A stretch of DNA of 64,000 nucleotides. Origin: Rhizobiaceae bacterium (GTDB lineage: Bacteria; Pseudomonadota; Alphaproteobacteria; Rhizobiales; Rhizobiaceae). The notes under the pieces were generated by a model, which saw only the letters and a program-made list of their open reading frames with translations, was not told where the DNA came from and ran no database searches. The DNA lies in the NCBI GenBank assembly GCA_023953905.1, contig JAMLJA010000001.1, forward strand, positions 186,001-250,000, given 5' to 3'. Positions 1 through 64,000 of this stretch are shown here, piece by piece (position 1 is the first letter of the stretch; every line of letters begins with the position of its first letter). The translations under genes and the position numbers were made by a program.

Positions 1-2738
1 CACTCGAGCAGATTCTTGCGGCTGACAAGCACCCGGTAAAGCGTCCTGAGGATGGCATCCCCCATCATCCAGGCCGAATGGGCCATGAGAACGATGCGCA
101 TTGCCACCATTGCCGAGCCGAATGCGATATCGCGGCCGACCGAGATGAAGTGTCCGTGGAGCGTGACATCGGCCTTGTCCGGCCAAAGCGAGCCGATGAT
201 GTCATAGGTGGGTGCCATGAAGAGGCTGACGATCAGCAGTGCCTGCCATTGAATGGCCACAGTGAAAGGCAGAAGCGTCCAGCCAGCGATCGAGGCCAGA
301 ACCCAGAATATGGGCGTGAGAGAGCGCCGCAGATTATCGGCCATCTTCCAACGCGAGAGCCCGGGAATATGCGAATCGGGCCGCAGCATGAACGGCAGCA
401 ATTGCCAGTCGCCGCGTGCCCAGCGATGCTGACGGGACGCGTCCACCGCGTAGCGGGTCGGATAATCTTCGACCAGTTCCACATCGGTGACCAGCGCAGA
501 ACGCGCCATGGACCCTTCGAGCAGATCGTGGCTGAGCACCGTGTTTTCGGGGATTCTGTCGCGCAACGACGCTTCCATGGCGTCGACGTGGTACAGTCCC
601 TTGCCGGTAAAGGTGCCTTCGCCGAACACATCCTGATAGAGATCGGAGACGGTGAACACATAGGGATCCATGCCCCTGTTCACGGAGAAGATGCGCTGGA
701 AGAACGACGCCTCGTCGCCGGTCGTTAACGAAGGCGTGACACGGGGTTGCAGGATGCCGTAGCCCTTGACGACACGTTGGCCGGTCTCATCCATCACAGG
801 TTTGTTGAGCGGATGCTGCATCTTGCCGACAAGACGCGCGACGGCTCCGCGCGTCATTCGGGTATCCGCATCCAGCGTCATCACATAGACGATGCCTTCG
901 GGAACCGGATCAACGGGCGGAAGGAAAGTTGTATCGCTGTCTCCGCGCAGCAGAAGGTCGAGTTCGTGCAGCTTGCCGCGCTTGCGCTCCCAGCCCATCC
1001 AGCAGCCTTCCGACTTGTTGTAGAGCCTGCGACGGTGCAGCAAATGAAAGCGCGTCGAGCCTGCAAGCGGGTAGCGCTCGTTCAGTTGAGCGACGCACTT
1101 CTTGGCGTAGTCGAGCAACTCCAAGTCTGATTGCTGCTGTTCGACATCACTATCGGGCCAATCCGACAACAGCGCAAAGCGCAGGTCGCCAGTCATGTTT
1201 GCAAGATAGTGGATTTCCAGATTGCGGATGCTCTCCTCGACTTCGTCGCGCGACGAAATAAGGGAAGGAACAGCAACAAGCGTGCGTGCCTCCGCTGGCA
1301 CACCCTTGGCATATTCGTAACCCACCAGCCGAGACGGCTTGACGAAGAGCAGCACTATGGTGGTGAAAAACGCCAGTGCGCCCTCGCTGGCGGGAACCGA
1401 GAACAGAAAGAGCAGCAGGATAGTCCAGGGCAAAGGTATCCCGGTGGATGCCAGTGCAAATCCAGCAGCCGCCAGGAGCAATACGGTCATGCCGACCACG
1501 GGCACGACAATTCCGGGCCATCCAGAGGCGCGAAACCCCCTCAACAATCCGTCGCCAAACGATGGCTTGTAGCCAATTTCTCGCTCCAGTTCGGAGCGCT
1601 GGTCCCCTATGAGGAAGAAGCCAGTATCGACCGATGACGCGTCGGTCGTCTCCCCGTTCCAACCCGCAAGTCGCGTCGCCGTTTCCGCAACTTCGTACTC
1701 TGACAGTTTTGAACGGCGCGCCAATCTCTCGATCGCGCTCCGGTATTGATCGCGAGACGCGAAATCCAGTTTCGCAAGGCTCGTACGCTGGCGCAGCAGC
1801 CTGTCGACCAGGCTTACGCTCTCGAACCAGATCGTCCAGTTGACATCATTGATATAGCGAAGCCCGCGGATGATATTGCCGGTCGTCACATTGCCACTCG
1901 ACAATGTCTGATGCTCGGCGAGGATGGTCTCCTCGGCATCGGAGCCGAGATTCTCCAGCTGACGTTCGAGCCACGCCAGCGCGTCGTCAGCATTCTTTGA
2001 TCCGTCACGCAGCCGGTAGAGCAACTGCGTCGCGAAGGTCGTGTCGCTGGCATGGGACGCATAGGCGTTGAGTGTCGCCTGAGTCTCCTCGCCTTGCGTC
2101 AGAGAGAGCACGCGATCCGCGAGCTCGTTGGCGACGCGGCGCATTTCGCGCGAGCGCCCGACGCGTATCGCCAGCCGACGGAGATTTTCAACCAGAACGA
2201 ACCTTAGCAGCGCTGGCAGTGCCCAGAGCTCGCCAATTTTTAACCGCTGATGCTTCTGATACCCGTCGACCATCGCCGCGAATCCGTCTGCGGAGATGGT
2301 GCTGTCCGTATGAGCGACGTAAAGCCACGCCAGCGCAAGCGCACGCGGGACCTTTCCACCATCCGGCAAGGTGAGGGTTGGCAATTGCGCATAAAATGGG
2401 GTTGGAACGCTTCGACGGATCTGATGGATCGTCTCTTCGACCAGATAGTGGTTGTCGAGCACCCATTGTGCCGCGGGCGTAATTGAATCGCCTCTTGCCT
2501 GTGCTTCGTTGGTGGACCTGTAAACCTCGAGGATCCGCTCGGCGTTCTCCTTGATTCTCAGCCGAAAGTTGATCTCCCGCAGGTCGAGAAGCGAATCGAT
2601 GTTTCCCTGTCCAAGCGCCTCGCCAAGACGACGCAGATTCTCGTCGTTGAGAACGGTTGAACGGATAGGAACTTCAGTTTTCGACAGAGGCGAAGGTTCC
2701 GCCGGACCAAAGGTCGACGGATCGGATTGCATATTCAT
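1..2738 (-). CDS. ndvB: Cyclic beta-1,2-glucan synthase, N-terminal third (runs off left edge)
   Basis: Inner-membrane enzyme (GT84 family) that makes periplasmic cyclic beta-1,2-glucan from UDP-glucose, important in osmoadaptation and host interaction in rhizobia. The frame is open from an ATG at 2738 to the window edge, about 912 codons of a protein usually near 2,800 residues; the C-terminal glycoside-phosphorylase part lies outside. Seen: a soluble helical N-terminal region, two membrane segments around residues 400-455, a GT core with DADTRMTRG near residue 623 and the acceptor-site motif HRWARGDW near residue 773, followed by more membrane helices. GGAAGAG lies 7 bases before the start; a second in-frame ATG follows two codons later. 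It is divergent from galU, which supplies its substrate. The long plus-strand frames across this gene are antisense shadows. Confidence 0.93.
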   Translation of the reverse strand, partial: MNMQSDPSTFGPAEPSPLSKTEVPIRSTVLNDENLRRLGEALGQGNIDSLLDLREINFRLRIKENAERILEVYRSTNEAQARGDSITPAAQWVLDNHYLVEETIHQIRRSVPTPFYAQLPTLTLPDGGKVPRALALAWLYVAHTDSTISADGFAAMVDGYQKHQRLKIGELWALPALLRFVLVENLRRLAIRVGRSREMRRVANELADRVLSLTQGEETQATLNAYASHASDTTFATQLLYRLRDGSKNADDALAWLERQLENLGSDAEETILAEHQTLSSGNVTTGNIIRGLRYINDVNWTIWFESVSLVDRLLRQRTSLAKLDFASRDQYRSAIERLARRSKLSEYEVAETATRLAGWNGETTDASSVDTGFFLIGDQRSELEREIGYKPSFGDGLLRGFRASGWPGIVVPVVGMTVLLLAAAGFALASTGIPLPWTILLLFLFSVPASEGALAFFTTIVLLFVKPSRLVGYEYAKGVPAEARTLVAVPSLISSRDEVEESIRNLEIHYLANMTGDLRFALLSDWPDSDVEQQQSDLELLDYAKKCVAQLNERYPLAGSTRFHLLHRRRLYNKSEGCWMGWERKRGKLHELDLLLRGDSDTTFLPPVDPVPEGIVYVMTLDADTRMTRGAVARLVGKMQHPLNKPVMDETGQRVVKGYGILQPRVTPSLTTGDEASFFQRIFSVNRGMDPYVFTVSDLYQDVFGEGTFTGKGLYHVDAMEASLRDRIPENTVLSHDLLEGSMARSALVTDVELVEDYPTRYAVDASRQHRWARGDWQLLPFMLRPDSHIPGLSRWKMADNLRRSLTPIFWVLASIAGWTLLPFTVAIQWQALLIVSLFMAPTYDIIGSLWPDKADVTLHGHFISVGRDIAFGSAMVAMRIVLMAHSAWMMGDAILRTLYRVLVSRKNLLE

Positions 2739-2864
2739 AAGGCTCTTCCACCAGCGCGCGTCGGGAGGCAACGCACATGAACGTTCGTGAGAGCAAACGG
2801 TTGCGTCACAACAAGGGCAATTTCGCGATTATCGTGACTTTTCCTGGACTTTCTTCATTAGCAC

Positions 2865-2889
2865 GGAACTGAGGCTGTCGTTTGACGTT
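2865..2889 (+). promoter_or_regulatory. EcfG (RpoE2)-type general stress promoter of galU
   Basis: GGAAC at 2865-2869, a 16-base spacer and CGTT at 2886-2889 match the alphaproteobacterial EcfG consensus exactly. The predicted transcript start is about 2896, leaving a leader of roughly 57 bases before the galU ATG at 2953. The match is seen in the sequence; its use is inferred. Confidence 0.6.
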
Positions 2890-2952
2890 AACTTGAGACG
2901 GCTTTGCGCCTCGCAAGCCGGCCCCTCATATTCAGCGATCAAGGTATTGCCC

Positions 2953-3843
2953 ATGCCGCACAGAATACGCAAAGCCGTGATTCCAGCAGCAGGGTTTGGA
3001 ACCCGTATGCTCCCGGCGACCAAAAGCATACCCAAGGAATTGCTTACGATAGTCGATCGGCCGATCATAGACTACGTCGTAGAGGAAGCGTTTGCCGCCG
3101 GCATCGAACACGTGGCTATCGTGACAGGCCGCATGAAGGGCGCCATCGAAGATCACTTTGACTACGCGTTCGAGCTCGACGCCTCACTCCGAAAATCCTC
3201 CAAGCACCCGATCGCCGACAGGCTTCTCGAGAAGACGCCTGCGACCGGCTCAATGTCCTTCATTCGCCAGCAAGAACCGCGCGGGCTTGGCCACGCGATT
3301 TGGAGTGCCCGACACGTCATTGGTGACGAGCCGTTCGCTGTCTTGCTTCCCGATATGCTGATGGTAGCAGAAACGCCCTGCCTGACATCCATCGTCGAGC
3401 TTTATGAGCAGACTGGAAGCAACGTTGTTGCGGTAGAGCGCTGCGATCCCGCCGATGCCCACAAATTTGGCATCATCTCTCTTGAATCGGGAGCGTCAGG
3501 ACCGCTGATTACTGGGATGGTGGAAAAGCCCGCACCAGGAACGGCACCGAGTGACCTCTACATTTCCGGCCGATACGTACTTCATCCTGAAATATTCGCG
3601 CTTATCGAAACACAGGCCCCCGGCGCGGGCGGAGAGATTCAACTGACGGATGCGATCAGCGATCTGCTCGCCACGCAGGAATTGCGTCCCTTCGAATTTG
3701 CCGGGCGTACGTTCGATTGCGGGTCGCCCGCCGGCTATGTCGCAGCCAACCTGCACTTTGCCCTGTCCCGTCCTGATCTCGCTGCCGTAATCGAGGCGGA
3801 AATTTCAGAAGTGTTTGCAAACAAGCCAGCACAGGCAGCTTAA
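2953..3843 (+). CDS. galU: UTP--glucose-1-phosphate uridylyltransferase
   Basis: Makes UDP-glucose from UTP and glucose-1-phosphate in the cytoplasm, feeding cyclic glucan, LPS and capsule synthesis. The 296-residue protein opens with the nucleotidyltransferase signature AAGFGTRMLPATKSIPKE (about residues 9-26), and has PVVEKP-type GMVEKP and a typical GalU C-terminus; the length is normal for bacterial GalU/ExoN. I chose ATG 2953, with AAGG about 8 bases upstream, over an in-frame TTG at 2893 because family similarity begins at 2953 and the TTG lies at the predicted transcription start. It is divergent from ndvB, which consumes UDP-glucose, and has an EcfG-type promoter, suggesting extra UDP-glucose under stress. 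Confidence 0.95.
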   Translation: MPHRIRKAVIPAAGFGTRMLPATKSIPKELLTIVDRPIIDYVVEEAFAAGIEHVAIVTGRMKGAIEDHFDYAFELDASLRKSSKHPIADRLLEKTPATGSMSFIRQQEPRGLGHAIWSARHVIGDEPFAVLLPDMLMVAETPCLTSIVELYEQTGSNVVAVERCDPADAHKFGIISLESGASGPLITGMVEKPAPGTAPSDLYISGRYVLHPEIFALIETQAPGAGGEIQLTDAISDLLATQELRPFEFAGRTFDCGSPAGYVAANLHFALSRPDLAAVIEAEISEVFANKPAQAA

Positions 3844-3924
3844 CTAGCGAGTATTCGCGCGCCTAATCTCCTCGTGCTTTGCGGCGTTCTTGAAATCGGC
3901 ACGACAATATTTTTCAAAGCTCAT
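3844..3924 (-). CDS. Candidate small protein of 26 residues
   Basis: A 27-codon frame (ATG 3922-3924, TAG 3844-3846) preceded by a near-perfect Shine-Dalgarno AGGAGG at 3932-3937 with a 7-base spacer. The product starts MSFEKYCRADFKNA and is rich in Lys, Arg and Glu, with no membrane segment. It ends immediately after the galU stop codon, so the two genes are convergent and touching. I recognise no family. The strength of the ribosome binding site in an otherwise empty intergenic region is the only argument for translation. Confidence 0.4.
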   Translation of the reverse strand: MSFEKYCRADFKNAAKHEEIRRANTR

Positions 3925-4042
3925 TGCGACGCCTCCTTCCATGTTGAAAAGCGCACGCCAACTGGTAGTCTCGCGCTTTATGCGGGCCAGAAGGGAATGG
4001 TCCGACAGTAGGAACGACGTTCATACTGAACACGCCTGGCGA

Positions 4043-4062
4043 CCGGCCGCACCAGCGGCCGG
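4043..4062 (+). other. GC-rich hairpin in the leader of the peptide-importer mRNA
   Basis: CCGGCCGC (4043-4050), loop ACCA and GCGGCCGG (4055-4062) form a perfect 8-bp stem, 26 bases before the binding-protein ATG and just before its GGGAGAG ribosome binding site. There is no T-run, so it is not a plain terminator. It could stabilise the mRNA 5' end or influence translation. Confidence 0.5.
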
Positions 4063-4088
4063 CATCGGGCCAACAGGGAGAGTTGTAA

Positions 4089-5687
4089 ATGTTGCATAAC
4101 CTGTTTCGCGCAACCGTATTCGCAGCAAGCATAATGTCGGTCGGCGGCGTATATTTCGCCGCTCCTGCTTATGCTGAAATGGTCTTCAATCGCGGTAATT
4201 CTGCCGATCCGGAATCGCTGGACCCCCATAAGACATCGACGGTGTATGAGGCGAACATATTGCGCGACCTTTTCGAAGGTCTGGTCATGCAGGACGCGGA
4301 TGCCAACCTGATTCCCGGTGCCGCGGAAGGCTGGACCGTTTCGGATGACGGGACGGTCTATACGTTCAAACTTCGAGCCGATGGGAAATGGTCGGACGGA
4401 ACGCCCGTTACCGCCGATGATTTCGTCTATTCGTTCCGCCGTCTCCTCGATCCGGCAACAGGCGCCGAATATGCCTCGATGCTCTACGTCGTGAAGAACG
4501 GCGAGGACGTCAACACGGGCAAGATGAAGCCTGAAGAACTGGCGGTGAAGGCCGTCGACCCGACGACCTTCGAAGTGACGCTGAAGGCGCCCACTCCTTA
4601 TTTCCTCGAGATGCTCACGCACCAGTCGACCTATCCGGTCAACAAGGCCTCGATCGAAAAGCTGGGCAATGATTGGATCAAGGCGGGCAACCTCGTGTCA
4701 AATGGGGCCTTCACTCTGGCGGAGTTTATTCCCAATGATCACATCAAGGTCGTGAAGAGTAAAACCTTCCACGGTGCGGCCGACGTCAAGCTGGATGTCG
4801 TGAACTACTTCCCAACAGAAGACCGCTCCACTGCCATCAAGCGCTTCGAGGCCGGGGAAATCGACTACAATGACGACATTCCCACCGAACAGATGGCCGA
4901 CCTGAAAGCCAAGTTCGGCGACCAGTTGAAGATCGGGCCGTATCTCGGAACCTATTATTACGCGATCAAGACCGACAAGGCGCCATGGGACAATGTCGAG
5001 CTGCGCAATGCGGTCTCGATGGCCATAGACCGCGACTTCCTCGCCGAGAAAGTCTGGCAGAATTCGATGTTGCCCGGCTACTCGATGGTGCCTCCCGGTA
5101 TCGAAGGCTACACATCGGCAATGGCGAAGTTTGCGGACATGTCGCAGATCGACAGGGAGGATGAAGCCAAGAAGATTCTCGAGAAGCTGGGATACGGGCC
5201 AGACAAACCTCTCAAGATGGAAATTCGCTACAACACTTCCGAGAACCACAAGAACACGGCCGTTGCGATCCAGGAGCAGCTGAAGCCGCTCGGCATCGAC
5301 GTCACAATGCTGAACACTGACACCAAGACCCATTATGGCCATTTGGAACAGAAGGGTGATTTCGACGTCGCCCGCGCAGGATGGATCGCCGACTACAAGG
5401 ACCCGGAGAGCTTCCTGGGCATTTCCCGCAAGGCGAGTGGCAACAACTACTCCGACTTCGACAATGCCGACTATGAAGCTGCCATGGACAAGGCAGCGGC
5501 AGCAGGCGGCAAGCCGGAAGAACGCATGAAGGACCTTGAGGCTGCGGAACGCATTCTCATCGACGAGGTCGGGCAGATTCCGCTGCTCTACTACAGCTAC
5601 AAGAACCTCGTATCGTCGAAGGTCGAAGGCTACTCTCCCAATGTGATGGACGTTCATCCAAGCCGCTTCATCTCGAAGACGGAATAG
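4089..5687 (+). CDS. Oligopeptide/dipeptide ABC transporter, periplasmic substrate-binding protein
   Basis: SBP_bac_5 family (OppA/DppA/MppA-like) periplasmic binding protein of 532 residues, the first gene of a complete importer operon. A Sec signal peptide is visible, with a likely cut after AYA at residue 29. The mature part starts with the family pattern MVFNRGNSADPESLDPHKTS and contains the SDGTPVTADDFVYSFRRLLD signature near residue 100. GGGAGAG lies 7 bases upstream of ATG 4089. It should capture peptides and deliver them to the two permeases downstream. Ligand specificity cannot be read from the sequence; OppA- or MppA-like oligopeptide binding is more likely than nickel or heme. Confidence 0.92.
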   Translation: MLHNLFRATVFAASIMSVGGVYFAAPAYAEMVFNRGNSADPESLDPHKTSTVYEANILRDLFEGLVMQDADANLIPGAAEGWTVSDDGTVYTFKLRADGKWSDGTPVTADDFVYSFRRLLDPATGAEYASMLYVVKNGEDVNTGKMKPEELAVKAVDPTTFEVTLKAPTPYFLEMLTHQSTYPVNKASIEKLGNDWIKAGNLVSNGAFTLAEFIPNDHIKVVKSKTFHGAADVKLDVVNYFPTEDRSTAIKRFEAGEIDYNDDIPTEQMADLKAKFGDQLKIGPYLGTYYYAIKTDKAPWDNVELRNAVSMAIDRDFLAEKVWQNSMLPGYSMVPPGIEGYTSAMAKFADMSQIDREDEAKKILEKLGYGPDKPLKMEIRYNTSENHKNTAVAIQEQLKPLGIDVTMLNTDTKTHYGHLEQKGDFDVARAGWIADYKDPESFLGISRKASGNNYSDFDNADYEAAMDKAAAAGGKPEERMKDLEAAERILIDEVGQIPLLYYSYKNLVSSKVEGYSPNVMDVHPSRFISKTE

Positions 5688-5694
5688 CAGGCTT

Positions 5695-5723
5695 GCCGTC
5701 GTTCCCCGCAAAGGAACGGCGGC
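5695..5723 (+). terminator. Intra-operon stem-loop between binding protein and permease genes
   Basis: GCCGTCGTTCC (5695-5705), a 7-base loop and GGAACGGCGGC (5713-5723) form an 11-bp stem with one G-T wobble. There is no T tract, so it probably acts as a 3' stabilising or partially terminating hairpin, which would keep the binding protein in excess over the membrane subunits, as is common in ABC importer operons. Confidence 0.55.
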
Positions 5724-5748
5724 ATCCCTTGCAACACTTGGGGATGCT

Positions 5749-6672
5749 ATGTTCGTCTATGTGATCAGGCGGTTCTTGACCGCCATACCGACTCTATTCG
5801 TGATCGTCACCCTGGCGTTTTTTCTGATCCGTGTGGCTCCAGGTGGCCCGTTCAATCAGGAGCGCGGGCTTAGTCCGGAGATCAAAGCCAATCTTGAAGC
5901 GCAGTTCGGCCTGGACAAGCCGCTATGGCACCAATACCTCAACTATCTCAACAACTTGCTGCATGGGAACTTTGGCCCTAGCTACAATCTGCCCGACTTT
6001 ACCGTGGGCGAGCTTTTTGCGAACGGATTGCCGATTTCGATTCAGCTTGGGGCATCCGCACTCACGCTTGCGCTGATTATTGGCGGAACGCTCGGAATTG
6101 TCGCCGCGCTTCATCAGAACCGCGCCGCCGATTATGCCGTGATTGCCACAGCGACCGCCGGCAGCACCATACCGACATTCGTGATCGCGCCGATCATTCA
6201 GCTGGTTTTCGCGCTGTCGTGGAATCTCATCCCGGTGGGTGGCTGGGCCAATGGCGCACTCCTCAACAAGATTGGCCCCGTGATCACGCTGGCATTGCCA
6301 CAGATCGCGATCGTGGCGCGACTAATGCGCGGGTCAATGATTGAATCGCTGCGCTCCAATCACATACGCACGGCACGCGCGATGGGGCTCTCACAATGGT
6401 CCGTCGTGATCCGGCATGCGCTACGCGGCGCGGTACTGCCCATTATCTCATATGCCGGTCCGGCTGCGGCGGCACTTCTGACAGGCTCCATCATTGTCGA
6501 AACGATCTTCGCCATTCCAGGTGTCGGGCGCTACTTCGTCGACGCAGCACTGAACCGGGACTACACGCTGGTCATGGGAACGGTAGTGGTCATTGCGATA
6601 TTCACGATCGTCTTCAACCTGATCGTCGACATCCTTTACGCCGTGGTTGATCCGAGGGTGCGATATGACTGA
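5749..6672 (+). CDS. Peptide ABC transporter permease, OppB/DppB family
   Basis: Inner-membrane permease of 307 residues with about six transmembrane helices. It begins MFVYVIRRFLTAIPTLFVIV, the normal OppB/DppB first helix, followed by FFLIRVAPGGPF. The cytoplasmic EAA loop that contacts the ATPase is RTARAMGLSQWSVVIRHAL around residues 206-224. The length is typical. It follows the binding-protein gene after a 61-base gap with a hairpin and overlaps the next permease gene by 8 bases, indicating translational coupling. It should form a heterodimeric channel with the product of the following gene. Confidence 0.93.
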   Translation: MFVYVIRRFLTAIPTLFVIVTLAFFLIRVAPGGPFNQERGLSPEIKANLEAQFGLDKPLWHQYLNYLNNLLHGNFGPSYNLPDFTVGELFANGLPISIQLGASALTLALIIGGTLGIVAALHQNRAADYAVIATATAGSTIPTFVIAPIIQLVFALSWNLIPVGGWANGALLNKIGPVITLALPQIAIVARLMRGSMIESLRSNHIRTARAMGLSQWSVVIRHALRGAVLPIISYAGPAAAALLTGSIIVETIFAIPGVGRYFVDAALNRDYTLVMGTVVVIAIFTIVFNLIVDILYAVVDPRVRYD

Positions 6673-7798
6673 CGCAGTCGTTGACGACACCGCCGGTGAA
6701 GTGCCCGTCGCCGGCCGATCCTTCTGGAGCGATGCCTGGCTGCGCCTGCGCTCCAACAAGGCCGCGATGGTCAGTCTTTTCTACCTCATCGCAATGACCG
6801 TGGTTTGTATCGTCGGCCCATGGTTCGTGCCACACACCTACACGACCATCTATGCCGACTACGTGCGAACCCCGCCCAGCCTGTCCGCCTATCCGAAGGC
6901 CGACATGATTGAAAGCGCGCTTGGCGATGTGCTGAAGCGCATGCGTGTCGAATTGAAAGATTGGCACCAGGAGGGAGAGCGTGTCGTCTTTTCGGTCACC
7001 TCGTCGCGCGAAATCGACGAACGCAACACGCGTTACATTGATCGATCAGACACGTTCGACGACGCCAAGGTGGAGGATCGCTCCGCGGACGGCACTGAAA
7101 TGACGTTCAGCGCCGGCATTCTCAGGCAGTATTTTATATTCGGCACGGACAACACCGGTCGAGACCTTTTGAGCCGCACGCTGATGGCAGGCCGCATCTC
7201 GCTCGCCATCGGTCTTCTCGCAGGCGTTGTGGCTGTGGTGATCGGAGTGCTTTACGGCGCGACCTCCGGTTTTGTCGGCGGCAAGACCGACGAGATCATG
7301 ATGCGCATCGTGGACGTGCTCTACTCCCTCCCCTTCATCTTCTTCGTGATCATGCTTGTGGTGTTTTTCGGGAGAAACTTCGTCCTGATGTTCCTGGCGG
7401 TAGGCGCGGTGCTGTGGCTCGACATGGCGCGCATCGTGCGCGGGCAGGCTTTGTCGATCCGACGCCAGGAATATGTGCAGGCCGCGGAGGCGCTGGGTGT
7501 CTCCTCGCGCGGCATCCTGTTGCGCCATATCGTGCCGAACCTCCTCGGTCCGGTGGTCATCTATATGACGCTGCTCGTGCCGCACGTGATCATACTGGAG
7601 AGCTTCCTTTCTTTTCTTGGCCTCGGCGTGCAGGAGCCAATGACGAGTTGGGGCGTTCTGATCTCGGTCGGAGCGAAGAATATCGGGTCTGCCAATTGGC
7701 TTCTCACCTTCCCTGCATTCTTTCTCGTATCGACGCTGTTCGCCTTGAATTTCGTCGGCGACGGGTTGCGTGACGCGCTCGACCCGAGGGACCGCTGA
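6665..7798 (+). CDS. Peptide ABC transporter permease, OppC/DppC family, with large periplasmic insertion
   Basis: Second permease, 377 residues, longer than the usual 280-310. After the first helix (about residues 33-52) there is an insertion of roughly 100 residues, charged and without membrane helices, before FGTDNTGRDLLSRTLMAGRI, where the normal OppC core resumes; similar extended forms are known from alphaproteobacteria. The EAA loop is around AAEALGVSSRGILLRHIVP. I chose ATG 6665 over an in-frame ATG at 6647 because it fits the 8-base overlap with the previous gene and the N-terminus of the family. The following ATPase gene begins 2 bases after its stop. Confidence 0.92.
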   Translation: MTDAVVDDTAGEVPVAGRSFWSDAWLRLRSNKAAMVSLFYLIAMTVVCIVGPWFVPHTYTTIYADYVRTPPSLSAYPKADMIESALGDVLKRMRVELKDWHQEGERVVFSVTSSREIDERNTRYIDRSDTFDDAKVEDRSADGTEMTFSAGILRQYFIFGTDNTGRDLLSRTLMAGRISLAIGLLAGVVAVVIGVLYGATSGFVGGKTDEIMMRIVDVLYSLPFIFFVIMLVVFFGRNFVLMFLAVGAVLWLDMARIVRGQALSIRRQEYVQAAEALGVSSRGILLRHIVPNLLGPVVIYMTLLVPHVIILESFLSFLGLGVQEPMTSWGVLISVGAKNIGSANWLLTFPAFFLVSTLFALNFVGDGLRDALDPRDR

Positions 7799-7799
7799 C

Positions 7800-9425
7800 A
7801 TGACGCAGAGCAATGACCCGATCCTGAAGGTTCGCGATCTCTCGGTCGAATTTGCCACGCATGACGGGGTGGTGAGGGCCGTCAAGGGCATCGACCTCAA
7901 TGTCCTGCCTGGAGAGACTGTCGGCATCGTCGGCGAATCGGGGTCCGGCAAAAGCCAGACGATGATGGCTCTGATGGGCCTGCTGGCCTCGAACGGTCGC
8001 GCTTCTGGTTCGGCCAGATATCGAGACGAAGAACTGATCGGCCTGCCCGAGACCAAGCTCAACCGCATACGCGGCGCGAAGATCACCATGATCTTTCAGG
8101 AGCCGATGACGTCGCTCGATCCGTTGTACAAAATCGGCAACCAGATAGCCGAACCTCTGGTCCGCCATAAGGGTTTGACGGCGCGTGCAGCCCGTGCTCG
8201 GGCGTTGGAACTTCTGGAACTCGTGGGGATCCCCGACCCGCAGCGTCGCATTGACGCCTATCCGCATGAAATGTCGGGTGGGCAGCGTCAACGCGTGATG
8301 ATCGCCATGGCGCTTGCCAACGATCCCGACATCCTGATCGCCGACGAGCCCACCACCGCTTTGGATGTGACAATTCAGGCCCAGATTCTCGAGCTGCTTG
8401 CGCAGTTGCAGGAGAAGTTCGGGATGGCGATCGTGTTCATCACCCACGATCTCGGCATCGTTCGGCGCTTTTCCGACAGGGTCTATGTCATGCAATCGGG
8501 CGTCGTCGTTGAAACAGGGCCGACCGAAAAGATTTTTTCACGCGCCGAGCATCCGTATACGCGAATGCTGCTGGCAGCCGAACCAAGAGGCCGCAAGGCG
8601 CCACCTCGACCCGATGCACCGACACTGTTGGAAGGTCGCGACGTCGAGGTGACATTCGACATTGGCGGAGGCTTCTTTTCAGGCGAGCCGACGAAACTGC
8701 GCGCCGTGGATCGGATCTCGGTCAATCTCAAGCGCGGACAGACCATCGGGATTGTCGGAGAATCCGGTTCGGGAAAGTCGACACTGGGACGGGCATTGCT
8801 GCGCATGCTGCCAAGCAAGGGAACGATCTTGCTGGACGACCGCGACATCTCCCATGCCGACCGGCAGGAAATGAGGCCACTGCGCCGTGAATTGCAGGTC
8901 GTGTTCCAAGACCCGTTCGGGTCGTTGTCCCCGCGCCTCACGGTGGGTCAGATCATAACCGAAGGATTGCTTGTGCATGAACCTTCGCTCAGCGCGAAGC
9001 AAAGAGATCAGCGCGCGATAGAGGCGCTGCGTGAGGTCAATCTCGATCCCGTCATGCGCAATCGGTATCCGCATGAATTTTCCGGCGGCCAGCGACAGCG
9101 CATTGCAATCGCAAGAGCCATGATCCTGAAGCCGAAAGTGGTGGTGCTGGACGAGCCGACATCGGCGCTGGACCGCTCCGTCCAGAAGCAGATTGTCGAA
9201 CTGCTGAAGCAACTCCAGTCCGCGCACGATCTGTCCTACCTCTTCATCAGCCACGATCTGGCCGTCGTGCGAGCGATTGCTGACTACATCATCGTCATGA
9301 AGCAGGGAAAGATTGTCGAAGAGGGAACGACCGAACAGATTTTCGACCGTCCGAAAGACACCTACACCCAGACTTTGATGGCCGCGGCGCTTGACCAGAC
9401 CCGGTTCCGAACAACGGCTGCATGA
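7800..9425 (+). CDS. Peptide ABC transporter, fused double ATPase (OppD-OppF type)
   Basis: A 541-residue protein carrying two complete ABC ATPase domains, the equivalents of OppD/DppD and OppF/DppF fused (YejF-like). The first Walker A is GESGSGKSQ (about 45-53) with signature SGGQRQRVMIA near 161; the second is GESGSGKST near 320 with signature SGGQRQRIAIARAM near 432. The oligopeptide-transporter C-terminal linker (HPYTRMLLAAEPR) lies between them. ATG 7800 lies 2 bases after the permease stop and was preferred to an in-frame start at 7770 inside the permease gene. It powers the importer encoded by the three genes upstream. Confidence 0.94.
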   Translation: MTQSNDPILKVRDLSVEFATHDGVVRAVKGIDLNVLPGETVGIVGESGSGKSQTMMALMGLLASNGRASGSARYRDEELIGLPETKLNRIRGAKITMIFQEPMTSLDPLYKIGNQIAEPLVRHKGLTARAARARALELLELVGIPDPQRRIDAYPHEMSGGQRQRVMIAMALANDPDILIADEPTTALDVTIQAQILELLAQLQEKFGMAIVFITHDLGIVRRFSDRVYVMQSGVVVETGPTEKIFSRAEHPYTRMLLAAEPRGRKAPPRPDAPTLLEGRDVEVTFDIGGGFFSGEPTKLRAVDRISVNLKRGQTIGIVGESGSGKSTLGRALLRMLPSKGTILLDDRDISHADRQEMRPLRRELQVVFQDPFGSLSPRLTVGQIITEGLLVHEPSLSAKQRDQRAIEALREVNLDPVMRNRYPHEFSGGQRQRIAIARAMILKPKVVVLDEPTSALDRSVQKQIVELLKQLQSAHDLSYLFISHDLAVVRAIADYIIVMKQGKIVEEGTTEQIFDRPKDTYTQTLMAAALDQTRFRTTAA

Positions 9426-9502
9426 TGCCAAAACCACCTATGGACGCTGCATTGCTCCATTGACACCGGCCCCCGCCTCGGCAATCCACACCCAATGCGG
9501 GG

Positions 9503-10069
9503 ATGTTCAACCACATGAAGCGGCTCTTTGATCTTTTCGCGGCACTGGTTGGCCTCGTCCTGCTTGCGCCGCTCATGCTCGTCATCGCGATAAGGGTCCG
9601 CCGCTCTTCTGCCGGACCTGCCGTCTTTGCGCAGGACCGCGTTGGCCGGCACGAGCGCGTCTTTCGCTGCTACAAATTCCGGACAATGTTTGTGGCCGCG
9701 CCCAATGCGGGATCGCACGAGGTGGCTGCCTCATGGGTGACCCCGCTCGGAGCGAAACTCCGTCGCTACAAGCTTGATGAGCTTCCACAGCTCTGGAACG
9801 TCGCGCGAGGCGAGATGAGCCTTGTCGGCCCCCGCCCCTGCATGCCGACTCAAGCGGAGGTCATCGAGGCGCGACGCAAGGCGGGCGTGTTCGCGATTCG
9901 CCCGGGAATTACCGGCGTCGCCCAGCTCGCGGGCATCGACATGTCTTCTCCCGAAAGTCTCGCGCAGGCGGATCGACGCTATATGGAAACGCGCAGCTTT
10001 TTTGGCGATCTGTCCATCATTATTGCCACCGTGACCGGAAGTGGACGCGGCGATGCGGTCCGAAATTAG
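9503..10069 (+). CDS. Initiating sugar-phosphate transferase (PglC/ExoY-like monotopic phosphoglycosyl transferase)
   Basis: Bacterial sugar transferase family, 188 residues: one N-terminal membrane helix (about residues 8-28) and a cytoplasmic catalytic domain with YKFRTM, the conserved LDELPQLWNV containing the catalytic Asp-Glu pair, and MSLVGPRP. It transfers a sugar phosphate from a UDP-sugar to undecaprenyl phosphate to begin glycan assembly. The short PglC-like form lacks the large N-terminal domain of WbaP-type enzymes. The start could be ATG 9503 or ATG 9515; the only SD-like GGGG is too close to the first, so 9515 is a real alternative. With the dehydratase next to it and the aminotransferase and acetyltransferase at 15.5-17.4 kb it could use UDP-diNAcBac (inference). 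Confidence 0.85.
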   Translation: MFNHMKRLFDLFAALVGLVLLAPLMLVIAIRVRRSSAGPAVFAQDRVGRHERVFRCYKFRTMFVAAPNAGSHEVAASWVTPLGAKLRRYKLDELPQLWNVARGEMSLVGPRPCMPTQAEVIEARRKAGVFAIRPGITGVAQLAGIDMSSPESLAQADRRYMETRSFFGDLSIIIATVTGSGRGDAVRN

Positions 10070-10125
10070 AATCTGACCGCCAACATTGAGGCCATAAACT
10101 ACAGCCAATGGTTGCCGAGACGACG

Positions 10126-10152
10126 TTGCCTTTCGTGACTTTGCGCTATAAT
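10126..10152 (+). promoter_or_regulatory. Possible housekeeping promoter of the dehydratase gene
   Basis: TTGCCT at 10126-10131 and TATAAT at 10147-10152 are 15 bases apart (a slightly short spacer), 65 bases before the GTG start at 10218 in a 148-base intergenic region. The -10 box is consensus; the -35 is weaker. Confidence 0.4.
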
Positions 10153-10217
10153 TAGCGTCGAAGGAGCGTCTTTTAAGCCGCGCCGACGGGCGGGACAGCG
10201 GCAAAGGCGGTAAATAA

Positions 10218-12098
10218 GTGGCGTCTATTCTAGCCCGGTTGATTGCATTGCCTCGCCGCAAAAAGCGGCTGATTTTGGCTGCAATCGATTTCGTTATTCT
10301 GCTCTTCGCCCTCTGGGTGAGTTACACGTTTCGCTTCGGTCGACCGTTCGTCCCGAACCATACGCAGATTATGGTCATGGCGCTCGCACCTGCCATCGCC
10401 ATTCCCATTCTCGTGCAGTTCGGCTTCTATCGCTCGGTCATCCGCTACGTCTCCGAGACGATGGTGTGGTCGATCGCCAAGGCGATGGCAGTCGCCGTGC
10501 CATTGTGGCTGGTCGTCGTCTTCATGACCGAAACGCGCGGGATGGCAGGTGTCCCACGCTCCATCCCGTTCATATTCTTTGCACTCGGTACCGTATTGTT
10601 GGCGATGAGCCGGTTCACGGCCCGCCGCTTGTTACGAGGCGTATTCGACGCAGAAACGGCACCCAAGCGTATCCTGATCTACGGGGCGACGGGGGCTGGC
10701 ATTCAGCTGGCAGCCGCGCTGCGTCTTGATCCCCAAAGCCGTCTGATCGCCTTCGTCGATGGCGATCCGGCATTGCAGGGCGCGGACATATCTGGCGCAC
10801 GCGTCCACCCTCCCCACCGGCTACTTCTTCTCATCCAACAATATGACGTTCAGGAAGTAATCGTCTGTTCCGACAGCGTGCCGAGCGCATCGCGTGCCGA
10901 GATGCTTCGTCAGATCGAGGGAACGGACGTCAAGATCAGTTTCCTGCCGACCATCGCGGCTGGCTGGGAAGGCGATCTCAGGAGCCGCGTCCGCGATATC
11001 GAACTCGGCGATCTGCTGGGTCGTCCCGCAGTGGCGGCCGACCCAACCCTCCTGAGCACGCCCATCAAGGGAAAGACAGTGCTGGTCACCGGCGCCGGGG
11101 GCTCTATCGGATCCGAGCTCTGCCGCCAGATCGTGACGCTCAGTCCGCAAAGACTGATCCTGTTCGATGTGGACGAATTCTCTCTTTATGAGATCGAGCG
11201 GTCGCTGAAGGACTTTGCAGAGGTCGAACTCGTGCCGGTTCTGGGCTCCGTTACCGACGCGCGAACCGTCAAGCGCACATTCGAGCGGTATGGGATCGAA
11301 ACGGTATTCCACGCAGCGGCTTACAAGCATGTACCGATGGTCGAGCTCAACATTCTTTCGGGCATCGCAAACAACGTGTTTGGAACGTGGACAGTCGCGG
11401 AGGCTGCGTTCGAGGCGAAAGTCGAGTGCTTCGTGCTGATTTCCTCCGACAAGGCGGTGCGACCGGCAAATGTCATGGGCGCCACCAAGCGTTGGTCAGA
11501 GATCATCGTCCGAAGCTTCGCGAACCGGCCGCGCGTGCATTCCGATAATCCTCGGTTCTGTGCCGTCCGTTTTGGGAATGTCATCGGCTCCCAGGGCTCC
11601 GTCGTGCCGCTTTTCAAGGAGCAGATCGCCAAGGGTGGTCCGGTGACCCTCACCGACGAGAAGATGACGCGCTATTTCATGTCGATACGCGAGGCGGCTG
11701 AGTTGATCATACAGGCCGCCTGCCTCTCGCAGAACGGCGACGTGTTCCTACTTGATATGGGCGAGCCCGTCGCGATCCGCGATCTGGCGGAAAACATGAT
11801 CCGCTTCTCAGGCCTGACGCTGCGCGACGCTTCTCATCCAAGAGGCGATATAGAGATCAAGGTCGTCGGCTCACGACCAGGCGAGAAGATCGAGGAGGAG
11901 TTGTTCTACGACGCCGCTCAGGTCGAAGCGACCACACATCCACGCATCATGCGGGGCAAACGGCGCAATTGGAACTATGCTGACGTGTGCGAAGCGCTGA
12001 ACGGTTTGCGCGCCGCGGTCGAGAATGGTGACGAGGCAATGGCCTCGGACATTCTCTACACATCCGTACAGAACGCCAAGCGCAACCCGGCGGCGTAA
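10218..12098 (+). CDS. Membrane-anchored nucleotide-sugar 4,6-dehydratase (PglF/WbpM/CapD-like)
   Basis: A 626-residue protein: about four transmembrane helices in the first 120 residues, a first Rossmann-like region (ILIYGATGAGIQLAAAL near 150) and a C-terminal catalytic short-chain dehydrogenase domain with VTGAGGSIGSEL near residue 290. The active-site stretch SSDKAVRPANVMGATKR has Met where most family members have Tyr, as is characteristic of WbpM/PglF enzymes. The likely reaction is UDP-GlcNAc to UDP-4-keto-6-deoxy-GlcNAc, the substrate for the PglE-like aminotransferase at 15539-16699. The GTG start has AAAGGCGG about 8 bases upstream. It lies downstream of the sugar transferase gene and converges with the glycosyltransferase operon. 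Confidence 0.92.
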   Translation: MASILARLIALPRRKKRLILAAIDFVILLFALWVSYTFRFGRPFVPNHTQIMVMALAPAIAIPILVQFGFYRSVIRYVSETMVWSIAKAMAVAVPLWLVVVFMTETRGMAGVPRSIPFIFFALGTVLLAMSRFTARRLLRGVFDAETAPKRILIYGATGAGIQLAAALRLDPQSRLIAFVDGDPALQGADISGARVHPPHRLLLLIQQYDVQEVIVCSDSVPSASRAEMLRQIEGTDVKISFLPTIAAGWEGDLRSRVRDIELGDLLGRPAVAADPTLLSTPIKGKTVLVTGAGGSIGSELCRQIVTLSPQRLILFDVDEFSLYEIERSLKDFAEVELVPVLGSVTDARTVKRTFERYGIETVFHAAAYKHVPMVELNILSGIANNVFGTWTVAEAAFEAKVECFVLISSDKAVRPANVMGATKRWSEIIVRSFANRPRVHSDNPRFCAVRFGNVIGSQGSVVPLFKEQIAKGGPVTLTDEKMTRYFMSIREAAELIIQAACLSQNGDVFLLDMGEPVAIRDLAENMIRFSGLTLRDASHPRGDIEIKVVGSRPGEKIEEELFYDAAQVEATTHPRIMRGKRRNWNYADVCEALNGLRAAVENGDEAMASDILYTSVQNAKRNPAA

Positions 12099-12153
12099 AT
12101 CTGCCGGTTAGCGTGTTCCCCTGCGGGAGCTGCCATGCCCTTTCCGGAAAAGC

Positions 12154-13344
12154 CTATTTGAAGCGCTCATAGAGCGCCAGCGTCTGACGAGCAGTCGCCT
12201 CCCAGGTGAACAGCCCTGCTCTTTGGCGCAGAAGGTCAGCTGATGCAAATCGGCTGTTATCTTCTGAGATTTCCGCCAGAGTCGTCCGCCAGGCTGCGAC
12301 ATCGTGCGGGTCGATGAATATCCCGACGTCGCCCGCGACCTCTCGCATCACGGGTATTTCCGAAACGACAGGCTGTGTGCCGCAGGCCATCGCCTCGACG
12401 ACAGGAAGACCAAAGCCCTCATAGAGAGTTGGGAAGAGGAGCGCGCCTGCCTGCTCGTAGAGTGCCCTTACCAGTTCCTCGCTGGCATATCCGGAAAACC
12501 GTACCGAGCCATCGGCGACGAGTGCATCCTGACCCGGGACATCGAGCTTACCCCATCCATTTGTCCCGACAATGATCAATGGACAGCGTTGCCGCACTGC
12601 GGGAGGCAGACCAACATAGGCTTCGATGAGTACCTTATGGTTCTTTCTCGGTTCTACGGTTCCGACGGAGAGAAAGAAGGAGTTGGGTTTCAGCCCCATC
12701 TCCGCCACCTGTGCCATCGCCTTGGGATCGGGCGGCCGATGCATGCGCGCGCTCACGCCTGGATATGTCACTCCGATCCGCTCGATCGGGTAGCCATAAA
12801 CGTCCGCAATCTCGCTGGCACTGAAGTTGGAAAGCGTATTGATGAAGGGATAGTGAGAGATCGACTTCAGCCTCTCCCGCAAAAAGCTCACCCGCTCGGC
12901 AGGATGAGTTTCCGGAAGACGCTCGAACGACAGGTCATGGATCAGCGGCAAGACGGTGCGCTTCGTTTCCAGAGGCGGCACAAAGTTAAGGGCGTGGAAG
13001 AGATCGTAGTTCTCCACAATCTGCTGAAAGCGCCGCGCCCTTATAAACCTGTACACACGACGCGCAGTGTTCGATTTGCGCGCAAGCGAAATGACCTTCC
13101 CCTTCAGGCCACCAGAGTTGGCCAAAGCCTTGGACGATGCAGAAGCTGCCGCAGCCGATGCGAGCGTCTGTTCCTCCTGCACGACAAGCACTTCCTGCGT
13201 GAGAGAATGAACGGCAAAGCCGTCAAACGCATAAAGCTCGTTGTCGTGCGTCTCGGCCAACAGATGTTCGGCCAGTTGCATGACGTAGTAGCCAATGCCG
13301 GTCAATGGAGGGCGAAGAGCCACCGTGTCGAGACAAATGCGCAT
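12154..13344 (-). CDS. GT4 family glycosyltransferase
   Basis: A 396-residue GT-B fold glycosyltransferase; cytoplasmic, probably membrane-associated, adding a sugar to a lipid-linked glycan. The N-terminus MRICLDTVALRPPLTGIGYY has the nucleotide-sugar transferase glycine-rich opening, and the C-terminal donor domain has FFLSVGTVEPRKNHK and the EX7E motif in LYEGFGLPVVEAMACG. It resembles the mannosyl- or rhamnosyltransferase-like members of the family. It is the last gene of the minus-strand glycan cluster, 105 bases after the preceding gene, and converges with the dehydratase gene. Donor and acceptor cannot be read from the sequence. Confidence 0.88.
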   Translation of the reverse strand: MRICLDTVALRPPLTGIGYYVMQLAEHLLAETHDNELYAFDGFAVHSLTQEVLVVQEEQTLASAAAASASSKALANSGGLKGKVISLARKSNTARRVYRFIRARRFQQIVENYDLFHALNFVPPLETKRTVLPLIHDLSFERLPETHPAERVSFLRERLKSISHYPFINTLSNFSASEIADVYGYPIERIGVTYPGVSARMHRPPDPKAMAQVAEMGLKPNSFFLSVGTVEPRKNHKVLIEAYVGLPPAVRQRCPLIIVGTNGWGKLDVPGQDALVADGSVRFSGYASEELVRALYEQAGALLFPTLYEGFGLPVVEAMACGTQPVVSEIPVMREVAGDVGIFIDPHDVAAWRTTLAEISEDNSRFASADLLRQRAGLFTWEATARQTLALYERFK

Positions 13345-13449
13345 ATCAGGCGGCTCGATTCATCGTTCTGTTGAAATTGAAAGCGCGAGGCTGATCGTAA
13401 GGCGCGGGCTTTAGCAGCGCACGACAGTCAGATCAATCTGAGCGCATGG

Positions 13450-14487
13450 TCAGGACAACAGGCGTTCAACCGTCGTTGACCACGTCAGGCTGCGGTGCAC
13501 CCACTCGGCGCCGGCAGCGTCTCCCAATCGGCGCGCGGCCGAGGCCTCGTAGAGCGCGTCCAGTCCTGCACCGATTGCCTCAGCCGTCGGCTCTGTGACG
13601 ATGCCCGTCTGGTTGTGCTTTACAATTTCCAGAAGGCCACCGGAATCCGTCGTGGTAAGCACTGCCTTACCACACGCGAAGGCCTCCATTGTAACGTAGC
13701 CCAGCGAATCTTCATCGAACGGCAGATACGCACAGGCCCGGGCGTTGCTGGCGAGTTCGGCGATCTCCTGACGAGGAAGGAAGCCAAATTTGAGCGTGAC
13801 GCGATCCGCAAGATTCAGGCGCTCGACCAGTTTTTTGAGCTCCTGCGCTTCAGCATCCGATTCCGGTGGCCCCGCAATGACCAGTCGAACGCCCCTTCTC
13901 GTATGCTGCATCGCTTCGATCAGCAAGCGCTGGCGCTTGCCCGGCGATACGCGGCCTCCAGCGAAGATGTACCCTCCATCTTCTCCATGCCGGAACAGTT
14001 CGGCATCATTCAGCGGCGGATACAGCACTTCAGAGTCGTGCTTGTTATAGCGACGCAACCGGTCCTGCGTGACCGGCGAGTTTGTGAAAATCCGCTTGCA
14101 CGCGGCAAAGCACTGATTGTCGGCGCGACGTATCGCTTCCACGATGGAGAGGCTCGGCAGATCTCGCCCCAACGGGCTTTGGCCGGCATCGCGAAGATCA
14201 TAGGCCTGCCGAAACTGATGGAGAAGCCAAAGCGTCTTGTGATCATGCGGCATGAGATAGGCGGGGAACTTCAGTCCGATCATCCGATCGACATTGGGCA
14301 GATGCATTGACTTGTTGATGAAAATCTCATCGATCAGCCGTTCGTTCGGCGTCCAAGCGAATGGCACTCGCAGAACTTCTGCGGTCACCCCTTTGGTGCC
14401 GTTAAGAGCCTTGGCGAGGTTGGCGGCCAATTCCTCGGCTCCGCCCCAGATGAAGGGCACCGCATTGTTGACGATCAGGACCTTCAT
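13450..14487 (-). CDS. GT4 family glycosyltransferase (first of a paralogous pair)
   Basis: A 345-residue glycosyltransferase starting MKVLIVNNAVPFIWGGAEEL, with the GT4 donor domain (FAGGRVSPGKRQ near residue 176, DEDSLGYVTMEAFACGK near 260). It overlaps the gene upstream by 4 bases (ATGA), so the two are translationally coupled. The two proteins are the same length, open with the same fold pattern and share DEDS-Y/L-GY in the donor site, so they look like a tandem duplication that has diverged. They may add consecutive sugars to the same glycan (inference). Confidence 0.88.
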   Translation of the reverse strand: MKVLIVNNAVPFIWGGAEELAANLAKALNGTKGVTAEVLRVPFAWTPNERLIDEIFINKSMHLPNVDRMIGLKFPAYLMPHDHKTLWLLHQFRQAYDLRDAGQSPLGRDLPSLSIVEAIRRADNQCFAACKRIFTNSPVTQDRLRRYNKHDSEVLYPPLNDAELFRHGEDGGYIFAGGRVSPGKRQRLLIEAMQHTRRGVRLVIAGPPESDAEAQELKKLVERLNLADRVTLKFGFLPRQEIAELASNARACAYLPFDEDSLGYVTMEAFACGKAVLTTTDSGGLLEIVKHNQTGIVTEPTAEAIGAGLDALYEASAARRLGDAAGAEWVHRSLTWSTTVERLLS

Positions 14488-15521
14488 GAGAGGATGCTTT
14501 CGACGACGTGGTTCCAGTCGATCTTGAGCTCACGCAGCCGCTCATGGCCGGCATCGCCCATCCGCATCGCAAGGTCGCGGTCCGCATAGAGGCGATCCAT
14601 CGCTTCCGCGACCGCCTCAGGTGTCGGCTCCACAACGAATCCGTTTCGGCCATTGTCCACAAATTCGAGAACGCCGCCCGAATCCACCGTTGTGATCATC
14701 GACTTCCTGGAATGCGCCGCCTCGAGGCTGGGATAGCCATAGGAATCTTCGTCCATGGGGAGATAGGCCGCCGCCAGCGCGGTCGCGAGCATATCGGCCT
14801 TTTCCTCCTCCGTGATCCAGCGATTCTCATAGACGATACGATCGGCGGCGCTGCCACCATCGATCTGCTGCTGGAGTTCCTCCCCATAGGCAGGATCGAA
14901 ACTCACGCCACACAGCCGCAGACGCACAGCCGTCTTGGTGTGCTCCATCGCCTCGACCAGCAATGACTGGCGCTTGTGAGGTTCCACCCGGCACACGACG
15001 ACAATCTCCTCGCCATAGCCCTCATTGCGAAACCGCTCAGGCTCAGCCACAGGAGGAAAGAGCGGGATGGCGCGAATGCCGTTGTACTTTGCCAGCCGGT
15101 CGGCAACCACCTGGGAATTGCTGAAGATGCGCCGCGATTCCAGCAAGGTGCTGGTATCCATATCCACGAGAGCATCACGAAGCGCTTCACCCTTCGGCGT
15201 ATCGGGATAGCCGCGATGTCCCGCATCCGCGAGATCGTAAAAGGGTCGGATATGATGGATGAACCAGACGACCTTTCGCGGATGCCGCAACGCATAGGAA
15301 GGCGGTCGAAAAGTCACAAGGAGATCAGAGCTGTCTTCCAGATTCATCATCCGATAGGCGAGCATCTGCTCCAGAATGAAATCAGGGTGCTCGACAAATG
15401 GCAGGTAGAACCGTTCGACCTGATGACCGTGTTCCTGTAGCTGGCGCTCAAGCCACTCTACGATGAAGCGTGCGCCGCCATTGATGAACGGCACGAAAGA
15501 TGAAGCCAGAATGATACGCAA
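14484..15521 (-). CDS. GT4 family glycosyltransferase (second of a paralogous pair)
   Basis: A 345-residue glycosyltransferase starting MRIILASSFVPFINGGARF, parallel to the neighbour's MKVLIVNNAVPFIWGGAEE. The donor domain has VVVCRVEPHKRQSLLVEAME and DEDSYGYPSLEAAHSRK. Its stop codon overlaps the start of the next gene, and it begins 17 bases after the stop of the aminotransferase gene, so it belongs to the same long operon. The usual EX7E glutamates are partly replaced (SLEAAHSRK in place of a GLPxxEAMACG-like stretch), as in several divergent GT4 enzymes. Donor and acceptor unknown. Confidence 0.87.
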   Translation of the reverse strand: MRIILASSFVPFINGGARFIVEWLERQLQEHGHQVERFYLPFVEHPDFILEQMLAYRMMNLEDSSDLLVTFRPPSYALRHPRKVVWFIHHIRPFYDLADAGHRGYPDTPKGEALRDALVDMDTSTLLESRRIFSNSQVVADRLAKYNGIRAIPLFPPVAEPERFRNEGYGEEIVVVCRVEPHKRQSLLVEAMEHTKTAVRLRLCGVSFDPAYGEELQQQIDGGSAADRIVYENRWITEEEKADMLATALAAAYLPMDEDSYGYPSLEAAHSRKSMITTVDSGGVLEFVDNGRNGFVVEPTPEAVAEAMDRLYADRDLAMRMGDAGHERLRELKIDWNHVVESILS

Positions 15522-15538
15522 GCCGCCGGTCCGCCCGC

Positions 15539-16699
15539 TCAGTCCGTAAAGGCGCGTTCGAGCGCCGCGACAATCCGATCGATGTCTCGTTCCGTCAGGC
15601 GTCCATGTGTGGGCAGGTTGATGCCTCGGGCGGCAAGATGATCCGCCACCTCATAGCCCCTGTCCTCCTTGTAAGGAGGCATCTGATGCATCGGATAAAA
15701 GACCGGCCGCGTTTCGATGTTCTCGCGGTCCAGCGCGGCCATGACCTCGTCGCGGGACTTCTTGACGCTCTCCTTGAGCGTGATCACGTACATCCAGTAC
15801 GAGTGGGTGGCCCAGTTGGCCGTCACGGGCAATTCGACATACTGCGAAAGATGAGCGAGCTTCTTCTTGTAGGATGCCGCAACGACGGCTCGCCGAGCGA
15901 GATGCTCCTCCACGCGCTCCATCTGTGCCAGTCCGATCGCAGCGGCGATATTGGTCATCCGATAATTGTAGCCGACGACGTTGAACCAATAGCGGCGTTC
16001 GGGATCCATACCTTGCCCACGGAACAGACGAAGTCTCGCAGCGAGGTCATCATCATCGGTCGTGACCATGCCGCCTTCGCCGGTCGTGATGATCTTGTTG
16101 CCGAAAAAGCTGAAGGTGGCGCAGTCGCCCAGCCCGCCAACGCGCTTGCCCTTGTAGAGAGCGCCGACCGCCTCCGCGGCATCCTCGACGATGAAGAGCT
16201 TATGCTGCTTCGCGATGTCGCGAATGGGGTCCATGTCGACCGGATGGCCGTAGAGGTGAACGGGAATGATCGCGCGGGTCTTGTCCGTCACGGCTTCTGC
16301 GACCTTTGCCGGATCCATGTTCATGGATTGCGGATCGCTGTCGACGAAGACCGGCACGCCATTGCAGTAGCGCACGCAGTTGGCAGAGGCGATATAGGTG
16401 AGCGTCGGCACGATCACTTCGTCGCCAGCCTCGATCCCTAGGGCCACCAAGGCCAGATGCAACGCGGTCGTGCCATTGTTGACGGCAATCGCATGCTTCA
16501 CGCCGCAGAACTCGGCAAAGGCCTTCTCGAACGCGCCTATGAAACGGCCGTTGGAGGATATCCACTCCGTTTCCATGCACTCGGCCACATACTCGGCCTC
16601 GCGCCCGTCGAGCACAGGCGCAGCAACGGGAATACGGGCAGATAGCTGCTTGTCCGTGTCTTGATGAGGCTCGCCTTGTTCCATCGGCTTGATCGCCAT
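15539..16699 (-). CDS. DegT/DnrJ/EryC1/StrS-family sugar aminotransferase (PglE-like)
   Basis: A 386-residue PLP-dependent aminotransferase that installs an amino group on a keto-sugar nucleotide. Visible are ISSNGRFIGAFEKAFAEF, the cofactor region (GDEVIVPTLTYIASANCV, FIVEDAAEAVGA) and the PLP lysine in SFFGNKIITTGEGGM. With the neighbouring PglD-like acetyltransferase and the PglF-like dehydratase, the likely substrate is UDP-4-keto-6-deoxy-GlcNAc. ATG 16699 has TAGGAG at correct spacing and the start MAIKPMEQGE; the frame continues upstream to 16873 but that part overlaps the preceding gene and is unlike the family. It is 11 bases after the acetyltransferase stop. Confidence 0.92.
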   Translation of the reverse strand: MAIKPMEQGEPHQDTDKQLSARIPVAAPVLDGREAEYVAECMETEWISSNGRFIGAFEKAFAEFCGVKHAIAVNNGTTALHLALVALGIEAGDEVIVPTLTYIASANCVRYCNGVPVFVDSDPQSMNMDPAKVAEAVTDKTRAIIPVHLYGHPVDMDPIRDIAKQHKLFIVEDAAEAVGALYKGKRVGGLGDCATFSFFGNKIITTGEGGMVTTDDDDLAARLRLFRGQGMDPERRYWFNVVGYNYRMTNIAAAIGLAQMERVEEHLARRAVVAASYKKKLAHLSQYVELPVTANWATHSYWMYVITLKESVKKSRDEVMAALDRENIETRPVFYPMHQMPPYKEDRGYEVADHLAARGINLPTHGRLTERDIDRIVAALERAFTD

Positions 16700-16710
16700 G
16701 GTTGAAACTC

Positions 16711-17364
16711 CTACGAAACGACGCGCGCCGGAACGCCAATAGCCTTGGCGTTTGCCGGTATGTCCCTGACCACGCACGATCCAGCGCCAATTGTCGAGTT
16801 GGCACCGATTGTGACCTGCGGCAAGACCGATGAGCCAACACCGATCAGGGTTTGAGCCCCCACACTCACACAACCAGCCAGCGCGCAGCGAGGCGCAATA
16901 TGTGCGCCAGCACCTATCCGCCCGTCATGATCCACGCTGGCATTTGTATTGATGATGACGAAATCCTCTATCACCGTTTCTGCGTTGACGACAGCACCGG
17001 CGACGACGAGGACACCTTCGCCAACCTGCGCGCTGCGCGAGACATAGGCAAACGGGCTGATCGCGGTCGCGATTTGAAATCCGGCCGCGCGTGCCTGTTC
17101 TCCAAGCCTGACGCGCACGGAATTGTTCCCGACCGCGGGGAATACATGCGAGACGCCCTCGCCCAACAATCCGGCAAGCGCCGTGTCGTCGCCCAATCGC
17201 TTCGCGCCGATCAACTCCTCGCCCGCATCGGACCGATCAAGAAAGCCCGCAATATCGAACGCATCCGCATCGCGGAGCGTCTCGATCGCCACCTTCGCAT
17301 GACCGCCGCCTCCCAGAACGACCAGCCTCGGTCTTGTTTGTTCTCTCGCCCCATTGCTCGCCAT
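16711..17364 (-). CDS. PglD/NeuD-family sugar nucleotide acetyltransferase
   Basis: A 217-residue left-handed beta-helix acetyltransferase. The N-terminal UDP-sugar-binding part has LVVLGGGGHAKVAIE (residues 14-28), followed by a run of hexapeptide repeats (IGAGAHIAPRCALAG, IGANSTIGAGSCVVRDI). The catalytic histidine is in NASVDHDGRIG near residue 138. PglD acetylates the C4 amine of UDP-4-amino-sugar to UDP-diNAcBac; NeuD-type relatives acetylate other sugars. GAGG lies 6 bases before ATG 17364. The adjacent PglE-like aminotransferase supports the bacillosamine-type assignment. Confidence 0.88.
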   Translation of the reverse strand: MASNGAREQTRPRLVVLGGGGHAKVAIETLRDADAFDIAGFLDRSDAGEELIGAKRLGDDTALAGLLGEGVSHVFPAVGNNSVRVRLGEQARAAGFQIATAISPFAYVSRSAQVGEGVLVVAGAVVNAETVIEDFVIINTNASVDHDGRIGAGAHIAPRCALAGCVSVGAQTLIGVGSSVLPQVTIGANSTIGAGSCVVRDIPANAKAIGVPARVVS

Positions 17365-17372
17365 GCGGATCC

Positions 17373-18689
17373 TCAGATCTTGTGGGGGCTGGGCGCATCG
17401 AAGCGGCGCATACTGTCAATGGCGCCGGCAAACCGTGCCGCACTCGCACCGGAACTGTCTATGCCGAGCCAGTTGAGGCGGGCTACGACCTGATCTGCGA
17501 GGTCAAGATAGGGGCCCATCCTGATCTGCTCGCGCAGAACACGCTCGATCACCTCGACATAGCGATCGACCGAAAATTCCTCAGACGCCCAGGCCTTCGC
17601 CTCTCGCCCTCTCGCGAGGCGTTGTTCGGCAGAAACCGACATCAAACGCTCCAGGACGCGCGCCAGATCGCTGGAGTCGAATGCAGGGGGTACCTTGACC
17701 ACATATTCATCAGGCAATTCGCCATAAAAGCCGTCATCGACGACGACCGTCGGACGACCACTCAGCATGCCCTCGATCACAGAAGCCGACGCACCCTCAA
17801 GCACAGGCCGCCGCAGGCAACACATCACATCGGAGTTGGACAACACTTCGGCCAGTTGCTCGTCGGTGACGCTGCCCAAAGCTTCGAACTCCACGCCCTT
17901 CTCCACGGCGCTGGTCTCCAGCTGTTGGCGCATCGCCGTGTCGATGGGCCCTGCCAGCACGTAGCGAAGCCGGTTGCGCAGCATGTCCGACCGCCCCAGG
18001 GCATCTATCACGAGATCCGCGCATTTGTTGGGATTCACTACGCCGACCGTGACGATCGTCAATTTCCCATCCGTCGAAACCGGTTCGGCAATATCCCTGC
18101 CCGGCCATGGCAGGTTGGCGACGTCTACGACGCCGCCACAAGCCGCTCTGAGCCTTGGCATATAGAATTTGGCGTGCGCGATTGCCCCATTGCACCGGCG
18201 CGCCACCCATTCCGCCATTGGTATCGACCGGGCGATTTCCGTCGTGGTCATTTCGCCATGAATCGCCCGCAGCGCGGCATCTGCAAAGGCGGGTCCATAT
18301 GTGGACACGATCTCCTGGCTGGCACGCGAGACGGGCAATTTGAGATGTTCACGCCAACCGTTGAACAGGTTGAAAAGATAGAAATCATGGATGATCCCTA
18401 TCGCGAACGGGCTATGCAAATAGTTGAAAACACCGCCGTGAAAATTGAAATTGTCGCCGATATTCAAGAACACACCATCCAAGCGCTCGGCAGCGACCTC
18501 GGCGGGAACATCATGAATGGAAGTGACCTTGCATGATGTCGCGTGGCTTTCAGTCGCCACGAACTCCGGCATTTCGCAACGAATAATCTCGACATCATGG
18601 CCGCGCGCGGCAAGCGCGTCGCACACAATGGCACTGACGCGACCGATGGCAGACGCGCGCGCGAGCGGCGTGACCCAACCGATCTTCAC
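17373..18689 (-). CDS. GT4 family glycosyltransferase
   Basis: A 438-residue glycosyltransferase starting MKIGWVTPLARASAIGRVSA. The N-terminal domain has an NIGDNFNFHGGVFNYL stretch also seen in glycosyltransferases of repeat-unit clusters, and the donor domain has TVGVVNPNKCADLVIDAL and EGASASVIEGMLSGRP, an EX7E-like segment. It overlaps the FkbM gene by 4 bases (ATGA) and ends 8 bases before the PglD-like gene, so it is in the middle of a continuous operon. Donor and acceptor not determinable. Confidence 0.86.
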   Translation of the reverse strand: MKIGWVTPLARASAIGRVSAIVCDALAARGHDVEIIRCEMPEFVATESHATSCKVTSIHDVPAEVAAERLDGVFLNIGDNFNFHGGVFNYLHSPFAIGIIHDFYLFNLFNGWREHLKLPVSRASQEIVSTYGPAFADAALRAIHGEMTTTEIARSIPMAEWVARRCNGAIAHAKFYMPRLRAACGGVVDVANLPWPGRDIAEPVSTDGKLTIVTVGVVNPNKCADLVIDALGRSDMLRNRLRYVLAGPIDTAMRQQLETSAVEKGVEFEALGSVTDEQLAEVLSNSDVMCCLRRPVLEGASASVIEGMLSGRPTVVVDDGFYGELPDEYVVKVPPAFDSSDLARVLERLMSVSAEQRLARGREAKAWASEEFSVDRYVEVIERVLREQIRMGPYLDLADQVVARLNWLGIDSSGASAARFAGAIDSMRRFDAPSPHKI

Positions 18690-19672
18690 GCCAGCAGCCT
18701 CTTCTCACCAGCCTGACCGGATCGCGCAAACGCGATGTTCACGGAGTCCATGGCCTCGAGCTTCTCAAGCTTGGCGGGACTGCAGACACCCGTTGGCTCC
18801 TCGATCGCAAAACCTTGCAGGCCAAGCGCCTCGAAGGCAGCAAACCAATCGCGGGTCGAAACTCCAACGCGCTTGAGGTGCGAGATTCCAAATTCGGCAA
18901 TCACGACGATGTCGGGATTGTCGCCCACGACACGCCGCATTCCCTTTAAAACCTCGAGTTCAGCGCCCTCGACATCGATCTTCACGAGCGCAACCTGCTC
19001 GCCAGCCGGAACGACGTCATCAAGACGCACGACCTCGACATCCTGTGTGTGGCCAATCTCCTGCTCGGGAAGCGCAAACAGCGACGAATGGCCGGGAATA
19101 CTGGATACATTGAAGCTCAGCTTGCCGGCTTCGGCGCTGACCGCCTTTCGGGACACCGTCACTTGCGACAGACCGTTCATCGCAATGGTGCGCTCCAGAA
19201 GGTCCGCCATACGCTTCTCAGGCTCGAAACTGTAGACCTTGCCGGTGGGACCGACAGAGCGCGCGAAAGCCATTGTCAGGAGGCCGATATTTGCGCCTAT
19301 ATCGACGGCCGTATCGCCCGGTCGCAGCAAACGTTTGACACATGCGCGCGTTCCGGGTTCGAGACCACCGGTCGTGGCATCGGCAAGCATCAGGACGAAG
19401 GCCGGCTCCGTCTTCGGCGCCAGAACATAGCCATCTCCCAGCCGCACGGCATAGGCGTCGTCAAGCGACACAAGCGGGCGCATCTTGACCTCCAGCTCGT
19501 CAAGCCGTTTGCCGATCATGTCGGTCAGCTGGTCGAGCCGCACGAGCATGACTTGTTGCTTGATGTCATTGATGTCGACCCTTTGCTCGACCGGCGCATT
19601 GAAGAAGCGGCGCAGCCTGTCCGCCGGACCGTAGAGTATCCTCTTGGCCTTGGCTTTCAGTCGAGACACCAT
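18686..19672 (-). CDS. FkbM-family SAM-dependent methyltransferase
   Basis: A 328-residue protein with a C-terminal FkbM methyltransferase domain: the SAM-binding motif DTAVDIGANIGLLTMAFARS near residue 115, then VYSFEPEKRM and the catalytic-region VALVKIDVEGAELEVLKGM. In glycan clusters FkbM enzymes usually O-methylate a sugar. The N-terminal 90 residues, with a predicted coiled coil (VDINDIKQQVMLVRLDQLTD), are not part of the domain. The start at 19672 has GGGAGAAG 4 bases upstream. The frame stays open to an ATG at 19819 that would overlap the reductase gene by 11 bases; this is a real alternative but its extra 49 residues look non-conserved. Confidence 0.86.
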   Translation of the reverse strand: MVSRLKAKAKRILYGPADRLRRFFNAPVEQRVDINDIKQQVMLVRLDQLTDMIGKRLDELEVKMRPLVSLDDAYAVRLGDGYVLAPKTEPAFVLMLADATTGGLEPGTRACVKRLLRPGDTAVDIGANIGLLTMAFARSVGPTGKVYSFEPEKRMADLLERTIAMNGLSQVTVSRKAVSAEAGKLSFNVSSIPGHSSLFALPEQEIGHTQDVEVVRLDDVVPAGEQVALVKIDVEGAELEVLKGMRRVVGDNPDIVVIAEFGISHLKRVGVSTRDWFAAFEALGLQGFAIEEPTGVCSPAKLEKLEAMDSVNIAFARSGQAGEKRLLA

Positions 19673-19808
19673 ACTTCTCCCTGTCGATACCGCTTTGATC
19701 TCACCCGCTCGCTGCTGAGCCCCACCATCGAGCCCGTTTCGAATACGCGTTTCGATGCGCATCTCACCAAGGGGACCCGACAATCTGCGCGGGGTCTGAG
19801 CCTGCCCG

Positions 19809-20843
19809 TCAGCCGCCATTCTTAACGGCCCGCTTTGGATGTGCCCTTACTCTGGCGCGCCAGTAATCCAGAACATCGGCCAAAGTCTGCTCAATGGCAA
19901 TCTGAGGCCGCCATCCCAGCACGGCTTCTGCCCGTGCCGAACTGCCGAGCGTTCTGGCAAGGTCATTGGTTCTGACGCGCGCAGGATCGACCTCCACTGC
20001 GATCTTGATCCTCGCCATGCCGCAAAGTCGCTCAGCTATTTCAGCAATGCTGATTGTGTTACCCGAAGCAAGGTTCAGAATTTCCGCTTCGATCGGCCCC
20101 TCATGAAGAACCGCCGACGCGTAAGCCCGCACGATGTCCCGAACATCGAGAATGTCACGACGAACGCTGGTATTGCCGACATAAAGAACGGGCGGCAAAG
20201 CATCCATCTCGATGCGGGCAATCTGGCTGGCGAGCGCCCCCACGACGAATCCTTCGGTCTGCCCCGGCCCAGTATGGTTGAAGGGACGAAAGCGCGTCGC
20301 CTTGAGCCCTTCCCGCGCCAGACGGCCAACCGCAAGATCAGCGGCGCTCTTCGTCAAACCGTAGAGATTGAGCGGCGCAAGCAAGGCAGTCTCGTCAACA
20401 GGCCCGTCGACCTCGTCAAAACTCTCGCCGTAAACTTCGGAGCTGCTGACGTGAATGAACCTGGCATGCGGCGCCTTCGCCAGTGTTGCCTCGGCAAGGT
20501 TGACGGTGCCGAAGAGGTTGACGTTCCAGGCCCGATCGGGATCCTGTTTCGCCTCACTTGGCGCCGAGATCGCAGCCAGATGAATCACGGCAGTCGGATT
20601 GACCGTATCCATCGCATCGAAAACGGCATCGCGGTCGGTAAGGTCGACAGCCATACCGCTGATGCGCGACGCCCGCTGGGCGCCGGAATCGCTGTCAGCC
20701 TTCAGTCCCCATCCGACAATCTCAATGCCGGGATCGCGGCGAAGCAGTTCGTCCGTCAGCCAACCGCCGACAAATCCGAATGCACCGGTAACCAGCACTC
20801 GACGACCGCTTGCTGTTACTTCTGCACTCGTTGTTTCGGCCAT
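19809..20843 (-). CDS. NAD-dependent epimerase/dehydratase, probable GDP-4-keto-6-deoxymannose reductase (Rmd-like)
   Basis: A 344-residue extended short-chain dehydrogenase with VLVTGAFGFVGGWL (residues 16-29) and the catalytic triad in HVSSSEVYGE plus YGLTK. Its gene follows gmd by 9 bases, so the likely reaction is reduction of the GDP-4-keto-6-deoxy-D-mannose made by Gmd, giving GDP-D-rhamnose (or GDP-6-deoxy-D-talose). It is not the bifunctional epimerase-reductase of the GDP-L-fucose route as far as can be read, though WcaG cannot be fully excluded by eye. The product is probably a donor for one of the nearby GT4 enzymes. Confidence 0.83.
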   Translation of the reverse strand: MAETTSAEVTASGRRVLVTGAFGFVGGWLTDELLRRDPGIEIVGWGLKADSDSGAQRASRISGMAVDLTDRDAVFDAMDTVNPTAVIHLAAISAPSEAKQDPDRAWNVNLFGTVNLAEATLAKAPHARFIHVSSSEVYGESFDEVDGPVDETALLAPLNLYGLTKSAADLAVGRLAREGLKATRFRPFNHTGPGQTEGFVVGALASQIARIEMDALPPVLYVGNTSVRRDILDVRDIVRAYASAVLHEGPIEAEILNLASGNTISIAEIAERLCGMARIKIAVEVDPARVRTNDLARTLGSSARAEAVLGWRPQIAIEQTLADVLDYWRARVRAHPKRAVKNGG

Positions 20844-20852
20844 CGTGGATGC

Positions 20853-21923
<1,071 letters not shown>

Positions 21924-21943
21924 CTATCGCAAACACCAATGAA

Positions 21944-23074
21944 TCACGCGCGCACAACAGCTTCCTGATAGACCGACAGTGTGCCCTCGCGCATCTTCTC
22001 CAACGTGAAGACACCAAGCGCCCGGTCTCTCGCCGCGGTTCCCATACGCGCAGCAAGCGCGTTGTCATCGAGCAGGAGATTGATCCGGTTCGCCAGTTGC
22101 TCTGAATTACCCGGATCAACGACAAATCCGGTGACGCCATCCTGATTGACATAGTCAACGCCCGTATTTAGCCGGGTACTCACGATCGGCTTTCCGCTTG
22201 CCATTGCCTCGACCTGAACGATACCAAAAGCTTCAGCGACAGTCACCGAAGGCAGGCAGAACAGGTCGCAGGCCTGGTAGTAGGCGGTCAGTTGATCCGG
22301 CGGCACCATCCCGACAAAGATGACACGATCCGCGACGCCGAGCCGTTCAGCCATAAGTCGCAAGTCGGCAGTCAAAGGGCCCTCCCCGCCGAGGACCAAC
22401 CTTGCATCGTTGCCGATCTGAGGCATGGCGCGCAGCAACACGTCAAAACCCTTGTAGCTGACATGCCGCCCCATCGCGAAGATGATCGGCCCGCCGAACC
22501 TTTCGCGCAGATCGTCCGCACCTGTTGCCGGAACCGCGAAACGAGCGAGATCGAACCCATAGGGAACGATCTTTATGCGTGACTGATCCTCGACCTTGGA
22601 CAGGATGGGCGACCCGTCCCTGTGACGCGGCGTCGGCACAATGATCGCAGCCGCATTCCGCGCGGCAGCCTTCAAGAACGGTCGATAAAAAGGCAGAACA
22701 AAGCGTTGGCGCACAATGTCCGCATGCCAGGAAATCACCCTTGGAACGGATGCCGGCACCGCCATCGAGGCGATATGCGTCATCGGATCGGGAAAATGCA
22801 GATGAACAAGGTCGAACTTCTGGGAGCGGCTCAGCCGCCAGGCCTCTGAGACCAGCGCCGGTGAAATCGCCACCGTCCCATCTATGTCCAGTCCACGCTT
22901 TCGAAGGACGGGAAAGCCGTGAAGCGTGAGATTTGCGTCCTGCCACTCTCGGCTGGGCACCAGATGCACATATTCGACGTGGCCGCGCATCGCATGGAAC
23001 AAGTGTTCCACATGACTCTGGATACCGCCCGGCTTTTCATCCAGAAATCGCCCGAAAGCGAGAACCCTCAACAT
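21944..23074 (-). CDS. GT4 family glycosyltransferase
   Basis: A 376-residue glycosyltransferase with MLRVLAFGRFLDEKPGGIQS (GGxxxH opening with the nearby VEHL) and donor-domain motifs FAMGRHVSYKGFDVLLRAM and the EX7E segment AEAFGIVQVEAMASG. It is the most canonical of the five GT4 proteins here and resembles mannosyltransferases of the WbaZ/PimB type. It is the first gene of the minus-strand glycan cluster, separated from gmd by 116 bases and divergent from the epimerase at 23274. Sugar specificity is not determinable. Confidence 0.9.
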   Translation of the reverse strand: MLRVLAFGRFLDEKPGGIQSHVEHLFHAMRGHVEYVHLVPSREWQDANLTLHGFPVLRKRGLDIDGTVAISPALVSEAWRLSRSQKFDLVHLHFPDPMTHIASMAVPASVPRVISWHADIVRQRFVLPFYRPFLKAAARNAAAIIVPTPRHRDGSPILSKVEDQSRIKIVPYGFDLARFAVPATGADDLRERFGGPIIFAMGRHVSYKGFDVLLRAMPQIGNDARLVLGGEGPLTADLRLMAERLGVADRVIFVGMVPPDQLTAYYQACDLFCLPSVTVAEAFGIVQVEAMASGKPIVSTRLNTGVDYVNQDGVTGFVVDPGNSEQLANRINLLLDDNALAARMGTAARDRALGVFTLEKMREGTLSVYQEAVVRA

Positions 23075-23244
23075 ATCAGCGGCATAGGCTGACTATGTGT
23101 TCGGATCAAGCCTTGGGTGAAAGAATGCGCTCGGTCGGGTCACACGTGGCAAGCTTGAGACATGTTTCACGCGACAACCGAGTGAAAAGCGGATCGCCTG
23201 TTTCACTTGCCACCACGGATGGCGACGCCGATAAAGAGACCACA

Positions 23245-23277
23245 ATGAAAATGCTCCGAACAGATAGACTGACGTGA
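23245..23277 (+). CDS. Ten-codon leader frame overlapping the epimerase start
   Basis: ATG 23245 to TGA 23277 encodes MKMLRTDRLT. AAAGAG lies 6 bases upstream. Its last bases, GTGA, overlap the GTG start of the epimerase gene, which has no ribosome binding site of its own. This looks like a translational-coupling leader rather than a functional peptide. No amino-acid bias suggests attenuation. Confidence 0.35.
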   Translation: MKMLRTDRLT

Positions 23278-24170
23278 CACGTATCGCTGTAAGCGGCTGC
23301 AATGGCTTCATCGGCGCTGCCGCGAAAGCTGAACTGGAAAGCCGAGGCTACTCCGTTCTGCGCCTCGAACGGCCAATGTTCCAACCCTCTGCGCGGGTGG
23401 ATCTCGCAAGGCATGTGGAGGGATGCTCTGCCATCATCCATTGCGCCGGGCTGACCCCCAGACGCGGCCGACACGTGTCGGAGGAAGAATTCGAGATTGC
23501 AAATCACCAAACAACGCAAAACGTCGGGCTGGCGGCGGCCGACGCCGGTGTCACGCGAATGGTATTTGTTTCGTCGATTGCTGCAGTCGCCGGCAACGAA
23601 GGCAAACTCGCACCCGAAATGCCTCTCCAACCGACGACACCCTATGGGCGATCCAAAGCCCGTGCGGAGACAGGTTTGCTGGAGATCGACGGCCTTCGCC
23701 CCATCATCGTACGGCCGCCGCTCGTCTATGGACCGGGACCCAAAGGGGACCTCAATCTGCTCCTGAGACTGTGTGCATCGCCCTTGCCGCTTCCATTCGG
23801 AAGCGTGGACAACAGTCGATCAATGATAGGCGTGACCAATATGGTGGATGCGCTTATCTTTCTCGCCACATCTCCCGCGGCAGGAGACCAGGCGCAAATC
23901 GTTCACGCCACGGATGACACGACGCTTTCATTGCGGGAAATCGTCGTGGCATTGCGCAAGGGCCTGAACCGTCCGCCCCGCCTGATCAATATCCCGCCCC
24001 CCATTTTGCGCGCGATGCTTCAAGTGATGGGGCTTGGAGCCATCAGCCGAAAACTGCTGGACGACCTTGAGGTCGACGTATCTGCATTGCTTGCGCTCGG
24101 CTGGAAACCGCCGGCGCGCCCAGAATTCGACCTCGAGCGAATGGCGCGCGCGGCTTCAAGATCCGCCTGA
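23274..24170 (+). CDS. NAD-dependent epimerase/dehydratase of a nucleotide sugar
   Basis: A 298-residue extended short-chain dehydrogenase with the cofactor motif GCNGFIGAAA (residues 8-17), DLARHVEGCSAIIHCAG, FVSSIAAVAG and the catalytic YGRSK. The C-terminal part (DDLEVDVSALLALGWKPP) is typical of UDP-sugar epimerases and reductases of O-antigen loci (WbpK/WbjF or UDP-glucose 4-epimerase-like). The start is GTG 23274, weak on its own and probably coupled to the ten-codon leader that ends there. It is divergent from the GT4 gene at 21944 and stands at the edge of the glycan cluster. The exact substrate cannot be decided. Confidence 0.84.
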   Translation: MTRIAVSGCNGFIGAAAKAELESRGYSVLRLERPMFQPSARVDLARHVEGCSAIIHCAGLTPRRGRHVSEEEFEIANHQTTQNVGLAAADAGVTRMVFVSSIAAVAGNEGKLAPEMPLQPTTPYGRSKARAETGLLEIDGLRPIIVRPPLVYGPGPKGDLNLLLRLCASPLPLPFGSVDNSRSMIGVTNMVDALIFLATSPAAGDQAQIVHATDDTTLSLREIVVALRKGLNRPPRLINIPPPILRAMLQVMGLGAISRKLLDDLEVDVSALLALGWKPPARPEFDLERMARAASRSA

Positions 24171-24230
24171 AGTGGGATAAGATTGCCGAAATAAGAAGTT
24201 AGAGGCGTTATTTCAGACGCCGAAGGCCAT

Positions 24231-25676
24231 TCATGCAACCGCGAGCAGATCGCCTGAATGAGCCAGATCCGTAGTGGCAGAATCGTGCGCCACACCGACC
24301 AATGGAACATTCAGCGCGGTGATATCGGCCGGCAATATGTCAAGCACACCGGACTGTGCCGTCGCTGCGGCATCATCGGGCGAACCGAGAAGAACAAACA
24401 TGCCGCCCGCCTGAACATAATTGTAGAAAACGGGTGTTGCATCGATCACTGGCGTCTCGGAACCCGATCCAGACGAACCAGCGTCGACGGTCGAGGGCGA
24501 GTCAGCCTTGCCACCCCCCTCGACGACAGTCGAAGTCGAGTCGAGAGCAGAGGTTAGCATTGACGCTGCGGTAGGCAGGGTCAGTGCAGCCATTTGGACC
24601 TGCTCGTTGACAGGCGCCGCCTGAGCCGGAGAAAGTGCGACCTGCTGAACGGCCTGGTCGCCACTCTTCAAATCCTGCGCCGCATTTGAGGCGATCACGA
24701 GCGTGGCGCTGGACGCCCCATGAGAAGCCAGAACCTTCTCGCCTCCCTCGACGACAGCTTCGTCGCCCCTGACCATCTGGCTCTCGGCGCTCGCCACACG
24801 ATGCGCGACCGCGAGTTCGGCTGAATCAGATACGACCGCACTCGCCGCGATAATCGTATCTGCAAATTTTCCAAATAGGCTCTGCAACGACATCGCGACA
24901 TCGGCTTCTGCGCCGGCTGCATTGTCCAGAACGTGGTCTGCGACAACGACCTCAATCGCGTCCGGGGAAGCGCCCTCGATTGTGTCGGTCGGTCCCGTAT
25001 TTCCCTCAAATCGGGGCAGATCGTCCCTTGCTGCGCTACCCTCGAACAAAATCCCGTCGAGGAAAGCCATCTCATTGGAATGGCCCTCGGTCGACTCCAC
25101 ACTTTCCAGATTGGTGTGGTGAAGCACAGCGATGATCGCCATCGCCGACACCAATGCCACGGAAAATACGTCGGACATCATGCCAGTGCTCTGCGCTGCA
25201 CGCAGTTCCGACTGACGAAGCTGATTATCGCCGTGATCGTCCGCGCGCACCGGCATGTTCTTGTAGAACAACGCCGCGACCGCCGCGATCAGCATCGTCG
25301 AGGGGTGGATGTAAAGATCCGGCCCGGGTCTGCGATTTGGCGACGGCGACAACATGACTGGATTCTCGCGCACGAGCTCATCCAGCAGTTCATCGAACCG
25401 CTTGCGCACAAGCGGAGTGGCCATAGAAGGACTGGCGGCGAAATAAAGACCGTCAAACCGCGCGATGTGAAGGAACACGTCGCCGGTATCCTGGCGGCAA
25501 TAAACAAACCAGGGATCACCCTCGTCAGTCAGCCCGCGCTGGGTATCCACAAAGATGCCAGCCTGGCGAAGCGCCGCCTCGACACGAAAGAACTGCGCCA
25601 GCTCGGCGTTGTCCCAATCGCGAACCGGCGGCCTTGCCCGAAACAGGCTGACGACGTTGTGGGCTGAGAATGTCAT
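24231..25676 (-). CDS. Unrecognised 481-residue membrane protein with Ala/Ser/Asp-rich tail, next to a type I secretion system
   Basis: Three regions are visible. Residues 1-115 form a compact acidic domain (DWDNAELAQFFRVEAALRQA, then DPWFVYCRQDTGDVFLHIAR), which may be a small alpha-beta sensing or interaction domain. Residues about 124-140 and 165-185 hold two hydrophobic stretches (TMLIAAVAALFY; VFSVALVSAMAIIAVL). The remaining 290 residues are low complexity, rich in Ala, Val, Ser and Asp, lacking Cys, with a somewhat more ordered hydrophobic end (FYNYVQAGGMFVLLGSP near 420). There are no RTX nonapeptides. AAGGGA lies 9 bases before ATG 25676. It follows the XRE regulator gene by 62 bases on the same strand. 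I do not recognise a named family; it could be a component or client of the adjacent secretion system. Confidence 0.75.
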   Translation of the reverse strand: MTFSAHNVVSLFRARPPVRDWDNAELAQFFRVEAALRQAGIFVDTQRGLTDEGDPWFVYCRQDTGDVFLHIARFDGLYFAASPSMATPLVRKRFDELLDELVRENPVMLSPSPNRRPGPDLYIHPSTMLIAAVAALFYKNMPVRADDHGDNQLRQSELRAAQSTGMMSDVFSVALVSAMAIIAVLHHTNLESVESTEGHSNEMAFLDGILFEGSAARDDLPRFEGNTGPTDTIEGASPDAIEVVVADHVLDNAAGAEADVAMSLQSLFGKFADTIIAASAVVSDSAELAVAHRVASAESQMVRGDEAVVEGGEKVLASHGASSATLVIASNAAQDLKSGDQAVQQVALSPAQAAPVNEQVQMAALTLPTAASMLTSALDSTSTVVEGGGKADSPSTVDAGSSGSGSETPVIDATPVFYNYVQAGGMFVLLGSPDDAAATAQSGVLDILPADITALNVPLVGVAHDSATTDLAHSGDLLAVA

Positions 25677-25738
25677 CCTGCAGCAGTCCCTTTCGAAGCA
25701 ACCCGAACCCGGTGACGCGACGTCAAACGCAGATCGAA

Positions 25739-26107
25739 TCAGTCTTCTGGTGTACCGGACCCAAATAATAGATTGTAGGTAACCGGATCGTAAAAGCTCA
25801 TCAACTTCTTAACAAAGGGACGTACGGGCACGTCAAGTGCTTTCGCCCAATCTGCATAGCGATCCGGTGGAATTCGGCCGCGACCGTTCTCCAGCTGGGA
25901 TATGAAGGTGTAATACTCCGCGCCGACGCTCACTGCAAGATCGCGCTGTGTCAGTTGACGTGATTCGCGCATGCCCTTGAGCCAGCGTCCCGCATCCTGA
26001 CGCAGTTTCTGAACATGCGGCTCGTTAAGCTTTTGCGGATTCGTGTACACAGCTGAAGCACCCGATCTTGAAGACCAACTCCGAGATCCCCGAAGCCTGA
26101 ATAGCAC
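25739..26107 (-). CDS. Small XRE-type helix-turn-helix regulator
   Basis: A 122-residue protein with a single HTH_3-like domain, residues about 40-95: RESRQLTQRDLAVSVGAEYY is helix 2-turn-helix 3, then FISQLENGRGRIPPDRYADW. A conserved-looking tail follows (FVKKLMSFYDPVTYNLLF), not standard for XRE proteins. The start is GTG 26107 with GAGG 7 bases upstream, 12 bases after the predicted transcript start; a later GTG (codon 20) is possible. It lies between the secretion genes and the unknown membrane protein gene and probably controls one or both. Confidence 0.82.
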   Translation of the reverse strand: MLFRLRGSRSWSSRSGASAVYTNPQKLNEPHVQKLRQDAGRWLKGMRESRQLTQRDLAVSVGAEYYTFISQLENGRGRIPPDRYADWAKALDVPVRPFVKKLMSFYDPVTYNLLFGSGTPED

Positions 26108-26125
26108 CGGATGACCTCACGCCCA

Positions 26126-26154
26126 TGTATAGCGAACCTAACAGTTACAAACAA
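26126..26154 (-). promoter_or_regulatory. Probable sigma-70-type promoter of the XRE regulator gene
   Basis: Reading the minus strand, TTGTTT (26154-26149), a 17-base spacer and TATACA (26131-26126) give a good housekeeping promoter. Transcription would begin near 26119, just before the GTG at 26107, so the regulator and the membrane protein gene can be expressed independently of the secretion genes. Confidence 0.5.
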
Positions 26155-26206
26155 CATATATTAGCGCCAGCGCCTTCTGCGCGAGCGATGCCAGCCGAAT
26201 CAGGGG

Positions 26207-27535
26207 CTATTGCTCGCGCATGCTCTTGCGAAGACGCTCGGTCAGCGGATCGACGAGATACTCGATGACTGTTCGCTCGCCGGTCGGCACGATCACCTCC
26301 GCAGGCAAGCCGGCAGTTAGCCGCTCATGAGCGTGCTCGATCTTGCTGTCGTCCACTTCGATCAAAGCCAGGAAGTAAGGCTGCCCGGTGCCTTCATCGA
26401 TGAATCGATCGCTCGAAACAGAACGAACGGTTCCAAAGACCACTGGGAAGTCGCGCGCCTTGAAAGACGGGAAACGGACTTCGGCACGTGCATTCGTCTG
26501 CATGGACTCCACGTCGAGTGGCGAAATGCGGGCCTGCACGATCAGCGGCTCATCGATGGGAATGATGTCCAGAAGCGGCTGACCGGACTGAATGACGGCG
26601 CCAACCGTGAAAACCTTCAGGCTCTGGATGTAGCCGCTGAGCGGCGCTTTCACCAGAAGACGGTTGAAGACATCGCTGGCGACGACGATGCGCTGCCGCA
26701 GATCGGAGATCTTCTGACGGGCATCGAGAATCTGCGAGTTCACATCTTCAAGGAACTGCTTCTCGACCTGCTGAATCTGAAGCTTGGTCTCGCCAATAGA
26801 GCCCTGCGCCTTTGCCTTGTCCGCGACGGAACGACCTACCACGCCCTCCAAGCGAGCCTTCTCGCGCTCAAGCGCCAGCACCTGGCTCTTTGCGATCAGG
26901 TTTTGTCTGAAAAGCTCTCGTTTCGATTCAAGCTCGTCTTCGATTGCAACGAGCTGACGGCGCGTTGCCTCAGCCTCCTGCTCCAGACCGCCGATCTCAG
27001 TGTTCAGCTGATCTATGCGCGACGTCAGGATGGCCATCTGACCCGTCAAGGCATCGCGGCGCTGGGCGAACTGCTTTTCCTGATCGGTGATCGAAGCTGC
27101 GGTAACCGGCCGATCCCTGCGTGCAAGGAGTTCGTCGGGAAAATTGATGGATTGCGCATTGTCGCGCTCGGCAACGAGGCGCGCCTCCAGTGCAAGCGCC
27201 GAATCCAGTTGTCCGCGCACCATGGAGAGATTTGCCTGAGCCTCCGTGGGATCGAGCTCGAAAAGAACGTCGTCCTTCTGAACGAAGCTGCCTTCCTTGA
27301 CCTTGATCTCGCGGATGATGCCGCCCTCATAATGCTGGACCGTCTTGCGGTTCGACTCCAGCGATATGACGCCTTGCGCAATCACCGCGCTATCGACGCG
27401 GGCAAAGGCGCTCCAGCCACCAAAAATGACAAATGCGGTTACAATGGTCGCATATCCTACCGCAGCAGGCGTAAACCAGCTCTTGCTTGCGGTCGGAATA
27501 ACGCTTTTCGGCTCTTCGACGTCCGTCTCACTCAT
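26207..27535 (-). CDS. Type I secretion periplasmic adaptor, HlyD/PrsE family
   Basis: Membrane fusion protein of 442 residues that links the inner-membrane ABC exporter to an outer-membrane TolC channel. It has a short cytoplasmic N-terminus, one transmembrane helix (about residues 25-45), a biotinyl-lipoyl-like half domain (VIAQGVISLESNRKTVQHYE), a long alpha-helical hairpin (residues 95-290, heptad-rich) and a C-terminal beta domain with the HlyD signature near LTAGLPAEVIVPTGERTV. ATG 27535 follows the ABC gene stop by 5 bases, so the two form an operon. No TolC gene is in the window, so the outer-membrane part must be encoded elsewhere. Confidence 0.93.
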   Translation of the reverse strand: MSETDVEEPKSVIPTASKSWFTPAAVGYATIVTAFVIFGGWSAFARVDSAVIAQGVISLESNRKTVQHYEGGIIREIKVKEGSFVQKDDVLFELDPTEAQANLSMVRGQLDSALALEARLVAERDNAQSINFPDELLARRDRPVTAASITDQEKQFAQRRDALTGQMAILTSRIDQLNTEIGGLEQEAEATRRQLVAIEDELESKRELFRQNLIAKSQVLALEREKARLEGVVGRSVADKAKAQGSIGETKLQIQQVEKQFLEDVNSQILDARQKISDLRQRIVVASDVFNRLLVKAPLSGYIQSLKVFTVGAVIQSGQPLLDIIPIDEPLIVQARISPLDVESMQTNARAEVRFPSFKARDFPVVFGTVRSVSSDRFIDEGTGQPYFLALIEVDDSKIEHAHERLTAGLPAEVIVPTGERTVIEYLVDPLTERLRKSMREQ

Positions 27536-27540
27536 GATGT

Positions 27541-29280
27541 CTATGCCTGACCCATTGTTGCCGTGTCGGTACCCGCTGATGCATCTGCCTGATTGATCTG
27601 CGCCACGCGCGGCCCCATCAGCTTGCCCAGAACCGATTGCCGGTCGCCCATGTGCTGAACCTGACCGTTCATAAGCACGAGAACCTTGTCGGCAATGCCG
27701 AGTACATTTGTCTTATGTGTGACCAGAACGACCGTCGAACCGCTTTCCTTGACGGACTTGAGTCCATTGATGAGCGCCGCCTCGCCATCAGCATCGAGAT
27801 TGGAATTGGGCTCGTCCAGAACGATGAGCGACGGTCGATTGTAGAAGGCTCGAGCCAGACCGATGCGCTGCCGCTGACCGCCCGACAAACCCGATCCCTG
27901 ATCGCCGATGCGGGTATTGTACCCGTCCGGCAAGGTCTGGATCATTTCATGGACACCTGCCAGCTTTGCCGCGTCGATGATCTTGGAGCTGTCATCGTCA
28001 AGGAAGCGCGCAATATTCTCGGCAATCGTTCCGCTGAAGAGTTCGATGTCCTGCGGCAGGTAACCGATATGCTGACCAAGTTGCTCGGGCGCCCAATGCT
28101 GTAGATCTGAACCATCCAGACGCACCGAACCCGAAACGGTAGGCCAGACGCCGACCAAAGCTCTTGCAAGCGTCGACTTGCCTGCGGCACTCGGCCCGAT
28201 CACGCCAAGTACATCACCGGGCTTGAGGACGAATGACACGCCGCGCAGCGTCGGCATGCGCGTTCCGGGAGGGCACGCGATCACGTTCTCTACCGAAATC
28301 ACACCCTCCGGCTTGGGAAGCAGCACCTTACTCTGATCGTCCGGAAGCAGTTCCAGCAGCTTGAGGATGCGCGTACGGGCAGAACGCGCCGAGACGAAGC
28401 TGCGCCAGTTGCCGACGGAGGCTTCAACAGGAGCGAGCGCACGACCCATGATGATGGAAGCCGCAATCATGGAACCGGGCGATACCGTGCCTTGAATGAC
28501 CAGAAATGCGCCAACGCCCAGAATGCAGATCTGAAGAAACGCACGCACGAATTTCGTCGCGGCAATGAAGGTGCCGCCATTGTCGCTGGCTTTTGCCTGC
28601 CAGCCGATGACCGAATCGTGCTGCTTGCGCCAGCGACCGCGCAGTGCATTGACCATGCCCATGGCGTGGAGAACTTCGACATTGCGGAAAACCGCAGATG
28701 CCCAGTTATTGGCAACCACGGAGCTCTGAGAGGCTTCCCTCAGGTGACCGCGGGTTGAGAATTCGTTTCCGAGAGCCAGCAGGAATATGAGAACCGCGCC
28801 GGTCAGCGCCACATATCCGAAAAACGGATGGAGGACGAAACAGCCGGCCACAAAAATCGGCACCCACGGCGCGTCACAGAACGAAATCAGACCGTTGCCG
28901 GTCATGAACTCTCGCACACTGTCCAGATCGCGCAGCGCCTGCGCGCCTGTCTGCTGGGGGCTGCGGAGACTGCCTTTGGCAACAGCTGCAAACAGGCGAT
29001 CCTTGGCCGTCGCATCGAACACCGCGCCGACCCGCACCAGCACCGCCGAGCGCGCGCGCTCCAGCACCGCGTAGACCACAAGCAGAAACGCGGCGATGAT
29101 CGTAATCATGATCAGCGTCGTTTCATTGCGGCTGGTGATGACGCGATCGTAGACCTGCAGCATGTACAGAGGCCCGACAAACGCCAGAAGATTGATGAAG
29201 AAGCTGAATACGAGCGCAGTAATAAAGCCGCCGCGTCCCGCACGAAACGCCTGCGACAAGAGGTTGTTCGCTTTGCTCAC
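27541..29280 (-). CDS. Type I secretion ABC transporter (permease/ATPase), PrsD family
   Basis: A 579-residue half-size exporter: about six transmembrane helices in the first 310 residues, then an ABC ATPase domain with Walker A GPSAAGKST near residue 365, signature LSGGQRQRIGLARAF and Walker B LIVLDEPNSNLD. It lacks an N-terminal C39 peptidase or C39-like domain, so the cargo should be an unprocessed T1SS substrate recognised at its C-terminus (PrtD/PrsD/HlyB-like but protease-type). The start is GTG 29280. The adaptor gene follows after 5 bases. The rhizobial PrsDE system exports glycanases and RTX proteins, but no RTX substrate is encoded here. Confidence 0.94.
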   Translation of the reverse strand: MSKANNLLSQAFRAGRGGFITALVFSFFINLLAFVGPLYMLQVYDRVITSRNETTLIMITIIAAFLLVVYAVLERARSAVLVRVGAVFDATAKDRLFAAVAKGSLRSPQQTGAQALRDLDSVREFMTGNGLISFCDAPWVPIFVAGCFVLHPFFGYVALTGAVLIFLLALGNEFSTRGHLREASQSSVVANNWASAVFRNVEVLHAMGMVNALRGRWRKQHDSVIGWQAKASDNGGTFIAATKFVRAFLQICILGVGAFLVIQGTVSPGSMIAASIIMGRALAPVEASVGNWRSFVSARSARTRILKLLELLPDDQSKVLLPKPEGVISVENVIACPPGTRMPTLRGVSFVLKPGDVLGVIGPSAAGKSTLARALVGVWPTVSGSVRLDGSDLQHWAPEQLGQHIGYLPQDIELFSGTIAENIARFLDDDSSKIIDAAKLAGVHEMIQTLPDGYNTRIGDQGSGLSGGQRQRIGLARAFYNRPSLIVLDEPNSNLDADGEAALINGLKSVKESGSTVVLVTHKTNVLGIADKVLVLMNGQVQHMGDRQSVLGKLMGPRVAQINQADASAGTDTATMGQA

Positions 29281-29307
29281 TTGGCCAAGCCTACTCTTTA
29301 TTCGGTT

Positions 29308-29335
29308 GCCGGGAACTCGCCCTCAAGTTCCCGGC
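29308..29335 (-). terminator. Terminator-like hairpin after the serine protease gene
   Basis: GCCGGGAACT (29308-29317), an 8-base loop and AGTTCCCGGC (29326-29335) form a perfect 10-bp stem between the protease stop (29372) and the ABC exporter start (29280). There is no T-run on the minus strand after it, so it could terminate weakly or stabilise the protease mRNA. Confidence 0.55.
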
Positions 29336-29371
29336 CCATATAGGGCCACGCCAGAATCGACGCAACTGCCC

Positions 29372-30112
29372 TTACGGCTGGGTTTCTGATACAGGCTTCG
29401 CCGCGCCGCTCTCGATCTCTGCGAGCCGCGCGCTGAATTTGCTTGCCGGCACGGCGATCATCATTTCGCGTCCGTCGCGCTTGAAACCGGCCACCTGGAT
29501 GCCGATGAGCTCGCCGGTATCCACATCGACAAGCGGTGCGCCGGACATGCCTCCAACGGCTTTGCAACCGCCCTCGAACAGCCCCACTACCAACTGCACC
29601 GCACATGGCGCACTCGTCGAAAGCGCATATTTTCTTCGATAGGCATATCCGGTCACGCTCGCAACTGCGCTCGAAGCCTTCCTGGTGGCCATCTGAACCG
29701 GTTGCGATCCGGTCTCAGGTTCGCTCAGGATGAGCATCGCCCAATCGAAATTCACGGTTCTCAGTGGGTCGGTCGGCTTGTACATGCGACTTACCTCATA
29801 GCGGCTGACCCGGGCGTGATACTCGTATTCTCCCCTGCTATAGCCGCCCAGAAAATGCACGGACTCCGGACGTACCCAGCGCTTTGTCCTTCGATCGACC
29901 AGGCAATGCGCGGCCGTGACAACAATATTCGGCGCAACTAGCACGCCAGTGCAATATGCTCCGTTGCCAGGATGCACCCGCCCCACCGCGCCGGCTTCCA
30001 CGCCTTTGACAACCTGAGGGCGGCCAGCCGCCTCGCCTTCGGCCAGTGCCAGTACGGGCATGGTGGCCAAAACGCCTCCCCAAAAGGCCACCATTGCCAA
30101 CCGTCCGATCAT
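29372..30112 (-). CDS. Exported trypsin-like serine protease
   Basis: A 246-residue S1-type serine protease, probably periplasmic or secreted by Sec. The signal peptide is MIGRLAMVAFWGGVLATMPV with a likely cut after LALA near residue 24. The triad is visible: His in VVTAAHCLV, Asp in NFDWAMLIL and Ser in GGMSGAPLV, a variant of the usual GDSGGP; Cys pairs are present around the His and Ser loops. ATG 30112 has GGAGGAT 4 bases upstream, so the longer frame to 30307 is rejected. It is on the same strand as the secretion genes, 91 bases upstream of them, and may process their client or be unrelated (inference). Confidence 0.87.
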   Translation of the reverse strand: MIGRLAMVAFWGGVLATMPVLALAEGEAAGRPQVVKGVEAGAVGRVHPGNGAYCTGVLVAPNIVVTAAHCLVDRRTKRWVRPESVHFLGGYSRGEYEYHARVSRYEVSRMYKPTDPLRTVNFDWAMLILSEPETGSQPVQMATRKASSAVASVTGYAYRRKYALSTSAPCAVQLVVGLFEGGCKAVGGMSGAPLVDVDTGELIGIQVAGFKRDGREMMIAVPASKFSARLAEIESGAAKPVSETQP

Positions 30113-30348
30113 GTCATCCTCCGGTCTTGATTGCGGCGACCCGAATCGCGGCTCCAAATTAATAAGCATTGGGGAGTGGAGGCACCACAAGTTCAACAAG
30201 AGATTGGCCAAATTGGGGAGATCCCTGACAGATATCACTAATGAATGGCTGCAAGTGGCACTTTCGCGAAGGTCAGGCTCCAAATGCCGGCTCGAGTCTC
30301 GCATCACCCACTCGGAAAACTTGTCTGCAGTCCAACGCGCTTTCGGGC

Positions 30349-30377
30349 TGGACAGGCGATCACGTGGCGTCTATATC
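30349..30377 (+). promoter_or_regulatory. Promoter of the tRNA-Lys gene
   Basis: TGGACA at 30349-30354, a 17-base spacer and TATATC at 30372-30377 form a good housekeeping promoter; transcription would start near 30384, 14 bases before the mature tRNA 5' end. The 285 bases between the protease start and the tRNA hold nothing else that I recognise. Confidence 0.5.
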
Positions 30378-30397
30378 GCCCTCGCCTCTAAGGCAGT

Positions 30398-30473
<76 letters not shown>

Positions 30474-30553
30474 TTCCATCCTTTGAAACTCGAAGCTTCC
30501 GCTAGACATCGACGGGCTGGCTCTCGGGTCCGAACAGATTCTCGGGAGCGGTG

Positions 30554-30579
30554 GGAACAATGCCCGGGTAGCCGCCGTT
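30554..30579 (+). promoter_or_regulatory. EcfG (RpoE2)-type general stress promoter upstream of topoisomerase IB
   Basis: GGAAC at 30554-30558, a 17-base spacer and CGTT at 30576-30579 match the EcfG consensus exactly. Transcription would start near 30586, and the first ribosome binding site, GGAGGA, follows at 30595-30600 before the 26-codon frame and the topoisomerase gene. Confidence 0.6.
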
Positions 30580-30604
30580 CTGCGTCAAACTGACGGAGGA
30601 CATA

Positions 30605-30685
30605 ATGATCGACCAGGTCAGGCAGCGAACGGTCGGCGCGAGCGAGCGGCAAAAGCGCCTCCAGAACATGGTCGATGGGTGCTGA
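30605..30685 (+). CDS. Candidate 26-residue stress leader peptide upstream of topoisomerase IB
   Basis: ATG 30605 to TGA 30685, preceded by GGAGGA with a 4-base spacer and by an EcfG-type promoter. The product begins MIDQVRQRTVGASERQKRL and is basic. It ends 5 bases before the topoisomerase ATG, which itself lacks a strong ribosome binding site, so translation of the topoisomerase could be coupled to it. No family is recognised. Confidence 0.45.
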   Translation: MIDQVRQRTVGASERQKRLQNMVDGC

Positions 30686-30690
30686 CTGCG

Positions 30691-31779
30691 ATGGACGCGT
30701 CGGTTTTTGAAAGCGAGTGGGAACAGGCCGCGGCGCGAGCTGAACTTGCTTATGTGAACGATACGGATGCCGGAATTCGCAGACGCAAATGTGGCCGTGG
30801 CTTTATCTATGTTTCTCCGACCGGCGGGCGCGTCGACTGCGCATCGACCCTTGATCGAATCAAGGCTCTGGCAATTCCGCCTGCCTGGACCGGCGTGTGG
30901 ATCTGCGCGGATGACCGAGGCCACATTCAGGCCACGGGTCGCGATCAGCGCGAACGCAAGCAATATCGTTACCACGCGCAATGGACGGCACACCGCGACC
31001 AGGTGAAATTCTCGAACCTGGCTGCGTTCTCACAGGCACTGCCCAAGCTCCGGGACAGAGTTGAAAAGGACCTTCGCAAGCGCGGTGTCGGCCGGGAGCG
31101 AGTTCTCGCATCAGCAATTCATCTGCTCGATCAGACCTTCATGCGGGTTGGAAACGAGGTTTACAGCCGAGACAACAAGAGCTTCGGGCTGACGACGCTT
31201 CATTCGCGCCATCTCGATATTGCCGGATCGAATCTGAGGTTCTCCTTTACCGGAAAGTCGGGCCAGAAATGGCGGCTTAAACTGTCCGATCGCAGAATGG
31301 CGTCTGTGATCAGAGCGATCCAGGAACTCCCGGGTCAGAGGCTTTTTCAATACCTGGATGAACACGGAGACCGTCGTGTCGTCCACTCCCACGACATCAA
31401 CGGATACATCAAGGAAGCGATCGGTCCCGACTTTACGTCAAAGCACTTCCGGACCTGGGGAGCCACTGTTTCCGCCGGAATCTCTCTCGCCCAAATCGAA
31501 CTGCCTGCCTCCAAGAGACAACAGGCTGTCTCTCTCAACCAAGCGATTGATGGCGTCGCCAGCCTCCTTCACAACACCAGAGCAGTGTGCCGCAGTTGCT
31601 ACGTACATCCAGACATCATCCAGGCATGGATGGACGGTCACCTTAACGATCAGCTTGCCACGTTGCGTCGCCGCTACCCCCGGCCTCTGAAAGGACTGGA
31701 CGCGGATGAAACGCTGGTGCGGCGCTGGCTTCTTCAACACAGTGGCAATGCTATGGCCCTCACTCAGAGCCAAGAATAA
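30691..31779 (+). CDS. DNA topoisomerase IB (poxvirus/eukaryote-type)
   Basis: A 362-residue type IB topoisomerase that relaxes supercoils by a 3'-phosphotyrosyl intermediate. The N-terminal domain (GRGFIYVSPTGGRVD, then RDQRERKQYRYHAQW with catalytic Arg-region) is followed by the catalytic domain: DQTFMRVGNEVYSRDNKSFG, SKHFRTWGATVSA, and the nucleophile Tyr at about residue 304 in SCYVHPDII. The length matches bacterial members of the family. ATG 30691 is preferred; GTG 30679 is in frame. The gene is under an apparent EcfG promoter, fitting reports that TopIB belongs to stress-related, non-essential sets in alphaproteobacteria. Confidence 0.93.
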   Translation: MDASVFESEWEQAAARAELAYVNDTDAGIRRRKCGRGFIYVSPTGGRVDCASTLDRIKALAIPPAWTGVWICADDRGHIQATGRDQRERKQYRYHAQWTAHRDQVKFSNLAAFSQALPKLRDRVEKDLRKRGVGRERVLASAIHLLDQTFMRVGNEVYSRDNKSFGLTTLHSRHLDIAGSNLRFSFTGKSGQKWRLKLSDRRMASVIRAIQELPGQRLFQYLDEHGDRRVVHSHDINGYIKEAIGPDFTSKHFRTWGATVSAGISLAQIELPASKRQQAVSLNQAIDGVASLLHNTRAVCRSCYVHPDIIQAWMDGHLNDQLATLRRRYPRPLKGLDADETLVRRWLLQHSGNAMALTQSQE

Positions 31780-31928
31780 TCGAGGCTGCAACCTGGGGGA
31801 AACCGGGTGATCATCGGCAGTGGCAGGCTTCAACCGCGGTGCAAACTTGCCACGGCTGAAACGTTCCTGCTCCACTCCGGGAATCGTCCTCCTTTGTAAC
31901 CCACGCAAAGCCTTTTGGAGCAACGGAA

Positions 31929-32768
31929 TTGAATTCCAGCACCCAGTCGACGTCGATGTCCTTGCGCGCAATCCGCGATCTTGGCCGCGCGGCAGGCGGT
32001 GCACTCGTGTTCTCGCTGCCGATGCTCATGACCATGGAGTTGTGGTCATTGGGTATCTACCTCGATCGACTGCGCCTTCTCGTTCTTTTCGCCACAGCTT
32101 TGCCGCTCCTTGTTGCCCTGTCCCGCTATGCCGGATTCGAGCAGACACGGCATTGGACTGAAGACGTTGTCGATGCGCTCATCGCGCTTGGAATATCCGG
32201 TATCGTATGCACGACGTCACTTTTATTGTTCGCGACTGTCACGTTCGACACCTCCTTCGACGAGGTGGTCGGCAAGCTGGTCATACAGATGGTGCCGGCT
32301 TCGATTGGCGCCCTTCTCGCCAAGAGCCAGTTCGGCGGCTCTTCCGACGAAGAAGCAGACGATGACGCCGATCGGGAGACCTATGGCGGCGAGCTGTTCC
32401 TGATGGCAGTCGGAGCGCTTTTCATGGGCTTCAACGTCGCCCCGACCGAGGAAATGATGCTGATCTCATTTCAGATGACAGAAGTACATGCACTCGGGCT
32501 TGTTCTGGCCTCTGTTGCCATAATGCATTGCTTCGTGTTTGCCCTCGGCTTCTCGGGCGGTTCAGAGATATCGAAGGATGAGCCTTGGTGGAGCCCTTTC
32601 CTGCGTCTGACCCTGCCCGGCTACGTGATTGCCATATCGATCAGCCTGTATCTTTTGTGGCTCTTCGCGCGGCTCGATGGTCTGAGCATCGACAGCATTG
32701 TCATGGCGACATTGGTGCTGGCTTTTCCATCCGCGATTGGAGCGGCCGCCGCGCGGCTCATTTTGTAG
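31929..32768 (+). CDS. TIGR02587-family integral membrane protein
   Basis: A 279-residue inner-membrane protein of unknown function with about seven or eight hydrophobic helices (for example LVFSLPMLMTMELWSLGIYL at about 26-45, IALGISGIVCTTSLLLFATV at 85-105, and VLASVAIMHCFVFALGF near 195-212). There is a cytoplasmic or periplasmic acidic loop SSDEEADDDADRETYGGE. It is recognised by its family pattern and by its neighbour, the TIGR02588 protein. The role is unknown; the locus context (topoisomerase IB, catalase, YciF) suggests the stress response. Confidence 0.85.
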   Translation: MNSSTQSTSMSLRAIRDLGRAAGGALVFSLPMLMTMELWSLGIYLDRLRLLVLFATALPLLVALSRYAGFEQTRHWTEDVVDALIALGISGIVCTTSLLLFATVTFDTSFDEVVGKLVIQMVPASIGALLAKSQFGGSSDEEADDDADRETYGGELFLMAVGALFMGFNVAPTEEMMLISFQMTEVHALGLVLASVAIMHCFVFALGFSGGSEISKDEPWWSPFLRLTLPGYVIAISISLYLLWLFARLDGLSIDSIVMATLVLAFPSAIGAAAARLIL

Positions 32769-32778
32769 AGGTCGAATC

Positions 32779-33183
32779 ATGACTGATCAGAACACCGCGG
32801 ATTTGAACCGTCGTCCCGTGCTGGAATGGATCGTTGGAGCCGTCTCCGCCCTTCTCGTCTGTGCAATCATCGTTTACCTCGGCCATGAAGCGCTTTTCGG
32901 CGATACAGACCCGCCGGAACTCAATGCCACGATCGATAAAGTGCAGCGGGTCTCAGGTCACACGCTCATCCTTGTCGCGGTGTCGAATGTGGGTGACCAG
33001 GCTGCGGCAGAGGTTGTCGTAGGGGCAACCGTACATGGCGAGGAATTTGAGACCGACAAGAAGGAGATCAGTTTCGACTACGTCGCTTCCCATTCGGTAA
33101 GGCGGGGCGCCTTCCTGCTCAGCGGCAGCAACGTCAACGCGGACGACGTCCATCTGGCAATTCAAGGCTATGTAAAGCCGTAG
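32779..33183 (+). CDS. TIGR02588-family membrane-anchored protein
   Basis: A 134-residue protein with one transmembrane helix at about residues 17-37 (LEWIVGAVSALLVCAIIVYL) and a beta-rich extracytoplasmic domain of about 90 residues with a fibronectin/CARDB-like feel (HTLILVAVSNVGDQAAAEVV). The start ATG 32779 has AGAGG 8 bases upstream, 10 bases after the TIGR02587 stop. The two families nearly always occur together, so this is an operon and probably a complex. No biochemical function is known to me. Confidence 0.83.
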   Translation: MTDQNTADLNRRPVLEWIVGAVSALLVCAIIVYLGHEALFGDTDPPELNATIDKVQRVSGHTLILVAVSNVGDQAAAEVVVGATVHGEEFETDKKEISFDYVASHSVRRGAFLLSGSNVNADDVHLAIQGYVKP

Positions 33184-33225
33184 GGAGGTTCGGTCTCAGC
33201 ATTGAACCCGACCTCGCTCCTTGCG

Positions 33226-33263
33226 CGATTGCCCGCATGTCGTCTCGACACTGCGGGCAATCG
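33226..33263. terminator. Long hairpin between convergent TIGR02588 and katE genes
   Basis: CGATTGCCCGC (33226-33236) pairs perfectly with GCGGGCAATCG (33253-33263), and inside the loop TGTCG and CGACA pair again, giving an 11-bp plus 5-bp stem with a small internal bulge. It stands between two genes that point at each other and probably ends both transcripts, although no T-run follows on either strand. Confidence 0.6.
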
Positions 33264-33314
33264 AAAAGCAATGCACCATGGATTGCCATGGGCACCATCA
33301 TCAGGTTCACAAAC

Positions 33315-35402
33315 CTACTTTGCCTCTCGTGCCCACAGCCGCAGCTGGCGACAGCTTTCGATGAAAGCGGACACATCCGCTGGGGATTTGAGCGCGATCA
33401 CACCCTCGTCGGCTTCGACACCGGCCTTGTCCAATAGCGGCTGAGCGGCCTGCACATGGGCGATGAACTTGCAGTGTGCGAATGCATCCGAGACGAAGTC
33501 CCGCGCCGCGGCCTGTTTGACGAGTTGTTCGGCGCCTTCGGAACTGACGACGATTGCCACCGCATCATAAAGCACCGAAGGTCCGCCATCGATCATCTGC
33601 TTGCCTTCGATCCAGGAGCCATCAGACGCCTCGACGCCGCCAACCTTTGGCGCCACGATTTCCATCGTTGCCCTTTCCGATTTGAGCGCGGCTTCCAGCT
33701 TTTTCAGCAAGGCTGCCTCGCAGCCATCGCTGACCAAGACGCCGACTTTTCGCCCCTTGAAGCTGTGGGGACCGTTCTTCACGATCGACAGCGCGTCCGA
33801 TGCAGGCAGATCATCGCGAGGCTCTACCGCGGCATCCGCCTTTTTGGGCAACTTCTTGATGCCAAGCTTTTCGGCCACTGTTTCTGCAAGCCCTTCATCA
33901 ATGTTGAGCAAGTGCGAAATCATGCGCTCACGGATGACGGGGGTCTCGACCTTTGACAGCTCGAATGTCAGCGCCATGGCGATATGCTTTTGCTCGTGCA
34001 TCGTCTGGCTGATGAAGAACTGCCGCGCCTGGCTGTAGTGGTCCGCGAAGCTCTCAGCCCGCAGCCTCACCTTTTGGCCATCGGCGGCCTCGGCAAAGGA
34101 GCGAAAACCTTTCTGCGGATCCTCGCGCGGCCCCATCTCCCAAGAATTGGGCTGATAGTTTGCGCGACCGACCGGGTTGCGCATCGCCATGTGACCGTCC
34201 TGCTGAAAATGATGGAACGGACATTTCGGTGCGTTGATCGGAATATGGGTGAAGTTGGTGGAACCGAGCCGTTTGATCTGGGTATCGAGATAGGAAAAGT
34301 TGCGGCCCTGCAGCAACGGATCATTCGAGAAGTCCACTCCGGGCGGCACGTTCTGGGTCATGAAGGCGACCTGCTCGGTCTCAGCGAAGAAATTGTCGGG
34401 CATGCGATCAAGCACCAGCCGTCCGACGGGCATCGGCTCGATGATTTCTTCGGGAATGATCTTGGTTGGATCAAGGATATCAAAGTCGAACTTGTCTGCG
34501 AAATCCTGGTCGAAGAGCTGCACGCAGAGCTCCCACTCCGGGAAGTCGCCCGCTTTGATCGCATCCCATAGATCGCGCCGGTGGAAATCCGGGTCGGCTC
34601 CATTGATCTTCACGGCTTCGTTCCACACCACCGATTGCAGGCCCTGCTTCGGCTTCCATAGAAACTTGACGAAAGTGGATTCGTCCTTGGCGTTCAGGAA
34701 CCGGAACGTGTGAACGCCGAATCCTTCCATGAAACGCAGCGACCGAGGTATCGCGCGGTCGGACATGACCCACATGATCATGTTCATCGATTCTGGCGTG
34801 AGAGAGATAAAATCCCAGAAATTGTCATGCGCAGACTGCGCCTGCGGAAAGCCGCGATCGGGCTCTGGCTTCACGGAGTGGATCAGGTCTGGAAACTTGA
34901 TCGCATCCTGAATGAAGAAGACCGGGATGTTGTTGCCGACGATGTCCCAATTGCCCTCCTGGGTATAGAGCTTGACGGCGAAGCCGCGAACGTCACGCGC
35001 CAGATCGGCTGACCCCTTGGAGCCAGCGACGGTGGAGAAGCGGACAAATGCCGGCGTTTTCTCACCCCCACGCTGAAAGATGTCAGCGCGGGTATATTTC
35101 GCCAGCGATTCATAGGTCTCGAAATAGCCATGCGCTCCATAGCCGCGAGCATGAACGACGCGCTCGGGAATGCGTTCATGATCGAAGTGGAAAATCTTCT
35201 CGCGAAAATGGAAGTCCTCCATCAGCGCTGGACCTCGCTGGCCCATCCTGAGCGTGTTTTGATCGTCGGCAACGGGAGCGCCTTGAGCGGTCGTCATCAC
35301 CTCTGTGTCGCCATCAGCGGTTTGATGAAGTTCACCACCATTGCCTCGGGCGAGCTTCTGATCGTGTATGCTGGCTGACTTGCCGGTCGGGCTGCGGGCC
35401 AT
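33315..35402 (-). CDS. katE: Large-subunit catalase (HPII type, C-terminal DJ-1/PfpI domain)
   Basis: A 695-residue monofunctional heme catalase of clade 2 that dismutates hydrogen peroxide in the cytoplasm. The distal His is in [12 protein letters not shown] (residue 84), the Asn in [10 protein letters not shown] (157-158), and the proximal heme Tyr in [14 protein letters not shown] near residue 370. After the core, residues about 545-690 form a flavodoxin-like DJ-1/PfpI domain ([20 protein letters not shown]) characteristic of KatE. The start ATG 35402 follows a region with no clear promoter of its own, so it may share the transcript of yciF past a hairpin. It sits in a cluster of stress genes. 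Confidence 0.95.
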
Positions 35403-35441
35403 GGCGTTGTCCTCGTGACTGTTGTTTTGGAGCGCGCAAAT

Positions 35442-35478
35442 GCAAAACGACCCGGGATCAATTCCCGGGTCGTTTTGC
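35442..35478. terminator. Strong hairpin between yciF-like gene and katE
   Basis: GCAAAACGACCCGGGA (35442-35457) is perfectly complementary to 35463-35478, with a 5-base loop: a 16-bp stem immediately after the yciF stop. On either strand the stem ends in CGTTTTGC, giving a partial T-rich 3' side. It should terminate or attenuate the yciF transcript before katE. Confidence 0.75.
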
Positions 35479-35480
35479 TG

Positions 35481-35987
35481 TCACGCGGCCTTCTTTGCCT
35501 TTGCTCTGTCGTTGACGGAGGCATCGGCAAGCTTTGTTAGATCGCTGTCCGTCTTGGATTCTTCCTGCAGCGTTGCATCCAGCAATTTGGCGGCATCGGC
35601 GAGACCGAGTTCGGTCGCCCAACGCTTCAAGGTTCCATAACGGGTGATTTCATAATGCTCGACCGCCTGCGCAGACGAAATCAACCCTGCATCGAGAGCG
35701 GGCGTGCCCTTGAACTCATCGATGATCTCCTCGCCTTCGGAGATGATGCCTTCGATTGCATCGCAGGTCTTGCCCTGAGCACGCTTGCCCAAAATCTCGA
35801 AAACCTGCTGAAGGCGCTCTACATGGCCTTCGGTTTCCTGCTTATGCTTGTCGAAGGCAGTCTTCAGCTCTTCAGACTGCGCCGCTCGCTGCATTTTTGG
35901 CAGAGCCTTCAGAATCTTGCGCTCCGCGTAATAGATATCCTTGAGCGTATCGTGGAAAAGATCTTCTAGCGTCTTTTCTTTGGCCAT
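35481..35987 (-). CDS. YciE/YciF (DUF892) ferritin-like-fold stress protein
   Basis: A 168-residue all-helical protein of the YciE/YciF family, a ferritin-like four-helix bundle found in stress regulons. Seen: EDLFHDTLKDIYYAERKILK (helix 1, with the conserved YYAE), metal-type residues in HKQETEGHVERL and EHYEITRYGTLKRWA. The C-terminus ends in a Lys/Ala-rich tail (DRAKAKKAA). ATG 35987 has AGAGGA 8 bases upstream. It has an exact EcfG-type promoter at 36049-36073 and is followed by a 16-bp hairpin before katE. The biochemical role is not settled for the family. Confidence 0.9.
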   Translation of the reverse strand: MAKEKTLEDLFHDTLKDIYYAERKILKALPKMQRAAQSEELKTAFDKHKQETEGHVERLQQVFEILGKRAQGKTCDAIEGIISEGEEIIDEFKGTPALDAGLISSAQAVEHYEITRYGTLKRWATELGLADAAKLLDATLQEESKTDSDLTKLADASVNDRAKAKKAA

Positions 35988-36048
35988 TTACTTGTCCTCT
36001 CGGAATTCGACACGATTGGGGGGCGATTTTAGTTTGGTCGCCAAATGT

Positions 36049-36073
36049 AACGCGCTGCCGAAGCAGCTGTTCC
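36049..36073 (-). promoter_or_regulatory. EcfG (RpoE2)-type general stress promoter of the yciF-like gene
   Basis: On the minus strand GGAAC (36073-36069), a 16-base spacer and CGTT (36052-36049) match the EcfG consensus exactly, with a predicted start near 36042 and a leader of about 55 bases. Confidence 0.6.
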
Positions 36074-36170
36074 CAACGCTTTTACGAATCCTCGCGCAAG
36101 CAAGCCGACCTCGTGGCTTTTGTCCTCATTGGGTGATCCAGAGCCTGTACCGGTTGAGATGCGCGTCTCT

Positions 36171-36195
36171 GGAACTTGCGGCACCAAGGGTCGTT
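36171..36195 (+). promoter_or_regulatory. EcfG (RpoE2)-type general stress promoter of the DUF421 gene
   Basis: GGAAC at 36171-36175, a 16-base spacer and CGTT at 36192-36195 match the EcfG consensus exactly, with a predicted start near 36202 and the ATG at 36230. It lies about 100 bases from the divergent yciF promoter, so the intergenic region carries a back-to-back pair. Confidence 0.6.
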
Positions 36196-36229
36196 GGGTC
36201 GGGGTAGCGCAACTTCCAAGAAGCAACCC

Positions 36230-36712
36230 ATGAACTGGGCGTCCATGTTCTTCCATGATTGGGAAGGTATTATCCGAACGCTGGTCGTCGGCATCCTGGC
36301 CTACGTGACGCTCGTCTTGTTCCTTCGCCTGTCGGGTAAGCGAACGCTCGCCAAGCTGAATGCGTTCGATCTGGTGGTGACGGTCGCGCTAGGTTCCACG
36401 CTGGCCGCGACCGTTCTGCAGAAATCGGTTGCACTCGCAGAGGGCGCCACGGCTTTGGCTCTCCTGATAGGTGCGCAATTTCTGGTCACCTTTGTCTCGG
36501 TTCGGTGGGCGGGTTTCGCGGCAGCGGTTCGATCCGAGCCTGCTCTCCTGGCAAGAAATGGAGTGTTTTGCGAAAAGACGATGCAGCGCGAACGGATAAC
36601 CCATGATGAAGCGTTGAGCGCAATCCGGTCCGGAGGTGGACATGCGATCGGCGACATCGAAAGCCTTATTCTGGAAAGTGACGGCAGCATGAGCGTCTCC
36701 CTGACCAAGTGA
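36230..36712 (+). CDS. DUF421 (YetF-like) membrane protein
   Basis: A 160-residue protein: three predicted transmembrane helices in the first 90 residues (IIRTLVVGILAYVTLVLFLR; DLVVTVALGSTLAATVL; ALALLIGAQFLVTFVSV) followed by a short cytoplasmic DUF421 domain containing RNGVFCEKTMQRERITHDE. The family pattern GKRTLAKLNAFDLVVTVALG is clear. ATG 36230 lies just downstream of an EcfG promoter; the longer frame from 36176 would begin inside the promoter. Function unknown; YetF-like proteins are often in stress regulons. Confidence 0.9.
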   Translation: MNWASMFFHDWEGIIRTLVVGILAYVTLVLFLRLSGKRTLAKLNAFDLVVTVALGSTLAATVLQKSVALAEGATALALLIGAQFLVTFVSVRWAGFAAAVRSEPALLARNGVFCEKTMQRERITHDEALSAIRSGGGHAIGDIESLILESDGSMSVSLTK

Positions 36713-36852
36713 GACCTCAGGTCATTGTGCGCACGCTAAGATCGACAGACTCGCCGCTTCCGTGATTTTTGTGCAGTGCAGCAACGTTATCGCCGCAATA
36801 GTGTTGTATCGACTGCCGTCCATTCCCGGGCGTCACATCAAGGACGGCTTAA

Positions 36853-38013
36853 GTGCGAAAAATTTCAGATACAATCGCCCGGCTCTCGGCACTTCAGGCG
36901 CGGCAGAATACGGGCATGGAGGCATTCGGGGCCTCGACCCGTCTCCAGCCCTTGCAAGGCTTCGGTTCCAATCCCGGAGCACTGAAAGCCCATCAATATG
37001 TTCCCTCGGATTTGGGGGAGAAGGCGCCCCTCGTTGTTGTCTTGCATGGCTGCACCCAGAACGCAGCTGGCTACGACCACCACTCCGGTTGGTCGCAACT
37101 CGCCGATGAAGAGGGCTTCGCGCTTCTTTTTCCGGAGCAGCAGCGCCAAAATAATCCAAACCTGTGTTTCAACTGGTTCCAGCCTCAGGACTTCAGGCCC
37201 GGCTCAGGAGAGGCCCACTCCATTCACCAGATGATCGAGACGATGGTGAAGACGCACATGCTCGATGCGAAACGGGTCTTTATAACTGGTCTTTCGGCCG
37301 GAGGCGCCATGACTGCCGCCATGCTTTCGAACCATCCGGAGATGTTCGCGGGCGGAGCAATCATCGCGGGCCTCCCCTACGCCAGTGCCAAGACTGTGCC
37401 TGAAGCGTTCGACCGTATGAGGGGCCACGGCGGCCCATCCGTGCCTGCACTGCAAAAGGCGCTCCGCTCCGCCTCCGATCATCAAGGACCCTGGCCCAAG
37501 ATTTCGATCTGGCAGGGCACCGCGGACAGTACAGTAGCGCCATCGAACGCCGAGGCGATCGCTGAACAGTGGAAAGGCGTCCACGCGGTCGACACCAGCC
37601 GCGCTCTCAAGACTACCGACGGCAGGCTGACGAAGATCGAATGGCTCAGCGCCGGGAATGTTGTGATCGAGATCAACATGATCACGGGCATGGATCACGG
37701 AACGCCGATTGCTGCTGGTCTGGGTGCGCCTGGTCCATACATGCTGGACGTCGGCATCTCTTCCACGCGCGCCATCGCTCAGTTTTGGGAGATCTCCAAG
37801 GCTGACGGCGATGCCGTGAAGTCAAGACATCAGGAACTAGCCACGATCCCGAGCGAGACGCGCAACATTACCCTCGACCACGCAAAGACGCGTAGGGAAT
37901 CGCCAAAGGCCCATCCAAGTAAGGATGGTGACCCCGCGCACTCGGCTTCTGGCACTTCGGGAGTGAAGCAGATCATCGAGGATGCCCTTCGAGCAGCCGG
38001 CCTGATGCGATAG
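36853..38013 (+). CDS. PHB-depolymerase-family (LpqC-like) esterase
   Basis: An alpha/beta-hydrolase of 386 residues in the poly(3-hydroxybutyrate) depolymerase/esterase family (ESTHER PHB class). Visible: LVVVLHGCTQNAAGYDHHSG, the nucleophile elbow FITGLSAGGAMTAAML (Ser near residue 150), IWQGTADSTVAPSNAE (Asp) and MDHGTPIA (His). The absence of a signal peptide argues against extracellular PHB degradation. The start is GTG 36853, with AGGACGG upstream. The last 55 residues (from about 330) are charged and low-complexity, outside the domain. The substrate could be a short-chain ester or intracellular oligomer. Confidence 0.85.
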   Translation: MRKISDTIARLSALQARQNTGMEAFGASTRLQPLQGFGSNPGALKAHQYVPSDLGEKAPLVVVLHGCTQNAAGYDHHSGWSQLADEEGFALLFPEQQRQNNPNLCFNWFQPQDFRPGSGEAHSIHQMIETMVKTHMLDAKRVFITGLSAGGAMTAAMLSNHPEMFAGGAIIAGLPYASAKTVPEAFDRMRGHGGPSVPALQKALRSASDHQGPWPKISIWQGTADSTVAPSNAEAIAEQWKGVHAVDTSRALKTTDGRLTKIEWLSAGNVVIEINMITGMDHGTPIAAGLGAPGPYMLDVGISSTRAIAQFWEISKADGDAVKSRHQELATIPSETRNITLDHAKTRRESPKAHPSKDGDPAHSASGTSGVKQIIEDALRAAGLMR

Positions 38014-38092
38014 TGGCCCTCTTTCTTCTCACAGAGGCGTCGCGGGCAGAAAATCGACGACCCCAGACCTCTTAACGCACGAAGCGTGAAGG

Positions 38093-38350
38093 CTACTTCA
38101 CGATGGCTTCAAGACGTTCGACGATCTTGGCGAGCGCGTCTTCTATGCGCACGTCCGGTTCAGCCAAGCCGTCAGTCTGCTCGGTCGCGGCTCTGCGAAG
38201 GGTTTCCTCAAGCCACTCACCTACAGGTTTGCCGGCGTTTCTCGCCGCCACCTTCACCGCAGCGCGGGTTTCCTGGGACACGCCGCGAACCGACCATGTG
38301 TCCATAGGTTTAGCAATCCGCCATGCCGCTTTGGTTCTTGTCGTGGTCAT
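38093..38350 (-). CDS. Small ribbon-helix-helix-like protein
   Basis: An 85-residue protein. Residues 18-50 (TWSVRGVSQETRAAVKVAA, then GKPVGEWLEETLRRAA) look like a ribbon-helix-helix fold such as those of plasmid partition or antitoxin proteins and of rhizobial small regulators; the C-terminus is an amphipathic helix (DALAKIVERLEAIV). No toxin gene is adjacent. The start ATG 38350 has no convincing Shine-Dalgarno. It may be a DNA-binding regulator, but the fold assignment is by eye only. Confidence 0.6.
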   Translation of the reverse strand: MTTTRTKAAWRIAKPMDTWSVRGVSQETRAAVKVAARNAGKPVGEWLEETLRRAATEQTDGLAEPDVRIEDALAKIVERLEAIVK

Positions 38351-38595
38351 GCGTTAGCGTCGTCCACCGTGTCACCAACAAACCCAATCGTGGACACTTG
38401 TCTTACAAGAACGAACCCACTTCTTGAAGGAGAGATCCAGCCCCCATTGGTTTGGTCAACAGCATTCATACCACAACTTTGTGTTAGATGAGCGGGGCCG
38501 ATCAATGGCTGAAAGGCCTAAGTTGTTCCAACGAACCACCTGCCCGTTCGATCCGCCAAGCTTTTTCAACCAACAATTCAGGACGCGGTTTGACC
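38351..38595. other. 245-base intergenic region, nothing recognised
   Basis: The region between the ribbon-helix-helix gene and tctA has short open frames on both strands without ribosome binding sites and no strong hairpin. GGAAC on the minus strand near 38525 is followed at 17 bases by CATT, not CGTT, and is 175 bases from any start, so I do not call it a promoter. Confidence 0.4.
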
Positions 38596-40086
38596 TCAGA
38601 ACGCCCGCGTCGACCATGCGCGTCTCAATCGCATCAGTGCTGGGACGATCCAGATCGCAAAGAAGACAAAGGCCAGACCTCCCGCGATGGGACGATCGAC
38701 AAAGGCAACAAGATCGCCGCCGGCCTTGATCATCGAATTGGTGAAACTCTCCTCGACGATCTTTCCAAGGACCAGCCCCAGAACCATTGGCGCAATGGGA
38801 AACCCGTTCTCTTCCATGAACCAGCCAACAACCCCCAGCGCGAGAATGATCCATAGATCGAACACGGCATTGTTGACCGCGAAAGCACCAACGATCGAGA
38901 ACATGAGAATGATCGGCAACAGGATGCGCTGATTGATTCGAAGCACATGGCGCGCCGCCTTGATGGCCAGAAGGCCAAGTGGAATCAGAAGCAGATTTGC
39001 CAGGATGAAGACGACGAAAATGGCCGAGACGATGTCACCGCTCTGGGTAAAGACCGTCGGCCCCGGATTCATGCCCTTGATCAGCAGCACGCCGATCACG
39101 ATTGCGGTGATGGAATCACCCGGTATGCCAAAGACCAAGGCGGGAACATACGCGCCCCCAAGGGATGCATTGTTGGAAGCGCTGGCGTCCACGACGCCCT
39201 CGATATGGCCGGTGCCGAACTTTTCGGGCGTCTTGGAAAAGCGCTTCGAGACGGCATATGATATCCAGCCGGCGATATCCGCGCCCGCTCCCGGCAGAAT
39301 ACCGAGGATCGTGCCGATCACGCCGCCTCGCAACGCGTTCCATTTATAGAACATGATCGATGAAACGCCCTGAAGCAGAATGGCGCCCTTGACCTGCTCT
39401 GGGGGAGGCAGATCCTCATGGATCGTCGAGGCCTTGCGGAAAAGCTCAGCGATCGCAAAGAGCCCGATGAGCGCTGCAATCAGAGACACCCCGCCCATGA
39501 GATCGACCGTGCCGAACGTATACCGAGGCATCCCGGTCACGACATCCAGCCCGACGGTCGCCAGGAAGAGCCCCAGAAATAGCGATGTGATCCCTTTGAA
39601 CGGGTTCGAAGCGCTGATCAGCGTGGCTGCTGAAAGCCCTATCAAGGCCAGCCAGAAATACTCATAGCTGGAAAATCGCAGCGCGATCTGGGCGAGTTGG
39701 GGCGCCAGCAGGATCAGCGCCATGGTTCCGAATATGCCGCCAAACGCTGACGCCAGAAGGTTGACGCTGAGCACCCGGGAGAGTTCCCCGCGCCGCCCCA
39801 GCAGATAGGCTTCAGACACATAGGCGGCGGACGCGGGCGTTCCTGGTATCCGTAGCAATGCTCCGGGAATATCGCCCGCAAATATCGACATTGCGGAGCA
39901 GGTCACGATCGCGCCGATGGCGGGCACCGGGTCCATGTAGAAGGTCAGCGGCACGAGCAGCGCCGCCGCCATTGTTGCTGTAAGGCCGGGCATCGACCCG
40001 ACAAACAGTCCAAAGATGGCCGACGCCCCGATCACGAACAGCGTGAAAGGCTGGAAGACGGTCTGGATGGCAGCCACAAAATTCAT
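38596..40086 (-). CDS. Tripartite tricarboxylate transporter, large permease (TctA)
   Basis: A 496-residue inner-membrane protein with about 11-12 helices, the TctA subunit of a TTT transporter driven by ion gradients. The family signature GLFVGSMPGLTATMAAALLV occurs near residue 22, and GDIPGALLRIPGTPASAAYV near 66; the internal repeat FGIPGDSITAIVIGVLLIKG is near 330. ATG 40086 is chosen because it overlaps the TctB stop by 4 bases and matches the family N-terminus; the frame is open to 40191. It is the last gene of the RraA-regulator-TctCBA operon. Confidence 0.93.
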   Translation of the reverse strand: MNFVAAIQTVFQPFTLFVIGASAIFGLFVGSMPGLTATMAAALLVPLTFYMDPVPAIGAIVTCSAMSIFAGDIPGALLRIPGTPASAAYVSEAYLLGRRGELSRVLSVNLLASAFGGIFGTMALILLAPQLAQIALRFSSYEYFWLALIGLSAATLISASNPFKGITSLFLGLFLATVGLDVVTGMPRYTFGTVDLMGGVSLIAALIGLFAIAELFRKASTIHEDLPPPEQVKGAILLQGVSSIMFYKWNALRGGVIGTILGILPGAGADIAGWISYAVSKRFSKTPEKFGTGHIEGVVDASASNNASLGGAYVPALVFGIPGDSITAIVIGVLLIKGMNPGPTVFTQSGDIVSAIFVVFILANLLLIPLGLLAIKAARHVLRINQRILLPIILMFSIVGAFAVNNAVFDLWIILALGVVGWFMEENGFPIAPMVLGLVLGKIVEESFTNSMIKAGGDLVAFVDRPIAGGLAFVFFAIWIVPALMRLRRAWSTRAF

Positions 40087-40559
40087 GGCAACATCGCCTC
40101 TATGACGCCGTAAGGCAGCGGAACCCGCATGAGCATGACAAAGATGACGTGAAGGGATACCGAAAGCACGAGCGCTACCCCCGCACTCCACAGAACGTTC
40201 ACGCGGAATGCCAGCAGCAACCCGAACGTCACGAGAACGGACGTGGCGAGAAATCCGAGCGGTGGGCTCAACAGTCCGTAGGCAATGATTGCCGCAGGAA
40301 CGGCCAGCACCGCAACAACATTACCCGGGCGCCGCATCCAGTCAGGAATCACGGCGATCGGAAGCGCAGCCTTCTTTTTCAAGCTCATCACGACAAGTGC
40401 GAGGCCACAGGCCGTCAGCACAGCTCCGATCAACCCCGGATAGAAGGCTGGACTGACCGGTGAAGCGCCGACGGATGGGAAGGTACGGGCCCGCAGGAGT
40501 ATGGCAAGGCCGAGACCGGCAATCGCCAGTCCCGACGCCAGATCGCTGACCTTGAGCAC
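40083..40559 (-). CDS. Tripartite tricarboxylate transporter, small permease (TctB)
   Basis: A 158-residue membrane protein with about four helices (DLASGLAIAGLGLAILLRAR; FYPGLIGAVLTACGLALVVM; VVAVLAVPAAIIAYGLL; LSVSLHVIFVMLMRVPLP), typical for the poorly conserved TctB subunit. Its gene lies between tctC and tctA with a 3-base gap and a 4-base overlap, so all three are translationally close-coupled. The subunit probably assembles with TctA. Confidence 0.87.
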   Translation of the reverse strand: MLKVSDLASGLAIAGLGLAILLRARTFPSVGASPVSPAFYPGLIGAVLTACGLALVVMSLKKKAALPIAVIPDWMRRPGNVVAVLAVPAAIIAYGLLSPPLGFLATSVLVTFGLLLAFRVNVLWSAGVALVLSVSLHVIFVMLMRVPLPYGVIEAMLP

Positions 40560-40562
40560 GGA

Positions 40563-41537
40563 TCAGTCCCGCTTACGCAGACCGAGCAGGCCCATGATCT
40601 CGCCATTGCGCTCGTGCTGAGTGGCGAGGTACTCGCCAAACTCACCATCCGAGAGGTAGATGACGCCGAAACCACGGTCCTTCATGAAGCTCTGGAACTC
40701 ATCCGAGTGCCACGCCGCGTCGACCGCCTTGATCAGCTTTTCCTTTGCCTCGTCTGGAATACCGACTGGAGCAACGATGCCGCGCCATGTACCGCCGGCC
40801 CATTCGGTACCGATCGCTTCCTTGACGGTTGGCACATCCGGGAACGCACCCAGACGTTCGTCCGCCAGGACCGCGAGGCTCTTGACCTGCCCAGCGTCAA
40901 TCATCGCCTTTGCCTCTGGCAATGACGACGGCACGATCTCGACGCCACCGGCGGCCAGTTCCTGAAAACCCGGCGCTGCGCCTTGGCTGGGAACGACCGT
41001 AACCTTGTTAGGGTCGATGCCCTGGGAGTTGAGCAGACCCGCAAAGGCCAGATGGTAGGCCGCGCCTGCGCCCATGCCCGAGAGCTTGTAGGTACCCGCA
41101 GGTGCCGACGAGATGGCATCAAGTGCCGTGCGCAGATCATTCCACTCGCCATTGGCCGCGACGTTGAATGACGAAGCATCGAGATTGACCAGCGCGATGG
41201 GCGTGACGTCCTTGGCGGTAAATTGCGCGGTGCCTGACCAGTAGTATGTCGACAGTTCCGCGCTCGCCAGACCGATGGTGTAGCCATCCGGCTTTGCGTT
41301 GACCATCTCCGTGTGGCCGATAACGCCGGCACCGCCGGTGCGGTTCACGACGTTGACGGGAGTGCCCAACTCGGCCTCGATGCGCGCCGCGAGCGAGCGC
41401 GCCACCGCATCTGTGCCACCGCCAGCCGCCCATGAGACAAGCATGGTGATCGGGCGTTCCGGATATTCGGCGAGCGCCGCGCCTGGCAGCGCCAGAAGCA
41501 TCGCCGATGTCAAAAGAATGGATTTGGTGAGTTTCAT
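40563..41537 (-). CDS. Tripartite tricarboxylate transporter, periplasmic binding protein (TctC)
   Basis: A 324-residue BugD/TctC-family extracytoplasmic receptor. The signal peptide MKLTKSILLTSAMLLALPGA ends after ALA near residue 23, followed by the family pattern YPERPITMLVSWAAGGGTDA and VNVVNRTGGAGVIGH. TctC proteins bind carboxylates through two water molecules and show no strong ligand signature. GGAGG lies about 6 bases before ATG 41537, so the apparent MEEN extension upstream is the ribosome binding site itself. With the RraA and DapA-like enzymes next door, the ligand may be a hydroxy- or keto-dicarboxylate (inference). Confidence 0.92.
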   Translation of the reverse strand: MKLTKSILLTSAMLLALPGAALAEYPERPITMLVSWAAGGGTDAVARSLAARIEAELGTPVNVVNRTGGAGVIGHTEMVNAKPDGYTIGLASAELSTYYWSGTAQFTAKDVTPIALVNLDASSFNVAANGEWNDLRTALDAISSAPAGTYKLSGMGAGAAYHLAFAGLLNSQGIDPNKVTVVPSQGAAPGFQELAAGGVEIVPSSLPEAKAMIDAGQVKSLAVLADERLGAFPDVPTVKEAIGTEWAGGTWRGIVAPVGIPDEAKEKLIKAVDAAWHSDEFQSFMKDRGFGVIYLSDGEFGEYLATQHERNGEIMGLLGLRKRD

Positions 41538-41568
41538 GTTTTCCTCCACATGTTGATAGTTTTTTGGC

Positions 41569-42303
41569 TCAGAGTTTGAGCCGCTCCGTCAGATCGGATT
41601 CCGTATAGCCGAGCACGTCCAGCATGGCGGCGTGGGCCGCTTCAGGATCTTCAGCATCGATCGCCAGCGATACCCTTTCGTGAGCCGGCAGATTGCCGGG
41701 AAAGATGTCGGGGTTCTGGATGCTGATCTGGAAGAAGGCCGACAGGATTGCTGTCAGCGCCGGCGAAAATGCGAGTAGAATGGCGTTGTGAGATGCCTCC
41801 AGAATGGCGGTGTGATACTGGATATCGGCTCGGACTGAGGCTGCCGGATCCCCCACCGAGTCGGCCATTGCGCGATAGGCAGCGCGGATGTTCGACCTGT
41901 TGGAGACGGTTGCATTGGTTGCCGCAAGCCGTGCTGCTTGTGGCTCGATGATTCTGCGTGCCACGAGAATGTCGCGGACCAGTCCGGGCTCGACAAGCCC
42001 CGGTCTCAGCATCCAATGCAAGACGTCATGGTCGAACAGATTCCACTGGCTGCGGGGAAGGATCACTGTTCCCAGACGTGGCCGCGCAGAAACCATGCCC
42101 TTGCTCGCCAGCACCTTGATCGCTTCACGCAGAACGCTCCTGCCGACATCAAGCGTTTGGGCGAGATCGGCCTCGACCGGGAGCGGCAATCCGGGCGCGA
42201 AATCGCCCGCGACAATGCGCTCCCCAAGGGTTGCGACAGCCGTCGCTATCTTGCCCTTGCCCATGTTGCGGGCGGCTGCGGGATTGTCCGGCGTACCGAT
42301 CAT
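41569..42303 (-). CDS. GntR-family regulator, FadR subfamily
   Basis: A 244-residue repressor-type regulator: N-terminal winged helix (VEADLAQTLDVGRSVLREA, RPRLGTVILPRSQWNLFDHD) and C-terminal all-helical FCD ligand domain (residues about 90-235) with metal or carboxylate-binding His and Asp residues in DIQYHTAILEASHNAIL. FadR-subfamily members usually respond to carboxylic acids. Its ATG overlaps the RraA-like stop by one base (TGATG), and it precedes tctC. A perfect palindrome at 43027-43041 is its best candidate operator. Confidence 0.92.
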   Translation of the reverse strand: MIGTPDNPAAARNMGKGKIATAVATLGERIVAGDFAPGLPLPVEADLAQTLDVGRSVLREAIKVLASKGMVSARPRLGTVILPRSQWNLFDHDVLHWMLRPGLVEPGLVRDILVARRIIEPQAARLAATNATVSNRSNIRAAYRAMADSVGDPAASVRADIQYHTAILEASHNAILLAFSPALTAILSAFFQISIQNPDIFPGNLPAHERVSLAIDAEDPEAAHAAMLDVLGYTESDLTERLKL

Positions 42304-42950
42304 CAGAACTTGCCGTATTTCAGATAGGCCTGCTGCGGATCCTCTCCCGCGAGAATGGCTGCACGTACCTTGTTCTCTGTGCTGATCGCCGTTTCGGCGC
42401 GCTCGAGTACGCTTTCCACCTTGTCGGCGGGGATGACGACGACACCATCCTGATCGCCAAGAATGTAGTCTCCGGCGCGGATGACCACATTGCCGATCGT
42501 GATCGTCTCGTTGAAGGCTTCCGGTACCCAGTTGGCCACAATGTCGATCGGTGTCGTGAAGCTGCAGAACACCGGAAAGCCGATATCGCGAATGAAGCTC
42601 ACATCACGCGCGCCTCCGTCGACGAGATAGCCAAGCACACCACGAAACTTCAGCGTCTCTGCCGACAGTTCACCCATCAGCGCGCGAACCGAATCCTGCG
42701 GCTGGCAAACCACCACGTGACCAGCTGCTGCCTTCGACAGAAATCCGGTCCACTCAAGCAATGTCGTGTGGGCGTCGACCGTCTTGTCCGGTCTGCCGCG
42801 CATCGTGAAAACCGGCCCGGCAATCTTCAGGGCAGGGTCGAGTGGGCGGATTTCAGGCGGCAGAACCGCCGGCGCGAGCCCCATGTCCCGCATGATGTCG
42901 TAAATGATGCCCGAGTAGCAGTTCGCGAGACGTTCCGTGAGAGTGGGCAT
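42303..42950 (-). CDS. RraA-like aldolase/decarboxylase family protein
   Basis: A 215-residue member of the RraA/HMG-CHA aldolase family: class II (metal-dependent) pyruvate aldolases or oxaloacetate decarboxylases, some only RNase E regulators. Visible: the phosphate-binding-like region AAAGHVVVCQPQDSVRALMG and the active-site DGGARDVSFIRDIGFPVF, with the Arg-Asp pair needed for catalysis and metal binding. ATG 42950 has GAGGAT 5 bases upstream; ATG 42962 is in frame but overlaps that site. As first gene of the operon with TctCBA and a FadR-type regulator, it is more likely catabolic than an RNase E inhibitor. Confidence 0.87.
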   Translation of the reverse strand: MPTLTERLANCYSGIIYDIMRDMGLAPAVLPPEIRPLDPALKIAGPVFTMRGRPDKTVDAHTTLLEWTGFLSKAAAGHVVVCQPQDSVRALMGELSAETLKFRGVLGYLVDGGARDVSFIRDIGFPVFCSFTTPIDIVANWVPEAFNETITIGNVVIRAGDYILGDQDGVVVIPADKVESVLERAETAISTENKVRAAILAGEDPQQAYLKYGKF

Positions 42951-43008
42951 CAGTATCCTCAAATTCCTGGCAGGTCCGCCTTGGCGGTTGCGCGGACTGT
43001 GTCACGAG

Positions 43009-43041
43009 TATAATGCTTTGGCAAGCATTCATCTGATGAAT
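43009..43041 (+). promoter_or_regulatory. Promoter -10 and 15-bp palindromic operator in the divergent tct/dapA-like region
   Basis: TATAAT at 43009-43014 is a consensus -10 box for the plus-strand gene; a weak -35 TTGCGC lies 15 bases upstream. Starting 12 bases later, ATTCATC-T-GATGAAT (43027-43041) is a perfect 7+1+7 palindrome, just downstream of the predicted transcript start. Its place suits repression by the FadR-type regulator encoded at 41569-42303. Confidence 0.6.
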
Positions 43042-43057
43042 CAAAATGGAAAAGAAT

Positions 43058-43996
43058 ATGGTGGAAAAACAGTCGGATCGGGATCTGCCACGCGGAATTT
43101 ATCCAATGCTCTACGCATTCTGGACGGAAGCTGGGCGGCTCGACGAAGAGGCGATGGCCCTACAGGTCGAGCACGCAGTCGATGCTGGCGCTGACGGCGT
43201 CGCGGTGCTTGGTCTGGTAACGGAATCGCATCGGCTTGACGTGGCAGAGCGACTTGCGCTGGTTCGCACTGTCTCGCGGCTCCTCGACAAACGCCTTCCC
43301 TACTCTGTCACTGTGACAGGCGAAACGCCTGACGTGCAGCGTGATTTCGCAACCGCAGCGATCGCGGAGGGCGCCGACTGGCTGATCCTGCAACCGCCAT
43401 TGCAGACGGTCATGGATGAGCCGCAGTTGATCGACTTCTTCGCAGCGATCGCCGAAGGCTGCGACTGCCTGTTGGGGGTCCAGAACAACCCGGAGCATTT
43501 GCGCAATGCGTTCACCTCCGACGGGCTTTTGCGGCTCCATAAATCCGTGCCGCAGATCACGATCGCCAAGGCGGAAGGTCCTGTTGTCAATATCGAACCA
43601 TTGATCGCGGCCACGGCGGGCAGTCTGTCGAGCTTTGGCGGACATGGCGGCATCGAGCACATCCGCCTGCTTCGCGCTGGGGCGGACGGTCTTATTCCCG
43701 CGCCGGACTGTCTGCCTTTGCAGGTACGCATCCAGAGTTTGTGGCGGGATGGCAGTGAGGATGCGCAGAATGAAGCGATCGCGATCGAAGAAGAACTGCT
43801 TCCCCTGATCGTCTTCATGAACCGATCGATCGACGTCCTGCTTTGCTATGGCAGGCAGTTCATGGCCCGACGCCTCGGTCTGAAAGCAACAACTGACCGC
43901 CTTGGGAAATTGCAGCCCACGGCATTCGGCATGAAAGAGACAGATCGTCTGTTTGAAAAGTTGCGTCGCACAGAAGATCGGTTTCTGACGAACTAG
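43058..43996 (+). CDS. Dihydrodipicolinate synthase/N-acetylneuraminate lyase family aldolase
   Basis: A 312-residue class I aldolase of the DapA superfamily. The beta-barrel motifs are recognisable: GIYPMLYAFWTEAGRLDEEA, GADGVAVLGLVTESHRL in place of GTTGE, YSVTVTGET, the Schiff-base lysine in PQITIAKAEGPVV near residue 170 and SSFGGHGGIEHIRLLRAGAD. It departs from true DapA (GTTGE is GLVTES), so a catabolic keto-acid aldolase is more likely than lysine synthesis. The start could be ATG 43046 or 43058; GAAAAG lies 3-8 bases before the second. It is divergent from the RraA-regulator-Tct operon and probably co-regulated with it. Confidence 0.85.
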   Translation: MVEKQSDRDLPRGIYPMLYAFWTEAGRLDEEAMALQVEHAVDAGADGVAVLGLVTESHRLDVAERLALVRTVSRLLDKRLPYSVTVTGETPDVQRDFATAAIAEGADWLILQPPLQTVMDEPQLIDFFAAIAEGCDCLLGVQNNPEHLRNAFTSDGLLRLHKSVPQITIAKAEGPVVNIEPLIAATAGSLSSFGGHGGIEHIRLLRAGADGLIPAPDCLPLQVRIQSLWRDGSEDAQNEAIAIEEELLPLIVFMNRSIDVLLCYGRQFMARRLGLKATTDRLGKLQPTAFGMKETDRLFEKLRRTEDRFLTN

Positions 43997-44095
43997 GTTT
44001 TCAGCTGGCTTTGCTGGTGCCCCAAGAAACTCTTCGTGGCACGCCTCGGCACACTTCCGCATTGCGCGTTGCACCGCAGCATGATTTTGCGTAAC

Positions 44096-44138
44096 AAGAG
44101 CCATCCATCAGGACCCGGTGAAATTCCGGGTGGCTCTT
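44096..44138 (+). terminator. Bulged hairpin downstream of the DapA-like gene
   Basis: AAGAGCCA (44096-44103) pairs with TGGCTCTT (44131-44138) and CCCGG (44114-44118) with CCGGG (44126-44130) around a 7-base loop; a 10-base bulge separates the two stems on the left side. It is 100 bases after the aldolase stop and 100 before the SulP start, so it may terminate the former. Confidence 0.4.
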
Positions 44139-44238
44139 CCGGCCGCTGATCCGCCGGACAACCGAACATCCCCCGACTTGCCCAACGAACCCTGCCAGCG
44201 TGTGCGTGGGCCAGTCTCTGTTGAATTTTCGGAAACCG

Positions 44239-45723
44239 ATGCCCTCATTTTCAGCCTACCGCGACCAGTGGTTCAGCAATGTCCGTCCTGATCTGCTTTC
44301 AGGTCTTGTCGTCGCCCTTGCCCTCATTCCCGAAGCGATTGCCTTCTCCATCATCGCAGGTGTCGACCCGAAGGTCGGGCTCTACGCTTCTTTCTCCATC
44401 GCCGTGCTGATCGCGTTTGTCGGCGGTCGGCCCGGAATGATCTCGGCCGCAACGGCCGCGACGGCGGTACTGATGGTGACGCTCGTTCGCGATCATGGAC
44501 TGCAATACCTGCTTGCCGCCACCGTGCTTGCCGGCCTTTTGCAGATAGGCGCCGGCTTGCTCACGCTCGGATACGTCATGCGCTTTGTCTCGCGCTCGGT
44601 CATGACGGGGTTCGTCAACGCACTCGCGATTTTGATTTTCATGGCGCAGCTGCCCGAATTGATCGGCGTGACATGGCTCACCTATGTGATGCTGGCGGCA
44701 GGCCTCGCGATCATCTACCTCTTCCCCTATGTGACGAAGGCAGTCCCCTCGCCGCTCGTCTGCATCGCGGTTCTCACAGCCGTCGCGATCACGTTCGGCC
44801 TTGATGTCCGAACGGTCGGCGACATGGGCGAATTGCCGTCGACCTTGCCGGTGTTTCTCATTCCCGACATTCCCTTTACCTTCGAAACGCTGTTCATCAT
44901 CCTGCCCTATTCGGCTGCGGTTGCTGTGGTGGGGCTACTGGAATCGCTGATGACGGCGCAGCTTGTCGATGATCTCACCGACACGCCGTCGGATCGCAAT
45001 CAGGAGTGCATCGGACAGGGCGTGGCCAACACGGCCACCGCCTTCATCGGCGGCATGGCAGGCTGCGCGATGATCGGCCAGTCCATGATCAATGTGAAAT
45101 CGGGGGGCCGGGGGCGCCTGTCCACCTTTACGGCAGGCGTGGTGCTGCTCTTCCTGGTGCTGGTACTGGACGATCTCGTTCGCCAGATCCCCATGCCGGC
45201 TCTGGTTGCCGTCATGGTGATGGTATCGATCGGGACGTTCTCATGGTCCTCGATCAAAAACCTCAGGGATCATCCACGCTCATCGTCCATCGTGATGCTT
45301 GCCACGGTTGCGGGTGTCCTCTTCACCCACAATCTCGCGATTGGCGTGCTGATCGGCGTGTTGCTCTCCGGTATCTTTTTCGCCTGGAAGATCGCGCAAC
45401 TGTTCGAGGTTTCTTCAACCCTCAGTCAAGACGGACGCCATCGCACCTATGTCGTCGAGGGCCAGTTATTCTTTGCATCGGTGGAAGATTTCATGTCCGC
45501 TTTCGACTTCAAGGAGACCCTCGAGAAAGTCACCATCGACGTCTCTCGTGCGCATATATGGGATATATCGAGCGTTTCAGCACTCGATATGGCGGTCCTC
45601 AAATTTCGCCGAGACGGCGCGGACGTTGAGATTGTCGGCATGAATCAGGCGAGTGAGACCATCGTCGACAAGCTCGCAGTCCATGACAAGCCGGGCGCCC
45701 TCGACAAGCTGATGGCGCATTGA
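44239..45723 (+). CDS. SulP-family inorganic anion transporter with STAS domain
   Basis: A 494-residue SLC26/SulP transporter: about 12-14 membrane helices to residue 395 and a C-terminal cytoplasmic STAS domain (residues 405-490: [35 protein letters not shown]). The signature is [20 protein letters not shown] near residue 16, and [17 protein letters not shown] is present. Substrates of the family are sulfate, bicarbonate, molybdate or dicarboxylates; the specificity cannot be read. ATG 44239 (CGGAAA upstream) is preferred; GTG 44200 is in frame. The UspA-like gene follows after 64 bases, an association common in proteobacteria. Confidence 0.92.
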
Positions 45724-45787
45724 TGCGCTTCAGCGCGCACTTTGCGCCTGCCCGGCGCAACGATTAAAGTCTCATCAGGAGGAAGCA

Positions 45788-46636
45788 ATGACCGACAAGA
45801 TCATCGCGCTCGTCGATGGCTCCATCTATTCCAAAAGCGTCTGCGAAAACGCGATTTGGATCGCGTCCCGCACAGGCGCACCCGTCGAACTGATCCATGT
45901 TCTGGGGCGGCGGGAAACGTCGTCCTCGGATCTTTCCGGGACCATTGCGCTCGGCGCCCGAACAGCGTTGCTGGAGGAATTGAGCGCGCTTGACGAACAG
46001 CGCGCCAAACTCGCCCAGAAGAAGGGCCGCGCCATACTGGAGGATGCGCAGGCCATTCTCGCCGAGGCCGGCATCGAGGCGTCTGTGAAACTGCGCAATG
46101 GCGACCTTCTGGAAACGGTCGAGGAAGCCGAAAAACAGGCGAGCCTCGTCCTGATAGGAAAACGCGGCGAGGCCGCCGATTTCGCGAAACTGCATCTCGG
46201 CTCCAATCTCGAGCGCATCGCCCGATCGGCAATTCGACCGGTGTACGTTGCCGCCCGCACCTATCGCCCAGTCTCGCGGGTTCTCATTGCATATGATGGC
46301 GGCCCAAGCGCCCTGCGCGCGGTCGAGCATGTGGCGCGTTCGCGAATGTTTGCCGGTCTCGACATTCACCTTCTTATGGTCGCGACTGACACAGCCGAGA
46401 ATCGGCGCAAACTCGACGGTGCAAAGGCCGTCCTTTCCGCAGGAGGTTTCGATGCCGGGACCGAGCTTCTGTCCGGTCAGCCTGACAAGTGCATATCCCA
46501 GCACGTCGAGTCCGAGAACATGGACCTGCTTGTCATGGGAGCTTACGGGCATTCCCGCATCCGCTCCATGATCATCGGATCGACGACAAGCGAGATGATC
46601 CGCGCCTGCAAGATCCCCGTCATGCTCTTCAGATAG
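45788..46636 (+). CDS. Tandem universal stress protein (UspA family)
   Basis: A 282-residue cytoplasmic protein with two Usp domains, the first at residues 1-150 and the second 160-280. The second has the ATP-binding signature GAYGHSRIRSMIIGSTTS; the first has a degenerate version (GKRGEAADFAKLHLGSNLE). AGGAGG lies 5-6 bases before the ATG. It follows the SulP gene and is probably co-transcribed. UspA proteins paired with SulP transporters may regulate ion transport or respond to metabolic state; this is inference from context. Confidence 0.93.
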   Translation: MTDKIIALVDGSIYSKSVCENAIWIASRTGAPVELIHVLGRRETSSSDLSGTIALGARTALLEELSALDEQRAKLAQKKGRAILEDAQAILAEAGIEASVKLRNGDLLETVEEAEKQASLVLIGKRGEAADFAKLHLGSNLERIARSAIRPVYVAARTYRPVSRVLIAYDGGPSALRAVEHVARSRMFAGLDIHLLMVATDTAENRRKLDGAKAVLSAGGFDAGTELLSGQPDKCISQHVESENMDLLVMGAYGHSRIRSMIIGSTTSEMIRACKIPVMLFR

Positions 46637-46669
46637 TCACCCCTGGCTGTTTCGCCCGGCAGACCGGGT

Positions 46670-47596
46670 TCAGCGATAGATCACACCCTCGCCGATCTTG
46701 ACCGCATAGCCGCCGATCCGCGCACCGGCGAGCTTGCCGCCTTCAACATCCAGTTCAAGACGGATGCTTGACGGACGGCCCATTTCCAGGCCCTGCTCGA
46801 TCCAGAACGCCGACGTGCCGTCAGTTGGCTCGTCGAACATCATGACGGCGCCTGCGAAGGCCGCGGCCGCCGATCCTGTCGCGGGATCTTCCACGATGCC
46901 CCAATGACCGGAGAACATGCGCGCATGAAAGGCGTGATCGTGCCCGATCGTATCGCGACAATAGACATATGCGGCGGGACTTGCCGCATCCCCATTGCCT
47001 CCCATCAGTTCGGCCCAGAGACGCGGGTCAAGATTGGCACAGGCTGCGGCATCTAGGTTATGAACAGGAATACAAACATAGGGCACGCCCGCGTCCCACG
47101 CCGTGACCTTGTGGTTCTCAAACCCGATATCCTGCGGCATCAGCCCCAATACCGCTGCAGCGTCCTCGTGGCTCATTTTAAACTTCGCGGCAGAGGGAAG
47201 CTGCGGCAGGTCGAATTCGGCAAAGCTTCCGCGCGCATCTTTGGAAACAAGGCAACGGACGGAGCCAATCGGTTCATCCAGTATGATGATGCAGGCGTCG
47301 GTATCGTTGTTGTCGTTGGCCGCGCTCATGCCGAGTTCCGATAGAGCCACGGCTGTGCCGACCGTCGGATGCCCCGCGAAAGGCATCTCGTTCACCGGCG
47401 TGAATATCCGGATCGGTGTCCGCATTCCGTCTTGCTGGGCGCCGACGAACACGGTCTCAGACAAATTGAATTCCCTGGCGATCTCCTGCATCGCCTCGGT
47501 GTCGAGCCCATCGGATTTCAGAACGATGGCGAGCTGATTTCCCGCGAATGGGCGCTGGGTAAAGACGTCATACAGCAGGAAATCTCGGGAACGCAT
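46670..47596 (-). CDS. PhzF-family isomerase-like protein
   Basis: A 308-residue protein of the PhzF family (diaminopimelate-epimerase fold). The catalytic Glu lies in FNLSETVFV near residue 47, and the second half has the conserved EDPATGSAAAAFAG near residue 216. PhzF itself isomerises a phenazine precursor, but most bacterial homologues are of unknown function and no phenazine genes are here. ATG 47596 begins the conserved N-terminus MRSRDFLLYDVFTQRPFAGN; the frame stays open to 47626. It converges with the UspA gene and is divergent from the export-system adaptor gene. Confidence 0.93.
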   Translation of the reverse strand: MRSRDFLLYDVFTQRPFAGNQLAIVLKSDGLDTEAMQEIAREFNLSETVFVGAQQDGMRTPIRIFTPVNEMPFAGHPTVGTAVALSELGMSAANDNNDTDACIIILDEPIGSVRCLVSKDARGSFAEFDLPQLPSAAKFKMSHEDAAAVLGLMPQDIGFENHKVTAWDAGVPYVCIPVHNLDAAACANLDPRLWAELMGGNGDAASPAAYVYCRDTIGHDHAFHARMFSGHWGIVEDPATGSAAAAFAGAVMMFDEPTDGTSAFWIEQGLEMGRPSSIRLELDVEGGKLAGARIGGYAVKIGEGVIYR

Positions 47597-47667
47597 GAAG
47601 TACAACCTTCGAACTGCCGCAAACATGGCGGATAATTAATTTGTAATCAGGTGCCGAAGACCCGATT

Positions 47668-47696
47668 CTGACCACGTTGGGACAATCACCTATAGG
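47668..47696 (+). promoter_or_regulatory. Possible promoter of the MacAB-like operon
   Basis: CTGACC at 47668-47673, a 17-base spacer and TATAGG at 47691-47696 resemble a housekeeping promoter. The predicted transcript start near 47703 is almost at the presumed translation start, so the mRNA would have almost no leader if this promoter were used, which sits poorly with the AGGGG ribosome-binding idea for the next gene. Confidence 0.3.
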
Positions 47697-47704
47697 GGTA
47701 TGCC

Positions 47705-48994
47705 ATCGACCAGCTTGTCAATCGGTCAGCGCCGGAAACACTCGATTCGATCGAAGCCTCTCTGGGGCTCGACAAGAAGGGCAAGAGCAGACGTCGAAAG
47801 CGTCGCGTCTGGGCAGGTCTGCTCGCGCTCGCATGTATCCTCGCTGGCGTTGCAGGCGCCTGGTACTGGTTGTCGCAACCCTCGGCGCGCATGGTGTTCC
47901 AGACCGAAACGGCGGAGCGGTCCGATCTTGTCATCGAGGTGACCGCCACGGGAAAACTCCAGCCGCTGACTCAGGTCGACATATCGAGTGAACTGTCAGG
48001 CGTGGTGCGAGCGGTCATGGCCGACGAGAATCAGCAAGTACGAAAAGGCGATGTTCTGGCCGAACTCGACACCGCGCGCCTCGTGGCGCAGGTCCAAGGT
48101 GCAAAGGCGTCCGCTGCTTCGGCCCGGGCCCAGGTCAATCAGGCAAACACCACACTCCAGGAAACGCAACGGACGCTGGAGCGCACCCAACAGCTCGCAA
48201 AAAACGGAACCGCTACCAATCAGGCGGTCGACACGGCCCTGGCGGCTCGCGACCGGGCCGAGAGTGCTGTTGCCGTGGCCGAAGCACAGCTCCAGATCGC
48301 AGAAGCTCAGCTCAGTCTGCAGGAAACCGACCTGTCCAAAACGAAGATCTACGCGCCGATCGACGGCATGGTGCTGACCCGTTCCGTTGATCCGGGCCAG
48401 ACGGTCGCATCATCCCTGCAGGCGCCCGTTTTGTTTGTGATCGCAGCCGATCTGCGCAAGATGGAGCTGAAGGCTGCGATCGACGAAGCTGATATCGGCG
48501 CGGTCGCGGCGGGTCAGCCGGCAAACTTCACGGTCGATGCATTTCCCGGTCGCACATTCAACGCCCGCATCCGCGACATCGCCTATGCATCCGTCGATAC
48601 CGACGGCGTGGTTACCTATGACGCGCGTCTGGATGTCGACAACCAGGAACTTCTGCTGCGGCCCGGCATGACGGCCACGGTGGCCGTTGTGACGCGTGAA
48701 GCCAAGGATGTGGTCACGGTGCCGGCCGCAGCCTTCCGTTTTCGTCCGCCTGTGGCAGAAAAAAGCGGCGGATGGAGCCTGACCAACATGTTCATGCCGC
48801 GCATGTCCCGGGGCAATCGTCCTCAACGCTCTCAGCAGAATGACGGTACGCGGACGCTCTACGTTCTGGAAAATGGCGAGCCGAAACCGGTGAAGGTGAG
48901 CGTCGGAGCAACCGATGGCGACAGGACCGAGATCACCTCCGGCATCAACCAGGGCGATCAGGTCATCATCGGGTCGCGCGAGTCGCGTAGCTAG
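47705..48994 (+). CDS. MacA-like periplasmic adaptor of an ABC export system (start codon uncertain)
   Basis: HlyD/MacA-type adaptor, about 429 residues from 47705. A membrane anchor is at residues about 38-60 (VWAGLLALACILAGVAGAWY), then the lipoyl/hairpin region (VDISSELSGVVRAVMADENQ, coiled coil at residues 120-200), the barrel and the C-terminal domain. No ATG, GTG or TTG exists in frame between the TAG at 47693 and TTG 47870, although the frame carries the anchor and 35 further residues. ATC 47705 has AGGGG 6 bases upstream. An ATG at 47700 is one base out of frame. Either the gene starts at ATC or one base was lost after ATG. The ATPase and permease genes follow. Confidence 0.85.
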   Translation: MDQLVNRSAPETLDSIEASLGLDKKGKSRRRKRRVWAGLLALACILAGVAGAWYWLSQPSARMVFQTETAERSDLVIEVTATGKLQPLTQVDISSELSGVVRAVMADENQQVRKGDVLAELDTARLVAQVQGAKASAASARAQVNQANTTLQETQRTLERTQQLAKNGTATNQAVDTALAARDRAESAVAVAEAQLQIAEAQLSLQETDLSKTKIYAPIDGMVLTRSVDPGQTVASSLQAPVLFVIAADLRKMELKAAIDEADIGAVAAGQPANFTVDAFPGRTFNARIRDIAYASVDTDGVVTYDARLDVDNQELLLRPGMTATVAVVTREAKDVVTVPAAAFRFRPPVAEKSGGWSLTNMFMPRMSRGNRPQRSQQNDGTRTLYVLENGEPKPVKVSVGATDGDRTEITSGINQGDQVIIGSRESRS

Positions 48995-48998
48995 CTCC

Positions 48999-49700
48999 AT
49001 GGAGGAACCGCTCATCAGCTTCCGCGATGTCTGGAAGATCTATGGCGAAGGCGAAGCGCGCGTGAATGCGCTCGCCGGCATTGACCTCTCGATCGATCGC
49101 GGCGAATTCGTCGCGATCATGGGGCCATCTGGCTCGGGAAAATCGACCGCCATGAACATCATTGGCTGCCTCGATACGCCCAGCTCGGGTTTCTACCGCT
49201 TCGGCGGCGTCGATGCCGGAAATCTCGACCGCGATCGTCGGGCATTGCTCCGCAACCTCTATATCGGCTTCGTCTTTCAGGGCTATAATCTGTTGCCCCG
49301 CACGACCGCCGCTGAGAATGTCGAGCTGCCGCTGATCTATCGGGGCATAGCCTCGGCGGAAAGGCGCGAACGCGCCATGCTCGCGCTGGCGCAAGTCGGT
49401 CTCAAGGGCAGAGAAAGGCACACCCCCGCGGAGCTTTCCGGTGGCCAGCAACAGCGCGTTGCGATCGCGCGCGCGATTGCCAGTCGCCCGACACTGCTGG
49501 TTGCCGACGAGCCGACCGGCAATCTCGATACCGCACGCAGCCATGAGATCATGGGCCTGCTGACAGATCTCAACGACAAGCTCGGACTGACCATCATCAT
49601 GGTCACACACGAGGCCGATGTCGCGGCTTATGCCAGACGCACCGTCAGTTTCCTCGATGGACGGGTGGCCTCCGACCTCACGAACCTCGAGGCAGCCTGA
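48999..49700 (+). CDS. ABC transporter ATPase, MacB/LolD-like
   Basis: A 233-residue ATPase of the MacB/LolD family: Walker [10 protein letters not shown] (near residue 42), Q-loop in [20 protein letters not shown], signature [16 protein letters not shown] and Walker [16 protein letters not shown] 48999 starts 5 bases after the adaptor stop, and the stop overlaps the permease ATG by one base (TGATG). It is a separate polypeptide, unlike MacB of enterobacteria, where ATPase and permease are fused. It drives export together with the two neighbours; substrate unknown (macrolide, peptide or lipid are possible). Confidence 0.93.
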
Positions 49701-50911
49701 TGCTCTTCGAGACCGTTAAGCTCGCCCTTCGATCAGTGCGGCGCAATGCACTGAGATCGTTTCTGACTCTGCTTGGCATTGTCATCGGAGTGGCTGCCGT
49801 TATTGCAATGATCACGATTGGCAGCGGCACCACAGAGAAAGTCAAGGGAGACATATCCAAACTCGGCAGCAATTTGCTGGTCGTGCGCCCCGGCCGCCCG
49901 CCTATCCCGGGCTCCGGTCCCGAACCCGTGGTCAGACAGCTCGACGAGAAAGACGTCAACGCGCTTGTTCGGCATCTCGAGGGTGCACGTGCGGTGGCGC
50001 CTGCGTCACAGAAGACGGTGCGCATCGTCTATGGCACGGAAAGCCTCGCGGCTTCCGTCACCGGCACGGACAATGGCTATTTTGTCGCTCGCGACTGGAA
50101 GATCGTTTCCGGTCGGGAATTCAGCGAATCCGAACTGCGTGGAGGCGCTGCGATCTGCATCATTGGCTCGACCGTTCGGCAGCAGTTTTTCGGCTCCGGC
50201 GATCCGGAAGGCAGCAGCATTCGCGTTGGGCGCGTCAGTTGCAGAGTGATCGGCCTTCTTGAATCAAAGGGATTCTCCGGTTTCGGGCAGGATCAGGACA
50301 ATCTTGTCGTCATGCCGCTCAAGACGTTTCAGAGACGCATAGGCGGCAATCGCGACATCCAGAACATTTACGTCTCGGCAGAGGACGGAACGCCGACCTC
50401 AGAGTTGCAGTCCCGAATTGAGGATGTGCTGCGTGACGCACGGCGCATCCCTCCCGATCGCGATGACGACTTCGGGGTTCGTGACATGACCCAGATCGCG
50501 GATGCCATGACCAGTGCGACAACCGCCATGACCGGTATGTTGGGTGCCCTGGCCGGCGTCAGCCTGCTCGTCGGTGGTATCGGCATCATGAATATCATGC
50601 TGGTCTCGGTCACCGAGCGCACACGCGAGATCGGCATACGTCTGGCCATTGGCGCACACGAGCGCCACATCCTTGTCCAGTTCCTCGTCGAAGCGACGGT
50701 GCTTTCCCTGCTCGGCGGGCTGATCGGCATAGCGATCGGTCTGACGCTTGCCGGTATTGCCTCGATCGTGTTGCAGATTCCATTTGTGCCGAGCCTGCTT
50801 GTGATCCTTCTGGCAGTCGGTTTCTCGGCCCTGATCGGGATGGTTTTCGGCTTTTTCCCAGCCTTGCGTGGCGCACGGCTCGATCCGATTGAAGCCCTCA
50901 GACGCGAGTAG
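49700..50911 (+). CDS. MacB-like ABC transporter permease (FtsX domain)
   Basis: A 403-residue membrane protein with four helices: one at about residues 21-42 ([20 protein letters not shown]), then a large periplasmic MacB_PCD domain (residues 45-270) and three C-terminal helices of the FtsX domain, with [20 protein letters not shown], the conserved coupling region. It completes a three-gene efflux operon with the adaptor and ATPase. The system should act with a TolC-type outer-membrane channel, not in this window. Confidence 0.93.
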
Positions 50912-50934
50912 CGATCAGACTGGACTGGCTGCCC

Positions 50935-51657
50935 TCAACGCGCACCAGTCTGCCCGAAATGCCAGGCAATGATGGCCTCCATATGCGGCAATACGCCGGG
51001 CGGAAGATCATCGGCGCTCCGGATGACGACCGGACCGTCTATTTCGGGATCCGGATCGACCAGCACATGATCCCGAATGCGTTCCGCAATGTCATCCGCA
51101 TTCTCGTCCATCCAGTAGCGACGAACCATCACCGTCATTCGATTGCGCGATAGGAAATGATAGCCGGCCTCCGAGCGGAAGGTGTCGAGGTCCAACCCTG
51201 TTTCCTCGCGCAGCTCGCGCCTCATATTGCCCACGGGATCGGCCCGACCATCAATGAAATCCTGGCGCTCGAAGGACCCGGCTGCAAAGTAGATCTTGCC
51301 GGCATTGGCGGTGTGCTTGCCCATTCGGATTGCGACCAGCGCGTTATCTTTCGATATGAGCGCCGCATGGGCAAAGCAGTGCTCGACATTTGCGGCCACG
51401 CGGTTCTTGCGCCAGTGCAGCATGGTGGCGAAGCGGACTTCGTGGCAGCGCCCGGATAGCTTTTGCGCCTCGTACCGCAGGTCCGACAGGAGGACCATGC
51501 GACCGTCGAACAGCGCCGGATTCGCCGCATGCTCGATCTGCCAGTTTGCCTCTATGGCATCTGCATGCTCGATTTCAAATGGATGTGGTGCCGGATCGAG
51601 CACCACGTCGATGGCCTTCACGGGAAGAATTTCATCGCGCGGAAGATCGAAAGCCAA
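50935..51657 (-). CDS. NUDIX hydrolase family protein
   Basis: A 240-residue protein with a NUDIX box in the second half: GSFERQDFIDGRADPVGNMR followed by RELREETGLDL, which carries the catalytic REUXEEXGU part while the first glycine-glutamate spacing is stretched. It would cleave a nucleoside diphosphate linked to another moiety; substrate unknown. The N-terminal 90 residues are not similar to any domain I recognise. The start ATG 51657 follows the EEP gene stop by 12 bases, and the gene is convergent with the permease gene. Confidence 0.82.
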   Translation of the reverse strand: MAFDLPRDEILPVKAIDVVLDPAPHPFEIEHADAIEANWQIEHAANPALFDGRMVLLSDLRYEAQKLSGRCHEVRFATMLHWRKNRVAANVEHCFAHAALISKDNALVAIRMGKHTANAGKIYFAAGSFERQDFIDGRADPVGNMRRELREETGLDLDTFRSEAGYHFLSRNRMTVMVRRYWMDENADDIAERIRDHVLVDPDPEIDGPVVIRSADDLPPGVLPHMEAIIAWHFGQTGAR

Positions 51658-51669
51658 GGTTCTGATTTC

Positions 51670-52782
51670 TCAAACGATGTCGAGTGAAATAGCGACCGGG
51701 CAGTGGTCCGACGCCTTCGGCCTGTCCCAGCCGACGCGCGGATAGAGCTCGACCGCCTGCCCCGGCGGAAAGGGCGTACGATGCGGCTGTCCCTGACGAA
51801 TGATGTCCGGCATCGCATTGCTGTTGCTGCGTGCCAGTGCGGGCGAGAGCAGGATGTAGTCGAGTTGACAGAGATGCCTCTCCTGCGGTCCGCGTGTATG
51901 GTAGAGCGTCCAGCGGTCAAGCTCCGGACGGCGCTCTACGACATTCTCCGCGAACCCGTCCGACAGAAACACATCGAGCGATGATTCTGTCTCCTGAACG
52001 GGCTGGAACTGGAAGCCGGAATACCGGTCGCCAGTGATCACCAGGCGCTCGCGATAATCGTTCATGTCGCCGCATATGATCCAGCGCTTGTCTTGCGCGT
52101 GTTCATTACCAAACCGTGCTTCGATGATATGGCGGATTGCCTTCGTCTCGGCGACTCGTATCGGCATGGAAGCCTCACGCCCCGGCAAGTTGCCACGGTT
52201 CCCCGCCATCGATTTCAGGTGCACGACATAGATGGTCAGCGGCAGACCGCCGACCTTCACGTCGATCTCAAGACAATCGCGGCGGAAGATTCGATCATTG
52301 GGTTGGTTACCGAGTTCGGCGAGTTCGGGCGTATGCAGGCCCAATTCCTCGTAGGTAAGCGTCGCGTGACTGGTCATGCGCACAAACTCGATCGGCTGCC
52401 CATGCGCTGTCTCTTCGCGCATCATGAGCGCGACGTCGATGCCGCGTGAATCATTGCCGTTGAGCGTGTATTTCTGACGATATCCTTCGCCGATCATCTT
52501 GAAGAGATAGCCGTATTCGAAGGCTTTCAGTGCCTCGATATTGTCGACTTCCTGCAGGCAAATGATGTCGGCACGCGCATCAGCAATGGCCAACGCCGAT
52601 AATTGTCGCGTGTCGTCGGTGTGCGCGATGGCGCGGGCCTTTTCGAGCAGCCGGTATTCCGCCTCGTCCTTGATCTCGAAGAGCGTCAATGATCGGTCTG
52701 CATACAGCTGATTGCGAAACCCGGAAAAATCAAACCGGCGCATCAGATTTTCGACATTGAATGTGGCGATACGAAGAGACAT
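51670..52782 (-). CDS. Endonuclease/exonuclease/phosphatase-family protein
   Basis: A 370-residue EEP-superfamily hydrolase: MSLRIATFNVENLMRRF (metal-binding Asn), DIICLQEVDNIEAL (catalytic Glu), VVHLKSMAGNRG, WIICGDMNDYRERL (Asp and Asn) and KASDHCPVAISLD (Asp-His pair), all the conserved motifs in order. It lacks a signal peptide, so a cytoplasmic DNA repair or nucleotide or lipid phosphodiesterase role is possible. ATG 52782 is chosen for its conserved N-terminus; the frame opens further to 52851 without support, and no clear Shine-Dalgarno is seen. It runs in the same direction as the NUDIX gene. Confidence 0.87.
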   Translation of the reverse strand: MSLRIATFNVENLMRRFDFSGFRNQLYADRSLTLFEIKDEAEYRLLEKARAIAHTDDTRQLSALAIADARADIICLQEVDNIEALKAFEYGYLFKMIGEGYRQKYTLNGNDSRGIDVALMMREETAHGQPIEFVRMTSHATLTYEELGLHTPELAELGNQPNDRIFRRDCLEIDVKVGGLPLTIYVVHLKSMAGNRGNLPGREASMPIRVAETKAIRHIIEARFGNEHAQDKRWIICGDMNDYRERLVITGDRYSGFQFQPVQETESSLDVFLSDGFAENVVERRPELDRWTLYHTRGPQERHLCQLDYILLSPALARSNSNAMPDIIRQGQPHRTPFPPGQAVELYPRVGWDRPKASDHCPVAISLDIV

Positions 52783-52882
52783 CGGCAGGAGGAATGCCCG
52801 TTCGCGGCGAGAAAGACAAGCGGCCTCGCCGATCCAGCTTGGCTCGAACACCCTCCACGCCTGCCCACCATGGGAGATATTT

Positions 52883-52911
52883 TTGGCAATCCCGGCCGCA
52901 ACCGCTATTTA
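52883..52911 (+). promoter_or_regulatory. Sigma-70-type promoter abutting the BA14K gene
   Basis: TTGGCA at 52883-52888, a 17-base spacer and TATTTA at 52906-52911 is a strong promoter. The transcript would start near 52918, one base before the ATG at 52919. Confidence 0.5.
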
Positions 52912-52918
52912 ATAGAGT

Positions 52919-53416
52919 ATGCGAAACAAGACTGTGCACAGCATCTTGATATGCGGACTTGGAAGCCTGATCGGCGCGCTGGTTGGTGGCGGTGCTGCGG
53001 CGGCCATGCCCCTTGTCGCACCGGCCTCGGCCCCATCTGAGCTGGTCATGCCGGTGCAGGATATTTGCGGCACACTCGGCAACTGCGGCATCGGGCGCGG
53101 CGGCGTCAACACGTTGCCCCGCCACACCATCACGCCGGACATTGGCCGCTTCGATCCCGGCCACGACAATCGGTTCGGCCGTTACCGCTACGAGCCGCCA
53201 GATCTGCAGCTCAATCTCGACGTCCAGCAGGTGCGACCCAAGCCACTTCCGGCTACTCCGAGATATACCGGAACCCGAACGATCTATCGGATCCAGAACC
53301 TCTCGGCCGACCATGTCGACTGGTGCTATGAGAATTACAAAAGCTATAGGGCCAAGGACAACACCTACCAGCCTTCAAAAGGCCAGCGAAAGATCTGCGT
53401 CTCGCCGTTCAAATGA
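52919..53416 (+). CDS. BA14K-family exported protein
   Basis: A 165-residue protein with an N-terminal hydrophobic signal or anchor (ILICGLGSLIGALVGGGAAA, residues 9-28), a Cys pair, a Pro-rich middle and a C-terminal BA14K domain: HVDWCYENYKSYRAKDNTYQ and ICVSPF, the classic pattern of the Brucella immunoreactive 14-kDa protein. BA14K proteins are widespread in Hyphomicrobiales with a lectin-like or envelope role suggested. The promoter abuts the start codon, so the mRNA may be leaderless. Confidence 0.87.
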   Translation: MRNKTVHSILICGLGSLIGALVGGGAAAAMPLVAPASAPSELVMPVQDICGTLGNCGIGRGGVNTLPRHTITPDIGRFDPGHDNRFGRYRYEPPDLQLNLDVQQVRPKPLPATPRYTGTRTIYRIQNLSADHVDWCYENYKSYRAKDNTYQPSKGQRKICVSPFK

Positions 53417-53447
53417 TCCAGAATGGGTCACGTAGTCCCGATACGGG

Positions 53448-53762
53448 TCACGAGCGCCGCTCGGCTTGATCTACGGGGATAAACTGAACGCCTATTCCGG
53501 TCGCAGATCGCCAGCGCACCGATACGGGTCGCTGTACTTTGTCGGCGAAACGTAAGGTGCATTCTGATGGAACGGGAAATGTATCGCCCAGATTCAATCG
53601 CGCTCCTCCGTCAGACAGGTTTTTCACGACACACTCGAATGTGCTGAAACCCCTGTTGAATGAAAGCACGGCTCCCTTGAATACCCGTTGGCGAATAGCC
53701 GCCCGTCGCTCCACGCTGATGTCATTGCCCTCAGGCATGGTCTTCTCGTTAGCCCTGTCCAT
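53448..53762 (-). CDS. PilZ domain protein
   Basis: A 104-residue protein consisting of one PilZ domain: the c-di-GMP motif's Arg cluster appears as RRAAIRQRV (residues about 19-27) and the second motif as KNLSDGGARLNL. If functional it binds c-di-GMP and acts as a small effector; the RxxxR spacing should be checked. Start ATG 53762 begins MDRANEKTMPEG; the frame is open to 53861 but the extra residues are atypical. It lies downstream of ilvC on the same strand, beyond a strong terminator, so it is transcribed separately. Confidence 0.82.
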   Translation of the reverse strand: MDRANEKTMPEGNDISVERRAAIRQRVFKGAVLSFNRGFSTFECVVKNLSDGGARLNLGDTFPVPSECTLRFADKVQRPVSVRWRSATGIGVQFIPVDQAERRS

Positions 53763-53847
53763 GTGCCGCCCTTTCGCTTGTAGCCGATGCCAAGCAAGAG
53801 ACATGCCGGAAGTCGGTCCCGAAACGGCACAGGTTGAACGGCGCAAA

Positions 53848-53875
53848 AACGCCCGCGGCACTGGCCGCGGGCGTT
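53848..53875 (-). terminator. Rho-independent terminator after ilvC
   Basis: On the minus strand an 11-bp GC-rich stem (AACGCCCGCGG with CCGCGGGCGTT, 53875-53865 and 53858-53848) with a 6-base loop is followed at once by TTTTT. A second hairpin, CCCGTCTG-GAAAT-CAGACGGG at 53896-53916, lies between it and the ilvC stop. This is the clearest terminator in the window. Confidence 0.85.
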
Positions 53876-53934
53876 CCTAGGCTAAAATTGCCCCGCCCGT
53901 CTGGAAATCAGACGGGGAGGACGCAAGCGTCGAC

Positions 53935-55642
<1,708 letters not shown>

Positions 55643-55671
55643 GATGAGAAAACTCCTGCCGCACTGGCAGT

Positions 55672-55686
55672 ACCGTACGTTACGGT
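55672..55686 (-). promoter_or_regulatory. Probable operator of the TetR-family regulator
   Basis: ACCGTA-CGT-TACGGT (55672-55686) is a perfect inverted repeat of 6 bp arms with a 3-base centre, of the size and type bound by TetR-family dimers, 30 bases before the regulator ATG at 55642 where a promoter is expected. Confidence 0.65.
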
Positions 55687-55750
55687 TCGGCCCATAGCGT
55701 AGTCTGCGAGTGACTGCAAGAGCCGGAGCGACTTTCGCTTTCCGATCTGG

Positions 55751-57010
55751 TTACCGCGATCGGTCCGCACTCGGCTCCTGAACAACGGAGGTCCAGTCTC
55801 TTTCCTTGAGACCTGCTCTCGCAAAAGGGTCGACAACCGTTCCCGCTACCATGGCAGCCAAAAGCTGTGGCGCAGGGGGAACCCTCGCAATGGTCGCCAC
55901 CAGTCGATCGCGGATGAACGGCAGGACGCGGGAATCCGATTGGTAGAACGGCGTGAACATCCACGAAAGCGCCTGAAAGACGCGTACATGGCGACGACGG
56001 GCAAGGCAGTAGGCCTCCAGTGCATCTTCGACGGACGCATTGGTTGTCACCGCATGAGCAAGGGCTGCGGCGTCCAGCAGCGCCATATTGGCGCCCTGCC
56101 CCAGTTGCGGACTGGTCGAATGCGCCGCATCGCCGATAACTGCGAGCCGCCGTCCGGCAGGTCTTCTCAGTGTATGATGGCCGTAGCGTGCGAGAGAAAG
56201 CTGCTCGAAGTCGTTGATCTGACTCGTGAAAGCGGCAGCTTCTGGCCAGATCGAGATCACCCGCTCTTTCCATGCCTCTATTCCCGCAGTCCTCACAGCA
56301 TCTAGATCGGCAGGCTTCAGACTCCAGAAGAACGCCGCCATCTCGCGCCCGCCGTGGTCCGGACGACCGATAGGCAGAACGCCGACCATCACGCTTGATT
56401 TGTCGTAGCGTTGGGTCAGTGCATGAGGTTCGAAGCCATCGCCCCAGTCGAGCGACGCCCAGAATGCGCCATAGGGAAGCGGGCGCGGTTCTGACGGAGC
56501 ATCTGCGAAACGCCTAAGCCGCGACCGGGAACCGGTGGCGTCAACGACGAGATCGAAGCCCCCAATGCGCCTCCCCGTCGTGTCGGTCAGAAACGCCCTG
56601 TCACCGCTATTGTCGATTTCCTGAAGTTCGACATCGGTCTCCACGGAGATTCCGGCGCGACGGGCGGCATCGAATAGAACGCCGAACAACGCGGCACGAT
56701 GGACCGCGATGCCGAAGCGGCCGCCCGTCTGCGCGTCGTAACGGACATCGAGCACAGTTCGGCCGCTCGCGGCATCGGCGCCATAGAGCCGGTCGATACG
56801 CGAACCTAGCGCAACGATGTTCTCCAGCAGCCCGAGAGCGGCAAGAACTGTCAGGCCGGTCGGCTGTAGGATCAGCCCGGAGCCTACAGGTTTGGGCACC
56901 GCAAACCGCTCGAAAACGGCAACTTGGTGGCCCGCGCGTTTGAAATACAACGCGCTTGCCAGACCCGCCGGTCCGGCACCGGCAACTGCGATGTCAATGA
57001 CTTTTGACAA
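55751..57010 (-). CDS. FAD-dependent monooxygenase (PHBH-like aromatic hydroxylase family)
   Basis: A 419-residue group A flavoprotein monooxygenase: FAD motif VAGAGPAGLASALYFKRAGH (residues 9-28), the DG-like motif region FDLVVDATGSRSRLR, and the second FAD motif VIGDAAHSTSPQLGQGANMA. Similar to UbiH/salicylate-hydroxylase or tetracycline-type oxidases; substrate unknown. The start ATG 57010 lies 57 bases after the HxlR gene stop. The TetR gene follows 108 bases downstream on the same strand. A role in antibiotic or aromatic compound degradation is possible but unsupported. Confidence 0.9.
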   Translation of the reverse strand: MSKVIDIAVAGAGPAGLASALYFKRAGHQVAVFERFAVPKPVGSGLILQPTGLTVLAALGLLENIVALGSRIDRLYGADAASGRTVLDVRYDAQTGGRFGIAVHRAALFGVLFDAARRAGISVETDVELQEIDNSGDRAFLTDTTGRRIGGFDLVVDATGSRSRLRRFADAPSEPRPLPYGAFWASLDWGDGFEPHALTQRYDKSSVMVGVLPIGRPDHGGREMAAFFWSLKPADLDAVRTAGIEAWKERVISIWPEAAAFTSQINDFEQLSLARYGHHTLRRPAGRRLAVIGDAAHSTSPQLGQGANMALLDAAALAHAVTTNASVEDALEAYCLARRRHVRVFQALSWMFTPFYQSDSRVLPFIRDRLVATIARVPPAPQLLAAMVAGTVVDPFARAGLKERDWTSVVQEPSADRSR

Positions 57011-57066
57011 AGACGCCCACGCCCCAAATGATCGAGGAGGCAGTTATCGCCTGCTGTCGCCGAGGA

Positions 57067-57489
57067 TCAAGTCAAAGCGGCATTCTTGGCTTCGTCAAAA
57101 CGGCGCCGCGCCTGCCGCACCCCGCCGTGATTCACTTCAGCCCAATGCAGCAGGTGTTCAAGCGCCCCATACATCGACCGGCCGAATTCGGTGAGGCTGT
57201 ATTCAACCTTGGGGGGCTTTGTCGGAAAAACTTCACGATGAACGTAGCCGTCACGCTGCAGCTCACCAAGAGTCTGGGTGAGCATCCGCTGCGAGATGTC
57301 CGGAACAAGTCGGCGCAATTCTCCAAACCGGTAGGACCGCTCCGCGAGCGCCGACATCAATAGCGAACTCCAGCGACCGCTGATTGTCTGGATTACGTCT
57401 CGTATCGGACAATCGGCGAGGCTCTGTTCGGGGGACATGGCTCGGTACACGTCAAGCTTCATGCTGAGGTTTGCAATCCGTCCATCCAT
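57067..57489 (-). CDS. HxlR-family winged-helix regulator
   Basis: A 140-residue HxlR/MarR-like regulator with a full HxlR domain: SLADCPIRDVIQTISGRWSS (the usual CP near the start), LVPDISQRMLTQTLGELQRD and the wing YVHREVFPTKPPKVEYSLTE. The single N-terminal Cys (residue 27) is typical for redox- or aldehyde-responsive HxlR proteins such as YodB and QorR. It is divergent from a QorB-like oxidoreductase gene, the arrangement seen in qorR/qorB pairs, so it probably represses that gene until quinone or electrophile stress. Confidence 0.92.
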   Translation of the reverse strand: MDGRIANLSMKLDVYRAMSPEQSLADCPIRDVIQTISGRWSSLLMSALAERSYRFGELRRLVPDISQRMLTQTLGELQRDGYVHREVFPTKPPKVEYSLTEFGRSMYGALEHLLHWAEVNHGGVRQARRRFDEAKNAALT

Positions 57490-57609
57490 TTGATGGTTCC
57501 CTAAAAGTGCCTACCGGCTGCGAAACTGCCTCCTTTACGTGTGTCGGTCAATTTCTATTTTAGTGTTGGTCTCAATATGAGAGCAACAATCGATTCCGGA
57601 GCGTTCAAT

Positions 57610-58497
57610 ATGTCTGATACAATCTTCATCACCGGGGCCTCGGGAAAGCTGGGCCGGGCCGTCATCGACCATCTTCTTGCCGACCAGAACGTGTCGCCGG
57701 CCCGGCTGATTGTCGGGAGCCGTAGTCCCGACAAGCTCTCGGATCTCGTGGAAAAGGGTGTCACTGTGCGCAAGGCAGACTTTGACGACACCGACGGGCT
57801 CTCTGAGGCGTTTGCGGGCGCTGACACCGTGCTCATCGTTTCGACTGACGCGCTGGACGGAGCAGGCACCCGTCTGCGCCAGCATCGCAATGCAGTGGCG
57901 GCCGCCAAGGCCGGAGGCGTGAAACGAATTGCTTACACCTCGCTTCCGCGGCCCGATTCGTCGAAAGTGAGCTTCGCGCCTGACCATTTGCAAACTGAAG
58001 AAGCCATCAAGGCAACCGGCCTCCTCTATCTGCTATTCCGAAATTGCTGGTACCAGGAAAACCTGTTCATGTCGCTTCCCACGGCACTTGCCAGCGGCCA
58101 GTGGTATACTTCTGCTGGGGACGGGAAGACGTCCTTTGTCGCGCGCGACGATATTGCCGCGGCCATCGCTGCTGCACTCGCAAATCCGCCCGCCGCCAGC
58201 AAGACCTACACCATGACCGGAACCGAGGCGCTGGATCACAAGGCCGTGGCCGAACTCGTCGCTTCCGTAACTGGAAAGCCACTTGAGGTCGTCAACCTGA
58301 CGGACGAACAACTGGCAGGTGGCATGAAGGCTGCAGGCGTTCCCGAGCCGATCATTCCCACGCTCGTCTCCTTCGACGCCGCCACCCGCGCTGGCGATCT
58401 TTCAGACGTGACAACGGATGTTGAAGATCTGTCAGGCCGCACATCGAAATCTCTGAAGACATTCATCGAACAGAACAAGGCCGCGCTCGGCGGTTGA
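57610..58497 (+). CDS. NmrA/QorB-like NAD(P)-dependent quinone oxidoreductase
   Basis: A 295-residue atypical short-chain dehydrogenase of the QorB/YtfG type. The cofactor motif is FITGASGKLGRAVIDHLLAD (residues 7-26), followed by ADTVLIVSTDALDGAG, VKRIAYTSLPRP and FVARDDIAAAIAAALANPP. Such proteins reduce quinones with NADPH. ATG 57610 has GGAGCG about 8 bases upstream; the frame also opens at 57541 but those residues are not conserved. Divergent from the HxlR gene. The 120-base region between them should contain both promoters and the HxlR operator, which I could not define. Confidence 0.9.
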   Translation: MSDTIFITGASGKLGRAVIDHLLADQNVSPARLIVGSRSPDKLSDLVEKGVTVRKADFDDTDGLSEAFAGADTVLIVSTDALDGAGTRLRQHRNAVAAAKAGGVKRIAYTSLPRPDSSKVSFAPDHLQTEEAIKATGLLYLLFRNCWYQENLFMSLPTALASGQWYTSAGDGKTSFVARDDIAAAIAAALANPPAASKTYTMTGTEALDHKAVAELVASVTGKPLEVVNLTDEQLAGGMKAAGVPEPIIPTLVSFDAATRAGDLSDVTTDVEDLSGRTSKSLKTFIEQNKAALGG

Positions 58498-58510
58498 ACA
58501 AAAGCGGACT

Positions 58511-58533
58511 CCGGCCGGGCCCAGCCCGGCCGG
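58511..58533. terminator. Hairpin between convergent qorB-like and kup genes
   Basis: CCGGCCGGGC (58511-58520), loop CCA and GCCCGGCCGG (58524-58533) form a perfect 10-bp GC stem between the two stop codons. No T-run follows on either strand, but the position suits a shared terminator. Confidence 0.7.
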
Positions 58534-58537
58534 CACC

Positions 58538-60457
58538 TCAGATGGTGACCTGGGTTCCAACCTCGACAACCCGACCCGTCGGTATCTGAAAATACTCGGT
58601 CGCATCCGTCGCGGTCCGTGCGAGTAGGATGAACAGCTTGTCCTGCCAAAGGGGCATTCCGGCATTGGCCGAGGGCTTGAGAGACCTGCGCGACAAGAAG
58701 AACGATGTCGTCATGATGTCGAACTTCCAGCCCTGCTTGCGACATATGGCAAGCGCCTTCGGCACGTTTGGTTGCTCCATATAGCCAAAGTTCATGCGCA
58801 CCCGCAGGAACAGATCGTTGAGCTTTTCGATCGTCACCCGCTCGCTGTCTCGAACACTCGGCGTCTGCGCGGTGACGATGGAAAGAACCACGTTTTGCTT
58901 GTGCAGAACCTTGTAGTGTTTGAGGCTGTGCATCATCGCAGTAGGCGCACTCAATGGATCGCCGGTCAGGAACACAGCCGTGCCGTCGACCAGGTGCGGC
59001 GGCTTCTTGGCGAGGTTGCCAGCGATGAAATCGAGCGGGATTTCGTTCTTTCGCGTCTTCTCAAACAGGAGGCGGCTTCCTCGCACCCATGTAGACATGA
59101 TGACAATGATGGTGAAGGCAACGGCCAGCGACGCCCAACCGCCGTCAAAAACTTTTACGATGTTCGACAGGAAGAACCCCATGTCGATCAGAGCAAACAC
59201 AGCCGTGAGAACGAGGGCGGCGGCCAGCGGCCATTTCCAGATCCGTGTCATGACGACAAACAGCAGACCCGTCGTGACCAGCATGTTGCCGGTTACCGAT
59301 ATACCGTAGGCGGAAGCAAGCTGGCTGGATTCACCGAAGCCGACCACCAGCATCATCACCACGATCGCCAGCAGCAAGTTGACGCGCGGTAGATAAATCT
59401 GCCCCTGATGGGTCTCGGATGTATGCTGTACCTGTTGCCTTGGCAGAATATTCAGCTGAATTGCCTGACGTGTCAGGGAAAACGCACCCGAAATGACGGC
59501 CTGGCTCGCAATAACGGTGGCAGCTGTCGCCAGCACCACCATGGGAAGCAGTGTCCAGCCGCGGTTCATTTCGAAGAACGGATGGCCGATCACGCCCCCG
59601 TCAGCCAGTACAAAGGCGCCCTGCCCGACATAGTTCAGGAGCAGGCACGGGAACACAATTGCCAGCCAAGCGAGAACGATCGGCTTGCGTCCGAAATGAC
59701 CCAGATCCGCATAAAGGGCTTCCGCACCCGTGACAGCAAGGAATATCGCACCGATCGTAACGAATGCCACGTCCGGCTGATGCGTGAGAAAACCGAAGAT
59801 ATAATACGGGTTGATCGCGAGGAGGATCTCCGGGTCCTCGAAGATATGCATGAGCCCGGACGCGCCTATCGCAAGGAACCAGACAAGGGTGACCGGCCCG
59901 AACACGATACCCACGCTGCCTGTCCCCAGCCGCTGCGCCGCAAACAGGATCGCCAGGATCACAAGCGTCAGCGGAACCACATAAGGCTCGAACGCCGGCG
60001 TGACCACCTTCATTCCCTCGACAGCCGAGAGAACGGAGATTGCGGGCGTGATCACCGCGTCGCCATAGAACAACGACGCACCCAGAATTCCAATAAAAAG
60101 AATGAATGCCGGACGGCCCTTCATTGCCCCCCTAGCGAGAGCCATCAGCGACAGGATACCCCCTTCGCCATGGTTGTCGGCGCGCAGGACGAAGATGATG
60201 TACTTGATCGTCACGATGATGGTGAGCGCCCAAATGATGAGCGACAGCACCCCGAGAATGTCCTCTCGCGAGGCCACCTGCCCACCGGCGGACGCCATCA
60301 GCGCCTCGCGAAACGCATAGATGGGGCTCGTTCCGATATCCCCATAGACCACGCCCAGGGCCGCCAGCATGAGAAACTTGGTATTTTTGGGGTGGGCGGG
60401 ATCGCCGTGCGGAGCGCCGTGCGCCTGCCCGTCCGTGCCGATATTGGCGTCAGCCAT
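58538..60457 (-). CDS. kup: Kup-family potassium uptake protein
   Basis: A 639-residue potassium:proton symporter of the inner membrane with about 12 helices in the first 470 residues and a cytoplasmic C-terminal domain. The N-terminal [19 protein letters not shown] (residues 35-53) is diagnostic of Kup/[25 protein letters not shown] and [12 protein letters not shown] also fit. ATG 60457 has GGGGGC 5 bases upstream. The gene stands alone between the qorB-like and pdxJ genes. Rhizobia often have two kup copies, so this need not be the only one. Confidence 0.95.
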
Positions 60458-60560
60458 GAAAAGCCCCCAGTAAAACGCGCGGTGCTCTACGCTTGCTGCA
60501 CTGCAATAACAAATGCTGCTTTGTCAGAACTGAGGCCTTGGCCATGCGCAGGACGCATCG

Positions 60561-61301
60561 CTACCAGCCGCAACTCCTGAGAAAACGACGAACCGTTGCT
60601 GCCATTCCGTATTCAAGCGCGTCGGCGGTCAGGCCATGCCCGATGGACACTTCACTGAGGTTGGGAATACGCGCCATCAATGGCGCAAGATTGGCCACAG
60701 TCAGGTCATGACCGCCGTTAACGGCGAGCCCTTGCGCGAATGCAGCCTCCGCGGCGCTTTCAAGTTTCGACAGTTCTTCGTTTGCGCGCTTCTCGTTGTC
60801 ATAGCATCCGCCATATGGGCCGGTGTAAAGCTCCACGCGATCGGCGCCCGTGTCCGCGGCAGCCGCCATGCCAGATCTTTCGGGATCGGCAAAGAGGGAC
60901 ACGCGAAAGCCGTTGCTCTTCAATCTTTTGACGATTGGATTGAGAAACATCGAACTTTCCTGAAAGTTCCATCCGTGATCCGAGGTTGGCTGGGCAGGAT
61001 CGTCGGGCACAAGGGTTACCTGCTCCGGCTGGGTCGCTTCGACAAGACGCAGAAAATCTTCGCTGGGATAGCCTTCGACGTTGAACTCGGCATCGGGAAA
61101 CTCGTCGTCGATCAGAGCGCGTATCTCTGGCAGGTCCGAGTGGCGCGTATGGCGCTCGTCTGGCCGCGGATGCACGGTAAGTCCATGAGCGCCGGCCGCC
61201 AAAGCTGTACGACCAAGCGCCGTCACGCTCGGCCACGGAAGATCGCGTCGATTGCGCAGCAGCGCTACCGCGTTGAGGTTGACCGAAAGTTTGGCTGGCA
61301 T
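60561..61301 (-). CDS. pdxJ: Pyridoxine 5'-phosphate synthase
   Basis: A 246-residue TIM-barrel enzyme that condenses 1-deoxyxylulose 5-phosphate with 3-amino-2-oxopropyl phosphate in DXP-dependent vitamin B6 synthesis. The conserved [13 protein letters not shown] opening, [14 protein letters not shown] with its active-site His and Arg, [11 protein letters not shown]-type loop in place of the shorter E. coli sequence and [12 protein letters not shown] near the end are present. ATG 61301 is chosen for the conserved start [10 protein letters not shown]. Divergent from the membrane protein gene at 61512. Confidence 0.94.
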
Positions 61302-61511
61302 TGCTCGGCTCCATTTGCGCGCCGCAGTTACTATCAAAGGCGCGCAGTGCATATCTCGCACATAGCGCATGCTGGCAATGGCTCTCTGCCACTTGCAATT
61401 GGGCGCAACTATGCGCTGAAAAAATATCTTGTTGCCGTTGAAGACCCGGCTTGTTGCTGGATCGGGATCGGAATAGCTTCAACTCCGAAAAGGACCTCGG
61501 GGGGAACAATA

Positions 61512-61886
61512 ATGCGTAAGATAAGTGACGCCTATATTCTTGTCGGGCTGACCTGGCTGGTTCTCGGCATGCTGTTCGGTATTTGGTTGGGTGTTACCCA
61601 GCAGTTCCAGTTTGCGAACAGCCATGCGCACTGGAACCTTGTTGGCTTCGCAATCTCGGTCATGTTCGGTTTGATACATCGCGCCTATCCGCAACTGGCT
61701 AATTCACGCCTCGCATGGCCGCAATTCCTCGTCTACGAACTTGGCGCAATCCTGCTTGTGCTGGGCAAAGTGATTGTCGACGCTGAAGGCAGCGACGTCG
61801 TCGTCAAGCTTGGTTCGGTTATCACTGTGATCGGGGGCGCCGGCATGCTGGCTCTTTTCGCCATGCGCAAAAGCGCCCCGGCCTGA
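61512..61886 (+). CDS. Small four-helix membrane protein, cytochrome oxidase subunit I-like motif
   Basis: A 124-residue inner-membrane protein with about four helices: residues 8-29 (YILVGLTWLVLGMLFGIWLG), 43-61, 71-89 and 98-118. The second helix carries NSHAHWNLVGFAISVMFG, and histidines at about 38, 40 and 56 with the first helix resemble the heme-binding start of the heme-copper oxidase or NorB superfamily; a short standalone form is known in alphaproteobacteria but its function is unclear. GGGGGGAAC lies 5 bases before ATG 61512. Divergent from pdxJ. Confidence 0.82.
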   Translation: MRKISDAYILVGLTWLVLGMLFGIWLGVTQQFQFANSHAHWNLVGFAISVMFGLIHRAYPQLANSRLAWPQFLVYELGAILLVLGKVIVDAEGSDVVVKLGSVITVIGGAGMLALFAMRKSAPA

Positions 61887-61915
61887 GCGCATCTGCGCAG
61901 AAGCTGGACTTGTGA

Positions 61916-63043
61916 CTATCTGACAACCGTCAGTCGCTGTGCCGCGCGCGTTACCGCCGTGTAGAGCCAGCGCTGGCGTGTGTCCTTGAACGCCCAGCTT
62001 TCATCGAACAACACCACATTGTCCCACTGGGAGCCCTGCGACTTGTGCACCGTCAGGGCGTAGCCGTAGTCAAAATCATCGAAACGTCGTTTTTGCTGCC
62101 ACGGAATGTCTGCGTCGGGGTCCTCGAACGCAGCCTTGAGAAGCTTTATCTTGGCCACTCCCCGATCAGGATCGTCCTCTTCTGGTGATACAAGCAGGTT
62201 GATGCCTGGCTTGACTGTTTCCCGGGACGACGTCATGACCTTCCACAACGAACCGTTGAGAAGGCCTTTTGCCGGATCGTTGCGTAGACAAACGAGCTTG
62301 TCACCCGCCTGGGGATAGGAGGCGGAAAATCCCTTCAACTCGCGTAGCCGCGTGTTGTAGCGACGGCGTGTCCGGTTGGTTCCCACGAGCACCTGATCCG
62401 CATCAAGCACGAGGTCCTGGGTCACTTCATCCCGGCCAATCACCCGCGCGGCGCCGAAATCGCCAAGCGCGAATTCCCTGCCTTCACGCACGTCCAGCGC
62501 CAGACGGATGATCGGATTATCCCGGGCCTGCCGGTGGATTTCGGTGAGCAGGAAATCCGGCTCATGTTCTGTAAAGAAGCCACCGCCGGAGATCGGCGGA
62601 AGCTGCCCCGGATCGCCAAGTACGAGGATTGGCGTTCCGAAGCTCATCAGATCCTTGCCAAGCTGATCGTCGACCATTGAGCATTCGTCGATAATGATCA
62701 GCTTGGCGCGCGCCACCGGGCTCTGACGATTGAGAGAAAAAGTGGGCGACATCGATGTCTTGCCGGTCGTCTCGTCTTCCACCGCCTCTTCGCCACGTGG
62801 ACGGTAGATAAGCGAGTGAATGGTGCGCGCGTTGGTTGCCCCCTTGGACCGCAGGACTTGCGCGGCCTTGCCCGTGAAGGCCGCGAACTGCACCTGCCCG
62901 TCGACATGCTCCGCAAAATAACGGGCAAGCGTCGTCTTTCCCGTTCCAGCATAGCCGAAAAGCCGGAAGACCTGCGGTCGCCCGGATTTCAGCCAGTTCG
63001 CGACTGCCTTCAGCGCATCATCCTGCTGCGGAGAAAATTCCAT
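61916..63043 (-). CDS. Dda/RecD2-like ATP-dependent DNA helicase
   Basis: A 375-residue superfamily 1B helicase, small like Dda: Walker A FGYAGTGKTTLARYFA (residues 29-44), motif Ia FAAFTGKAAQVLRSKG, Walker B IIIDECSMVDDQLG, motif III LGDPGQLPP, and the UvrD_C_2 end with YALTVHKSQGSQWDNVVLF and YTAVTRAAQRL. It lacks the N-terminal extensions of RecD/RecD2. A 5'-to-3' helicase role in DNA repair or plasmid-like replication is possible. The start ATG 63043 begins at the conserved Q-motif (FSPQQDDAL). Seen elsewhere in Hyphomicrobiales at the same position next to the conserved unknown; this is from memory only. Confidence 0.9.
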   Translation of the reverse strand: MEFSPQQDDALKAVANWLKSGRPQVFRLFGYAGTGKTTLARYFAEHVDGQVQFAAFTGKAAQVLRSKGATNARTIHSLIYRPRGEEAVEDETTGKTSMSPTFSLNRQSPVARAKLIIIDECSMVDDQLGKDLMSFGTPILVLGDPGQLPPISGGGFFTEHEPDFLLTEIHRQARDNPIIRLALDVREGREFALGDFGAARVIGRDEVTQDLVLDADQVLVGTNRTRRRYNTRLRELKGFSASYPQAGDKLVCLRNDPAKGLLNGSLWKVMTSSRETVKPGINLLVSPEEDDPDRGVAKIKLLKAAFEDPDADIPWQQKRRFDDFDYGYALTVHKSQGSQWDNVVLFDESWAFKDTRQRWLYTAVTRAAQRLTVVR

Positions 63044-63074
63044 AGCGTGCGAGTGGCAGGATTCGGAGCCGGCT

Positions 63075-63581
63075 TCAACCGTTCTTGTTTTCTTCGGCGT
63101 CCGGATTGAGCTGATAGCCCGGGCCGATGGTTAAAGGCTTCTCAGGAACCACGGTGTCATCAATCTGGCTTTTATAGTCCAAGGTGCTAGCCCAGATCTC
63201 ATATTTCTCCTCGCGGTCAAGCACACGGATCGCGACCTTGTAGACCTTGTCCTTGACGACGCCCCGCACGGGCGGCGAGCGAAGCGAATAGCGATCCGTC
63301 ATTGTGCTGACGCGCTCGCGTACGACCAACGGATCGCCGCCTCCCGGGTCATCAAAGGTTGCCTCGATCACCGAACCCGATGAGAGCGGCCTGACCACCA
63401 GAGCCGTAAATCCATAGAACACTTCGGCGATGCGGAAATTATAGACGAAACCGCCACCGACGATTTTCAGATAGGGTTTGTCGGACGGATCTTGCCGGGT
63501 GGCCCATCCCACAGCGAAGAGCACAGCCAGAAGCGCCACCAGAGCGGCGACGATGCGCGGGAATGTGACACGCTCGACCAT
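63075..63581 (-). CDS. Conserved single-pass membrane protein, function unknown
   Basis: A 168-residue protein with one N-terminal membrane helix (IVAALVALLAVLFAVGWATR, residues 10-29) and an extracytoplasmic beta-rich domain containing KPYLKIVGGGFVYNFRIAEV and SVIEATFDDPGGGDPLVVRE. The pattern is familiar from conserved hypothetical proteins of Hyphomicrobiales, but I know no function. It begins at ATG 63581 and is followed by the helicase gene after 31 bases; the two may be co-transcribed. Confidence 0.8.
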   Translation of the reverse strand: MVERVTFPRIVAALVALLAVLFAVGWATRQDPSDKPYLKIVGGGFVYNFRIAEVFYGFTALVVRPLSSGSVIEATFDDPGGGDPLVVRERVSTMTDRYSLRSPPVRGVVKDKVYKVAIRVLDREEKYEIWASTLDYKSQIDDTVVPEKPLTIGPGYQLNPDAEENKNG

Positions 63582-63643
63582 GCCCCAATTCTAGCTCCGC
63601 CAGCCGCGACACGGCAAGACATGCCTATGCTGGTTCCTGACAG

Positions 63644-63994
63644 TCAAAGGCCTGGATCGTTGGCGAGTTCGATCGGCTTTCCATGGGGTGTGGCATGAGC
63701 CGCGCGTTGCCAGGCGGCGGTCATATCCTCGATAGCGGACGGCGAAGCCATACCCTTCTCCACGAGAAGTGTCTCAAGCGCCCGCATCCAGTGGTGATAA
63801 TAGTCGCTCCCGTCTTCTGCAGCGTCGCGCCGATGGACCTGTTGGGACAACGCTGCAGCCCACTCGTTCCAACTGAACTTGCCGCCTTCTGCGAGCGCAA
63901 TCACCAAGGCAAAGGCCTGCGCCTGCCATGGCTCGGCAAAGGCCGGCGTGTCAGGCTCGATCGGGTGGCCAGCAACAATCTCAGGCTGGCTCAA
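63644..63994 (-). CDS. Nitrile hydratase accessory (activator) protein, start at or beyond the right edge
   Basis: A 116-residue protein of the nitrile hydratase activator family (related to the beta subunit N-terminus): FAEPWQAQAFALVIALAEGG and FSWNEWAAALSQQVHRRDAA are diagnostic. Such proteins help deliver cobalt or iron to the alpha subunit. The apparent start is TTG 63994; the frame stays open to base 64000, so the true start may lie outside and the gene could be truncated by the edge. The catalytic alpha and beta subunit genes are expected just beyond 64000 on the minus strand. Confidence 0.87.
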   Translation of the reverse strand: MSQPEIVAGHPIEPDTPAFAEPWQAQAFALVIALAEGGKFSWNEWAAALSQQVHRRDAAEDGSDYYHHWMRALETLLVEKGMASPSAIEDMTAAWQRAAHATPHGKPIELANDPGL

Positions 63995-64000
63995 GGTAGC

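Follow-up and report, generated by a model that had tools for sequence, protein, structure and literature searches.

A divergent gene unit with a probable role in import and breakdown of an acidic sugar derivative in a Rhizobiaceae bacterium

Which compound would a bacterium take up and degrade when a tripartite importer, a regulator and an RraA-fold enzyme share one operon, back to back with a DapA-like gene? This question is raised by a locus (38596-43996) in a 64,000-nucleotide stretch of a Rhizobiaceae genome, termed here the window. We describe a new arrangement of known parts, which probably serves the import and breakdown of an acidic sugar derivative by two unusual enzymes. Open reading frames and Pfam searches located the six genes at the place given by an earlier, sequence-only reading and confirmed its gene content and order, TctCBA-FadR-RraA with a divergent DapA-like gene. 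All genes of the left arm lie on the minus strand. The first encodes the RraA-fold enzyme (42303-42950; Pfam RraA-like 103.8 bits, cut-off 24.5), the second a GntR-family regulator (41569-42303) in which the helix-turn-helix (GntR 56.5, cut-off 27) and the FCD domain (79.1, cut-off 24.3) both exceed their Pfam cut-offs and mark the FadR subfamily. The adjoining genes for the periplasmic receptor TctC (40563-41549; 132.9 bits, cut-off 27), the small membrane subunit TctB (40083-40559; 60.1 bits, cut-off 29.1) and the large membrane subunit TctA (38596-40086; 439.6 bits, cut-off 28.9) likewise all score above the cut-offs, as a tripartite tricarboxylate transporter (TTT). The regulator start overlaps the RraA stop as TGATG and the gap between TctC and TctB is 3 bases, hence the left arm is compact. 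Thus, RraA, the regulator and TctC-TctB-TctA form a single tight operon, and the DapA-superfamily gene, predicted to be of the KdaD-like (dehydratase) type, is divergent from it (43046-43996, plus strand; Pfam DHDPS 55.2, cut-off 22.1). For the RraA gene, the ATG at 42950 is a likelier start than the listed ORF end at 42962, because this agrees with the start position of its relatives. The probable start of TctA is not the listed ORF end at 40191 but the ATG at 40086, which forms an ATGA overlap with the TctB stop, and the DapA-like gene may start at 43046 or 43058. The G+C content of the unit (about 56-61%) is the same as that of the flanking DNA, and since base composition resembles the surroundings we reject a recent acquisition of the kind that composition would reveal.

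How are the two arms controlled? Between them lies a perfect 15 bp palindrome, ATTCATC-T-GATGAAT (43027-43041), which occurs exactly once in the genome of 4,749,409 bases. No copy with one mismatch was found in the whole genome, and a genome-wide search for a regulon through operator copies returned nothing beyond two-mismatch places. Palindromes with a related CATC/GATG core are present at the matching region of loci L026, L034, L035, L036 and L225. A single-copy palindrome with counterparts in relatives is more than chance, in line with the shared divergent control region that had been proposed, and shared local control of both arms is well supported. Judged from the sequence, the palindrome itself is probably the operator serving both arms. 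The FadR-type regulator would sit on it and control both arms until released by an intermediate; that it binds there, and in which direction it regulates, we infer. The divergent region also contains an imperfect palindrome, AATGCTTT-GG-CAAGCATT (43012-43029, 7/8 pairs). Scans for promoters (3 promoter-like sites against 1.8 expected) and terminators (4 terminator-like sites against 4.9 expected) were at chance level, and therefore no promoter or terminator is claimed. One promoter-like match (43018-43047) overlaps the 15 bp palindrome.

The DapA-like protein is decisive for the kind of chemistry to be expected. The sequence-only reading had described it as an aldolase with a modified GTTGE motif. 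The motif is altered, reading GLVTE (residues 56-60). However, Gln146 at the position of the aldolase Tyr, the Schiff-base Lys175 and Glu177 are each present in 19 of 19 aligned rows (identical and stop-containing rows were removed beforehand), and this Gln/Lys/Glu signature and its mechanism are those of L-2-keto-3-deoxyarabonate dehydratase (KdaD), as described in the available part of PMC9795676. Like KdaD, the protein combines Gln-for-Tyr and a Glu two residues past the Lys with a DHDPS/NAL fold carrying the Schiff-base Lys. KdaD is also the best fold match of the model (7c0c, TM 0.84/0.88) and the best sequence match, at about 23% identity. The retained fold and Lys would also fit a conventional class I aldolase that acts with RraA to split a hydroxy-keto acid, yielding pyruvate plus an aldehyde, and the weaker sequence matches include YagE-type aldolases. 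Loss of the proton-shuttling Tyr, gain of Glu177 in every row and a dehydratase as best match nevertheless make this improbable, and a pyruvate-releasing aldolase was rejected on these grounds. Thus, the DapA-like enzyme is probably a dehydratase, as sequence and model suggest, and its expected product would be a keto-semialdehyde leading to 2-oxoglutarate. Two named relatives were rejected as well: DapA itself (4-hydroxy-tetrahydrodipicolinate synthase; family model 44.2 bits, cut-off 206.15) and KdgD (5-keto-4-deoxyglucarate dehydratase; 30.6 bits, cut-off 373.95), in which the catalytic Tyr replaced here by Gln146 is retained (Y141 in AbKdgD, according to the accessible part of PMC13398020). 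The pocket differs from KdaD. At the positions of Glu200 and Glu201, the C5 base of KdaD, the alignment places His200 and Gly201, and Phe53 is missing too; Glu204 lies close to these positions in 14 of 19 rows. Since the C5-base glutamates and the pocket Phe are absent, the substrate is probably unlike that of KdaD.

The second enzyme belongs to a family whose name suggests an RNase E regulator, here merely located in an operon. This is hardly credible: the RNase E regulator RraA was rejected with a score of 35.9 against a cut-off of 136, catalytic residues are retained, and the position of RraA in the unit is maintained across unrelated genera. Arg119, Asp120 and Glu196 (numbered from 42962) correspond to the catalytic and metal-binding set of HMG/CHA aldolase, with roles as given in the part of PMC5065237 at hand. 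In an alignment with rows mostly from loci fetched for carrying RraA, likewise cleared of identical and stop-containing rows, Arg and Asp occur in 108 of 108 rows and Glu in 105. The model (pLDDT 95.4) has the fold of HMG/CHA aldolase (LigK/PcmE, 3NOJ) in addition to these residues. Does the unit then act in aromatic-ring catabolism, with RraA as HMG/CHA aldolase and TctCBA importing an aromatic or tricarboxylic acid? The retained residues and the binding of terephthalate or citrate by some TctC proteins would fit. However, the protein falls far below the family cut-offs (LigK/PcmE 76.0 against 304.5; PRK09262 84.4 against 179), so that a true LigK was rejected, ring-cleavage genes were not recognised in the units examined, and the neighbourhood is one of sugar acids, with plentiful sugar-acid dehydratases at RraA loci instead. 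We regard the aromatic role as very improbable.

These neighbourhoods were analysed in 80 named loci, retrieved with two RraA peptide patterns and hence describing that subfamily only. A sugar-acid dehydratase (GarD, IlvD or MR/MLE) is found near RraA in 52 of them, with 65 matches against about 4.8 expected from the density in one genome; a match is absent at 28 loci, in some owing to a short locus. COG2721 (GarD/UxaA family) is present at 33 of the 80. Most neighbouring dehydratases score below equivalog cut-offs and gave no name for the substrate. The GarD-family genes reach at most 371 against the galactarate-dehydratase cut-off of 731, and the IlvD proteins of Microvirga ossetica and Geminicoccus belong to the L-arabinonate-dehydratase family (pentonate type). 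In the source genome two further RraA genes adjoin IlvD genes. GarD, IlvD and MR/MLE genes were located there, none linkable to the unit, and the unit itself contains no sugar-acid dehydratase. Together with the lack of an exact or one-mismatch operator copy elsewhere, nothing ties such a dehydratase to the regulator. Assignments without a family search behind them were made by eye, among them a putative CoA-transferase neighbour at RraA loci and the SDR-, MR/MLE- or GarD-like genes adjoining RraA relatives in Bacteroidota.

Could the substrate be an aldarate? The unit would then handle a six-carbon diacid, with both enzymes acting as dehydratase/decarboxylases on 2-keto-3-deoxyglucarate-type acids to give alpha-ketoglutaric semialdehyde, RraA in the manner of Flavobacterium FlDet and the DapA-like protein likewise via a Schiff base. 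FlDet is an RraA-like 2-keto-3-deoxyglucarate dehydratase/decarboxylase of uronic-acid catabolism (PMC8563752, part of the text), the missing Phe53, Glu200 and Glu201 resemble changes that admit a C6 diacid (PMC13398020, in the part available), the Chelatococcus locus carries a GarD-family gene, and D-glucarate TTT transporters are on record in the accessible part of PMC13390454. Against this, the Tyr replaced by Gln in the DapA-like protein is retained in KdgD, the IlvD of Microvirga and Geminicoccus is of the pentonate type, and the GarD-family scores are low. We consider the aldarate variant unlikely. The gene for FlDet adjoins an alginate lyase gene (PMC8563752), and a search of five Bacteroidota genomes identified none of their RraA relatives as FlDet.

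What does the importer add? The closest solved relative of TctC is 25hk (158.5 bits), the receptor of the alginate-oligosaccharide TTT of Vibrio sp. C42 (PMC13390454, as far as accessible). Of 11 ligand residues, five are identical and include two of the three to which 25HK specificity is ascribed; six differ, including Gly183 to Pro, and the site is not of the 25HK type. In contrast to the Vibrio system, the window unit is devoid of alginate lyase, KdgF, KdgK and Eda. It had been proposed that a hydroxy-keto acid or sugar-acid-derived compound could be imported and split into pyruvate. A sugar-acid type of substrate is upheld by the dehydratases near the RraA subfamily, by the Microvirga and Geminicoccus IlvD and by the nearest TctC relative; the DapA-like aldolase has to be given up, and only RraA would give pyruvate.

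The computed conservation indicates that the arrangement is not confined to the source strain, which answers the neighbourhood check suggested earlier. It recurs in Microvirga ossetica (two plasmids) and Microvirga arvi, in a Rhodobacteraceae MAG with the DapA-like gene downstream, and in Chelatococcus caeni without TctAB. Among 384 genomes, 16 hold both RraA and the DapA-like protein, against an expectation of 1.9. Genome size and lifestyle confound this figure, and in all 16, which are alphaproteobacterial, the two genes are non-adjacent. In a 27-row RraA tree with open forks and long branches, of which no other use was made, the window RraA is nearest to L034.

Taken together, it is somewhat probable that the six genes constitute a non-phosphorylative module for sugar-acid catabolism, with the gene for the first dehydratase located outside the unit. 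TctCBA would import the sugar acid (aldonate or aldarate), and a dehydratase of the IlvD/Edd, GarD or MR/MLE family would convert it to a 2-keto-3-deoxy acid. Lys175 would hold this acid as a Schiff base, while Gln146 and Glu177 would help to dehydrate it to a keto-semialdehyde and onwards to 2-oxoglutarate. RraA, as a metal-dependent (class II) enzyme, would act on that 2-keto-3-deoxy acid or on a related keto acid, cleaving or decarboxylating it to yield pyruvate. The order of the genes, their conserved arrangement, the palindrome, the protein folds and the residues were established by computation; each of these reactions, like the substrate class, we infer. The closest described system is the Weimberg-type (Route II) pentonate pathway with KdaD (EC 4.2.1.43), similar in the Lys, Gln-for-Tyr and Glu and in an L-arabinonate-dehydratase-family IlvD, which the Microvirga unit also has. 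It differs in the low identity and the replaced pocket residues of the DapA-like enzyme, and the window unit has RraA and a TTT importer where the pathway usually has a sugar dehydrogenase, lactonase and ABC set, with KGSA dehydrogenase not linked. The non-phosphorylative clusters of Herbaspirillum huttiense include a COG2721 dehydratase, as do many RraA loci, whereas RraA has zero occurrences in the paper on them (PMC6336799). Searches among open-licence PubMed Central papers agree with the earlier statement that no pathway with exactly this set has been described. The wider reading, including the pairing of an RraA-fold enzyme with a KdaD-like dehydratase from a new subfamily, its pocket remade for another substrate, is more tentative.

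The analysis corrects an easy misreading of the DapA-like protein as an aldolase and proposes, for a TTT importer, a class of substrate that can be tested. It also points to a broader and little-studied role for RraA-like proteins, a poorly assigned family, by linking them with the breakdown of sugar acids in several phyla. If the role proposed here for RraA is true, many genes annotated as 'RraA family protein' would encode catabolic enzymes and not regulators.

Five genes on the minus strand, encoding RraA (42303-42962), a GntR/FCD regulator (41569-42303), TctC (40563-41549), TctB (40083-40559) and TctA (38596-40086, start corrected), form a compact operon, with overlapping stop and start codons at both the RraA-regulator and the TctB-TctA junctions. 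A DapA-superfamily gene (43046-43996) runs in the opposite direction. All six genes were found where the sequence-only reading had placed them, and the altered GTTGE motif that it noted in the DapA-like protein reads GLVTE. Two signs, conservation and a probable operator, identify the six genes as one unit. The arrangement recurs in Microvirga ossetica, Microvirga arvi, a Rhodobacteraceae MAG (L034) and partly in Chelatococcus caeni (L035), so that gene neighbourhood bears out the earlier proposal of a single unit. On two M. ossetica plasmids and in M. arvi, the five operon genes diverge from a matching DapA-like gene as in the window; one M. ossetica strain bears the unit on both plasmids, NZ_CP016619.1 and NZ_CP016617.1 (L026, L225). 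The MAG has RraA-FadR-TctC-TctB-TctA (77, 66, 74, 63 and 82% identity, respectively), and downstream of TctA, in the same orientation, come another RraA-family gene and then one of DapA-like type. Chelatococcus caeni (L035:4665-12367) has the order RraA-FadR-TctC-DapA-like; TctA and TctB were not found within the 20-kb stretch, and upstream genes nearby resemble a TRAP system, as judged by eye. The order in Geminicoccus is RraA-FadR-IlvD. A close DapA-like orthologue is missing from all three congeners of the window strain searched, the best match (37%, in one of them) adjoining an apparent TRAP receptor, again by eye. Given this uneven distribution among relatives and congeners, the unit is patchy. 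RraA and the DapA-like protein co-occur in 16 of 384 alphaproteobacterial genomes (1.9 expected) and are not neighbours in those 16, so their adjacency is confined to a few lineages. At L026:3873-4370, L034:8481-9017 and L036:14464-14961 (one of the RraA loci), the unit is accompanied by a small protein that bears a 2,4'-dihydroxyacetophenone dioxygenase family annotation, the latter two copies being 71-98% identical to that of M. ossetica; an NCBIfam search with it gave no match. Downstream of the window's DapA-like gene, a SulP-family transporter with a STAS domain (44200-45723) probably lies outside the unit, because it was not found in the other units searched.

Between the two arms, at 43027-43041, lies the palindrome ATTCATC-T-GATGAAT, which occurs exactly once in the 4,749,409 bases of the window genome, with no one-mismatch site across them. 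Palindromes also lie between the RraA start and the upstream gene in the MAG (CAATTCATC-A-GATGAATTG), M. arvi (TATGATGTT-A-AACATCATA), M. ossetica (CATC-T-GATG and TGATGTT-T-AACATCA) and Chelatococcus (ATCAGATGTTTAACATCAGAT); none comparable was seen in Geminicoccus. Thus, the unit is probably under one local control via this predicted operator, at which the FCD regulator would control both arms in common. No sugar-acid dehydratase is present in the window unit, and a genome-wide site search found none carrying its predicted operator.

By sequence, the solved structures nearest to the DapA-like protein are two of L-2-keto-3-deoxyarabonate dehydratase (KdaD), 7c0c and 3fkk, at E about 1e-15; its model, with pLDDT 85.7, matches 7c0c best (TM 0.84/0.88). 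According to a review, KdaD has Gln143 in place of the aldolase Tyr, and its base is Glu173, next to the Schiff-base Lys171, a Glu that is not conserved among other members (PMC9795676). The corresponding residues of the window protein are Gln146, Lys175 and Glu177, kept in 19/19 aligned proteins. This KdaD-type set argues for a predicted dehydratase and against aldol cleavage; the earlier assignment as an aldolase is probably wrong. The pocket differs: in the alignment, Val58, His200, Gly201 and Ile217 stand at the positions of Phe53, Glu200, Glu201 and Met217, the CnKdaD pocket residues given in PMC13398020, where a larger, less acidic pocket admits a C6 diacid. The protein should therefore not be filed as KdaD; it probably works like KdaD on another 2-keto-3-deoxy acid. 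Its relatives (35-52% identity) have neighbours annotated as mandelate racemase/enolase-type dehydratases, DgoD, gluconolactonase or sugar ABC importers. The RraA model (pLDDT 95.4) matches RraA-fold proteins, with the HMG/CHA aldolase 3noj at rank 4. In the alignment, Arg123, Asp124 and Glu199 of this aldolase correspond to Arg119, Asp120 and Glu196 of the window's RraA, which are retained in 108, 108 and 105 of 108 aligned rows. RraA scores far under the cut-offs for LigK and for the RNase regulator, and neither assignment was kept. Its simplest role would be a metal-dependent aldolase or decarboxylase on a 2-keto-3-deoxy acid. The only characterised sugar-acid RraA-like precedent found in open-licence PubMed Central is FlDet, described as an RraA-like dehydratase/decarboxylase (PMC8563752). 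Among solved structures, TctC scores highest, at 158.5 bits, against 25hk, which is the Vibrio sp. C42 receptor for alginate oligosaccharides, ahead of 4x9t and the citrate receptor BugD. Five of 11 ligand residues given in PMC13390454 are identical, including two of the three reported to set specificity (Gly24, Thr225), yet TctC has Pro where 25hk has Gly183. This pattern fits a sugar-acid ligand rather than alginate itself.

From the computed parts, conservation and residues we infer the reactions, substrate and direction of regulation. TctCBA would import the substrate, an unlinked enzyme would dehydrate it, the DapA-like protein would form a semialdehyde by Schiff-base dehydration, and RraA would perform metal-dependent cleavage or decarboxylation. 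Results that speak against this scheme are the missing dehydratase in the unit and under its predicted operator, the separation of RraA and the DapA-like gene in the 16 genomes that have both, and the RraA loci that show no dehydratase. The sequence-only reading was right on the unit and, broadly, on the class of substrate, and probably wrong on the DapA-like reaction. No description of an RraA, tripartite tricarboxylate transporter (TTT) and DapA-like set was found in open-licence PubMed Central literature. Among 80 loci of this RraA subfamily (L034-L113), 33 have a GarD/UxaA-family gene, frequently with its SAF and catalytic parts separate, 7 have IlvD and 23 have MR/MLE; at least one dehydratase is present in 52, and 28 show none. 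The 65 dehydratase matches in 1.26 Mb compare with about 4.8 expected from the dehydratase density of the window's own genome. GarD accompanies alpha-L-fucosidase, rhamnose-mutarotase-family or fuconolactonase-like genes in 19/80 loci, which suggests L-fucose-type pathways around RraA in several phyla. In Ruegeria, the genes near RraA include a KdaD orthologue (362 bits) and a 2,4-didehydro-3-deoxy-L-rhamnonate hydrolase-like gene (437 bits, cut-off 500). Counting the one in this unit, RraA-family genes number seven in the window genome. On its contig C2 (L218:13793-16260), one of the others shares a few bases with the end of an IlvD/Edd-family gene; TctABC and an MR/MLE gene lie in the same cluster, which gives this genome a second set of RraA, dehydratase and TTT. 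On contig C40 (L157:6703-16429), another lies with IlvD in an ABC-transporter cluster that also has genes resembling a GntR regulator and an SDR; this IlvD is of the L-arabinonate-dehydratase type (846.8 bits, cut-off 882) and 66% identical to the Microvirga IlvD. The unit is real and conserved, and it probably represents a new form of non-phosphorylative sugar-acid catabolism; of more interest as a lead is the broader pattern around RraA.
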